44,304 nt of DNA, from positions 1 through 44,304 of the forward strand of contig JAQIBY010000151.1 of the NCBI GenBank assembly GCA_027858835.1. The letters are read 5' to 3'. A model generated the notes under the pieces. That model saw nothing but the letters and a program-made list of their open reading frames with translations. It had not been told where the DNA came from and did not search any database. Each line of letters opens with the position of its first letter. The first letter of the stretch is position 1. Of the stretch, positions 1 to 44,304 are shown piece by piece. The DNA is from Bacteroidales bacterium (lineage in GTDB: Bacteria; Bacteroidota; Bacteroidia; Bacteroidales; ML635J-15). The translations under genes were made by a program, and so were the position numbers.

Positions 1-80
1 GCGCCAGATTTTCTTTGCTAGCTTTCTTTCATCGGAAAGAAAGTGAAGAATAATTATCCTCTGGTGGGAAAGGTAATTAT
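1..80. repeat. Dispersed repeat, copy 1 (truncated by window start)
   Basis: The first 29 bases are identical to 511-539, and similarity continues with gaps to about 77 (compare 511-593). It holds a short hairpin, CTTTCTTT...AAAGAAAG, around 22-43. The element runs straight into the fragment of a mannose-6-phosphate isomerase gene, so it probably marks the junction where that gene was broken. No transposase is visible. Where it begins upstream of the window is unknown. Confidence 0.75.
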
Positions 81-89
81 CCACAAAAC

Positions 90-257
90 TTTTCGATACC
101 AATGTGTGTGGAAGGGAAAGCAGAAATTCGTTTAGACAATGACTCAGAAACCATTGAAAAAGGGGAACCCATTTTATTGCCTTATGAATTAATGGAAATC
201 CAGATTATCCCTGACAAAGAAGTCAAACTCATTGAAGTTTATATTGAATTGGACTAA
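90..257 (+). pseudogene. 3' fragment of class I mannose-6-phosphate isomerase gene
   Basis: A short open frame ends at TAA 255-257. It encodes about 55 residues that read like the C-terminal cupin-like end of class I mannose-6-phosphate isomerase: MCVEGKAEI, then a GEPILLPYEL segment, then KLIEVYIELD. Full enzymes are roughly 320 residues and use zinc to interconvert mannose-6-phosphate and fructose-6-phosphate; this piece has none of the zinc ligands. The frame is open back to a stop at 51-53, but residues before about position 90 come from the adjacent dispersed repeat. I infer that repeat insertion or recombination separated this end from the rest of the gene, which may lie before the window. 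The identification is from memory of the family and rests on one short segment. Confidence 0.6.
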
Positions 258-510
258 TTATTTTTGGTAGGGATGTCGTTAGCTATAGCTATCACTTGTT
301 CTAAGAGTTTTTTATATTTAATAGGTAGTATCCAGAGTTCGTAGTTTTATGCTGTTTTTTACCTAGCCCACTGGACGCGAGCTATGGCGCATTCGCGGAT
401 TTTTCGTTATTCATTGAGGTATCAGTGAAGTTTTTAACTACTCGACCCGCAGGTACGAGGAGATTCGAGGAGTACGGAACGATGCCCAATGAATAGAAAA
501 GTACGGGTCG

Positions 511-593
511 GCGCCAGATTTTCTTTGCTAGCTTTCTTTACTAAAAAGAAAGCGCAGTAAAAACAATTATCCTTTGGTGGAAATGGTAAGTAT
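511..593. repeat. Dispersed repeat, copy 2
   Basis: Identical to 1-29 over its first 29 bases, then similar with small gaps, including the CTTTCTTT...AAAGAAAG hairpin and an AATTATCCTyTGGTGG block. It is preceded by GTACGGGTCG at 501-510, which is partly inverted against CGACCC at 443-448 and GTAC at 453-456. This suggests a larger element of about 150 bp. Confidence 0.75.
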
Positions 594-852
594 TGTTTAA
601 AACAAGTGCCTGAGTAATTTGGGTGACCCAATGCACAAAACAGGGGAGAGTTTTTTGTTTGAATCCAGTTTGACCAATGCCATTTTTCATGAGTTTGAAA
701 ATCAGAACATCATATGCAGGTTTCTAAAATTGACGATATAGTTTTTCATTAGGATACATTTTGTCTTGACCCTGTATATGGGTCAAATTTGAATAGCCTC
801 GGGTAAGCGAGGGACGAGTGCAACCCATGGGTTAGTTAGAAAATTCGATATG

Positions 853-897
853 CTTTTGGCGGAAAATTTGCTTTTACTGCAAATTTTGTGTCAAAAG
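853..897. other. Extended hairpin
   Basis: CTTTTG (853-858) pairs with CAAAAG (892-897) across a symmetric 4/4 internal loop. The inner stem AAAATTTGC (863-871) pairs with GCAAATTTT (879-887), leaving a 7-nt loop. There is no adjacent gene end, so it is unlikely to be a simple terminator. Function unknown. Confidence 0.55.
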
Positions 898-960
898 TCA
901 GAGTTAATAAGATAAAAATGGTTGGAATAGATAAAATAGTTGGTTTTTTTGTGTCAGGTT

Positions 961-1157
961 TTTGGCACATTGCCTTGCGGCAGGGCGGAGGTGATTAGCT
1001 TGACGGCGCTGATGCCGATGTGGCAGCTTTGAACCCGGCGACCGGAGGCTTTGCCCGGCGAAGCTTTTTTAGCGAAGCTGGGAAGCCCGGAAGGAAAAGC
1101 ATATGCCACAGGCAGAAGGGGTGTCAACTAAAAGCCGCAGACCGTATGCCGCCCAAA
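961..1157. repeat. GC-rich dispersed repeat, copy A
   Basis: A GC-rich block in an AT-rich context that shares ordered motifs with 33483-33636: a CTTGCG...CGGAGGT start, GCAGCTT followed by GCGACCGGAGG (1038-1048), a TATGCC block, then GCAGACCGTA and a CGCCCAAA end. Read on the minus strand it begins TTTGGGCGGC. It contains several short nested inverted repeats. It carries no open frame of note and looks like an intergenic structured or mobile repeat. Confidence 0.65.
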
Positions 1158-1221
1158 TGATTTAAAGACGTCTTATGCATATCTCAAAAAATTACGTAAA
1201 TTCGTACAAAACTTATTCGAT

Positions 1222-2319
1222 ATGAAATATATTGCTTTTGATATTCTTGAATCGTTTATGACGAAATGCCTTGAAAAATCTGGTATTCCGCATGATGATG
1301 CTGCAATTGTGGCTGATGTTTTAATTACTGCCGATAAACTTGGGATTGATTCTCACGGAATTAATCGACTGAAACCAATTTATATTGACCGTATTGGTGA
1401 CGGAATTCTGAATCCGCAAACAAAAATTGATGTGATTAAGCAATTTGGTGCGACTGCCGTGTTGGATGCCAATAACGGAATGGGGCATGTGGTGAGCAAA
1501 AAAGCGATGAAAATGGCGATTGATATGGCGAAAACTGCCGGAATCGGAATGGTTGCGGTACGTAATTCATCGCATTACGGAATTGCTGGGTATTACGGAC
1601 TGATGGCGGAAAAAGAAAATATGATCGGAATTACGGGAACCAATGCCAGACCCTCAATTGCTCCGACTTTTGGAGTGGAAAACATGTTGGGAACCAACCC
1701 GTTAACCTTTGTTATGCCAACGGATGAGGATTTTCCGTTTTTTCTGGATTGTGCAACTTCAGTTTCTCAACGTGGAAAATTTGAATATTATGAAAAGCAC
1801 GGAAAACAATTGCCGGAAGGTTGGGTAATAAATCGAGACGGAAAAACCATGACAGATCCGCAAGAAGTATTAAAAGCCTTAGTTGCCGGTGAAGCGGCAT
1901 TAACACCATTAGGAGGAATTGGTGAAGATGGTGGCGGATACAAAGGTTACGGATACGCTACTGTGGTGGAAATTTTATCAGCAGCATTGCAGGGAGGTCA
2001 GTTTTTAAAAGCCCTTACCGGTATTCAGGACGGGAAAAAAATACCCTATCGTTTGGGACACTTTTTTATTGCGGTAAATATTGAAGCCTTTACGGAAATT
2101 GATGCCTTTAAGCAATCAACCGGTGAAATCTTGCGTGATTTGCGAAATTCTGACCATATGCCTGGGCAAGATAAAATTTTTACAGCTGGAGAGAAAGAGC
2201 ATCTTACTTTTTTGGAACGATCCAAACATGGAGTACCCGTTCCGCCTGCATTGATTGATGAAATGAAAGACTTAGTAAAGCGCTTTGATTTAAAGGAATT
2301 TGACAAATATTTTGCCTAA
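1222..2319 (+). CDS. Ldh family NAD(P)-dependent oxidoreductase (malate/L-lactate dehydrogenase type 2)
   Basis: This 365-residue protein matches the Ldh_2 family, unrelated to classical Rossmann-fold LDH/MDH, which oxidises 2-hydroxy acids such as malate, L-lactate, ureidoglycolate or sulfolactate with NAD(P). Family marks are visible: IDSHGINRL with His45, RNSSHYGIAG with His118 as a likely substrate or catalytic residue, a glycine-rich TNPLTFVMP stretch, LDCATS where most members have LDMATS, and GGYKGYG near residue 240. Length is normal for the family and no signal peptide is present, so it is cytoplasmic. The stop TAA overlaps the next ATG by one base (TAATG), which implies translational coupling with the lipase-like gene. 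The substrate cannot be told from sequence. Confidence in the family is high, in the exact activity low. Confidence 0.9.
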   Translation: MKYIAFDILESFMTKCLEKSGIPHDDAAIVADVLITADKLGIDSHGINRLKPIYIDRIGDGILNPQTKIDVIKQFGATAVLDANNGMGHVVSKKAMKMAIDMAKTAGIGMVAVRNSSHYGIAGYYGLMAEKENMIGITGTNARPSIAPTFGVENMLGTNPLTFVMPTDEDFPFFLDCATSVSQRGKFEYYEKHGKQLPEGWVINRDGKTMTDPQEVLKALVAGEAALTPLGGIGEDGGGYKGYGYATVVEILSAALQGGQFLKALTGIQDGKKIPYRLGHFFIAVNIEAFTEIDAFKQSTGEILRDLRNSDHMPGQDKIFTAGEKEHLTFLERSKHGVPVPPALIDEMKDLVKRFDLKEFDKYFA

Positions 2320-3233
2320 TGGAAACACATGTTGGAAGCTATCCGTCGCAAACCGGACAGCAAATATATTATCATATTTGGACCCCAGAACAACCGGCAA
2401 AAGCTGTGTTGCAAATTATTCACGGGATGGCTGAACATTCGGCCCGATATCGAGACTTTGCCGAATTTCTCTGTAAACAGGGATTTATTGTCGCTGCCGA
2501 TGATCATGCCGGCCATGGACAAACAGCAAAACAGAGCGGGAAATACGGATATTTTGATGAAAAGCAAGGCTGGAACAAAGTCACACAAGATCTGATTCGC
2601 TTCAATCAACAGTTGCAAGATGTGTATAAGCTTCCGGTTATTATTTTTGGACATTCAATGGGCTCATTTTTTGCGCGAACATTGATGATTCGAAAACCAG
2701 AGATGGCAAAATTATGGATTCTTAGCGGTACCGGAAATTTTCTGCTTGCGGAACGTCTCGGTGGATTTGCATTGGCAAATTTGAGTTTGTTTTTTAAGAA
2801 TCCGGATGCGCCGGCTGGCTTTATGCATAAATTAAGTTTTGGTGCCTATAACAATAAATTTAAAGCTGAAAATACTGAATATGCATGGTTGAGTACGGAT
2901 AAATCGGTTGTTGAGGCTTATGAAAACGATCCCTATTGCGGCGGTGTATTTTCTGGTGCCTTTTACCGGGATTTGATGTATGGAATCAATTTTATTCATA
3001 CACGCTCTGAGTTGAAGAAAATTCCGAAAACCACCCGAATTTGTATTTTTTCGGGACAAGATGATCCGGTTGGAAATTACGGCAAGGGCGTGGCTAAAGT
3101 TCATCGCAGATTTCTGGAATTAGGCTTAAAGTCTGAATTGAAGATATATCCAGGGATGCGACATGAGATATTGAATGAAACAAATCGTCGAGAAGTATAT
3201 GATGACATTTTAGGATGTATGCAAACAGTGTAA
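2319..3233 (+). CDS. Alpha/beta hydrolase, monoacylglycerol lipase / lysophospholipase type
   Basis: A 304-residue hydrolase of the Hydrolase_4 (serine aminopeptidase S33 / monoglyceride lipase) group. The nucleophile elbow is GHSMGS with Ser113. The oxyanion region is HGMAEHSARY near residues 35-44, followed by the typical DHAGHGQT block. The acid is probably Asp249 in SGQDDPVG and the base His282 in GMRHE. There is no signal peptide, so it is cytoplasmic. Such enzymes release glycerol and a fatty acid from monoglycerides or lysolipids. It lies between the dehydrogenase (1-base overlap) and glycerol kinase (24-base gap), so released glycerol could be phosphorylated by the next gene product; that link is inferred from context. 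Confidence 0.88.
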   Translation: METHVGSYPSQTGQQIYYHIWTPEQPAKAVLQIIHGMAEHSARYRDFAEFLCKQGFIVAADDHAGHGQTAKQSGKYGYFDEKQGWNKVTQDLIRFNQQLQDVYKLPVIIFGHSMGSFFARTLMIRKPEMAKLWILSGTGNFLLAERLGGFALANLSLFFKNPDAPAGFMHKLSFGAYNNKFKAENTEYAWLSTDKSVVEAYENDPYCGGVFSGAFYRDLMYGINFIHTRSELKKIPKTTRICIFSGQDDPVGNYGKGVAKVHRRFLELGLKSELKIYPGMRHEILNETNRREVYDDILGCMQTV

Positions 3234-3257
3234 TTATTCATTAAAGAACAATGTGCA

Positions 3258-4760
3258 ATGGGGCATAAACAATATATTTTGGCACTCGATCAGGGGACAA
3301 GCAGCTCTCGAAGTATATTATTTGATGACGATTTTCAAATTATTGCTTCTCACCAAATTGAAACACGCCAATTTTTCCCTGATGACGGTTGGGTTGAACA
3401 GGATGCAGAGGAAATTTTCACACGTCAAGTGGAGACAGCTGAAATCGCGCTTCAAAAGGCAGGAATAGGTTTTGATGAAATTGCCGGAATCGGCATTACA
3501 AACCAGCGCGAAAGTTTTGTTGTGTGGGATAAAGCGAGCGGAAAGCCGGTTTACCATGCAATTATTTGGCAGGATAAACGTACGGCAGATGTTTGTGAAC
3601 GAATGCAGCAGCAGGAAATTTCTCGTATTATTCGTCGTAAAACTGGATTGGTAAGTGATCCGTATTTTTCGGCGACAAAATTGCGTTGGCTATTCGAAAA
3701 CCAACCCGAACTGCTTGTCAGGGCACAAAACGGTGAGTTGCTTTTTGGTACGATTGATACTTGGTTGATATGGAAAATAAGTGGAGGTGCTTATCATGTA
3801 ACTGATGTTTCTAATGCCTCAAGGACAATGCTTTTTAATATTCAAAATCTGCAATGGGATACGGAGTTGCTGGATTATTTTAATATTCCTAAACTGATTT
3901 TGCCTGAAATTGTGGATTCTGCCGGAGCACTTGCATTTACCGATTCAAGTTTATTTTTCGGAAAGAAAATTCCAATTTCCGGAATTGCCGGAGATCAGCA
4001 AGCGGCACTGTTTGGACAGGCATGTTATCAAACAGGAATGGTGAAAAATACCTACGGAACAGGTTGTTTTATGTTAATGAATGTGGGGAATACTTGCCCC
4101 CTTATTCGCGAAGACGGGTTGTTGCGAACCCTTGCCTGGCGTATCGGCAATGATTTGACTTATGCGCTAGAGGGTTCTGTGTTTTTTGCCGGAGCTACCA
4201 TTCAATGGATGCGCGATCAATTAAAGTTAATCAATTCGGCAGAAGAGTCAGAGGCTCTGGCTAAATCCGTGAAGGATACTTCTGGTGTATATTTTGTCCC
4301 TGCCTTTGCGGGTTTGGGTACACCTTATTGGGATGCCGATGCCCGTGCACTCATTGTAGGGATGACCCAAGCGACAAATTCGGCACATATCGTACGCGCA
4401 GGTTTAGAATCGCTGGCATATCAAACCCGCGACGTTCTTGATCTAATGCAGACTTCTGTAGGTATAGCTCTTGATACATTAAGGGTTGATGGAGGCGCAT
4501 CTGCCAATAATTTTCTTATGCAATTTCAGGCAGACATCTTGGGGAAATCAGTTTCTCGTCCAGAATTGGTTGAAACTACAGCACTTGGGGCTGCTTTTTT
4601 AGCGGGTATAGGTGTCGGAATTACTGATATGGATAGAATCAAGCAGCTTTGGGCAGAAGGGCAATGCTTTAAACCTCAAATGTCGGAATCCGAACGTCAG
4701 AAAAAATATGAAGGATGGAAACGTGCTGTCGAAAGAAGTCGTGGTTGGTATGAAGGATGA
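3258..4760 (+). CDS. glpK: Glycerol kinase
   Basis: This 500-residue FGGY-family kinase phosphorylates glycerol with ATP to sn-glycerol 3-phosphate, the entry step of glycerol catabolism and lipid synthesis. The N-terminal phosphate loop LALDQGTSSSRS, the TNQRE motif with IWQDKRT, the IDTWLIWK segment, GIAGDQQAA, and the C-terminal VDGGASANNFLMQFQAD block are all present and typical of GlpK rather than xylulose or gluconate kinases. Length equals the usual 495-505. It closes a same-strand run with the lipase-like gene 24 bases upstream. No glycerol facilitator or glycerol-3-phosphate dehydrogenase is in the window. No clear terminator follows; the next feature downstream is a 63-nt repeat. 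Confidence 0.97.
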   Translation: MGHKQYILALDQGTSSSRSILFDDDFQIIASHQIETRQFFPDDGWVEQDAEEIFTRQVETAEIALQKAGIGFDEIAGIGITNQRESFVVWDKASGKPVYHAIIWQDKRTADVCERMQQQEISRIIRRKTGLVSDPYFSATKLRWLFENQPELLVRAQNGELLFGTIDTWLIWKISGGAYHVTDVSNASRTMLFNIQNLQWDTELLDYFNIPKLILPEIVDSAGALAFTDSSLFFGKKIPISGIAGDQQAALFGQACYQTGMVKNTYGTGCFMLMNVGNTCPLIREDGLLRTLAWRIGNDLTYALEGSVFFAGATIQWMRDQLKLINSAEESEALAKSVKDTSGVYFVPAFAGLGTPYWDADARALIVGMTQATNSAHIVRAGLESLAYQTRDVLDLMQTSVGIALDTLRVDGGASANNFLMQFQADILGKSVSRPELVETTALGAAFLAGIGVGITDMDRIKQLWAEGQCFKPQMSESERQKKYEGWKRAVERSRGWYEG

Positions 4761-4800
4761 TAAAATTAATAGAAGTTGTTAAAATATTATTGTGTGGAAA

Positions 4801-4863
4801 GTATAAAGTCTGAGGGTATCTATTGACAGTGTAATAGCCGTTACTAACGGTTAGAAACGACTA
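4801..4863 (+). repeat. 63-nt hairpin repeat, copy 1
   Basis: Begins GTATAAAGTCT, has a variable middle, and ends with a 29-nt hairpin module: left arm TAGCCGTT (4835-4842), a loop containing CTAACGGTTAG, right arm AACGACTA (4856-4863). One C-A mismatch weakens the outer stem. All four copies share orientation, total length of 63 and the exact 34-nt distance from the GTATAA start to the hairpin. Confidence 0.85.
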
Positions 4864-4992
4864 TAATGTAACAAAATATATTAAATATTTATATTAAAAC
4901 AGCAAATCATTGATAATTAAGATAATAGTAATTCAATATATAAGTATATTGTTTTTAAATGTGTTAAATATTAGGTATATATTGTTGAAAAT

Positions 4993-5055
4993 GTATAACC
5001 TCTACATCCATGATTTAGCAATGGATTAGCCGTTACTAACGGTTAAAAACGATTA
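4993..5055 (+). repeat. 63-nt hairpin repeat, copy 2
   Basis: GTATAACCTCT start, then hairpin arms TAGCCGTT (5027-5034) and AACGATTA (5048-5055). This is the most degenerate stem, with one C-A mismatch and one G-T pair. The middle 23 nt differ from the other copies but keep the same length. Confidence 0.85.
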
Positions 5056-5282
5056 AAATGTGATAATTCAATGATTTTATTACTATAAAAATATAATAAC
5101 GGAATTATTATGATTTACAGTTTGTGTTTTTCTTTTTTGATGAAAATTGCATGGTGCTTTTTTATCCAAAATGAGACTCCAAGCTACATGCTGGCACCGG
5201 AAAGAGATTTAAAATAATTTTGGATAATATTGTTAGTATTTCATTTTTCTCTGATTTTTGAATCAAAACCTTACTTGATTAC

Positions 5283-5345
5283 GTATAAGTTCTGGAGTGC
5301 CGTGTGAGTCGTGCAATAGTCGTTGCTAACGGTTAAAAACGACTA
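5283..5345 (+). repeat. 63-nt hairpin repeat, copy 3
   Basis: GTATAAGTTCT start, then perfect arms TAGTCGTT (5317-5324) and AACGACTA (5338-5345). Compared with copy 4 both partners of one base pair have changed (C-G to T-A), which keeps the stem intact. It ends 29 nt before the start of the zinc-ribbon gene. Confidence 0.87.
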
Positions 5346-5374
5346 GGGTTTAAAATAATTATTATATTTATTAT

Positions 5375-5752
5375 ATGAAATGCAAAGTATGTAATAGTGA
5401 ATTTGTTGGACGAAAAGATAAGATTTTTTGTTCTGTACAATGTAAAAATGAGTATCACTTAACTTTGAGTGAGGTAACTAAAGATATGGCCTATCCTTTA
5501 GACAGGATTTTACACAGAAATCGTTCTATTTTATTAGAAATTATGGGACCAAAAGCGAGGAAAAAGCATGTACGTCGTTCTCTTTTGGTGAAAAAGAAAT
5601 TTCAATTTAAGTATTTGACTCATTTTAATGTCAACAGTAAAGGAAAAATGTACCATCATATTTATGATTTTGCTTGGATGGAGTTTTCAGATGATGAAGT
5701 ATTGATTGTTAAAACAAATAAACAATGGATTCCGGAGACCGAGAAAGCTTGA
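5375..5752 (+). CDS. Small zinc-ribbon protein of unknown function, bracketed by repeats
   Basis: Encodes 125 residues. The N terminus has a likely zinc ribbon: Cys3 and Cys6 in CKVC, then Cys19 and Cys23 in FCSVQC. The middle is strongly basic (KARKKHVRRSLLVKKK, about residues 63-78), and the C terminus is acidic and aromatic (YDFAWMEFSDDEVLIV). No signal peptide or membrane segment is seen, so a cytoplasmic nucleic-acid-binding role is plausible but not shown. I recall similar hypothetical proteins from Bacteroidota but no assigned function. The gene starts 29 nt after repeat copy 3 and stops 5 nt before copy 4, so gene plus repeat form a cassette-like unit. Codon content is AT-rich like its surroundings. 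Confidence 0.75.
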   Translation: MKCKVCNSEFVGRKDKIFCSVQCKNEYHLTLSEVTKDMAYPLDRILHRNRSILLEIMGPKARKKHVRRSLLVKKKFQFKYLTHFNVNSKGKMYHHIYDFAWMEFSDDEVLIVKTNKQWIPETEKA

Positions 5753-5757
5753 ATTAC

Positions 5758-5820
5758 GTAGAAGCTTTGTGTGTTCGTGAGAGTGAGTCAATAGCCGTTG
5801 CTAACGGTTAGAAACGGCTA
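5758..5820 (+). repeat. 63-nt hairpin repeat, copy 4
   Basis: GTAGAAGCTTT start and perfect arms TAGCCGTT (5792-5799) and AACGGCTA (5813-5820). The loop holds the 11-nt palindrome CTAACGGTTAG. Copies 3 and 4 are also alike just before the start (TTGATTACGTA versus TTGAATTACGTA). It lies 5 nt after the stop of the zinc-ribbon gene. Confidence 0.87.
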
Positions 5821-5969
5821 AGTGTGTTACTATCATACAATTTGTTAATAGAAAACAAGACTGCTGCGCTTTTTTATTTATCCTATTATCGAATTAATGA
5901 CTTAATAGAGGGCTATTCAGCATCTATATGTTTTACATTCGACTCCAATTTTATTACTTTTCTCAAGAA

Positions 5970-5998
5970 TAAAATGCATTTTAAATCTAATAAAACGC
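5970..5998 (-). terminator. Probable terminator of the radical SAM gene
   Basis: On the minus strand GCGTTTTA pairs with TAAAATGC (one G-U pair) around a 7-nt loop, followed by ATTTTATT. It begins 4 nt after the TAA of the radical SAM gene. The stem is AU-rich, so strength is uncertain. Confidence 0.5.
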
Positions 5999-6001
5999 AC
6001 C

Positions 6002-7096
6002 TTATTTCTCGCTTTCACGTAATACCTGCTTGTATTTCTTATTCTTGTCTGCAGACCAGTGATATTCACCTTTCCACCAATGAATGACTTTTTTGGGTAA
6101 AAGTTTTTCGAGGTTTCGATACAATACAACATCATATTTACGATGAAAATTCACCCAGCATTCGTTGCAACCTGTTTGGTGTTTTTTGTGTAATTCTATT
6201 GTAGATTTTTTGTTGATGATATCGTGCAGAGGCTCCTTTTTAAGATTTCCCAAAATGATTTGTTTGTTTTGGCAAATTGGGATGTCTCCGTTCGGGTATA
6301 TAACGATGCTGTCTTTTATGCTGTTGCATGTCAGTTTAACATTTCCTTCCCGATAATGAGTGTACAAGGCCATAAAATCGTAGTTTTCACTGAAATCATG
6401 GACAAAATCCGGAATGTCTGATATTTGATAATCCAAGGATGTAGATTTGTTGTCTTCTTGAGTGTCAAAATATTCCATGCAATTGTATATTCCGATGCGC
6501 ATATCAATATCATGTGTTTTACAGACATTTGCCACATGTTTCATGTCAGCGAAATTATTGAATGGCGTCAGAGTAAACATTACGGAAATTGGCAACTCAT
6601 TTTTCAGTGTTTCAATGACTCGAATTACTTTATTGTAAGCATCAATACCACGCATGTTTTCATAGGTGTCCCGAGGGCCGTCCAGTGAAAGGAATAAACG
6701 TAGCGGTTTATATTTTCTGCAATAATCAATTAACTTATCATCAGCCACTGCATTGCTTAATAAATCAAATTTCGGATGATGTTTTGATAGATAGTCGAGG
6801 ATTTTTTCCGCTTCAGGATGCATAAGGAATTCTCCGCCTTCGAGCCCGATAACCGTGTCTTTGCTGACAACCGGGCTGTTTATTATGTCTTTTATCGTTT
6901 CAAAAGACAAATGCATTTTAGGTTTTTTCGCCCAGATATAGCAATGCTTGCATTTTGAGTTGCACCGGTCTGTGGCATATAACATAATGGTTGATAGTTT
7001 TTTATGCTTGGGTCGCAGGTTGTTGTTTGCCATGCGCATGCCACGATTTAAGTAATCTTTAATTTTGTACATGAATTTTTGTTTTGATGCTTTCAA
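6002..7096 (-). CDS. Radical SAM protein with SPASM-like C-terminal domain
   Basis: A 364-residue radical S-adenosylmethionine enzyme. The [4Fe-4S]-binding motif is CNSKCKHC (Cys45, Cys49, Cys52), followed by EGGEFLMHP where the family has GGEP/GGEF, and LSLDGP on the barrel strand. After about residue 250, cysteines in LTCNSI, PICQNK and GCNECW suggest a SPASM or twitch domain with auxiliary clusters, as in peptide-, sugar- and alcohol-modifying radical SAM enzymes. The first 38 nt overlap the upstream Gfo/Idh/MocA gene; an alternative ATG at 7072 still overlaps, so the two are translationally coupled. No precursor peptide is visible nearby, so a RiPP role is not supported. Substrate unknown. 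Confidence 0.88.
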   Translation of the reverse strand: MKASKQKFMYKIKDYLNRGMRMANNNLRPKHKKLSTIMLYATDRCNSKCKHCYIWAKKPKMHLSFETIKDIINSPVVSKDTVIGLEGGEFLMHPEAEKILDYLSKHHPKFDLLSNAVADDKLIDYCRKYKPLRLFLSLDGPRDTYENMRGIDAYNKVIRVIETLKNELPISVMFTLTPFNNFADMKHVANVCKTHDIDMRIGIYNCMEYFDTQEDNKSTSLDYQISDIPDFVHDFSENYDFMALYTHYREGNVKLTCNSIKDSIVIYPNGDIPICQNKQIILGNLKKEPLHDIINKKSTIELHKKHQTGCNECWVNFHRKYDVVLYRNLEKLLPKKVIHWWKGEYHWSADKNKKYKQVLRESEK

Positions 7097-8111
7097 TCAG
7101 TCTAAAAGTGTCTGTCAAACTGGTTAGCGGGGATAAGTTTTTTGCTTTTTTACCTTCACAAAGATTTAAAAACTGACGAATTTCTTCGTAATAGCCAGCT
7201 GAATACAATTCATTATGATTTTGAACCGGTAAAAAACTGTTTTTTTCGTATAGTGTTTGCGTCAAAATCTTTGGTTTTTTTACTTTTTCTAGCGGAATTC
7301 CTAAAATTTGTCCTGCTTTATTCGTGGCAGTCAATTTGTTGGTGTTATAACTTTGATAATGTGCATTATTACAAGTGATTTCAAAACCTTCATTTGCCTT
7401 TGCCCACCACGCATTTGTGCTGAGTTCAATGCTCCCGATAATGTTGTTCGGATGCTTGACATGTAAAAAAATGCATTCAGCTCCTTTCCCTTTTTTAAAC
7501 TGTTGTGCAGACATTAATTCTGCTTTCCCGAAAAGGTAATTGATGATATCGAGAGGATGAATAAATAAATCAGTAATTGCATCGCCTTCGGGGTAATATC
7601 CTGTTTGATACTTTAATTGATATGTTTGTGGACTTCGCAAGTTTTGTTTCAGAATTTGATACATCGGGGCATATCGCTTTTGCAATCCGGTCAATAAAAT
7701 GCCTTTACTGTTTTTTTCGATTTCAATTAATTCCTGCAGGTCCTTACTTGTCAGACAGGGCGGTTTTTCAACGAATACATGTTTGTCGTGCTCCAAGGCT
7801 TGTTTAACTAATGAGAAATGTGATGCGGGGTTTGCACAAATAAATACTCCGCGAATATCTGGATCATTTAAAACTACATCATAATCAGAACTTCCACTGA
7901 CATGGTCAAAATTTTCATTGATAAGTGCTGCAGTTTCCTTTGAATGGGATACAATCGTTTTGATACGCACATTCAAATGTTGCAAAACCGGATAAAGATT
8001 GTTCAGTGAGTGATTTCCAATTCCGACAAATGCATAGGATTCTGTGTAATCTCTTTTAAGAAAACTTGCTTTTCTTATTCGCTTATATCGCTGAATTAAG
8101 GCTTGTACCAT
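7059..8111 (-). CDS. Gfo/Idh/MocA family oxidoreductase
   Basis: A 350-residue NAD(P)-dependent sugar or polyol dehydrogenase-like protein. The dinucleotide fold starts late, at YAFVGIGNHSLNN (about residue 26), in place of the usual N-terminal GxGxxG. The diagnostic VFVEKPPCLT follows near residue 115, and TDLFIHPLDIINYLFG carries the conserved His of the catalytic region. The style of the Rossmann segment reminds me of the C-terminal half of bidomain oxidoreductases found in surface-polysaccharide clusters; that is recollection. It is first in a two-gene minus-strand unit with the radical SAM gene and has a good -7 box at 8136-8143. A role in modifying a sugar or cyclitol together with the radical SAM enzyme is an inference. 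Confidence 0.88.
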   Translation of the reverse strand: MVQALIQRYKRIRKASFLKRDYTESYAFVGIGNHSLNNLYPVLQHLNVRIKTIVSHSKETAALINENFDHVSGSSDYDVVLNDPDIRGVFICANPASHFSLVKQALEHDKHVFVEKPPCLTSKDLQELIEIEKNSKGILLTGLQKRYAPMYQILKQNLRSPQTYQLKYQTGYYPEGDAITDLFIHPLDIINYLFGKAELMSAQQFKKGKGAECIFLHVKHPNNIIGSIELSTNAWWAKANEGFEITCNNAHYQSYNTNKLTATNKAGQILGIPLEKVKKPKILTQTLYEKNSFLPVQNHNELYSAGYYEEIRQFLNLCEGKKAKNLSPLTSLTDTFRLIESIKTKIHVQN

Positions 8112-8135
8112 ATCCTGTTAAAAACTGATTTGCAT

Positions 8136-8143
8136 CAAAGATA
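8136..8143 (-). promoter_or_regulatory. Bacteroidota -7 box before the Gfo/Idh/MocA gene
   Basis: TATCTTTG on the minus strand fits TAnnTTTG exactly and lies 25 nt before the ATG at 8111. No clear TTTG is found at the -33 spacing. Confidence 0.5.
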
Positions 8144-8183
8144 GGGATAATTTCAGGAAATATGAACTGCTCAGAAATAAAGC

Positions 8184-9698
8184 CTATTCATTGTACAAAA
8201 GAAAGACACCTGATTTCTGAAACGTTTCCCCGTTAAAATCTGTGTATTGAACGAAGTAAACATAGCGTCCGGGAGGTGCTTTTTTATTCCCAGTTGAACC
8301 GTTCCAGCCTACTGTTTGGTCATTAGTTTTGAAAATTTCCATTCCCCAGCGATCATAAACGGCAAACTCATAATTGGATGTCATTGCAAAAGACACAGAG
8401 GGTTTGAATATACGGTTTTCTAAATTGTAAGAATTCGGGAAAAACGCATTTGGAAGATAGACACGTGGTTTATGTGAGACACAGATTTCATTAGATTTTG
8501 ATATGCCTTGAACTCCTAACGGATTTATTGAGGCATCCTCCTTGGCCAGTATAAAATAGCAATAGGTAAATGGAACAACCTCCATTCTGCTGTGCTTGCC
8601 TTTTACATAATTTGAAATATTTACCGAATAGCTTTGTCGTTCATTATCAAGAGAAATAATCCCATGCTCTGCATCTTCCCCATAAAGTGAAACAATTTGA
8701 TATGATGCAATTTCTCCTTGCCAAGATTCATACCTATCCCATGCCAAATAGTGATTTAGTTGATCATCCGTATAGCCTGAAAGGATAATATTTGAGGCAT
8801 TGTTGCTAACGGCAGAAATGTTTTCACATGGGTCGATAGATAGCAATCGGTAATAATATTTTGAGCGTTCAGGTTCAACATTCGGATCGGTATAAAATAA
8901 TTTCGGAGAGTCTATATCTGTGATGGTTTTGATGGTGGAAAAATCTGCTGGAGTATCAATTGCACGTTGAATTTTATATTTTATTGTTTCGCCTGCTGTG
9001 TCAACAGAAAATCGCATTTCAATCTGATTGTTCTCAACACTGGCGTAATCGGCATTAATAAAAGCTGGTGGTGTATGTGCGCTGGTAAAAACACAGGTTT
9101 CATTTGAAGTTGCTTTTATTCCATCAGCACGTACAGCTTCAACATAGTAGCAATACTGTTGGTTTGGTTCCAGTGCATTGTCGATGTAATTGGTTTCGTC
9201 TCCGGTAACCGAATTCAAATAGGCATAGCTTTCTCCACTTTTGCGCCGATAAATATTATATGCTTTAACGCTTTCCCAACCGTCATATGCATTCCAATCC
9301 AGGTTTACTTCTAATTCACATTTGTCGTAATACGGGAATGCGTATATTGTAATATGTGGATCAGTAAGTAGTGAAATATTGTCTAAAGTATCGAATGCTG
9401 CTAAGCGATAAGTTTCGGTTTGACCATTTGCAAAAGATGCATTGTTGATATAAGTGGTTGTCATTCTCCCGTAAACTGTATCTAAGTAATTTGTGATGCC
9501 TTCACTATTTACTTTAAAAATATAATAACCGTCAACATCCAATGAGTCACTCGCCGTCCATTTGAGTTCAACCTGAGCCGGATTAGCTCCCGGCATAACA
9601 CTGGCAGACTCGAATTCAGGAGAGTCTGGAACATCAACTTGCGAATGTGCAGTTAAGGAGATTAAAACGATTAATATGAATAGTATTCTGTGTTTCAT
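8184..9698 (-). CDS. Secreted fibronectin-type-III-like protein with T9SS type B (CHU_C) sorting domain
   Basis: I choose the ATG at 9698 rather than an in-frame ATG at 9731, because it begins a clear signal peptide (MKHRILFILIVLISLTAHSQ), giving 504 residues. The body has several beta-sandwich repeats with WTASDSLDVDGYYIF, LDWNAYDGWESVKAYNIYR and similar segments, typical of fibronectin type III units. The last about 90 residues (PNAFFPNS, YDRWGMEIF, GWNGS, GRYVYFVQY) form the gliding-associated CHU_C domain used for T9SS type B export. The protein is therefore expected at the cell surface or outside. No enzymatic motif is visible; a structural or adhesive role is likely. It follows the subtilase gene in the same direction, separated by a strong terminator. 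Confidence 0.9.
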   Translation of the reverse strand: MKHRILFILIVLISLTAHSQVDVPDSPEFESASVMPGANPAQVELKWTASDSLDVDGYYIFKVNSEGITNYLDTVYGRMTTTYINNASFANGQTETYRLAAFDTLDNISLLTDPHITIYAFPYYDKCELEVNLDWNAYDGWESVKAYNIYRRKSGESYAYLNSVTGDETNYIDNALEPNQQYCYYVEAVRADGIKATSNETCVFTSAHTPPAFINADYASVENNQIEMRFSVDTAGETIKYKIQRAIDTPADFSTIKTITDIDSPKLFYTDPNVEPERSKYYYRLLSIDPCENISAVSNNASNIILSGYTDDQLNHYLAWDRYESWQGEIASYQIVSLYGEDAEHGIISLDNERQSYSVNISNYVKGKHSRMEVVPFTYCYFILAKEDASINPLGVQGISKSNEICVSHKPRVYLPNAFFPNSYNLENRIFKPSVSFAMTSNYEFAVYDRWGMEIFKTNDQTVGWNGSTGNKKAPPGRYVYFVQYTDFNGETFQKSGVFLLYNE

Positions 9699-9933
9699 GC
9701 TTTGGTTGCAATATACGAATGTTAAAATCAAATTGAAAATAATTCTTCAAGGCGTTAATATTATAAACGCAGTACAATATTAAATATTTCTTTCTAATAA
9801 TAAGATGCGAAAAATCAGGAAAGGATGCCTTATACCGAGACATTTTTTTAAACTTTAGAAAATCAAGCTTTTTCTTAAAAGAAAAAGCCGAATTCAAAAA
9901 CTGAATTCGGCTTAATTCCATGAAAACTACATG
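9699..9933. other. Intergenic stretch between two secreted-protein genes
   Basis: Holds the subtilase terminator (9881-9913) and, beside it, a second hairpin GCTTTTTCTT/AAGAAAAAGC at about 9867-9888. Closer to the CHU_C gene only a weak promoter-like TATATTG is seen. No gene. Confidence 0.6.
9881..9913 (-). terminator. Rho-independent terminator of the subtilase gene
   Basis: Twelve-base arms AAGCCGAATTCA (9885-9896) and TGAATTCGGCTT (9902-9913) enclose a 5-nt loop. On the minus strand the stem ends GGCTTTTTC, giving a U-tract. It lies about 20 nt past the TAA. Confidence 0.88.
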
Positions 9934-12900
9934 TTATTTTATAATCTGAACCGGAATGCTGGCTGCTTGTTCGGCTTTTGTGAGTTTTATCACATACATG
10001 CCATTCGCAAGTGTATTCAGATTAATTTTTTGAATTTGATTTTCAATAATGCCTTGATTCAGAACTTTTCCGTCAATGCTGACGATTTCGTATTTGACTT
10101 CTTGGCAATTTTCAATCATTATATAATTTGAGCTAGGATTCGGATAAACCGATACATCGCCAGCTCCAAAGTTCACGACATAATCTCCTTCGGAAATTAC
10201 TAAGGAATAGTTTTGCTGATCGTCATACATACCGTCAGAAACTTTTACTTTAACTGGCAAACCAAATGAACTGGTTACATCAGGTGTTCCTGTTAAAACA
10301 GCAGTTCCATCACCATTATCAGTAATTGTCATCCATCCCGGGCTGTCAATAAGTGTAAATGTAAGATCATCATCATCAGCGTCTTCTGCGGTTACATTAT
10401 ATGTGTAAACTTCACCAACCACTCCAGTAGTTACAGCCTCTGATGTGATTTCAGGAGCCTGATTTGAAGTGAGTACGGTAATTGCAAAGTTTTGATAGCC
10501 TTCTTCAGTGCCGTTAGATGCAACTAATTCAACATTGAAAGCTTCGGTTTCCCCGGAAATTATTGGAGCAGTGCCGGTTAACACACCGCTGCCATCACCA
10601 TTGTCAGTTAAGCCTAACCATGCCGGCATTTCAGTGTCGGACAATGTAAGTGCCAGAGCATTTGGATCTGTTGCGGCAATATTATAAGTGTAGGTTTCGC
10701 CTTCAATAATTTCTGTAATAGGAGAAGATGTGAAGTATGGATCATCACCTTGTTGAATGCCTGCCCATTTATAAATTCCGCCGGTAGTTTCACTCAAGTT
10801 AAAGCTTCCTGCCCAACCGGTATTTATATCTAGCATCTCAACATTTGTGTATTGAATTGAATCGTCTAGTTGAATCCATGTGGTTCCGTAATCAAGACTG
10901 TAAGCAGAGAAGTTCTCCGGTACAGATTGTGATATTTTAATGGAAACAAACATTCCGGGTTGACCGGGAACAGCCGATACATCTGAGGGTTGTTCGGCTT
11001 CAGGAATATTTACCACTGACCAGTTTTCTCCATCAGTTGTTGTGCGCATTGCCCAGCTTTCGATTTGTCCGGTGGTTTGATCTGTTACCTGCGCTATAAT
11101 TGCACCATTGTTTTCGTCACTCATTGTAATGTGACTGACATTGGCTTCTCCGGTTTCCATTACTGCCCAGGTTAATCCTTTGTCGGTAGTTTTATATATC
11201 CGACCCGTGTTGGTTCCAAACCAGGCAATATCCCCAACGGCATCATAAACACTAGTCCATCCCATTTCGTCTGTTACGGGATCGGGAATATTTGCGCCAT
11301 CAACTAATGTCCAGTTATCACCACCATCAGAAGTTGTATAGATTTCAAATTCTCCATTAATTGGATCTCCCTGACAGAATCCATCATTTTCATTAAACAT
11401 GTGAATTACATTCGGGAAAGATGCTGCTTCGTCAAATGGAGCAGTAGTTTGTTCAACCCAATCAGTTCCACCATTGCTTGTGTGATAAATAGCACCACCT
11501 CCTGCGGTATTATATAATGCAACCCATGCTTTTTGATCATCTACAGCAGTAATACAGCCAGGAGCAAGTTCTGCATCTGCAATAATTTCCCCTGGAATCC
11601 ATGTTTCACCACCATCGTTGGTAAGTGCAAAATCTTTTGTAAAAGAACCGCCTGTTCCGTCGTAAGTAAGTACCCAAGCAGTATTTTCATCCGCAATTGC
11701 GGTTTGCCAAACACCTCGGAATTGGCTTGCAAATCCAGTGTGTTGCTCAATCCATGCGGATTCTGCTCCTCCTGAACCTGAACCTACAATAATAAATGCT
11801 GTTTTAATCTCTGTATCGGTGTTTGTGCCGTCAGAAGCTTCTAAGGTAACTTGATAAACGCCCTCTGTATCATAGGTGATTGCCATTGGATTTTGCTCTG
11901 TGGATGCTGCGGGCATACCACCTTCAAATGTCCATGACCAAGAAGTTGGGGTTCCTGTTGTTAAATCAGTAAAATCGACTGTTCCTCCTACAGGAATAAC
12001 CACTTCGCTAGCTTCAAAATCAGCAACGAGTGGAGCATTAGCATCAATTGCAGCAACGATTGCGGCATGAGCATCAATACGACCTGCACCAATACTATCA
12101 ACGAAATCAGGATTTTCTGCATCAACATTAACACAAGTTGCCTTTAGTAAATTTGTGAGTTCTTCAGGAGTTAAATCAGGATTTGCAGATAATATTAATC
12201 CACAAAGTCCGGAAGTTACAGGCGCAGCCATTGAGGTTCCTTGCATAACGTCGTATTGTCCTTCTACACCGTAACCTGCAGCACCTCCACCGGTTCCTGA
12301 AGTTATGGATGCTAAATCGCCTGCTTCGCTCGCAGTGGTAGATAAGACAGAGAAGCCTCCAATCCCACCAAGTCCTGAGCTGAAATAACCTCCCGGAGCC
12401 AGCACATCCAACCAGGTTCCGTAATTCGAGAAATCTGATTTATTATCACCAACATCGCAAGAACCAACAGCAATAACATGTTCAAGTGCTGCCGGGTATC
12501 CAATGTAATTAACGGGAATATCAGGATTCACTTGGGTTTCCATTCCATTTCCGTTATTACCTGCAGCGCCAACCATAACACAGCCTTTGTTATAAGCATA
12601 ATTTACGGTATGTTGCATAGTAATAAAAAACTGCGGTGATCCCCATGACATATTAATGACATCTGCGCCATTGTCAGCAGCCCATACAATTCCTTCAAAT
12701 CCTGCAGCCATTGCTTGGCCGTCAGATGCATCATCACCTAGTTTTACTGCCATAATACTGACATCATAACCAATGGATGCTACGCCAATACCATTGTTGG
12801 TTTCTGCACCAACAAGACCTGCGCTATGTGTTCCGTGCGACCAGATATAGGTTGCTTCAGGTGGAGCTGGATCATCATCGCCATTTCCTAAGTCAATTTG

Positions 12901-13461
12901 TGATACAATTTTATTCGCTAAATCAGGATGTGTGACATCAATTGCATTGTCCAATACGGCAACAACAATTTCACTGTCTCCCGTTTCCAAATCCCATGCT
13001 TCCTCGGCACCAATGAGCGTTAAATGCCAATTTGCTTCTGCTGTTAATGCACCAAAGGTTCCGCTTACTTCTCCGTAATACGGGTCGTTAGGAACCATAG
13101 AAATGCGGAAAAGCGGAGCTTTCTCTGCATATTCAATTTCCGGCATGTTGTTCATGTCCTTAACCAATTGGTCAACCTCGTACATCTTTTCAAAATCCAT
13201 ACGGAAAATTCTTTGAAGAATGTCCGATTCAGCACTTAAGAAAGGCATGTTAAGATTTGAAATTTGATACTCGTCAATCAGATCCCTAAGAAAAAAGACA
13301 TCTTTTGGATTGACATTTCCATCATCATGTGAGATGTTTAAGGCAACATCATCATTGATTTTAAAATACACGCGACCATCAACACACCAATAGTCTACAT
13401 TTTGTGCGACGGCACTCACTGCCAGTACGATGGCAATAATTGCTAAATAAATTCTTTTCAT
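9934..13461 (-). CDS. Secreted subtilisin-like (S8) protease with PKD, BNR-like and Ig-like domains and T9SS type A tail
   Basis: An 1175-residue exported protease. It has a signal peptide (MKRIYLAIIAIVLAVSAVAQ) and a pro-region to about 145. The S8 domain spans about 150-470 with Asp171 (VAVLDNAID), His209 (WSHGTHSAG), oxyanion Asn302 (AAGNNG) and Ser410 (GTSMAAP). A PKD domain follows at about 480-560 (FTDLTTGTPTSWSWTFEGG). About 565-870 is a Ycf48/BNR-like propeller with repeated TSDGG and TTDKGLTW motifs. Two putative Ig/cadherin-like domains occupy about 890-1095, each with an ADDxDL or NGDGSG pattern. The final about 70 residues (VSVYPNPSSNYI to the end) are the T9SS type A sorting tail. 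All catalytic residues are present, so it should be active outside the cell. A near-ideal promoter precedes it and a strong terminator follows, so it is probably monocistronic. Confidence 0.94.
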   Translation of the reverse strand: MKRIYLAIIAIVLAVSAVAQNVDYWCVDGRVYFKINDDVALNISHDDGNVNPKDVFFLRDLIDEYQISNLNMPFLSAESDILQRIFRMDFEKMYEVDQLVKDMNNMPEIEYAEKAPLFRISMVPNDPYYGEVSGTFGALTAEANWHLTLIGAEEAWDLETGDSEIVVAVLDNAIDVTHPDLANKIVSQIDLGNGDDDPAPPEATYIWSHGTHSAGLVGAETNNGIGVASIGYDVSIMAVKLGDDASDGQAMAAGFEGIVWAADNGADVINMSWGSPQFFITMQHTVNYAYNKGCVMVGAAGNNGNGMETQVNPDIPVNYIGYPAALEHVIAVGSCDVGDNKSDFSNYGTWLDVLAPGGYFSSGLGGIGGFSVLSTTASEAGDLASITSGTGGGAAGYGVEGQYDVMQGTSMAAPVTSGLCGLILSANPDLTPEELTNLLKATCVNVDAENPDFVDSIGAGRIDAHAAIVAAIDANAPLVADFEASEVVIPVGGTVDFTDLTTGTPTSWSWTFEGGMPAASTEQNPMAITYDTEGVYQVTLEASDGTNTDTEIKTAFIIVGSGSGGAESAWIEQHTGFASQFRGVWQTAIADENTAWVLTYDGTGGSFTKDFALTNDGGETWIPGEIIADAELAPGCITAVDDQKAWVALYNTAGGGAIYHTSNGGTDWVEQTTAPFDEAASFPNVIHMFNENDGFCQGDPINGEFEIYTTSDGGDNWTLVDGANIPDPVTDEMGWTSVYDAVGDIAWFGTNTGRIYKTTDKGLTWAVMETGEANVSHITMSDENNGAIIAQVTDQTTGQIESWAMRTTTDGENWSVVNIPEAEQPSDVSAVPGQPGMFVSIKISQSVPENFSAYSLDYGTTWIQLDDSIQYTNVEMLDINTGWAGSFNLSETTGGIYKWAGIQQGDDPYFTSSPITEIIEGETYTYNIAATDPNALALTLSDTEMPAWLGLTDNGDGSGVLTGTAPIISGETEAFNVELVASNGTEEGYQNFAITVLTSNQAPEITSEAVTTGVVGEVYTYNVTAEDADDDDLTFTLIDSPGWMTITDNGDGTAVLTGTPDVTSSFGLPVKVKVSDGMYDDQQNYSLVISEGDYVVNFGAGDVSVYPNPSSNYIMIENCQEVKYEIVSIDGKVLNQGIIENQIQKINLNTLANGMYVIKLTKAEQAASIPVQIIK

Positions 13462-13492
13462 AATAAGTTTAGTTTTACGGAATTATCCACGC

Positions 13493-13523
13493 CAAATGTA
13501 GTAATTAATATCGTTTTTTCAAA
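13493..13523 (-). promoter_or_regulatory. Promoter of the subtilase gene
   Basis: On the minus strand TTTG (13523-13520), a 19-nt spacer, then TACATTTG (13500-13493) match the Bacteroidota sigma consensus TTTG-N19-TAnnTTTG. The box lies 32 nt before the start codon and overlaps the 3' end of mnmD. Confidence 0.8.
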
Positions 13524-14178
13524 TTTTCTTTGCACGAAGGATATGTCTTTTACCGGGAGGTCCGTCTAGTCGTTGCACAATCAGTCCTGCAGCACGCAGC
13601 CCCTGTTTTACAACACCTTTTGAGGAATAGGTAAGCAAAGCTGCTCCCGCTTTCATGTGATTTTCGCTAATTCGTTGTAAAAACGCTGCATCCCATGCTT
13701 CTGGATGTTTTTCCGGTGAAAATGGATCAAAATAAATAAGATCAAATTGTTGATTTGGAAGATGTTCCAGAAAATCTTGATGTAATTTTTTTATTTTAAA
13801 AAACTCAGAAAGGGGTGTGGTTTTATTCCACTCAATTTCCGATAAAAGATTTGCTGTTGATTGAATATTGCTTGGTAATTCCGCATTAAACTGTGCTTGT
13901 ATTTTTGCGCTCGGAGGATATTTTTCAATTCCCTGATAGCATATGTTTATATGATGTTCTTTTGCAGCTTCATAGCTTAATGCGGCATTTAAACCAGTTC
14001 CATACCCAATTTCAAGTATGCTTATGGCTTTACGGGTTTTTAAAATTTGCATTAAGCCTTGTTCAATAAATATATGACGACCTTCGGTAATTGATCCGAA
14101 GGCTGAATGTAATGATTCTCCAAAATTGTCATCGTAAATTGTGGGCGATCCATCTGCCGTTTTTCTGATTTCCTGCAT
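13519..14178 (-). CDS. mnmD: tRNA 5-methylaminomethyl-2-thiouridine methyltransferase (MnmD)
   Basis: A 219-residue SAM-dependent methyltransferase of the MnmC N-terminal (Methyltransf_30) family, standing alone without the FAD oxidoreductase half found in enterobacterial MnmC. It performs the last methylation at wobble uridine 34 of certain tRNAs. Visible marks: DGSPTIYDDNFGESLHS at the N terminus, the SAM-binding ILEIGYGTGLN near 56, YFDPFSPEKHPEAWD near 133-147, YSSKGVVKQGLRAAG, and the C-terminal GPPGKRHILRAKK. Length fits stand-alone MnmD. It is downstream of thioredoxin on the same strand, separated by a palindromic terminator. Confidence 0.88.
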   Translation of the reverse strand: MQEIRKTADGSPTIYDDNFGESLHSAFGSITEGRHIFIEQGLMQILKTRKAISILEIGYGTGLNAALSYEAAKEHHINICYQGIEKYPPSAKIQAQFNAELPSNIQSTANLLSEIEWNKTTPLSEFFKIKKLHQDFLEHLPNQQFDLIYFDPFSPEKHPEAWDAAFLQRISENHMKAGAALLTYSSKGVVKQGLRAAGLIVQRLDGPPGKRHILRAKKI

Positions 14179-14231
14179 ACCGTAAAATTACAATTAATAA
14201 TTTACGGAAAAATAGTTTTCGGTAAAATCAA

Positions 14232-14270
14232 TAAAAATGCAGTAAATCCGTCAGCTGACGGATTTACTGC
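14232..14270 (-). terminator. Terminator of the thioredoxin gene (32-bp perfect palindrome)
   Basis: GCAGTAAATCCGTCAG (14239-14254) is followed directly by its exact reverse complement (14255-14270). On the minus strand the stem is followed by ATTTTTAT. It lies about 65 nt past the trx stop and before mnmD. Confidence 0.75.
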
Positions 14271-14336
14271 AAAAATTACTGTCTTGTTTTGTGTGTTTTG
14301 ATTAAGCAGAAAACATCTGCTTGATTTAAAATCTTA

Positions 14337-14702
14337 TTATTCCGGTTTTTCAACTTTCAAGACGTCTGCAATTGCCTTTTCAAAGGTTTCTTTGGGTAAT
14401 GCGCCTGCAGCCATCTGCGGTTTTCCGTCAGTTGGAATAAATAACAAACTCGGAATACTGCGAATGCCGAAAATCGCAGCAAGTTCTTGTTGTTCTTCAG
14501 TATTCACTTTGTAAAAATCGACTTCGCCTTTATAGTCTTTGTCCAGTTCTTCAATAAGCGGAGCGACCATGCGACAAGGAGCACACCATTCAGCCCAAAA
14601 ATCAATCAAAGCAGGTTTGTCTCCTTTGAATTTCCAGTCTTTTTCATTGGTGTAATCGAATACCTTCTCAATAAATGCTTCTTTTGTTAAGTGTGTTACC
14701 AT
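14337..14702 (-). CDS. trxA: Thioredoxin
   Basis: A 121-residue cytoplasmic thioredoxin that reduces protein disulfides using electrons from thioredoxin reductase. The active site is WAEWCAPCRM (Cys40, Cys43), with Ala in place of the common Gly of WCGPC. The cis-proline segment is IRSIPSLLFI and an FDYTNEKDWKF lead precedes the first strand. It has no signal peptide. It is divergent from the CCA-adding enzyme gene, with 90 bp between them. Confidence 0.94.
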   Translation of the reverse strand: MVTHLTKEAFIEKVFDYTNEKDWKFKGDKPALIDFWAEWCAPCRMVAPLIEELDKDYKGEVDFYKVNTEEQQELAAIFGIRSIPSLLFIPTDGKPQMAAGALPKETFEKAIADVLKVEKPE

Positions 14703-14741
14703 AATTTCTGTAATTTCAACGATTATTATTATTGTACTGTG

Positions 14742-14773
14742 TTTGATAAAAGAACACAGAATGTTTAAAATTG
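14742..14773 (+). promoter_or_regulatory. Probable promoter of the cca gene
   Basis: TTTG (14742-14745), a 20-nt spacer and TAAAATTG (14766-14773), one base off TAnnTTTG. It lies 19 nt before the ATG. Confidence 0.55.
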
Positions 14774-14792
14774 TTTATCTAAATAACGACGA

Positions 14793-16208
14793 ATGGAATC
14801 TCATGATAATCTGATAGATACAAAATTATTTAGAATGATATCCGAAGTTGCTGGGGAAAATGAGCTCGATTTATGGTTAATCGGAGGTTATGTTCGGGAC
14901 CTGTTTCTGCGACGAAGTTCAAAGGATATTGACATTGTTGTACTCGGAAATGGTATTGAAACCGCAAAAAAAATAGCAAAACATATACAGGCAGACCACT
15001 TGAGTGTTTTTAAAAATTTCGGAACGGCACAGATACAGCACCAAGCTCATGTAATTGAAATTGTCGGTGCCAGAAAAGAATCCTATCGCGCAGATTCCAG
15101 AAAACCATTGGTTGAAAACGGTTCGCTTGAGGATGATCAAAACCGACGGGATTTTACTATCAATGCCCTGGCTATCAGTCTGAATCCTAGAAATTTTGGG
15201 GCGTTGACTGATCCTTTTGACGGCATGAGAGATCTGCAAAATAAAATAATTAAAACACCGCTTGAACCGGAAAAAACCTTTTCTGATGATCCGCTTAGAA
15301 TGTTGCGGGCAATCCGTTTTGCAAGTCAATTGAATTTTAATATCGAAGAAAAAACTTTCGATGGAATAGTAAATACTGCCGAGCGGATTCATATCATCTC
15401 TGAAGAACGTATTATTGAAGAATTAAATAAAATCATGAGCTCTGATAATCCCGCTAAGGGTGTTTTATTACTTGAAAAAGCCGGCTTATTGAAAATTATT
15501 TTACCGGAATTACATGCTCTATCCGGTGTTGAGGTGCAAAATAATAAAGCACATAAAGATAATTTCAGACATTCGGTTCAGGTTTTGAACAACCTTGCTA
15601 AAGTAAGTAATGAGCTTTGGTTGCGATGGGCTGCGCTTTTGCACGATATCGGGAAAACCACGACAAAACGATATGTCGATGGAGTCGGATGGACTTTCTA
15701 TGCACATGATATGCGTGGAGAAAAACTCGTGCGTAAGGTATTCAAAAGATTGAAGCTTCCTCAGGATGAACGCTTGAAATACGTTCAGAAAATTGTTCGT
15801 TTGCACATGCGACCCATAGCCTTGGTTGAAGAAACGGTAACCGATTCCGCAATTCGTCGTTTATTGTTTGATGCTGGTGATGACGTGGACGATTTAATGA
15901 CATTATGTGAAGCTGATATAACATCAAAAAATCAGGCGAAAAAAGAAAAATATCTCAATAATTTTCGTCACGTGAGGCAAAAGCTTCAGGAAATTGAGGA
16001 AAAAGACAGAATCCGTAATTTCCAACCGCCAATTGACGGTGAAGAAATTATGAAAACTTTTAATATCCAACCTTCAAGAGAAGTCGGACAATTAAAAGAT
16101 GCAATAAAAGATGCAATTCTGGACGGTGTAATACCTAATGAATATGAAGCTGCCCGAAAATTTATGTTTGAAAAAGCTGAGTCAATCGGGTTGTCCCTTA
16201 AGGAATAA
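14793..16208 (+). CDS. cca: CCA tRNA nucleotidyltransferase with HD domain
   Basis: A 471-residue class II polymerase-beta-like nucleotidyltransferase that adds or repairs the 3' CCA of tRNA. The catalytic region has GGYVRDLFLRR and KDIDIVV with metal-binding Asp45/Asp47. Then come RRDFTINALA, DPFDGMRDL, and the neck/body motif DPLRMLRAIRFASQL, which reads ATP/CTP. After residue 255 an HD domain (FRHSVQVLNN, LLHDIGKTTT, YAHDMRGEK) adds probable phosphohydrolase activity on the tRNA end. Length agrees with HD-type bacterial enzymes. It sits upstream of the (p)ppGpp gene on the same strand with a 103-bp gap. Confidence 0.95.
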   Translation: MESHDNLIDTKLFRMISEVAGENELDLWLIGGYVRDLFLRRSSKDIDIVVLGNGIETAKKIAKHIQADHLSVFKNFGTAQIQHQAHVIEIVGARKESYRADSRKPLVENGSLEDDQNRRDFTINALAISLNPRNFGALTDPFDGMRDLQNKIIKTPLEPEKTFSDDPLRMLRAIRFASQLNFNIEEKTFDGIVNTAERIHIISEERIIEELNKIMSSDNPAKGVLLLEKAGLLKIILPELHALSGVEVQNNKAHKDNFRHSVQVLNNLAKVSNELWLRWAALLHDIGKTTTKRYVDGVGWTFYAHDMRGEKLVRKVFKRLKLPQDERLKYVQKIVRLHMRPIALVEETVTDSAIRRLLFDAGDDVDDLMTLCEADITSKNQAKKEKYLNNFRHVRQKLQEIEEKDRIRNFQPPIDGEEIMKTFNIQPSREVGQLKDAIKDAILDGVIPNEYEAARKFMFEKAESIGLSLKE

Positions 16209-16311
16209 TTTTGTTGCAAAAGCATGGATAATTGTGAATTAAATCGTAAATTCGTGCTTCTTCCTAAAATGGGACAAGTATCAGTTTATTATATGCAGGA
16301 GTAAAATAACA

Positions 16312-18531
16312 ATGGAGAATTTAACAAAAGCGGAAAGAGAATTTATTGAAGCACAATACGATAAATTGTTGAATTTATGTGTGCGTTGTCGTACCCAAGA
16401 AGATCGTGATTTAATCCGTAAAGCATTCGACTTAGCGGTTGATGCACATGCTGCTATGCGCCGCAAGTCAGGTGAGCCATACGTTACCCATCCGATTGCA
16501 GTCGCAAAAATTGTTGCCGGTGAAATGGAGCTTGGTGTAAAATCCGTGATTTGTGCTTTGCTTCATGATGTTGTTGAAGACACAGATTATACACTCAATG
16601 ATATTAAGGAAATGTTCGGGCGTACCGTCGCAAATATTATTGATGGACTGACGAAAATCTCCCATGTACTGGATAAAGATGCTTCCCTGCAAGCTGAAAA
16701 CTTCCGAAAAATGCTCCTGACACTGTCTGAAGATGTACGTGTGATTTTTATCAAACTCGCCGACAGATTGCATAATATGCGTACGCTTGATTCCATGCCG
16801 GAATATAAGCAGATAAAAATTGCCGGAGAAACGCTTTTCCTTTATGCTCCGCTTGCTCACCGTCTCGGATTGTACATTATTAAAACAGAACTTGAGGATT
16901 TGGCGCTTAAATATGAGCATCCGCTGATTTATAATGACATTCTCAGTAAAGTTGAGGAAACAGAAGGCGAACGGAACAAGTATATTGAGCAATTTATTGA
17001 ACCGCTCGAGAAAAAATTGAAAACACACGGCTTTACGTTCAAATTATCCGGTCGTCCTAAAAGCATTTACAGCATTTACAATAAAATGCAGAAAAAAGAT
17101 GTGCCTTTTGAGGAAATTTATGACATTTTTGCCATCCGAATTGTCTTTGAGCCAAAACCTGGAATGCCAGAAAAAGCACAGTGCTGGACCATTTACTCCT
17201 TAATTACTGACATTTATCAACCGAATCCGGATCGTTTGCGAGATTGGGTGAGTACTCCAAAAGCAAATGGTTATGAAGCCTTGCATACAACCGTTATGGG
17301 ACCTGACGGTCGTTGGGTTGAAGTGCAAATTCGCTCAACCAGAATGGATAACATAGCAGAGCTGGGATATGCTGCCCACTGGAAATACAAAGGCGACGAT
17401 AATGATCAAAATCAATTGGATAAGTGGTTGCAGACTATTCGGAAACACTTGGAAACACCTAGCTCAGACGCACTCGATTTTCTCGATGAATTTAAATTGA
17501 ATTTGTTCTCATCAGAAATATATGTGTTTACCCCAAAGGGCGAGCTGGAGCGTATCCCGAAAGGGTCAACCGCTCTGGATTTTGCTTACATGATCCATAC
17601 TGAGGTTGGAGATAAAGCAATTGGAGCAAAAGTAAATCATAAATTGGTGCCTTTAAGTCAAAAGTTACGTTCCGGTGATCAGGTTGAGATTTTGACCTCG
17701 GAAAAGCAAACTCCGCAGCGTGACTGGCTCGATTTTGCAATTACAGGGCGAGCAAAATCTAAAATTAAATCAGCATTAAAAGAGGATAGACGCTATTTTA
17801 TTAATGAGGGACAAAAACGGTTTCTTGAAATTGTCAGAGATTTGAATTACCCGTTGGATTATTCTTCATTTAAAGTACTGCGTGAAAATTTCGATATTCC
17901 GAATAAAGAAGAATTTTACCGGCGAATTGGAGCTCAACTTATCACTGCCGATGATATTGAGAAAAATCTCCCAGGGAAACGTCGCAGTGCTTGGGGAAAA
18001 TATTGGCGTTTACAATTCGGACGCAGTTCTGGAAGCAAAACGAAATCGAAAGATGAGAAAAAGCAAACCGGAAAAACACTGGTGATTGAAGAAAATGAGC
18101 AAGAGCAAAACTATCGATTAGCCAATTGTTGTGACCCGATTCCCGGAGATGAAGTCGTCGGGTTCTTAAATTCTGAAGAAGTGGTTATAATTCACAAAAA
18201 GAACTGCCCCAATGCAATTGACCTTATGGCAACCTTCGGTGATCGAATTATCTCCGTGCAATGGAAGGTTCATAAAATACTCAGTTTCCCGGCAAAAATT
18301 TACATTGAAGGAATTGATGATATCGGAATTGTACACCATATAACTAGTGTGATTTCTACCGAGTCGGAGGTGAATATGAAATCTATCCGTTTTGATACTA
18401 AAGACGGGATTTTTATTGGAAATATTGATATGTACGTTCATAACGTGAATGATTTGGAAACACTAATAAATCGCTTGAGGAAAATAAAAGGCGTGAAAAA
18501 AGTGTTGAGAACTCAGGAGAAAAATGCATGA
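16312..18531 (+). CDS. Bifunctional (p)ppGpp synthase/hydrolase (RelA/SpoT family)
   Basis: A 739-residue long RSH protein that sets alarmone levels in the stringent response. The HD hydrolase domain is intact: His60 (THPIAVA), His85-Asp86 and Glu89-Asp90 (LLHDVVEDT), then a further Asp in KLADRLHNMRTL. The synthetase domain shows RPKSIYSIYNKMQ, DIFAIRIVFE and NGYEALHTTV. The regulatory half has a TGS domain (VFTPKGELERIPKGSTALDFAY), a zinc-finger/RIS motif NCCDPIPGDEV and a C-terminal ACT domain. Both halves look active, so SpoT/Rel-like rather than RelA. AGGAG at 16297-16301, 10 nt before ATG, is a good ribosome-binding site. The stop overlaps the next gene as ATGA. Confidence 0.96.
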   Translation: MENLTKAEREFIEAQYDKLLNLCVRCRTQEDRDLIRKAFDLAVDAHAAMRRKSGEPYVTHPIAVAKIVAGEMELGVKSVICALLHDVVEDTDYTLNDIKEMFGRTVANIIDGLTKISHVLDKDASLQAENFRKMLLTLSEDVRVIFIKLADRLHNMRTLDSMPEYKQIKIAGETLFLYAPLAHRLGLYIIKTELEDLALKYEHPLIYNDILSKVEETEGERNKYIEQFIEPLEKKLKTHGFTFKLSGRPKSIYSIYNKMQKKDVPFEEIYDIFAIRIVFEPKPGMPEKAQCWTIYSLITDIYQPNPDRLRDWVSTPKANGYEALHTTVMGPDGRWVEVQIRSTRMDNIAELGYAAHWKYKGDDNDQNQLDKWLQTIRKHLETPSSDALDFLDEFKLNLFSSEIYVFTPKGELERIPKGSTALDFAYMIHTEVGDKAIGAKVNHKLVPLSQKLRSGDQVEILTSEKQTPQRDWLDFAITGRAKSKIKSALKEDRRYFINEGQKRFLEIVRDLNYPLDYSSFKVLRENFDIPNKEEFYRRIGAQLITADDIEKNLPGKRRSAWGKYWRLQFGRSSGSKTKSKDEKKQTGKTLVIEENEQEQNYRLANCCDPIPGDEVVGFLNSEEVVIIHKKNCPNAIDLMATFGDRIISVQWKVHKILSFPAKIYIEGIDDIGIVHHITSVISTESEVNMKSIRFDTKDGIFIGNIDMYVHNVNDLETLINRLRKIKGVKKVLRTQEKNA

Positions 18532-19412
18532 TGGATAATAAAGAAATAAAAGCATTAATTCGCTTGTTAGATGATCCCGATAATGCCGTCTATGACAATG
18601 TTAGTACGCGCCTCGTTTATGCCGGAGAAGATGCCTTGCCATTGCTGGAAGCAAGTCTCGGGCTGACAGACAATTCATTATTAAACAGTAGGTTACAAGC
18701 AGTGATTGAGGAAATTCAGAATCTGGAGTTCTACAAAGGATTTGAAGCATGGTTGCAAAAAGACGAAAAGGCGTTAATTTACGGATTACATTTTATTAAC
18801 CAATTGTATTATCCCGATACAGATTTTAGTAGTTTTAAAGCAAAATTTGATGAACTTCGTCGTGCAGTTTGGCTTGAAATGAATGATAATTTGACCGGTT
18901 TTGAAGCGATTAAAACATTAAATTATTTCATTTTTGAAGTACATTCCATAATTATAAAAACAAAAATGGATAATGATATTTCTCCCCACTTTATTGATGC
19001 GTTGTTTGTAGAAAAATCTGCATCACCTTTTGCTTTCATCGGAATGTATGCTGTGTTGGCCCAAAGCCTTGACTTGCCGGTTTACCCGGTGTATTTACCC
19101 GGATTATTGGTAATGGCTTATGAAAATGCAGAAATTGCAAGAGAGGCTTATGGGAAAGGTGCCGGTGATGTTTTGTTTTACATTAATCCGTACGACAAAG
19201 GTGCATTCCTCGGGCGAAAAGCCTTGGAATTTGTGGTGGAAAAGAAACAAATTCCTGCTGAAGAAAAACACTTTAAAACCTTATCAAACCAAGCGTTTAT
19301 TTTTTATTATTTGAAATATTTGAAAGATACAAATGTCATTGGAGAAAGCCATGCTGCGTATAGCCGTTTGGTGAAAATGTTAGATTTGCTGAAACTCAGA
19401 GGCGTTTCTTAA
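18528..19412 (+). CDS. SirB1-like / transglutaminase-like protein
   Basis: A 294-residue cytoplasmic protein. The first about 95 residues are helical and HEAT-like (LLDDPDNAVYDNVSTRLVYAGEDALPLL). The centre resembles the SirB1/Transglut_core2 domain: GLHFINQLYYPD, FEAIKTLNYFIFEV, then a KSASPFAFIGMYAVLAQSLDLPVYPV stretch. Where catalytic family members have Cys the centre has Ser/Ala (SASPFAF), so enzyme activity is doubtful. The role of the family is poorly defined. The ATG overlaps the TGA of the (p)ppGpp gene by four bases, a sign of translational coupling. Confidence 0.8.
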   Translation: MMDNKEIKALIRLLDDPDNAVYDNVSTRLVYAGEDALPLLEASLGLTDNSLLNSRLQAVIEEIQNLEFYKGFEAWLQKDEKALIYGLHFINQLYYPDTDFSSFKAKFDELRRAVWLEMNDNLTGFEAIKTLNYFIFEVHSIIIKTKMDNDISPHFIDALFVEKSASPFAFIGMYAVLAQSLDLPVYPVYLPGLLVMAYENAEIAREAYGKGAGDVLFYINPYDKGAFLGRKALEFVVEKKQIPAEEKHFKTLSNQAFIFYYLKYLKDTNVIGESHAAYSRLVKMLDLLKLRGVS

Positions 19413-19422
19413 AATACTAAAG

Positions 19423-20490
19423 ATGGCTGATACAGAGAACCCTAAGCTGATAATTGATATGACAAAACTTGCAGATTTGTACTGTGGTTTGGGTCAGGTT
19501 TCTTTACATTATGCGATAAATTTATCTGCTGATATTCAAGAAAAATTTAATCTGAATTTCCTGGTTAAACCCAATCAAACCAATGAATGGGGATATCCGG
19601 TGAATTTGCTGAAAACAAACGCATTAAGGCGGCATTTCTCACAACTAAACTCCGGCTTTGATGTCTGGCACGCATTGCATCAGGATTCCGCATTTATCCC
19701 TGCAAAAGGGAGCGGAAAATTTATTCTCACAATCCATGATTTGAATTTCTTGTTGGAAAAGTCTCCATCCAAAGCGCAAAAACGACTTAATCGTTTGCAA
19801 CAAAAAGCGAATCGTGCTGATGCAATTTGTTTTATTTCCGAATTTGCAAAAACAAACGCAGCTGAGCATTTGAATTTTCATAATAAACTCGTTTTCGTAA
19901 TATACAATGGTGTTCCAAAGCTAAGTGATGCCATGACAAAACCGCAAATTGCTCCACAGCGAAAGTTTCTTTTCAATCTTGGGGTACTTATGCCGAAAAA
20001 AAATCATGAGTCCATTATTAAAATGATGAGCTATTTGCCGGATTATGATTTATTGATTGGTGGTGGTGGAAATGCCGATTATCGAAATCACTTGGAGCAA
20101 TTAGTACAGAAACTTGGATTGGAAAAACAGGTGAGATTTGCCGGGTTTCTTAGTGAAGAAGAAAAAAGTTGGGCTTATCATCATGCGGAGGCATTTGTTT
20201 TTCCTTCTTTAAATGAAGGCTTCGGCTTGCCGGTTGTTGAGGCTATGTCTGCCGGATTGCCGGTGTTTTGTTCTAATAAAACAAGCTTGCCCGAAATTGG
20301 TGGCGAGTTTGCATTTTACTGGAATCATTTTGAAGCAAAGTACATGGCAGAAATGCTTGTCCAAGGAATGAAAAGCATTGCAAAAACTCCTGATTATGCA
20401 TCACAACTTCAATCGTATGCAAGTCGCTTTTCCTGGAAAAAGAATGCAACTGCTTATCAGGAATTATATTCAAAAATTTTATCATTATAG
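19423..20490 (+). CDS. Glycosyltransferase family 4-like protein
   Basis: A 355-residue GT-B glycosyltransferase, probably using a nucleotide-sugar donor and acting in surface or storage glycan synthesis. The N-terminal acceptor domain begins LIIDMTKLADLYCGLGQVSLHYA and contains ILTIHDLNFL. The linker NGVP and LFNLGVLMPKKNHESII lead to the donor domain with VRFAGFLSEEEK and the diagnostic EGFGLPVVEAMSAGLPVF near 263-280. No membrane segment. It starts 10 nt after the SirB1-like gene, so it is in the same transcription unit. Acceptor and product cannot be read from sequence. Confidence 0.9.
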   Translation: MADTENPKLIIDMTKLADLYCGLGQVSLHYAINLSADIQEKFNLNFLVKPNQTNEWGYPVNLLKTNALRRHFSQLNSGFDVWHALHQDSAFIPAKGSGKFILTIHDLNFLLEKSPSKAQKRLNRLQQKANRADAICFISEFAKTNAAEHLNFHNKLVFVIYNGVPKLSDAMTKPQIAPQRKFLFNLGVLMPKKNHESIIKMMSYLPDYDLLIGGGGNADYRNHLEQLVQKLGLEKQVRFAGFLSEEEKSWAYHHAEAFVFPSLNEGFGLPVVEAMSAGLPVFCSNKTSLPEIGGEFAFYWNHFEAKYMAEMLVQGMKSIAKTPDYASQLQSYASRFSWKKNATAYQELYSKILSL

Positions 20491-20642
20491 TGTTTGTTGA
20501 TGAGGTGTGAAATGTGATTTGATACTTTTCAACAATATTCAATTCAACAATGTCATTTTCGTTATCAATAATTAGAATTTTATACACGCTCATTTCCTTC
20601 ATTTTTTACGCTTGTATTTTACACTTTAATTGCAAGCTAATT

Positions 20643-20685
20643 CTTAAGCTAGTATCAATTTAAGCTTAAGTGTTGTGGCTTTTTT
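20643..20685 (+). terminator. Possible terminator after the glycosyltransferase gene
   Basis: CTTAAGCT (20643-20650) and AGCTTAAG (20663-20670) are exact inverted repeats with a 12-nt loop; a run CTTTTTT follows at 20679-20685, nine bases on. The AU-rich stem and the gap to the T-run make it weak. It could instead be an operator. Confidence 0.35.
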
Positions 20686-20793
20686 ATTTTATTTTCTCGA
20701 GCCGGTTGTAATTATTCAACGGGTTTTTATTAATTCCATAGGCAACAATAATTTTTAAAAACACACAATATTTTTTTGATAAATCGATAAAAT

Positions 20794-20831
20794 GATTAAA
20801 TTGTAATCTAACAAATGATTAAAAATTAATC
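20794..20831 (+). promoter_or_regulatory. Two tandem 15-bp dyads, candidate operator of the polymerase pair
   Basis: GATTA-N5-TAATC occurs twice, at 20794-20808 and 20817-20831, 23 bp apart (about two helical turns). The first overlaps where a -7 box would lie (TTTG at 20775-20778 as -33). The second ends 3 nt before the ATG, over the ribosome-binding region. This is the layout expected for a repressor. The protein that binds is unknown; LexA-like control is only a guess. Confidence 0.6.
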
Positions 20832-20834
20832 AAA

Positions 20835-21977
20835 ATGCAGCGATCAATTGTTCATATGGATTTGGATTCTTTCTTTGTTTCTGTCGAGCGCTTGCAAAAC
20901 AGACGATTGAAAAATTTCCCGGTAATTGTCGGAGGCGGCTCTGACAGGGGAGTGGTTTCTGCATGTAGTTACGAAGCTAGAAAATTTGGTGTGCATTCTG
21001 CCATGCCGATTAAGTTGGCCAAACAATTATGTCCGGATGCGGCTTATATCCGTGGAGATATGGATGCTTACACTCGCTATTCCCGCTTGGTAACGGATAT
21101 TATTGCAGAAGACGCTCCTGTATATGAAAAGGCCAGTATTGATGAGCATTATCTTGATATTACCGGCATGGATAAGTTTTTTGGAAACTTGAAGTGGACA
21201 AAGGAATTGCGCCAAAAAGTGATTCGTGAAAGCGGGCTCCCGATTTCTTTCGGACTGTCTGTCAATAAAACCGTTTCCAAAATGGCAACCAACGAATCCA
21301 AACCTAATGGTGAAATGCAAGTTGACGAAAAGCATGTTCAGTCTTTTATTCATCCGCTATCAATTCAGAAAATGCCTATGATTGGGAAAAAAACCTTTCA
21401 AGTTTTACGTTCTATGGGAGTTGCTGATATCGGAACGCTTTCTCGTATTCCCCCAGAAATGTTGATGAATTTGATGGGGAAAAGCGGTTTGCAACTTTGG
21501 AATAAGGCCAATGGAATTGACCTTTCTCCTGTTCGACAGTATTCCGAGCGGAAATCCATCGGAAGTGAACACACATTTGATGTGGATAGCATGGATATTT
21601 CCGGAATGCGGGATTTGCTTGCCGGCATGGTGGAAAAACTTGCGTATAAAATCCGTAAAGACGGGTGGGTAACTTCCGTTGTAACGGTTAAAATACGCTA
21701 TGCTAATTTTGACACTCACAGCATGCAGCGAAAAATCGCTTATACCACCTTTGATCATGAATTAATCCGGGTTTCCCACGATTTGTTTGACACATTGTAC
21801 TCTCGGAGAATGCGAATCCGATTGATTGGAGTGAAATTTAGTGGACTGGTAAGAGGCGTTCAGCAGTTGAGCTTGTTTGAGGACAGTTCCCGCATGGCTG
21901 AATTGTATCTGGCAATGGACAATATACGGAAACTGTACGGGAAAAAAGCCATCCGTAGGGCGCTGTCTTTTCATTAA
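20835..21977 (+). CDS. dinB: Y-family DNA polymerase (DinB / Pol IV type)
   Basis: A 380-residue translesion polymerase. Metal-binding residues are present: Asp9 in HMDLDSFF, and Asp103-Glu104 in SIDEHYLD (most DinB proteins have SIDEAYLD). Phe13 or Phe14 would be the steric gate against ribonucleotides. The finger region VSACSYEARKFGVHSAMP and the helix-hairpin-helix IQKMPMIGKKTFQVLRSMG are typical. The little-finger domain follows, then QLSLFED near residue 355, a clear beta-clamp-binding motif. It therefore should be catalytically active. It is followed after 18 nt by a short DnaE polymerase, an arrangement like inducible mutagenesis cassettes. Confidence 0.93.
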   Translation: MQRSIVHMDLDSFFVSVERLQNRRLKNFPVIVGGGSDRGVVSACSYEARKFGVHSAMPIKLAKQLCPDAAYIRGDMDAYTRYSRLVTDIIAEDAPVYEKASIDEHYLDITGMDKFFGNLKWTKELRQKVIRESGLPISFGLSVNKTVSKMATNESKPNGEMQVDEKHVQSFIHPLSIQKMPMIGKKTFQVLRSMGVADIGTLSRIPPEMLMNLMGKSGLQLWNKANGIDLSPVRQYSERKSIGSEHTFDVDSMDISGMRDLLAGMVEKLAYKIRKDGWVTSVVTVKIRYANFDTHSMQRKIAYTTFDHELIRVSHDLFDTLYSRRMRIRLIGVKFSGLVRGVQQLSLFEDSSRMAELYLAMDNIRKLYGKKAIRRALSFH

Positions 21978-21995
21978 TAAAAACGGTCGTTCCTG

Positions 21996-24944
21996 ATGTA
22001 TTTGAATGCGCATACATATTATAGTTTACGTTACGGTACCATGAGCCCGGAACAATTGGTAAAAGGTGCAATTGCGCATGATATCGATCAGTTGGTGCTT
22101 ACGGATATCAATAATAGTAGTGCAATGCCTGATTTTGTTCGTGTTGCCCGTGCTGAAGGGCTGAAACCAATTGGCGGAATCGATTTTCGAAATGGAGATA
22201 TACAGCTTTTTATCGGCATTGCTCGAAATAAAGAAGGAATGCGGGAGCTGAATGAATATCTGACACAGCATCTGCTTGAAAAACGGAAATTTACAGAAAC
22301 TCCCCTTTGTGAACATGCATTTATTGTATATCCTTTGGAGTCAGTGCCAAAAAAGTCCTTGCACAAGAATGAATACATTGGCGTGCGTCCGCATCAGGTG
22401 GCTTCACTTTTCACCTCTCCTTATCTTAAATTTCAGGATAAATTGGTCATCTTGCATTCGCCCACAATTGAAAGTCAAAATGATTATTCGATGCACTGTC
22501 ATTTACGGGCGATTGATCATAATATCCTTTATTCCCGCTTAAAACCGGAGATGTGTGCACGCCATGAAGATAGGTTGGTAACAGCTGCTCAGTTGAGAAA
22601 ACGCTTTCGCGGATACAATTTTATTGTGCGAAACACCTTGGATTTAATGGCGCAATGTCATCTGGATTATGAGCAGAAAACGTCTAAAAATAAAGCGGTG
22701 TTTTCAATTAGTGTTGAGGATGACCTTGCCCTTTTGCGAAAATTAGCAAACGACGGATTGGAATATCGTTATCGGAATGCCGGTGATACCATTCGTTCTC
22801 GTTTAAATCATGAGTTGAAAATTATTGCAAAAATGGGATTTGCTGCATATTTTCTGATTGCCTGGGATATTGTTCGATATTCCATGTCACGCGGATTTTA
22901 TCATGTCGGGCGTGGGAGTGGAGCAAACAGTTTGGTGGCTTACTGTTTGAAAATTACAGATGTTGATCCCATTGAGCTGGATTTGTATTTCGAGCGATTT
23001 TTGAATCCGAAGCGTAGCTCGCCTCCCGATTTTGATATTGATTATTCCTGGAAAGAGCGTAATGAAGTGAGAGATTATGTCTTTAAGCGATATGGTACGC
23101 GGCATACGGCTTTGTTAGGAACGTTCAATACCTTTAAAACCCGCTCTGTTTTGCGTGAATTGGCAAAAGTTCAGGGCTTGACGAAAGCGGAAATTGATGC
23201 ATTCACTTCCAATCCGCGGAAATATCGAAATGCAGATGAAATTCACCGTAAGATTGCCGATATGGCAGTCCGTTTGTCAAATTTCCCCAATTTGAGAAGT
23301 GTACATGCCGGCGGAATTCTGATCTCGGCAGAACCATTGACATATTATACCGCATTGGATTTGCCGCCTCTCGGATTTCCCGTTACACAGTGGGATATGT
23401 ATGTGGCTGAAGATTTAGGATATGAAAAATTTGATATTCTGAGTCAACGCGGGATCGGCCATGTGAAAGAAGCTGCAGAAATTGTTTTGGAAACCCGGGG
23501 GAAGAAAATTGATGTGCATGATGTCAAGCGTTTTAAAGCGGATAAGTTGGTGCAAAAGCGTTTGTTCGAGGGGGAAACGATTGGCTGTTTTTATATTGAA
23601 AGTCCTGCAATGCGCGGTTTGTTGTCAAAATTACGATGCAGCGATTACACAACTTTGGTTGCAGCTAGCTCAATTATTCGTCCCGGTGTTGCTCGTTCAG
23701 GAATGATGAAGGAGTATATTCGTCGATTTCATCATCCCGATAAGTTTGAGTACTTGCATCCCGTGATGAAAGAACAGTTGGAGGAAACGTATGGAGTGAT
23801 GGTGTATCAGGAAGATGTGTTAAAAGTTTGTCATCATTTTGCAGGCTTGGATCTTGCTGATGCGGATATTTTGCGACGTGCAATGAGCGGAAAATATCGT
23901 TCGAAAAAAGAATTCCAACAAATTGTACAACGTTTTTTTGACAATTGTAAACACAGGGGATATTCTGATTCATTGACCAAAGAAGTGTGGCGACAAATTG
24001 AATCTTTTGCCGGATATGCATTCTCAAAAGCACATTCTGCATCTTATGCTGTAGAGAGTTTTCAGAGTTTGTATCTTAAAACCTATTATCCGTTGGAGTT
24101 TATGGTGGCGGTAATTAATAATTTTGGCGGATTTTATGAATCATGGGTGTATTTCAACGAAGCAAGACGCCTGGGTGCTGAAATTATTCCGCCTTGTGTG
24201 AACCGAAGTCGCATGACATCCCGTCTGATTGATCAACAAATTATTGTTGGATTTGTGCATGTGCAGCATTTAGAGCAAAAATTTGCCAAACACATTCTTG
24301 CAGAGCGGAATGAACATGGTCAATTTCAAAACATTTTCGATTTTATGCAACGGGTACAAGCTGGTCCAGAACAAGTGAGTTTATTGATTCGGGTCGGGGC
24401 ATTTGCGTTTACTCAGAAAACCAAAGCCGAATTGCTTTGGGAATTGTACGGAAATGTAAAACGAAAATCAAAACCTGTGGCGCAAACCAAAAGCTTGTTT
24501 GAACCTGCTCCGCGAAATTATGTATTGCCTGCATTGTCACATTCCCGTTTGGAAGATGCATGGGATGAAATTAGCCTGATTGGTTTCCCGATTGCACTTT
24601 CTTGGTTTGGTTTGTTGCAAAATCCGATAAAGTCAGATATGCATGCCGGTATGTTGACAAAACATATTGGGCGTGTTGTTGAAATTCCCGCTTTGTATGT
24701 TACCATAAAATATGTGAAAACAGTGAAGGGAGAAATTATGTATTTTGCTGCATGGGTTGATCAGAATGGAAATTATTTTGATTCGGTGCATTTTCCTGAC
24801 AGCTTGAAATTACATCCCTTTAGGGGAAAAGGTGTGTATTTGCTTCGGGGAAAAGTGGTTGAGGAATTCGGACATCCGTCCATTGAAGTGCATGCCCTGC
24901 GAAAACTTGAAATTCAACAAGATCCGCGGGGAGGCATGGGCTAG
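21996..24944 (+). CDS. DnaE-type polymerase III alpha subunit, probably error-prone (DnaE2/ImuC-like)
   Basis: This C-family polymerase is 982 residues, clearly shorter than replicative DnaE (about 1160 or more). Catalytic acids are intact: PDFDIDYSW with Asp345, Asp347 and Asp349, preceded by GRGSGANSLVAYCLKITDVDP. GVMVYQEDVLKV, the tandem HhH region and a C-terminal OB fold (IGRVVEIPALYVTIKYV) are also present. The PHP domain is degenerate: LNAHTYYSL where metal-binding PHP domains have HxH, and LTDINN where LTDHGN is usual, so proofreading by PHP is unlikely. No C-terminal tau-binding tail is obvious. Position 18 nt after dinB suggests a joint role in damage tolerance. Calling it DnaE2 rather than a second DnaE1 is inference from length and neighbours. 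Confidence 0.88.
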   Translation: MYLNAHTYYSLRYGTMSPEQLVKGAIAHDIDQLVLTDINNSSAMPDFVRVARAEGLKPIGGIDFRNGDIQLFIGIARNKEGMRELNEYLTQHLLEKRKFTETPLCEHAFIVYPLESVPKKSLHKNEYIGVRPHQVASLFTSPYLKFQDKLVILHSPTIESQNDYSMHCHLRAIDHNILYSRLKPEMCARHEDRLVTAAQLRKRFRGYNFIVRNTLDLMAQCHLDYEQKTSKNKAVFSISVEDDLALLRKLANDGLEYRYRNAGDTIRSRLNHELKIIAKMGFAAYFLIAWDIVRYSMSRGFYHVGRGSGANSLVAYCLKITDVDPIELDLYFERFLNPKRSSPPDFDIDYSWKERNEVRDYVFKRYGTRHTALLGTFNTFKTRSVLRELAKVQGLTKAEIDAFTSNPRKYRNADEIHRKIADMAVRLSNFPNLRSVHAGGILISAEPLTYYTALDLPPLGFPVTQWDMYVAEDLGYEKFDILSQRGIGHVKEAAEIVLETRGKKIDVHDVKRFKADKLVQKRLFEGETIGCFYIESPAMRGLLSKLRCSDYTTLVAASSIIRPGVARSGMMKEYIRRFHHPDKFEYLHPVMKEQLEETYGVMVYQEDVLKVCHHFAGLDLADADILRRAMSGKYRSKKEFQQIVQRFFDNCKHRGYSDSLTKEVWRQIESFAGYAFSKAHSASYAVESFQSLYLKTYYPLEFMVAVINNFGGFYESWVYFNEARRLGAEIIPPCVNRSRMTSRLIDQQIIVGFVHVQHLEQKFAKHILAERNEHGQFQNIFDFMQRVQAGPEQVSLLIRVGAFAFTQKTKAELLWELYGNVKRKSKPVAQTKSLFEPAPRNYVLPALSHSRLEDAWDEISLIGFPIALSWFGLLQNPIKSDMHAGMLTKHIGRVVEIPALYVTIKYVKTVKGEIMYFAAWVDQNGNYFDSVHFPDSLKLHPFRGKGVYLLRGKVVEEFGHPSIEVHALRKLEIQQDPRGGMG

Positions 24945-25012
24945 GAGTCAGAGGTTGTTTTAGACATTGATAAACTTTTTGCTTTCAACTTATTTTAAAA
25001 ACAGGCATGACT

Positions 25013-25042
25013 TTTGAATATTTGTGAATATTCGTACATTTG
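25013..25042 (+). promoter_or_regulatory. Promoter of the LysM gene
   Basis: TTTG (25013-25016), an 18-nt spacer and TACATTTG (25035-25042) match the Bacteroidota consensus. The -7 box is 26 nt before the ATG. Confidence 0.75.
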
Positions 25043-25068
25043 TCATATCATACCATCATTAGACGATT

Positions 25069-26997
25069 ATGAAAAAAATTAGCGGATTATTTCTAATATT
25101 ACAGCTCTGTGTCTTTGTATCATTTGCTCAACAGGAAAGTCCGACCATAAAAATTTCTGATGAGAAGATTATTCTTGATGGTCAAAAGTTTTATTTGCAT
25201 AAAGTCCAACCCGGACAAACATTGTATTCCATTTCCAAAGCTTATCACGTTGAAACCAGAACATTGATGATTCATAATCCGGAATTGTCGGAAGGATTGA
25301 AAGCGGGTGCAACTTTGCGCATTCCAGTTGTTGAGATTAAACCTGATGAGGCTGAGCCGGATATCGATACAACACAGTTTCATAGTATTGAAATCCGACG
25401 AAAACACACCTTATACTCCTTGTCAAAACAGTATAATGTCACCATTCAGGAGATTTATGAGGCAAATCCGGGGCTTAAAGATCGTGGATTAAAGCGGAAA
25501 GATGTTATTCGCATCCCAAAGCACAGTTTTACCGTTGAAAAAATTGATTTTTCAGATCCTGTTTTGCAACGTGATAGTAATAAATACATTTATCATGAAG
25601 TGAAAGCAGGAGAAACATTGTATAGCTTGAGCCGCACATACAAACTAAGTCGTGATGAAATTACGGATTTAAATCCTGAATTACTTGAGCGGCACATGCG
25701 GATTGGTGAAGTGTTAAAAATTCCAAAATCTGAAGTGGCGTTTATTTTGACATTTCCAAAACCTGAAGATTCGCTTGCCGTGCGTGTAAAACCGGATCAA
25801 ATTCCTGATTCAATCCCTGTTCCCGATTTTTTTGGACGCGACAGTTTGCAGGTTGGCGTAACTGACAGTGTACATATCGTACTCATGTTGCCATTTCATT
25901 CAAAAACTAGTATAGACCGAGCAAATTTATTGGATAAGCAAAATAAAAATCCGCAATATTACCCCTTATCTGAAATGATGGTGCAATTTTATGAAGGATT
26001 TTTGTTGGGGATTTCTGAACTTGATTTGCAAGGGAAAAATCTTAAATTGTCAGTTTTTGACACCGAATCAAATGCAGACCGGGTGCAAACTATTTTGAAG
26101 AATTTAGAAGATGTCCCCGATTTAATCATTGGTCCGGTTCGTTATGAAAATATGAAACTGAGCCTTGAGTACGGATTAAAACATGGAATTCCTGTGTTAG
26201 CTCCGGTTGGAGTTAATGATACCGATTTGTTTGCTTATCCAAACTTAATCAGCATTTATTCAAATCAAAGAATTCAAAATGATTTTATCGCTTCCTGGTT
26301 GTATCAGCGGGATGATCATGTTGTTATTGCTCATGATGGGACACTTAAATCACGGGAAATTGCCGAACAAATCCAAACGGATTTAATTGACTATTTTTCC
26401 TTGCGGTCCGTTGAAGATGAGTATAATGTTAAACTGTTTCAATACGACACAAAGAGTTTGTCTGGATTAAAAAGCGTATTGAGTGAACAGGATACCAACT
26501 TGGTTATTTCGGTGAGCGCTGACGAGGTGTTTATTACCTCATTAATCAATAAATTGTATCAGTGTAATAAACATCAGGTTCGCCTTCTCGGTGATCGAAG
26601 TTGGATGGAATTAGATGGAGTCGCTGCCGAGGAACTAAGGCAACTCAAAGTTTCCTACGTTTCACCAATGTACATTGATTATCAGGATAGTTTATCTCAA
26701 GTATTTGTTCGAGGTTTTCGGGAAGAATTCCTCGATGAGCCTAAGCGATATGCGTTTATGGGTTACGATGTTGCGCAATTAATTACCCCAGAAATCTATC
26801 TTTACGGAAAATCTTTCCCGGAAGAACTGTCAAAATCCCAGAATTTTTCAGGGATTTCAATGCAATGGAAATTTATTCGCAATCACAGTTCCCATCCACT
26901 TATTAATACTTCTCTAAAACTAATCGGATTGAATGAGTTCTACCAATTAACTCCTATTTTCGAGAATTTCTCAAAAAAAGTTTTGGATAAAAAATAA
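25069..26997 (+). CDS. Exported protein with three LysM domains and a periplasmic-binding-protein fold
   Basis: A 642-residue protein with signal peptide MKKISGLFLILQLCVFVSFA. Three LysM peptidoglycan-binding motifs follow, at about 41-86 (HKVQPGQTLYSISKAY), 106-150 (RKHTLYSLSKQY) and 173-217 (HEVKAGETLYSLSRTY). From about 265 to the end the sequence resembles ABC-type substrate-binding receptors (Peripla_BP_6), with VHIVLMLPFHSK, QFYEGFLLGI, LIIGPVRYENM and IPVLAPVGVND. No transporter genes are adjacent, so it may act as a cell-wall-anchored receptor or scaffold rather than a transport component. It has its own promoter and a 195-bp gap to the next gene. Confidence 0.85.
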   Translation: MKKISGLFLILQLCVFVSFAQQESPTIKISDEKIILDGQKFYLHKVQPGQTLYSISKAYHVETRTLMIHNPELSEGLKAGATLRIPVVEIKPDEAEPDIDTTQFHSIEIRRKHTLYSLSKQYNVTIQEIYEANPGLKDRGLKRKDVIRIPKHSFTVEKIDFSDPVLQRDSNKYIYHEVKAGETLYSLSRTYKLSRDEITDLNPELLERHMRIGEVLKIPKSEVAFILTFPKPEDSLAVRVKPDQIPDSIPVPDFFGRDSLQVGVTDSVHIVLMLPFHSKTSIDRANLLDKQNKNPQYYPLSEMMVQFYEGFLLGISELDLQGKNLKLSVFDTESNADRVQTILKNLEDVPDLIIGPVRYENMKLSLEYGLKHGIPVLAPVGVNDTDLFAYPNLISIYSNQRIQNDFIASWLYQRDDHVVIAHDGTLKSREIAEQIQTDLIDYFSLRSVEDEYNVKLFQYDTKSLSGLKSVLSEQDTNLVISVSADEVFITSLINKLYQCNKHQVRLLGDRSWMELDGVAAEELRQLKVSYVSPMYIDYQDSLSQVFVRGFREEFLDEPKRYAFMGYDVAQLITPEIYLYGKSFPEELSKSQNFSGISMQWKFIRNHSSHPLINTSLKLIGLNEFYQLTPIFENFSKKVLDKK

Positions 26998-27093
26998 GTT
27001 TTGATATCTTTAAGCAATTGTTTTGGGTTTCTTAACAAAGTTTTAACAGACGGGAGGTAGGTATTCGGGGATTCCAGGCAACTTGTTTATGCA

Positions 27094-27122
27094 AAATACG
27101 TCTTTGGGGAAAGTGCGTATTT
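27094..27122 (+). promoter_or_regulatory. Hairpin and weak promoter before the SprB-repeat gene
   Basis: AAATACG (27094-27100) pairs with CGTATTT (27116-27122), with an inner CTTT-GGGG-AAAG stem-loop. A TTTG inside it (27103-27106) lies 19 nt before TATTTATA (27126-27133), a poor match to the -7 box. The structure would cover the -33 region, so it may be regulatory; this is uncertain. Confidence 0.35.
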
Positions 27123-27192
27123 GCGTATTTATAGTTAGAAAGGATAGAAAGAAGCTTTTAGAAGCTTATCGCATTTTACAAAATATATTGTT

Positions 27193-30100
27193 ATGAAAAA
27201 ACCAATAAGGAATTGGATTGTCCTTTTCTTTAGTTTTTGGCTAATCGTTGGGAGTAATCAGCTTTCAGCCCAGTGTGCCGGGGGAGGCAATTTTGTCGCA
27301 AATTTAGGTATGTTGCCTACATTTCAAACGGTAAATGTTAATGCCGGTGATCGTTATACTTTCGATGGATATGCTTTCAATACTTATATTTTCTCTTTTT
27401 GTCAAGGAGGTGGGAATAACCTGATTGACACACAAATTGAAATTTGTGATCCAAACGGAAATATTGTGTATTCTTATAATGATGATCATTGCGGGTTAGG
27501 TTCTGAAATTACCTGGAACTGTACTGCAAATGGAACTTACAGTGTTGTTATTTATCAATATAATTGTAATGCAAGTGGAGCGGCAGCCGGTAATCTTGCA
27601 TATCGCTCAGTAACACCGCCGAGTGAGCAAGATTGTCTTGGTGCAATTCCATTGTGTTTTGCAACTTATAATACCAGTTCATCTTATTCTGGAACAGGAC
27701 ATTATTTGAACGAAATTCAAACTGGTGGTGGATGCCCAAATAATTGTATGTTGGATGGAGAAAAAAATGATGTCTGGTACACGTTTACAGTACAGTCATC
27801 AGGGACTGTGTCTTTTACGATAACGCCAAACAGCTCTGCCGATGATTATGATTGGGCCGTCTATGATCTGACAAGTAATAGTTGTGTTGATATATTTAAC
27901 AATCCTTCATTAATGGTTTCCTGCAATTGGTCTGCGACTTCGGGTAATACCGGTCCGAATGGATCCTCCGGAACAGATTGCGCAGGTGCAGGTGACGGTC
28001 CTTATAATGATGTGTTAAATGTTACAGCTGGTGAAACTTATGTTGTGAATGTTAGTAACTGGAGTGCAACACAAAGTGGTTATTCAATAACTTTTGGTGG
28101 ATCGGCGCAAATAATTGATAATACAGGTCCATATCTTGAGGAAATCCTCTATGATCCTTACTGTGGTGCAAATCGCCTTACAATTCGTTTTTCAGAGAGA
28201 GTTTGGTGTACAAGTGTTCAGCCGGAAGATTTTGTAATAACCGGGCCTGAAGGTGTCTATGATATCTCAGATGTATGGAGCGAAATCTGTATTGCCGGGG
28301 CAGGTTCAAGCTATTCCGATACCTATTATGATGATATTTTTACACTGGAACTTGATGACTTGCTTATGCACGATGGGGCATACACATTAACGGTAAATGA
28401 AGGAGGAGTTGATGATATTTGTTCAAATTTCACGGAGGAAAGTTCTTTGTATTTTACCATTGACGGAATCCAATCGACTGGATCGGTAATTACTGATATT
28501 GATTGTTATGGTGATACCGATGGATCTGCAACAGTAAATGTAACCGGTGGAACACCGCCTTATACTTATATTTGGTCGAATGGAGAGACAACACAAACTG
28601 CGGTGAATTTGCCCGGGAGTTATTCCGGGGTTACGGTTGCAGACAGTTATGGAACATGTCAGGATACGGTGGTTGTTGAGCTCAGCGATCCTGATCCTAT
28701 ACTCGTAAATGCAGGTTCGGATATTACTTTGTGTGCCGGAGGATCGGTGAGCTTGGGGGGTAGCCCCACAGCCTCAAATGGAACCGCACCATATACATAT
28801 TCATGGTCGCCAACAAGCGGCTTGGATGATCCAACAAATGCGAACCCTACGGCAAATGCAACGGTAACTACAAGTTATATTATTACGGTTACAGATGCTA
28901 ATGCGTGTGAAAATTCCGATACGGTGATTGTTACAATGGATCCGCCTATCCTTATTGATTTTACAAGCACAGATGCACTTTGTCATGGAGAAGCCAGTGG
29001 AGAGGCTGTCTGCAATGTCAGCGGAGGAACTGCTCCGTTTACTTATGCATGGAGTGGTGGATTGGGAACAGATTCTACTGCTACCGGAATGCTGCCAAAT
29101 GTTGAATACACTGTAACTGTGACAGATGGTATTAGTTGTCAGGAAGTTGCAACGGTACAGGTTGGTGATCCTCCTGCGCTTGCAATTGATTTTGATATTA
29201 CTGATTCAGAATGTGGACTGGACGATGGCGCTGTAACTGCCAATGTGAGTGGTGGTACTTTGCCTTATGCTTATGCTTGGGATATTGCTGTAAATAATGC
29301 AAGCATTATTAATCTAGCGCCCGGTGATTACATAATTACTGTTACTGACGACCACGCCTGCACCATTGAAGCAACTGCAAGTGTTAATCATTATGGGAAT
29401 AATGATGTAAATATTGTTCAAACGCAGGAAGTCTTGTGTTATGGTGAGTTAACGGCTGTACTTGAGGCTGAAATGACTGATGGAACTGCTCCGTTTACAT
29501 ATAGTTGGGCAGGCTCGTCATCAACTAGCGGTGTCGCAAGTAATTTAGGCGCAGGTGAATATTTGGTTACTATTACTGATCAGTATGGCTGTCCGGGTTC
29601 TGCTTCACATGAAGTAACTCAGCCACCTTTATTGGGATTAAACCTATTAACCGAAGATGTACTTTGTTTGGGTGGTAATAGTGGTATTGCTGAGGCTGTT
29701 GTCAATGGAGGTGTAGAGCCTTATAGTTTGTTATGGTCAAACGGGGTAAGTGGATATATACTGAATAATTTAGCTCCTGGTTCGTATTCAGTAACTGTAA
29801 CTGATGCCAATTTATGTACAAGTATGGCTTCAACAGTAATTAGTGAGCCTTCGGATCAAGTGCGTGTGTATGTGTCAACAAGTCCGGCGCTTTGTGCCGG
29901 TCAATCCGGCGGGTCTGCAACAGCAACAGCAATGGGTGGTGTCAGTCCTTATCAGTATGTTTGGTTTCAGTCAGGTGATGCACTTACAAGCGGCTCAACA
30001 ATTAGTAGTTTAGTTACAGGTGCTTATTCGGTGCGTGTTGAAGATGATCATGGATGTATGGATGAAACCAGTTTTTCAATTTCAGAACCTGCACCTTTAA

Positions 30101-30588
30101 CAGTTGAATCAGCGGTTCAAGCGGCTAGTTGTTTGGGATATGAAGATGGACAAGCCGCAATTTCTGTTATTGGAGGAAACACACCATATCGATTTAGTTG
30201 GTCTAACGGAGATACGGTTGCAGCTGTCGCTGATTTGGCTACCGGAAATTATTATCTTACCATTACCGATGCTAATGGCTGCGTGGAAATGTTGGGTGTT
30301 TTTGTCCCTGAAAATCCCAGATTATGTCTGAGGATACCAAATGCATTTACGCCCAATGGTGATGGCGTGAATGATACATGGGAAATTGAATACATTGATA
30401 ATTATCCTAGAGCCCATATTATGATTTTTAATCGTTGGGGACAAAAATTGTATGATGCACAAAGCACGGAAGAGCCATGGGATGGCACCTATGATGGGCA
30501 AAAAGTCCCGACTGGTTCATATACTTATATTGTTGATTTGCACAATGAAATTGAACCCTTTACCGGTGTGGTTTCTGTTGTTCATTAG
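27193..30588 (+). CDS. Large surface protein with SprB repeats and T9SS type B (CHU_C) domain
   Basis: An 1131-residue exported protein. It has a signal peptide through about residue 27 (ending SNQLSAQ) and two beta-rich N-terminal regions (about 28-310) with a DGYAFNTYIFSF segment and NDVWYTFTV. From about 430 to 1040 there are about eight SprB-type repeats of roughly 75-85 residues, each with a Cys then a GG-x2-PY-x-Y-x-WS(N)G core and an ITVTD end. The C-terminal about 90 residues are CHU_C (IPNAFTPNGDGVNDTW, IFNRWGQKLYD, PTGSYTYIVDLH). SprB is the mobile adhesin of gliding flavobacteria (over 6000 residues), so this is a much smaller adhesin-like relative. Many Cys occur in register, one per repeat. 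Confidence 0.92.
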   Translation: MKKPIRNWIVLFFSFWLIVGSNQLSAQCAGGGNFVANLGMLPTFQTVNVNAGDRYTFDGYAFNTYIFSFCQGGGNNLIDTQIEICDPNGNIVYSYNDDHCGLGSEITWNCTANGTYSVVIYQYNCNASGAAAGNLAYRSVTPPSEQDCLGAIPLCFATYNTSSSYSGTGHYLNEIQTGGGCPNNCMLDGEKNDVWYTFTVQSSGTVSFTITPNSSADDYDWAVYDLTSNSCVDIFNNPSLMVSCNWSATSGNTGPNGSSGTDCAGAGDGPYNDVLNVTAGETYVVNVSNWSATQSGYSITFGGSAQIIDNTGPYLEEILYDPYCGANRLTIRFSERVWCTSVQPEDFVITGPEGVYDISDVWSEICIAGAGSSYSDTYYDDIFTLELDDLLMHDGAYTLTVNEGGVDDICSNFTEESSLYFTIDGIQSTGSVITDIDCYGDTDGSATVNVTGGTPPYTYIWSNGETTQTAVNLPGSYSGVTVADSYGTCQDTVVVELSDPDPILVNAGSDITLCAGGSVSLGGSPTASNGTAPYTYSWSPTSGLDDPTNANPTANATVTTSYIITVTDANACENSDTVIVTMDPPILIDFTSTDALCHGEASGEAVCNVSGGTAPFTYAWSGGLGTDSTATGMLPNVEYTVTVTDGISCQEVATVQVGDPPALAIDFDITDSECGLDDGAVTANVSGGTLPYAYAWDIAVNNASIINLAPGDYIITVTDDHACTIEATASVNHYGNNDVNIVQTQEVLCYGELTAVLEAEMTDGTAPFTYSWAGSSSTSGVASNLGAGEYLVTITDQYGCPGSASHEVTQPPLLGLNLLTEDVLCLGGNSGIAEAVVNGGVEPYSLLWSNGVSGYILNNLAPGSYSVTVTDANLCTSMASTVISEPSDQVRVYVSTSPALCAGQSGGSATATAMGGVSPYQYVWFQSGDALTSGSTISSLVTGAYSVRVEDDHGCMDETSFSISEPAPLTVESAVQAASCLGYEDGQAAISVIGGNTPYRFSWSNGDTVAAVADLATGNYYLTITDANGCVEMLGVFVPENPRLCLRIPNAFTPNGDGVNDTWEIEYIDNYPRAHIMIFNRWGQKLYDAQSTEEPWDGTYDGQKVPTGSYTYIVDLHNEIEPFTGVVSVVH

Positions 30589-30670
30589 GTAATCACTTGA
30601 AAATTTGCTGCAGTTTTTGTAGTCAAGTTATGCTTTAGGGGTATCAGAATTTTGCAATTCTGTTCATGTT

Positions 30671-30740
30671 ATACCAATTGTGTTTCCAAATGATTGACAA
30701 AGAAATTTTGAAACTACCAATTCTTATTCACAATCGGTAT
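30671..30740. repeat. Small inverted-repeat element between convergent genes
   Basis: ATACCAATTGTG (30671-30682) and CACAATCGGTAT (30729-30740) are inverted repeats matching at 11 of 12 positions, 46 nt apart. The element is about 70 nt and lies between two convergent genes. It could be a miniature element or a long hairpin acting as a shared terminator; there is no T-run. Confidence 0.5.
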
Positions 30741-30745
30741 TAAAA

Positions 30746-31801
30746 CTATTGTTGAGTCTGTTTTCTAGGAACTTTGCCTTTATAGTTTTTATAATATTCC
30801 TGCCAGTCGCCTTCTTTGTATTCATCTGTTGCAACAAAGTGAAAATATGGCTCCATAATTTGGGGAATAAAATATCCCTGCATGGGTGAAATCAACTCGT
30901 TTTTTTCGTTTAAAAAAACGATGGAAGGAAATACAACATTATTCTGTAACAAACTAAAAACAAATTGATGCGGATAGCCAACGCCACGCTGTTCATTTAC
31001 AAAGGTTTGATCAAAGATTTCAATGGTATCTGTGCTTGCAGCCTGAAATCTTACAGGGTAAAATGCTTCGTTTACATAATCGGCAATATGTGGATTTGTA
31101 AAACTGATATCTTCAATAAGGATAGAAGAGACTCGTTGGTAATAATCACTGACAAATAATATCAATAATTTTTTCGGATTTTCTTTTTGTTTTTCAAGGG
31201 CTTCATCTAAACTTAACCATTTTACATTTCCGCTCATATCTAAATTTGGTGCTTCTTCATCTCGGAAAACAAAATTAAATGCTTCTGAAAAGGCTTCGAA
31301 ATTTGTTGTGCGATGAATGTGTTCCGCAAAAAATATGAGAATGGGTTCAATTTTCTTTGCATCCATAAAGCCGGCGGTTTTACTTACTTGCCCGTTCGGA
31401 TCAATATAAACCATGGATGGATATGACGCTCGATTGTCGAGTAGCTCGAGTGCTAAATCGTGAGTTGCACGTCTTCCGGTTTGACTGTTCACATAATCTT
31501 TCCCTTTATATTGTATGGTGTCTTGAGTTTCAGCATCAAATTTTACGGGATAAAAATATGTGCTAATGTAATTTGCAATTTCAGGATTTGCAAAAGTCTC
31601 TGAGTCGAGTTTTTTACACCAACCACACCAGTCTGTGTACATGTCGATAAAAATTGGTTTTGGCAGTTCTTTTTGTTTTTCTACTGCAGTTTCAAAATCT
31701 AACCACTTAATAAGGCTTTCTTTTTTCTCTGTTTCTTGTGCTTGCAAGCTTAATGTCATGAGTACTAAGCTTAGAATTACCAATACGTGTTTTTTAATCA
31801 T
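30746..31801 (-). CDS. Exported protein with two thioredoxin-like domains, the second without cysteines
   Basis: I take the ATG at 31801 over one at 31858, because it starts a signal peptide (MIKKHVLVILSLVL, then SLQAQ), giving 351 residues. Domain 1 (about 30-165) has an active-site-like DWCGWCKKL (Cys59, Cys62) and cis-Pro SYPSMVYI. Domain 2 (about 190-335) is a clear internal duplicate: VKWLSLDEALEKQKE matches IKWLDFETAVEKQKE, and FYPVRFQAASTDTI matches FYPVKFDAETQDTI. At the CxxC position it reads SDYYQRVS, so it has lost redox chemistry. A periplasmic disulfide or folding role with a non-catalytic binding domain is likely. Confidence 0.85.
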   Translation of the reverse strand: MIKKHVLVILSLVLMTLSLQAQETEKKESLIKWLDFETAVEKQKELPKPIFIDMYTDWCGWCKKLDSETFANPEIANYISTYFYPVKFDAETQDTIQYKGKDYVNSQTGRRATHDLALELLDNRASYPSMVYIDPNGQVSKTAGFMDAKKIEPILIFFAEHIHRTTNFEAFSEAFNFVFRDEEAPNLDMSGNVKWLSLDEALEKQKENPKKLLILFVSDYYQRVSSILIEDISFTNPHIADYVNEAFYPVRFQAASTDTIEIFDQTFVNEQRGVGYPHQFVFSLLQNNVVFPSIVFLNEKNELISPMQGYFIPQIMEPYFHFVATDEYKEGDWQEYYKNYKGKVPRKQTQQ

Positions 31802-31909
31802 AATTTCAATTTTATATCTGTGTAAACAATTTGAGTGCCAAAATTTCCCTTTCATCAAGTCAACTAAAAAATCATTAATTTGTTTAGTTTTAATTGCATG
31901 AAAAAATTG

Positions 31910-31917
31910 TACCTTTA
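31910..31917 (+). promoter_or_regulatory. Possible -7 box of pepD
   Basis: TACCTTTA is one base off TAnnTTTG and 43 nt before the ATG; no good TTTG is present at the right distance. Confidence 0.3.
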
Positions 31918-31959
31918 TGCTTTGTTCAATTAATTATGTGAAATCAAAAATACAATAAA

Positions 31960-33414
31960 ATGAGTGAAATTTTAAATTTAACACCGAAAGCTGTCTGGAA
32001 ACATTTTTATTCTTTGACACAAATACCGCGTCCGAGTAAAAAAGAGGGCAAAGCAATTGATTTTGTTGAGAAATTCGGGAAAGACCTTGGTTTAGAAACC
32101 ATTCGTGATGAGGTAGGGAATGTAATGATTCGCAAACCTGCAACTTCCGGTATGGAAAATCGCAAAGGCGTTGTTTTGCAGGGGCATGTTGATATGGTTC
32201 CGCAGAAGAATTCTGACACTAATCATGATTTTGAAACAGATCCTATTGAGGCGTTTATTGATGGTGATTGGGTAACCGCAAAAGGAACAACTTTGGGTGC
32301 TGATAATGGAATGGGTGTAGCTGCTGCTATGGCTGTTTTGGAAGCCGATGACCTTGAGCATCCTATGGTGGAAGCTTTGTTTACTATGGATGAAGAAACC
32401 GGGATGACCGGAGCAAATGCATTGAAACCAAATATCCTTAAAGGCGATATTTTGATAAATATGGATTCTGAGGACGAAGGCGAACTTTATGTCGGATGTG
32501 CCGGAGGGATAGATATTAATGTTGAGCATAAATTTGCCACAGAAAATAATTCCATGGATAAAGCTTTCAATATCCACATTAAAGGATTAAAAGGTGGACA
32601 TTCTGGTATGGATATTAATATTGGACGTGCCAATGCGAATAAATTATTGTTCCGTGCCATGAAAGCTGCCGGAGCGGTTTCTGATATACGTATTGCATCG
32701 GTTGCCGGTGGTGATTTGAGAAATGCAATTCCGAGAGAATCTGTTGCAATTGTTGCTGTTTCTGCTGATAAAGCCGATGCACTTAAATCAAGTGTTGAGG
32801 ATGCAGTTGCTAAATTTCGTGATGAATATAAAGCAGCTGAAGATGGTATTGCTGTAGATATTACAGAAGCAGAGAAGCCTGCAACTGTACTTTCAGATAC
32901 TGATCACAAAGCACTTGTTGATGCTGTTCTGGAAACAGTCCACGGTGTTGTGAAAATGAGTGAAAGTATGGAAGGATTGGTTGAAACCTCAAACAACTTG
33001 GCAATTGTTAAATTAACTGATGGTAATTTAGACGTGAATTGTTTAACTCGCTCAGCGGATGATGATGCGAAAATGGTGTTTGCCAATAAAATGAAAGCAA
33101 TTTGGGATAATCTTGGTTGTGAAGTGAAATTAGAAGGCGAGTATCCGGGTTGGAAACCAAATATGGATTCTGAGATTTTGAAAACTATGCAGGGAACGTA
33201 TGAAAATCTGTATAACATAATTCCTGAAATTAAGGCAATACATGCCGGATTGGAATGTGGTATTCTCGGAGCTGCTTATCCGAATTGGGATATGATTTCT
33301 TTCGGCCCAACAATTCGTTACCCACACTCACCCGATGAAAAAGTGAATATTGAAAGCGTTGACAAATTCTGGAAATGGTTAGTGGAAACATTGAAAAATG
33401 TACCGACGAAATAG
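31960..33414 (+). CDS. pepD: Aminoacyl-histidine dipeptidase (PepD, M20 family)
   Basis: A 484-residue cytoplasmic zinc dipeptidase that cleaves Xaa-His and other dipeptides. M20 metal-site motifs are in order: LQGHVDMVPQ (His and Asp ligands), GADNGMG (bridging Asp), MDEETGMTGA (catalytic and ligand Glu), INMDSEDEGEL, and near the C terminus AIHAGLECGI with the last His. GLKGGHSGMDINIGRANANK is in the lid domain. Length matches PepD (about 485). It has a strong terminator 20 nt after its stop. Confidence 0.95.
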   Translation: MSEILNLTPKAVWKHFYSLTQIPRPSKKEGKAIDFVEKFGKDLGLETIRDEVGNVMIRKPATSGMENRKGVVLQGHVDMVPQKNSDTNHDFETDPIEAFIDGDWVTAKGTTLGADNGMGVAAAMAVLEADDLEHPMVEALFTMDEETGMTGANALKPNILKGDILINMDSEDEGELYVGCAGGIDINVEHKFATENNSMDKAFNIHIKGLKGGHSGMDINIGRANANKLLFRAMKAAGAVSDIRIASVAGGDLRNAIPRESVAIVAVSADKADALKSSVEDAVAKFRDEYKAAEDGIAVDITEAEKPATVLSDTDHKALVDAVLETVHGVVKMSESMEGLVETSNNLAIVKLTDGNLDVNCLTRSADDDAKMVFANKMKAIWDNLGCEVKLEGEYPGWKPNMDSEILKTMQGTYENLYNIIPEIKAIHAGLECGILGAAYPNWDMISFGPTIRYPHSPDEKVNIESVDKFWKWLVETLKNVPTK

Positions 33415-33433
33415 TTTGAATTTGAAAACTGAT

Positions 33434-33462
33434 AAAAAGCTCATCGAAAGGTGGGCTTTTTT
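33434..33462 (+). terminator. Rho-independent terminator of pepD
   Basis: AAAAAGCTCA (33434-33443) pairs with TGGGCTTTTT through one G-U pair around an 8-nt loop, and the right arm runs into six T. Confidence 0.85.
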
Positions 33463-33482
33463 ATTGGTATGATTTAGCAGAA

Positions 33483-33636
33483 TCTTGCGCCCTGACGGAG
33501 GTCGGCAGCCCGTGAACTGTGATGCGTTGCTGTTGTAGCGGCAGCTTAGCGACCGGAGGAAGCTCAAGTATGCCGCTTGTGCAACAGCCGCAGAGCAGTT
33601 TGCGGCTATAGACCGTAGGCAGATAAGGCGCCCAAA
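33483..33636. repeat. GC-rich dispersed repeat, copy B
   Basis: Shares ordered motifs with 961-1157, including GCAGCTT, GCGACCGGAGG (33549-33559), a TATGCC block and AGACCGTA...GCGCCCAAA. It contains a hairpin AGCCGCA (33586-33592) / TGCGGCT (33601-33607). On the minus strand it begins TTTGGGCGCC. It fills the gap between two convergent genes. Confidence 0.65.
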
Positions 33637-33644
33637 AAACGATA

Positions 33645-34049
33645 TTAATCAAACATTTCTGGTTTTGGACGAGTGATAATTAAGGCAATTACGCAGATAA
33701 GTGCATAAATGAGATGAAAATAATGATAAATGAGGAGTATGGCGGTAATAGAATAGAGTCCAGTACCGTTAATCAACGCCCATAATATAATGTTAGCCGA
33801 TCTTATTTCTCCATATCGCGTAGTTTTTGAGGCATTAGGAGAAATTTTATTTATTTTATATTTTCTTATATATAATCCTGCAGGAATAAAGAGCAACATT
33901 GTTGTGTTAACAATAAGAAAAATGTCATCATAGGGTTGATTTGGAAATTGAAAGTCATTTAATAAGGCAACTGTAAATCCAAAAAAAATCATGCCTAATA
34001 AAAGTGAAAAATGGATAATTCTGGTTGATTTATAAATTTCCTGTTTCAT
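33645..34049 (-). CDS. Small membrane protein of unknown function
   Basis: Encodes 134 residues with four likely membrane helices, around residues 12-31, 43-60, 87-108 and 112-128. A short basic, Lys/Ser-rich loop (RKYKINKISPNASKTTRYGE) lies between helices 2 and 3. No catalytic motif or known family was recognised. It starts 4 nt after the ubiE stop and so belongs to the purL-ubiE transcription unit; a link to quinone or membrane function would be a guess. Confidence 0.75.
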   Translation of the reverse strand: MKQEIYKSTRIIHFSLLLGMIFFGFTVALLNDFQFPNQPYDDIFLIVNTTMLLFIPAGLYIRKYKINKISPNASKTTRYGEIRSANIILWALINGTGLYSITAILLIYHYFHLIYALICVIALIITRPKPEMFD

Positions 34050-34053
34050 GACT

Positions 34054-34764
34054 TTATTTTTTTATTCCTGTGTAAATGCTTGAAATACCAAGGCTAAGCA
34101 GTTGTGTTTTTTCTGTAGAAAATCCATTTTCGTCAAGCTGTTTTTCAACTTCAATGGTTTTTGAAAATTCTTTGATGGATGCAGAAAGGTATTGATATGC
34201 GGCTTTATCTTTGGAGATGATTCTTCCCCAGAGTGGAATAAATCCTTTTAAATAAAGCTTATAAAATAATCGTACAATCGCATTTTTCGGCATGGAGAAT
34301 TCTAATAAGCGGGCTTTGCCCCCGGGTTTTAGTACTCTGTGTATTTCTGAAAATGATTGATTTAGGTTTTTGAAATTACGGATGCCAAAAACAACCGTAA
34401 TCAGATCGAATTGATTATCGCTATAGGGAATTTTTTCGCAAAAGCCTTCTTTAAGATCCGCTTGTATGTTGGCTTTCTCAAGTTTTATTTTTGCTTGTTC
34501 AAGCATCCCTGATGATGGGTCCAGGCCTGCAAGCGATTGAATTCCGGCTTTATGAAACGCAATGAGCATATCACCGGTTCCGGTTGCAATGTCAAGGGTT
34601 TTTTCCGGTTTATCGGTTTTGGAAAGTTTAATGAGTTTTTTTCTCCATCTTTTATCGATACCGAAGGAGAGAAAGTGATTCAGAAAATCATAGCGTAAAG
34701 CGATACGGTTGAACATTTGCTCAACCGTATCGTTTGTATCTTTTGATAAATGCTTGCCTTTCAC
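34054..34764 (-). CDS. ubiE: Demethylmenaquinone methyltransferase (UbiE/MenG)
   Basis: A 236-residue SAM-dependent C-methyltransferase for the last step of menaquinone synthesis. Marks include VEQMFNRIALRYDFLNHFLSFGIDKRWR, the SAM loop LDIATGTGDM near 68, GLDPSSGML, ITVVFGIRNFKNL, HRVLKPGGKARLLEFS and the C-terminal YLSASIKEF. It starts with GTG, which overlaps the TAG of purL by one base (TAGTG). Bacteroidota use menaquinone, so MenG activity is the likely one. Confidence 0.94.
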   Translation of the reverse strand: MKGKHLSKDTNDTVEQMFNRIALRYDFLNHFLSFGIDKRWRKKLIKLSKTDKPEKTLDIATGTGDMLIAFHKAGIQSLAGLDPSSGMLEQAKIKLEKANIQADLKEGFCEKIPYSDNQFDLITVVFGIRNFKNLNQSFSEIHRVLKPGGKARLLEFSMPKNAIVRLFYKLYLKGFIPLWGRIISKDKAAYQYLSASIKEFSKTIEVEKQLDENGFSTEKTQLLSLGISSIYTGIKK

Positions 34765-36992
34765 TATGCTTCCATTTTATTTTGGAGTGCTTGCATAAAT
34801 TTGTTTTTCGCATCGCGAACAAATCCGTACGAAATATCGTCAACGCGTAATTCGCCTTTTGTTACATGGCCTAATACAGAGAATGGGAAATTAAATTTGA
34901 TCATTAAATCGATAAATTCTTGTTCCGCATCCATGTCAACCGAAACGACAGCACGACCTTGTGCTTCGCCAAAGAGAAATGCATCTTCGCGAACTTCTGC
35001 ATCGGATGTAATATCAAATCCCAGCTCATTTTCAAGACAGGATTCCAGTAAATTCAGATATAATCCACCGTCGGAAATATCATGCATGGATTCGACCAGT
35101 TTTACTTTAGCAAGTAATTGCAACATTTTATTGAGTTGCAACTCAAAGTCGATATCAAAAAATGGCGGTGGTGTGTTTTTGATTTTATGATAGCTGTATA
35201 GATATTCAGAGCTGTTGATGTCATTTTTTGATCGTCCGAGAAGCATAATCACATCGCCTTTTTTCTTAAACGACAATCCGGTTTTTCTTGATTTATCTTC
35301 GAGAATACCGAGCATGCCAATCGTGGGAGTCGGGAAAACCGGTTCTGTTTTTCCGTTGATGGTTGTTTGATTATAAAAACTCACATTTCCGCCGGTTACC
35401 GGGGTGTCAAACTTGCGGCATGCTTCGCCCATTCCCTCAATTGCTCCGACAAATTGCCAGAAAGCCTCAGGATTATATGGTGATCCGAAGTTCAAACAGT
35501 TTGTAATTGCAACTGGTTTTGCACCCGTACAAGCTACGTTTCTTGCTGCTTCAGTGACAGCAATCATGGTTCCGATTTTTGGATCAGCTTTCACATAGCG
35601 GCTATTACAATCAACAGTAAGTGCAAGTGCAGTATTGGTATTTTTAATATTAACAAGTCCGGCGTCAGCAGCCATGTTAGTTGTCATGTTGTTGGTACGC
35701 ACCATGGTGTCATATTGCTCGGAAACCCAATTTTTAGATGCCAGATTTGGGTGTGTGATAAGAAAATCTACGATTTCTTTCAGATTTTCTGGTTGGGGGA
35801 CATCCTCGATTTTGAATTTTTTGCTTTCTGCGTAATATGCAGGTTCTGTGTACTCTCTTTCGTAAATCGGAGCACCACCGCCAAGTACGAGTGTCGATGC
35901 AGGCACTTGCGCAATTTCTTCACCTTTGTAGTGGAAATAGAGTTTGTCTTCGTCAATTACTTCGCCAATTTGTACGCAATGGATATCCCATTTATCAAAT
36001 ACTTTTTGAGCATCGGCTTCTTTTCCTTTTTCAACAACAACAAGCATGCGTTCTTGTGATTCTGAGAGGAGAATTTCCCAGGCTTCCATGTTTTTTTGTC
36101 TCAGCGGGACTTTATCCAGATTAATGCGCATTCCAGCGTTTCCTTTTTCAGACATTTCGCTGGTTGAGCAGATAATTCCTGCCGCTCCCATGTCTTGCAT
36201 TCCAACGACTACACCTGTTTCGATGAGTTCGAGTGTGGCTTCGAGCAGGAGTTTTTCCTGGAATGGGTCTCCAACCTGAATGGATGGAATGTCATTGGCA
36301 GAGTCTTCAGTGATATCAGCAGAGGCAAAAGTTGCTCCATGAATTCCGTCTTTTCCGGTTGATGAGCCGACAATAAATACCGGATTTCCGGCTCCTTCGG
36401 CAATGGCAGAAACCATTTTTCCTTTTTCCATAATCCCAACAGACATTGCATTCACTAATGGATTTGAATTATAGGATTCATCAAAAAAGACTTCTCCGCC
36501 AAGGACAGGAACTCCAAACGCATTTCCATAGTCGCCAATTCCTTTGACAACTCCTTTGGCAATCCATTTTGTATGATCTCTGTCAATTGCACCAAATCGG
36601 AGAGAGTTTAGTTGCGCAATCGGACGAGCGCCCATTGTAAAAATGTCCCGGTTAATACCGCCGACACCGGTAGCTGCACCCTGATAGGGTTCAACGGCAC
36701 AAGGGTGATTGTGAGATTCGATTTTAAATGCACATGCTAAATTGTTCCCAATATCAACGAGACCGGCATTTTCCTCACCGGCACCGGTTAACAATACACC
36801 ACCGTCACGCGGCAAGGTTTTTAACCACTTTATGGAGTTTTTGTAACTTGCATGTTCTGACCACATTACGGAATAAATGCTGAGTTCCGTGAAGTTTGGC
36901 ATGCGCCCCATGTATTTTTGTATGAGTTCAAATTCTTCTTCGTTAATGCCTAATTCTTTGGCAGTCTTAATGTTGACTTCAGGATATTTCAT
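34764..36992 (-). CDS. purL: Phosphoribosylformylglycinamidine synthase subunit PurL (short form)
   Basis: Encodes 742 residues from the ATG at 36992. In-frame ATGs also occur at 37010 and 37049, but the one at 37049 lies upstream of a -7 box at 37018-37025 and so cannot be used from that promoter. PurL converts FGAR to FGAM in purine synthesis. Visible motifs: [78 protein letters not shown], and [16 protein letters not shown]. Size fits the small PurL that needs separate PurQ and PurS, not the fused about 1200-residue form. Neither partner is in the window. It leads an operon with ubiE. Confidence 0.95.
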
Positions 36993-37340
36993 GTTATTTT
37001 TATTTTGCATTGCAAAACAAAGATAAAATAAATCAGGGAGAGATAGCAATATCCATAAAATTCTTATTCAAAAATTTTATTAAGCGTGTAATTTCTTGAC
37101 TTAGTAAGGATAACTCATTTGAGTAAGGGCTGAAACTTTTTGTGGACTGAATTGAAATAGGAGATTTTGGTTTTTTGTGATTAGTGTTTTTGAAACCCGC
37201 TAACAGTAGGGTGAAAGCCGTTATTAACCGTTACTGTCTTGCTATCAGCGGCCTGTGGCGATATTTATTCCTGAAACTCTGTGATAATGGGGCAAAAGCG
37301 GTTTTTGTCGATTAATTTCTTGTTATTCTGACCTTTGTGA
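36993..37340. other. Intergenic stretch between purL and the REC-kinase gene
   Basis: About 350 bp. Holds the purL -7 box and, at about 37197-37253, an imperfect long hairpin (CCGCT...AGCGG outside, ACAGTA...TACTGT inside). A piece reading AGCCGTTATTAACCGTTAC recalls the 63-nt repeat's hairpin module but lacks its start motif. No gene. Confidence 0.5.
37018..37025 (-). promoter_or_regulatory. -7 box of the purL operon
   Basis: TATCTTTG on the minus strand fits TAnnTTTG. ATTG 22 nt further upstream could be a weak -33 element. It supports the start at 36992. Confidence 0.5.
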
Positions 37341-38432
37341 TTATGTCAATTTTGGCAAGCTAAAGAAAAAGCTGCTGCCTTTACCCATTTCGCTTTCAAC
37401 CCAGATTTCGCCATTATGCTGTTGGATAAATTCTTTGCAGATAATAAGACCTAGCCCTGTTCCGGTTTCGTTATTGGTTCCTTTTCGGCTTGAATTTTCA
37501 TCAAGACGGAAAAGTTTATTCATGGTTTTTTCATCCATTCCGATACCGTTATCGCGGACTTCAATTTGTGTGTAATTTAGATCGCTTGTTGCATTTAATT
37601 GAATTTCGCCCCCGGGATTCGTAAATTTCAACGCATTTGAAATTAAGTTTCGAATTATCGTTTTAAGCATATTCGCATCAGCATTGACCTTAAGTTTTTT
37701 GTCTATATTACATTTTACACGGATTTTTTTATCATGGATAATATTGCTTAGTAAGTTTATGTTTTCCTGTATAATATCACATAAGTTGTAAGTGTCGGGT
37801 GAAAACTTAATGCTGCTGCTTTGTGTTTGTGACCATTCAAGCAAGCTGCTTAATAAGTCGAATCCTTGTTTTGCAGATTTGTACAGTAGTTGATAGTATT
37901 GTTTTAACTCCTCTGGTTTTGCGGTGTCGCTTTCTTCAATAAGCAATTCGGCAAAGCCCAGTAATCCGGTAAACGGACTTTTTAAATCGTGTGCAATAAT
38001 TGAGAAAAATTTGTCTTTTGTTGCATTGAGTTGCTGAAGGGTTTCTTTTTGTTTTTTAAGTGTGAGATGTGTTTTTACTCTAGCACTGAGTTCTGCTCCT
38101 TTGAATGGTTTTGAAACATAGTCAACCCCTCCGGCTTCAAAAGCCTGAGTAATACTTTCAATGTCATTTTTTGCTGTCAGAAAAATGATTGGGAGATTTT
38201 TGAACTGTGGATCTGATTTCAGGCGACGACAAACTTCAATTCCATCCATGCCTGGCATCATGATATCGAGAAGAATCAAATCAAAATCATGCTTATAACA
38301 TAAATCCAATGCATTTTCTCCATTCTGTGCGAAGCTAATGTTGTATCCAGCGGGTTGCAATGTGTTGGCAACAACCTGAATGTTTTTAGGGAGATCGTCA
38401 ACAATTAAAATTTTATGGCTTTCCTCGTTCAT
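37341..38432 (-). CDS. Response-regulator/histidine-kinase hybrid (REC-HisKA-HATPase)
   Basis: A 363-residue cytoplasmic two-component protein in which the receiver comes first. REC spans about 7-122, with phospho-acceptor Asp56 (LILLDIMMPG), acidic pair VDD and Lys in VSKPF. A short coiled linker follows, then HisKA with His148 (FFSIIAHDLKSPFTGLLGF), and HATPase_c with RNLISNALKFTNPGG, DNGIGM and GTGLGL boxes. No sensor or membrane part. The layout suggests it is driven by phosphotransfer from another kinase. It lies 41 nt downstream of the giant PAS kinase on the same strand, making that protein the obvious partner; the pairing is inferred. Confidence 0.92.
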   Translation of the reverse strand: MNEESHKILIVDDLPKNIQVVANTLQPAGYNISFAQNGENALDLCYKHDFDLILLDIMMPGMDGIEVCRRLKSDPQFKNLPIIFLTAKNDIESITQAFEAGGVDYVSKPFKGAELSARVKTHLTLKKQKETLQQLNATKDKFFSIIAHDLKSPFTGLLGFAELLIEESDTAKPEELKQYYQLLYKSAKQGFDLLSSLLEWSQTQSSSIKFSPDTYNLCDIIQENINLLSNIIHDKKIRVKCNIDKKLKVNADANMLKTIIRNLISNALKFTNPGGEIQLNATSDLNYTQIEVRDNGIGMDEKTMNKLFRLDENSSRKGTNNETGTGLGLIICKEFIQQHNGEIWVESEMGKGSSFFFSLPKLT

Positions 38433-38473
38433 GTTTCCTGTGTTTAATATGCTATAACGTTATTTGAAATCAC

Positions 38474-41400
38474 TTAATTGCAATGTCGGTAAAACCGGGA
38501 TAAGATTTCCTGAATACTTTCAATATCGAAATTTTTGCTAGCTGATTGCAATGCATCAGCAGCTTTTACAAAGGCTGCAATATTGTTTTTATTCCCTACT
38601 GCTTTTATCTGCTCTGCGAGTTTCTGGATATCGTTAATGTTGCCGGAATTTTTTGTTTCTATCAGCGATTTGCATAAATGTGTTTTGATGAGTTCTTTAT
38701 GCTCATCGCAAATGTTTGCTGCGATCAGTCCATTTTCTTCGGGCTTGTGATGAGCCGACTTTATGTGTTCTCTGGGTTTAATGTATTTTGTTAGTTCATT
38801 AATAATTTGGGAACGTGAAACGGGTTTATCCAGAAATCCATCGAAACCTGAAGCTTTGATGTCTTTGTCTTCAAAATGCATAGAGGATGCTGTAACGGCA
38901 ATGATTGGGGTGTCTTTTCTGGATGGTATTTGTTTAATTTCTTTTGTGGCATCAAGTCCGTTCATGATTGGCATACGTAAATCCATTAGTATGATGTCCG
39001 GTTTTTGTTGTCTCACTATTTCAACGGCTTCCGCTCCGTTTTCTGCTTCCAGAATTGTTAAATTTAGTTCGGCAAGGTAGGAGTTCAATAAAAATCGGTT
39101 GCTAGGCACATCATCAACAATGAGTACAATTTCTTGATTAAAGCGATACTCCTGATTTTGTGAAAATTCAGGGATGTTTTCGGTGTATTGTTCTGATGAT
39201 GTCATTAAATTATCAAAAATCACACTGAAAGTTGAGCCTTCGCCAAGTTTTGAATCCAGCTCAATTTTTCCGCCTTGGATTTCAATGAGGCGCTTTGTAA
39301 TGGATAAGCCTAAACCTGTTCCTCCGTATTTGCGGGTGTTGTGATTTTCCTGCTGTCTGAACGCTTCAAATATCGCATATTGATTTTTTGGATCAATTCC
39401 AATACCAGAATCCTGCACTCGAATAATTAGTTTTATACTTCCGTCAGGATTATTTTTTGCTTTTTCTGCAATGATTTTTATAAATCCTTCCTCAGTAAAT
39501 TTAACAGCATTGCCTAACAGATTTAATAAAATTTGTCGTAGGCGGAGTTCATCAATAATTATTTGATTTGGTAAGTTTGGATCAATATCTAATACAAGTG
39601 AAAGATTTTTTTGTTGAATTTTTAATGAAAAGATTTGAGTAATATCCTGAATTGTCTGCTTTAAGTTGACAGTCTCTGTTTGGATTTTCATTTGCCCGGC
39701 TTCAATTTTGGATAAGTCCAGAATGTCATTTATGAGATTGAGCAATGTTTTACTACTTGCCTGAATGGATTCAAGATATGTTTTGTGTTCTTTATTATCA
39801 ATTTTGTTAGCCAAAATTTCTGAAAATCCAATTACAGCATTCATTGGTGTGCGTATTTCATGGCTCATGTTTGCCAAAAAATCGGATTTTGCTTTATTTG
39901 CCATTTCGGCATTTTGTTTCGCTTCTATGAGTTCTGCTGTTGCAAGTTTTTCCTGAGTAATGTCTTCTTTTATCCCGATGTAATGCAAGATATTTCCTTT
40001 CTCATCAGTTACCGAAGATATTAACGCGCTTTCGTAATATGTTTCTCCGTTTTTCCGTTTATTATGGAATTCCCCTTTCCATGATTTCCCTTCTGTGATA
40101 GTATCCCAGAGGTTTTTGTAAAATGATTTTGGATGTTTTCCTGAGGATAATATTCGTGGATTTTGTCCTAAGACCTCCTCTTTTGAATACCCGGTAGTTT
40201 CAAAAAATTCCTTATTAACATATTCGATGTCACCATTAATGTCAGTAATAACAATAGATGCAGATGCATATTCAACGGCTTTAGACAGCGTTTTAAGCTG
40301 GTTCTCAGCATATTTGCGTTCAGATATATTTCTCACAATGCCGAGTGCATGCCATTCTCCTTTTATTTTAAGCGATGAGAGCGATAATTCGATGTCTATT
40401 GGTATTCCTCCTTTTTGATAGGCCTTTAATTCAATGTTTTTACCTATAGCATTGCCAGTTCCTGTGTTGGCAAATTGAATTTTGTTTGCTTCGTACTTTT
40501 GACCATCATCTTTTGAGGGAAGTAATTTGTGAAGATCATTTCCTGTCATTTCGGAGCGGGAGTAACCAAAAATGGTTTGTGCTGCCGGATTCCAATAATT
40601 TACCTTCCCGGTGCTGTCAATTAGTATGATGCCATCCATTGCACCACTTGTGATTTTCTTGAACATTTCCTCACTCTCACGGAGATTATCACCAATAATT
40701 TTTCTTTCATAGGTATTAGCAATGATATGACTAATGGTTTGGAGAAATTCAAAATCATCTTCGGACCAATTTCGATTTGTTATGTTTTCGTCAAAACCTA
40801 TAAAACCAGAGAATTTTTTAAAAATGAATAGTGGGTAAACCATCATCGCCTTTATACCCTGTGGCTCAAGTTCTTTTCTTAGTTCAGGGGCTAATTTGTT
40901 AATATTATCAGTGTAAATTGGTGAATTCGCAGCAAGGTTTTGTTTCCATTCGGGATTTTTGTTATAGGAAATGTTTTGCAAATTATTTATTTGTTTTTCA
41001 ATTCCTTTGTTGCACCATTCAAATACATTTGAATAGCTGCTGTTATCTTCAGCGTTTCTGAAAACATAAACCCGACTCACGTCCATAAATTCCCCAATTG
41101 TTTCGAGGCTTTTATTGATGTTTTTGTTAAAATCCTTGAGCTCGCTTAATTCAAATGCAATGCTAGATAAGGTTTTTTGTCTGCTAAGGTTTCTCTGAAT
41201 ATTAAGTTCTTGTTCTTTAATTTCAGTAATATCATCAACAATGACCATAACATGAGGAGTGCCTTGATAATCAATTTGCTGAAAAACAAAATCAATCCAT
41301 AAAGATTTCCCGTAACTTGTTGTCATATATCGGCTTGCATGGACTCTTTCTTTACTTCCCAGTGCTTGGTCAAAATATTCAGTCAAATTGTTCTTTTTCC

Positions 41401-43843
41401 AACTCTGTATTGTGTAAACATTGTTGTCAATTACTTCTTTTTCTGTTTTTGCCCCAACAATTTTGATTGCCGCATTATTGACAAGAATGCATTTTCCGCG
41501 TGTACGATACACTAAAATGCCAATTGGGGAAGTTTCAATAAGTAATTTATTAAAGTGCATAGCATTTTTAAGCTTCATTTCAGCATGATATTCCTCACTA
41601 ATATCCCGTGCGGTGCAAATAACAAAGCTTGCCTCCCCATTCGGTTCAATCATAGGTGTTTTTGTGACTTTCAGAAATCGTTTTGCCCCATCACTTCGCT
41701 CATTCCATTCATTCAGTTGTAGTGTCCGTTTTTCTGAAAAGCAGATTTGATTGCTTTTGATATAGGCTTCTGCCTTTTCTTGATTAAAAAGCGAAGTGAT
41801 TTTTTTATGTCCAATTTCATACCTTTCCTTTCCTAAGAAATTTGCATGTGCTTTATTTACGCTGCCATAAGTTTCGGCATCTTTTAGATACCATATCTGA
41901 ATATCAACATGCTCTGTTAGCATTAATAACTCCTTGGTTTTTTGTTGAATTTGCTGTTTAGCAAGCACCTGTGCGGTGATATTGTTACTTACAAGCAATA
42001 ATTGATTTTGGTTCGTTTCCGGATTCTTAATCGGGGCTTTTGAAACTTCAAAGTATAATTTCTCGGTTTCAGTTTCATGACTGATATTGTAATAAACGGG
42101 CACCCCTTCCCTGATAATACTTTTATCATTCTTACTTAGTTCGTCAGCCCATGATTTCTCAATGAATTCGTCATCATGTTTGCCCAAGATATCTTTCGGT
42201 TCTAAATTGTAGAAATCTGCAAAACGGGTATTAACATTTGTATATTTCCCGGACTCATCTTTCACCGCGATCATGCTTGGAATCGTGTCAAAAAGCTTAT
42301 GTAAAAATTTCTGTTGTTTTTCAATCTCTATTTCGGCGAGTTTTCGATGGCTCATATCCATGGTTACTCCAAATGCAAAAATTCGTCCTTCATCATCAAC
42401 CTCTGTACTTTCCTGCGTAAAAAGCCATGCGACTTCTCCGTTTTTTTTAATAATCCGATATTCAAATTCTGATTTTTCACCGGGTTGCATTCCCTTTTGG
42501 ACATTTTCCAAGGTTTTTTCTTTGTCATCCGGATGTATATGGCTAAGGTATTTATATAAATCGTGATTAAGGCTCTCTCCTTCATAACCAAGCAATTTAT
42601 CAGCAACTTTACTGATAAAACTATTGATGAATTTGCCGTCTTTGCTGATTTCAGTTTTCCAAATAATGCTTCTTACATTATTTGTGGCATGTTCATAATC
42701 TTTCAGTGTTTCTTTCAGTTTTCGCTCTGTTGCTTTTTGTTCAGAAATGTCAATAACAATGCCTGTCATGCGTTTGGGCTTTCCCCCAATAGTGTATTCA
42801 CATACCGTGCCCCGATCAAAAAACCATGCGTATTTCCCATCTGCTCGCTTTATTCTATAATCGACCTGATATAAATCGGTTTTCATCGTAATACATGCTT
42901 TCATGCTTTCCATTACTGGCTCATAATCGTCAGGATGAATTAGATCAGTCCATTTTGAGTAATGTTTATTTTTATAATCAGCAGGATTATAACCCAGCAT
43001 ATGCGCTTTATTGTCACCGGCAGTCACGTTTCCTTCAATCATATCAAATTCATACCAAGCCAACCGTGCGGTATTCATCGCCATATTAAGGCGAAGTGTT
43101 AGCTGATGAAGCTTAGAGAGATTGTTTATTACAACCAAAATATAGGTCGATTCAGGACTTTTAATATAATCAGCAGAAAAGCTACAGTAAAGTTTCTCTG
43201 CATTTTTGGTGAGGATTGTTATATCCAAGTTTCTAACGCTGCCATTTGCTCTGATTTTTTGCTTTATTTCCTCTAGTGTTTCCGGCGATTCAATCAAGTC
43301 TGTAGCACAAATTCCTTTATTAATAAATTCCTCTCTTGTATAACCGATTGTTTTAATAAAGCTCTCATTTAAATCAACGGCATGTCCTTCCAGAGTTGTA
43401 ATTGCCATCAAAGCAGGATTTGCATGAAAGGCTTTTGTAAACTTTTCGTCAGAAAAATATTGAGCTGATTCTTGCTTCTTAATTTTACGGATGTTTAGCA
43501 TGACAATAGAATCCGACAAGTCTATTAATGAAATCTGAAAAGTCGAATCCTGATTTTCGTTTGTAATTTCAATATTGGAGTCTTTCTTGTCACTATATAC
43601 TGAGATTAGCTTTTCCTGCCAATTTATCTTAGATGAAAGTTCGGTATTGAGCGTGTGAATGATATCAATCTTAGTTTCATCTTCTATCTTAAGCAGTCGC
43701 TTTGCCTTCTGATTATATTCAATAAGCGTTATTGTGTGTCCAGTGTTAGTTTGTTTAAGACGTATTTTTAAAAATATATCCAGTAAACTGTCCTTTATCT
43801 TTTGCAATTCAAAATTTTGAATCTTATCGGATTGTGTTTTCAT
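38474..43843 (-). CDS. Multi-PAS/GAF hybrid histidine kinase
   Basis: I take the ATG at 43843, giving 1789 residues; an upstream in-frame ATG at 43924 adds 27 basic, aromatic residues without homology. No membrane helix or signal peptide is visible, so it is probably cytoplasmic. Domains: a degenerate N-terminal region to about 130; six PAS units at about 134-245, 250-370, 388-502, 515-626, 645-750 and 765-875; a GAF domain at about 890-1045; PAS at about 1060-1180 and 1185-1305; HisKA with His1328 (ANMSHEIRTPMNAVIGF); HATPase_c (LLNLLGNAVKF, DSGIGI, GTGLGL); REC with Asp1621 (IILMDLRMP); then an about 85-residue helical tail that resembles an Hpt domain but has no suitable His. Likely integrates several intracellular or redox cues and hands phosphate to the REC-kinase downstream. 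Confidence 0.92.
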   Translation of the reverse strand: MKTQSDKIQNFELQKIKDSLLDIFLKIRLKQTNTGHTITLIEYNQKAKRLLKIEDETKIDIIHTLNTELSSKINWQEKLISVYSDKKDSNIEITNENQDSTFQISLIDLSDSIVMLNIRKIKKQESAQYFSDEKFTKAFHANPALMAITTLEGHAVDLNESFIKTIGYTREEFINKGICATDLIESPETLEEIKQKIRANGSVRNLDITILTKNAEKLYCSFSADYIKSPESTYILVVINNLSKLHQLTLRLNMAMNTARLAWYEFDMIEGNVTAGDNKAHMLGYNPADYKNKHYSKWTDLIHPDDYEPVMESMKACITMKTDLYQVDYRIKRADGKYAWFFDRGTVCEYTIGGKPKRMTGIVIDISEQKATERKLKETLKDYEHATNNVRSIIWKTEISKDGKFINSFISKVADKLLGYEGESLNHDLYKYLSHIHPDDKEKTLENVQKGMQPGEKSEFEYRIIKKNGEVAWLFTQESTEVDDEGRIFAFGVTMDMSHRKLAEIEIEKQQKFLHKLFDTIPSMIAVKDESGKYTNVNTRFADFYNLEPKDILGKHDDEFIEKSWADELSKNDKSIIREGVPVYYNISHETETEKLYFEVSKAPIKNPETNQNQLLLVSNNITAQVLAKQQIQQKTKELLMLTEHVDIQIWYLKDAETYGSVNKAHANFLGKERYEIGHKKITSLFNQEKAEAYIKSNQICFSEKRTLQLNEWNERSDGAKRFLKVTKTPMIEPNGEASFVICTARDISEEYHAEMKLKNAMHFNKLLIETSPIGILVYRTRGKCILVNNAAIKIVGAKTEKEVIDNNVYTIQSWKKNNLTEYFDQALGSKERVHASRYMTTSYGKSLWIDFVFQQIDYQGTPHVMVIVDDITEIKEQELNIQRNLSRQKTLSSIAFELSELKDFNKNINKSLETIGEFMDVSRVYVFRNAEDNSSYSNVFEWCNKGIEKQINNLQNISYNKNPEWKQNLAANSPIYTDNINKLAPELRKELEPQGIKAMMVYPLFIFKKFSGFIGFDENITNRNWSEDDFEFLQTISHIIANTYERKIIGDNLRESEEMFKKITSGAMDGIILIDSTGKVNYWNPAAQTIFGYSRSEMTGNDLHKLLPSKDDGQKYEANKIQFANTGTGNAIGKNIELKAYQKGGIPIDIELSLSSLKIKGEWHALGIVRNISERKYAENQLKTLSKAVEYASASIVITDINGDIEYVNKEFFETTGYSKEEVLGQNPRILSSGKHPKSFYKNLWDTITEGKSWKGEFHNKRKNGETYYESALISSVTDEKGNILHYIGIKEDITQEKLATAELIEAKQNAEMANKAKSDFLANMSHEIRTPMNAVIGFSEILANKIDNKEHKTYLESIQASSKTLLNLINDILDLSKIEAGQMKIQTETVNLKQTIQDITQIFSLKIQQKNLSLVLDIDPNLPNQIIIDELRLRQILLNLLGNAVKFTEEGFIKIIAEKAKNNPDGSIKLIIRVQDSGIGIDPKNQYAIFEAFRQQENHNTRKYGGTGLGLSITKRLIEIQGGKIELDSKLGEGSTFSVIFDNLMTSSEQYTENIPEFSQNQEYRFNQEIVLIVDDVPSNRFLLNSYLAELNLTILEAENGAEAVEIVRQQKPDIILMDLRMPIMNGLDATKEIKQIPSRKDTPIIAVTASSMHFEDKDIKASGFDGFLDKPVSRSQIINELTKYIKPREHIKSAHHKPEENGLIAANICDEHKELIKTHLCKSLIETKNSGNINDIQKLAEQIKAVGNKNNIAAFVKAADALQSASKNFDIESIQEILSRFYRHCN

Positions 43844-44006
43844 AGATTTGGTGTTGAGCTTTTTGTAAAAATAGTGAAAAGATAAAAATACAGTTTTTTT
43901 TGATTGTAACATAAGTAAAAACACCGATTTAATAAGATTAAGCTTGCTGAAGGATAATGATTTTCCATAAATCTCTTTTGTGCCCGAATATTATTCCCTC
44001 ACACGA

Positions 44007-44255
44007 TTATTTGCCTGTTTGGGTGAAGTTTTGTGTTGGGAAGAAGTTTTTTTTGACTACGATCTGTAATGATTGCTTTTGCGACATTTTTAGCGTTTCA
44101 TATTCCTCAAGATACACAAGTTGCCAATCTTGCGTATGACCCGTAAATCCTTTGTGTTTTTCGTTATGTTTTATCACTCGCTGCCCCAGATTTCCAGAGG
44201 ATCCGATGTAATATCTATCTCTGGTTTTAGAAAAAAGGATGTAAGCGTAAAACAT
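44007..44255 (-). CDS. GIY-YIG domain protein, probably without nuclease activity
   Basis: Start taken at ATG 44255; a longer frame to 44288 runs through a terminator hairpin and is rejected. The 82-residue product has the GIY-YIG core MFYAYILFSKTRDRYYIGSS, then LGQRVIKHNEKHKGFTGH and WQLVYLEEYET, like the small UPF0213/YhbQ-type proteins. Catalytic members continue with YETKxEAxxREKxIK; here the equivalent stretch is YETLKMSQKQSLQI, so the metal-binding Glu appears replaced by Ser and the C terminus diverges. It may be degenerating or be a non-catalytic binder. A frameshift does not clearly restore the usual end. Confidence 0.7.
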   Translation of the reverse strand: MFYAYILFSKTRDRYYIGSSGNLGQRVIKHNEKHKGFTGHTQDWQLVYLEEYETLKMSQKQSLQIVVKKNFFPTQNFTQTGK

Positions 44256-44272
44256 TAGCAATTGGATTAAAT

Positions 44273-44302
44273 AAAAAAACCTCAGCAAAACTGAGGTTTT
44301 TT
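44273..44302. terminator. Bidirectional rho-independent terminator
   Basis: AAAAAACCTCAG, 5-nt loop, CTGAGGTTTTTT: 12 pairs with A- and T-runs on both sides. It can stop transcription entering from either side of the window end. Confidence 0.88.
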
Positions 44303-44304
44303 AG

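Follow-up and report, generated by a model that had tools for sequence, protein, structure and literature searches.

Four direct repeats on a Bacteroidales contig, with a single small gene lodged between two of them, raise the question of what kind of element they form and whether the gene belongs to it. The window (the whole stretch of DNA that was analysed, 44,304 nucleotides) corresponds to contig C67 of a genome (the own genome, G000) that totals 3.6 Mb in 184 contigs. The four same-strand 63-nt copies described in the earlier note, with spacers of 129, 227 and 412 nt, are present and are listed in Table 1; the 412-nt spacer, between copies 3 and 4, contains the ORF of the 125-aa protein. 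When the 15-nt core of the motif was searched for with up to three mismatches, the two strands of the window gave 15 matches, 11 of which fall in the array; 2.67 were expected, and none of 100 shuffles reached 15. The hairpin that the + strand could form is weak in all four copies (z −0.87 to −2.26). We propose that the array belongs to a repeat family whose 29-nt palindromic core is a candidate double-stranded, operator-like site of the protein encoded between copies 3 and 4, a reading that, taken as a whole, we find somewhat easier to accept than to reject.

Table 1. Features of the repeat array, in window positions.
Feature	Position	Strand	Description
Repeat copy 1	4801..4863	+	GTATAA box, 23-nt variable middle, 29-nt palindromic motif at 4835-4863
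Spacer, copy 1 to copy 2	4864..4992	.	129 nt, ORF-free
Repeat copy 2	4993..5055	+	Motif at 5027-5055
Spacer, copy 2 to copy 3	5056..5282	.	227 nt, no ORF of at least 50 aa
Repeat copy 3	5283..5345	+	Motif at 5317-5345; core TAACGGTT at −48 from the start codon of the 125-aa gene; candidate operator
Zinc-ribbon gene	5375..5752	+	125-aa protein, proposed cognate binding protein of the motif
Repeat copy 4	5758..5820	+	Motif at 5792-5820; begins 5 nt past the stop codon of the 125-aa gene

A covariance model was built from ten copies (the window's four, a pair on C47, a pair on C73 and single copies on C91 and C97) and searched against the own genome. It recovers its ten building copies at 70-78 bits; since the same ten sequences built the model, these matches are not independent, and the independent evidence is the pattern search. 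The remaining eight rows of the covariance search score lower: seven reflect the palindrome read on the reverse strand at the places of the ten copies, and one (0.35) is on C23. With the filters off, the search gave no additional copy standing out near the ten. Together, the pattern and covariance-model searches bear out the expectation that the element extends beyond the window: six more copies exist in the own genome and others in relatives, and the copies are found in arrays. The first box reads GTATAA in six of the ten copies, GTAGAA in three and ATATAA in one. Since the ten align without gaps, every one of them has TAG 34 nt from its first box. When only large ORFs are considered, all own-genome copies are intergenic, and those of the window, C73 and C91 lie between convergent genes.

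A hairpin can be drawn for the motif, and all four window copies come after glpK on the strand of that gene, which speaks for a structured RNA or a terminator read from it. We consider this interpretation, one of those offered in the earlier note, highly improbable. No Rfam match was found, and 403 of 500 shuffles equalled or exceeded the covariation score of 0.020 computed from ten sequences. One stem pair fails in seven of the ten copies, and no T-tract follows the hairpins. Furthermore, relatives carry long arrays without the gene between copies, with 25 exact motif matches on G018:C97 and 19 on G023:C198.

The protein encoded between copies 3 and 4 contains four cysteines spaced as in a zinc ribbon, and its predicted structure consists of a 37-residue helix and a small beta domain (pLDDT 91.9, pTM 0.70). 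It matched no Pfam or NCBIfam family above the cut-off; in PHROG, a weak HNH match to the zinc part was obtained, and the best hit of a PDB sequence search had an E value of 0.5. When the predicted structure was used for a fold search, none of the matches listed pointed with confidence to a DNA-binding fold: the best Foldseek E was 0.17, and the best VIA-align match was to RctB domains 2-3 (Z 6.0, 3.4 Å over 75 residues). A search of 41 relatives revealed close homologues (69-77%), besides the window's own, in G005, G018, G019 and G024, and gene fragments in G002 and G024. Most family members also carry a single-copy distant paralogue (29-40% identity) that has the zinc ribbon and several conserved residues in common with the 125-aa protein. 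In the clade of the window's protein (clade A), residues H47, R48, R50, D98 and W101 of P0001 are invariant or nearly so (alignment A6), and H47 and W101 are absent from the aligned paralogues, so that clade A proteins might conceivably have a catalytic role.

The gene and the repeats occur together. Direct repeats are present in the locus of all five full close homologues from the first 41 relatives versus none of 25 paralogue loci, seven of which have other short or simple direct repeats. The motif was found in 10 of 31 family genomes, with no matches to a reversed control pattern. A full clade-A gene is present in six of these ten genomes and in none of the other 21 (Fisher p 2.9e-4); when fragments are included, the counts become eight of ten and none of 21 (Fisher p 5.7e-6), the fragment-only genomes being G002 and G050 (54% over 46 residues). 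In the two others, G023 and G048, the motif is present and the gene was not detected. The stretches between adjacent motif copies were also gone through in the window and 26 loci, 103 intervals in all, with intervals containing N runs left out. An ORF of at least 60 aa was found in four of them, each time of the zinc-ribbon gene family, and in none of the other 99; the varying cargo of a cassette array, which the earlier note had envisaged, is therefore not what these intervals hold. At L108, whose copies were missed by the interval pattern, the gene is flanked on both sides by a stretch with two motif copies. Units are also dispersed within genomes.

One could suppose that the element is an ordinary MITE-like intergenic repeat spread by an unrelated transposase, the gene being a passenger in one array copy. 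The intergenic location of the own-genome copies and the dispersal of units are in keeping with this, as is the insertion of other small elements in the same places. For a mere passenger, however, linkage of a single gene across several genera and absence from the 21 gene-free genomes are unexpected, and so is the finding that the core keeps a set position ahead of the gene, in array-free, integrase-linked loci too (see below). Moreover, the 63-nt element has no inverted ends of the kind seen in MITEs. We regard the MITE-like explanation as unlikely. No empty site was obtained among the relatives searched: a search via a flanking gene matched two of 26 genomes and gave no usable empty site, and in a search via the glpK region the junction was kept in no relative.

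In G019 (L278, L281, L060 and L073), an element of ~120 nt sits within the motif, accompanied by a TTA duplication; a second insert has a TTAAT duplication. The motif thus serves as a target for other elements, and to this extent the suggestion of an insertion target stands; the cassette-type varying cargo that went with it is absent. Integration of units by crossover, leaving arrays that end in the motif, was also considered and rejected, since the G019 junctions are nested insertions.

A scan of a GTDB-based collection retrieved 66 clade A loci (two of them labelled by fragments only) from Bacteroidales, Flavobacteriaceae, Saprospiraceae and others. Fifty of these are loci from outside the array clade with sufficient upstream sequence, in seven the upstream sequence is too short, and nine belong to the array clade as assigned by identity and repeats. 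A match to a divergently oriented tyrosine recombinase, in some cases partial, was found within 917 nt at 48 of the 50 loci, the exceptions being L146 and L150. A linked site-specific recombinase, which the earlier note had proposed to look for, is thus found beside homologues of the resident gene in other Bacteroidota. No recombinase match was found beside any of the six array-clade loci with ~3 kb or more of upstream sequence. The three recombinases examined scored best against integron-integrase and XerA models, below the cut-offs of those models. Recombinase P0010 aligns with IntI4 in two stretches separated by 30 residues versus 67 in IntI4, i.e., it is ~37 residues shorter in this region, and we take the gap to be the missing IntI-specific extra domain that is described in PMC9668308. 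In the own genome, recombinase homologues were found only on C116 and C179 (E 1e-20), neither of which is a repeat contig. Such homologues occur elsewhere in array-bearing genomes, and at the three examined closely we saw no adjoining motif array. At L191:2560-4618 (G005:C165), a recombinase gene that follows a NusG-like gene (by eye) is accompanied by short direct repeats of ~35 nt in a different arrangement.

In Galbibacter, Algibacter and Tamlana, arrays are formed by palindromic repeats of ~125 nt, with 18 same-strand copies on one contig of Algibacter pectinivorans. In Galbibacter and Algibacter amylolyticus, these repeats are located after the 3′ end of the integrase gene; recombinase genes together with such arrays were seen at L122 and L163 (Galbibacter orientalis), L124, L127 and L132. 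Two of four ~125-nt repeats fold better than their shuffles (z −3.11 and −2.19) and two not clearly so (z −0.85 and −1.07). Galbibacter has two int-gene modules that are 96% identical, and at L163:2550-3520, between repeats of the Galbibacter array, mercury-type transporter-like and ArsR-type regulator-like genes were recognised by eye. Judging from this arrangement, we read the recombinase/repeat sets of Flavobacteriaceae as integron-like platforms. Bacteroidota are listed among the phyla with integrons in one account (PMC8618304), and the IntegronFinder 2.0 paper (PMC9024848) names one complete integron in Bacteroidetes proper, that of Salinibacter ruber. In the open-access literature covered by our searches, we recognised no published description of the present system.

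These neighbours bring up the possibility that the repeats are att-type sites of an integron-like system and that the array is of the cassette type but degenerate, its integrase having been lost or working in trans. Besides the integron-type recombinases next to homologous genes, the dispersal of units and the cassette-like look of the gene, which ends 5 nt ahead of copy 4 and at L108 has a two-copy stretch on both sides, speak for it. As described above, however, the 103 intervals hold no ORF of at least 60 aa except this gene, the junctions inside the G019 motif are nested insertions, and the recombinase homologues on C116 and C179 are not on repeat contigs. The integrase-bearing flavobacterial genomes examined build their arrays from the separate ~125-nt repeat. 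Nor do the ends of the element behave as the R″/R′ ends of attC: they are not complementary, the GTATAA box has no partner, and folding is limited to the 29-nt motif or to other, weak pairings. With no integrase at the array and no varying cargo, the view that the repeats are not canonical attC sites holds, and we consider att-type sites improbable. The likeness to an integron platform lies in the divergent recombinase of clade-A homologues and the same-strand ~125-nt arrays of Flavobacteriaceae, and the difference in the window's array, which has neither an adjoining integrase nor varying cargo, and in the shorter region of P0010 relative to IntI4.

The operator-like reading draws on the place of the core in loci of this wider family. 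With start codons picked by rule, 27 of the 46 loci examined outside the array clade were found to have the core (AACCGTTA/TAACGGTT) no more than 200 nt ahead of the gene, compared with 0.25 expected from shuffles, and in 10 of these 27 it lies at −56 to −58. It is also found upstream of the gene at all seven array-clade loci and at none of 25 paralogue loci. This constancy of place in homologous loci is what makes the copy 3 motif a candidate operator. In the other 19 of the 46 loci, the core was not found upstream. Seventeen core-less loci were scanned for other palindromes: four reached p<0.05, with a combined p of 5.7e-5 versus shuffles, and in the paralogue control two of 19 did (combined p 0.075). 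This lends modest support to an operator whose sequence would change with lineage. A 20-nt pattern gave 11 matches in six of seven integrase-linked genomes, the reversed control giving two. Six of the 11 are in modules of the gene and the integrase and five elsewhere, three of the latter apparently intergenic in Aureibaculum; such isolated copies show that the core has dispersed outside the array clade too.

In a tree of 56 proteins, the eight array-clade sequences, including that of the window, form one group (100/99). The array clade is nested within the integrase-linked clade A at a node of 98/82, and the nodes directly above it are weak (85/72 to 99/71). It is quite likely, as judged from these tree nodes of mixed support, that the gene and its site separated from an integrase-linked ancestor. 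The simplest history would have the two part from the integrase a single time, with the site multiplying afterwards.

Our explanation can be laid out as follows. In the wider family, the protein is encoded divergently from an integron-type recombinase, and the core often lies in the shared promoter region; acting there, the protein probably regulates its own expression and perhaps that of the integrase. In the Bacteroidales lineage of the window, the gene and the site would have split from the integrase, and the site would have multiplied into paired, tandem and dispersed copies. In this lineage the gene is still found between copies, one of them just upstream of its start codon. The extra copies are probably non-autonomous repeats that depend on the protein or titrate it, as substrates or decoys. 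On this view, the array has the appearance of a control site that came loose and increased in number.

Recognition of the motif by the zinc-ribbon protein, a binding predicted from comparative data, is likely in our judgement. That the spread of copies was helped by the protein rather than by unrelated recombination is a possibility to which we give slightly less than an even chance. The boldest version is rather doubtful. In it, the zinc-ribbon protein would have come free of an integron platform, and by recognising its own operator it would drive the tandem amplification and the dispersal of site-bearing units whose lengths are specific to each genome; the array would then be an integrase-free repeat system descended from an integron, and the protein the active partner in a new sort of repeat element. 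The operator-like reading is supported by the co-occurrence of gene and motif, the finding of no other gene between copies, the divergent recombinase, the upstream core, the other palindromes of core-less loci and the nesting in the tree; it is weakened by the 19 core-less loci, by G023 and G048, where the gene was not detected, by the isolated core copies in Aureibaculum, by the mixed support of the tree nodes and by the want of a confident DNA-binding fold match. It covers the 29-nt core and does not explain the GTATAA box and the 34-nt distance, which fall outside it.

The findings link an unnamed family of small zinc-ribbon proteins to integron-type integrases across Bacteroidota. They suggest that a repeat family can arise when a regulator leaves a recombination platform together with the site it binds. 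The protein family would also provide a candidate regulator for the integron-like platforms of Flavobacteriaceae and Saprospiraceae.

The earlier note further held that spacing itself is constrained. Beyond the element, some support comes from three pairs only: the spacers of the C47 and C73 pairs are 128 nt each versus 129 nt in the window's first pair; the other spacers of the window measure 227 and 412 nt. The elements of the three pairs match at 0.65-0.76. The identities of their spacers are at or near chance, namely 0.48 for window-C47, 0.39 for window-C73 and 0.45 for C47-C73, compared with shuffled means of 0.42, 0.40 and 0.35; listed by size, the p values of the three comparisons are 0.018, 0.034 and 0.642.

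Within most relatives' genomes, unit length is steady: 116 in G005, ~95-98 in G018, G019, G023 and G002, and 126-131 in G050; it is 109-111 with one interval of 217 in G051, and mixed in G024. Such steadiness often stems from homology of the units. Equal unit length was accordingly rejected as proof of a spacing ruler, since units of different arrays are homologous in G051, G050, G002 and C118/C119 of G005, where equal length may reflect ancestry. C137 of G005 has little in common with C118/C119 beyond the motif. The 128/128/129-nt spacers of the own genome are the sole equal lengths left without an explanation by ancestry, and two of their three spacer comparisons are marginal.

Among known systems, REP/RAYT resembles the present one in having short palindromic intergenic repeats that are dispersed and linked to one protein gene, and here the repeats occur as direct pairs. 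It differs in that the partner here is a zinc-ribbon protein and not a Y1 transposase, and in that the copies are direct and often tandem. The foot tag of REP (GTAG or CGTC) is likewise not the rule: among the ten copies of the window's family, GTAG occurs once, ATAG eight times and TTAG once. Repeats that are only 65-76% alike over 63 nt between loci argue against the near-identical repeats of CRISPR. Phage and plasmid origins were rejected: the motif pattern had no exact match in IMG/VR, where no relative from clade A could be confirmed, region 4761-5900 was unmatched in a phage collection, and three plasmid records gave only matches of 31-33%, i.e., at the level of the paralogue.

Finally, a diverged subfamily with a CACTAACGGTTA core was observed in the own genome at L070:3167-3681 and L071:1-192 (G000:C24 and C23). 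One of its pairs lies 192 nt apart, and its units of ~190 nt, 84-87% alike, are arranged head to tail.
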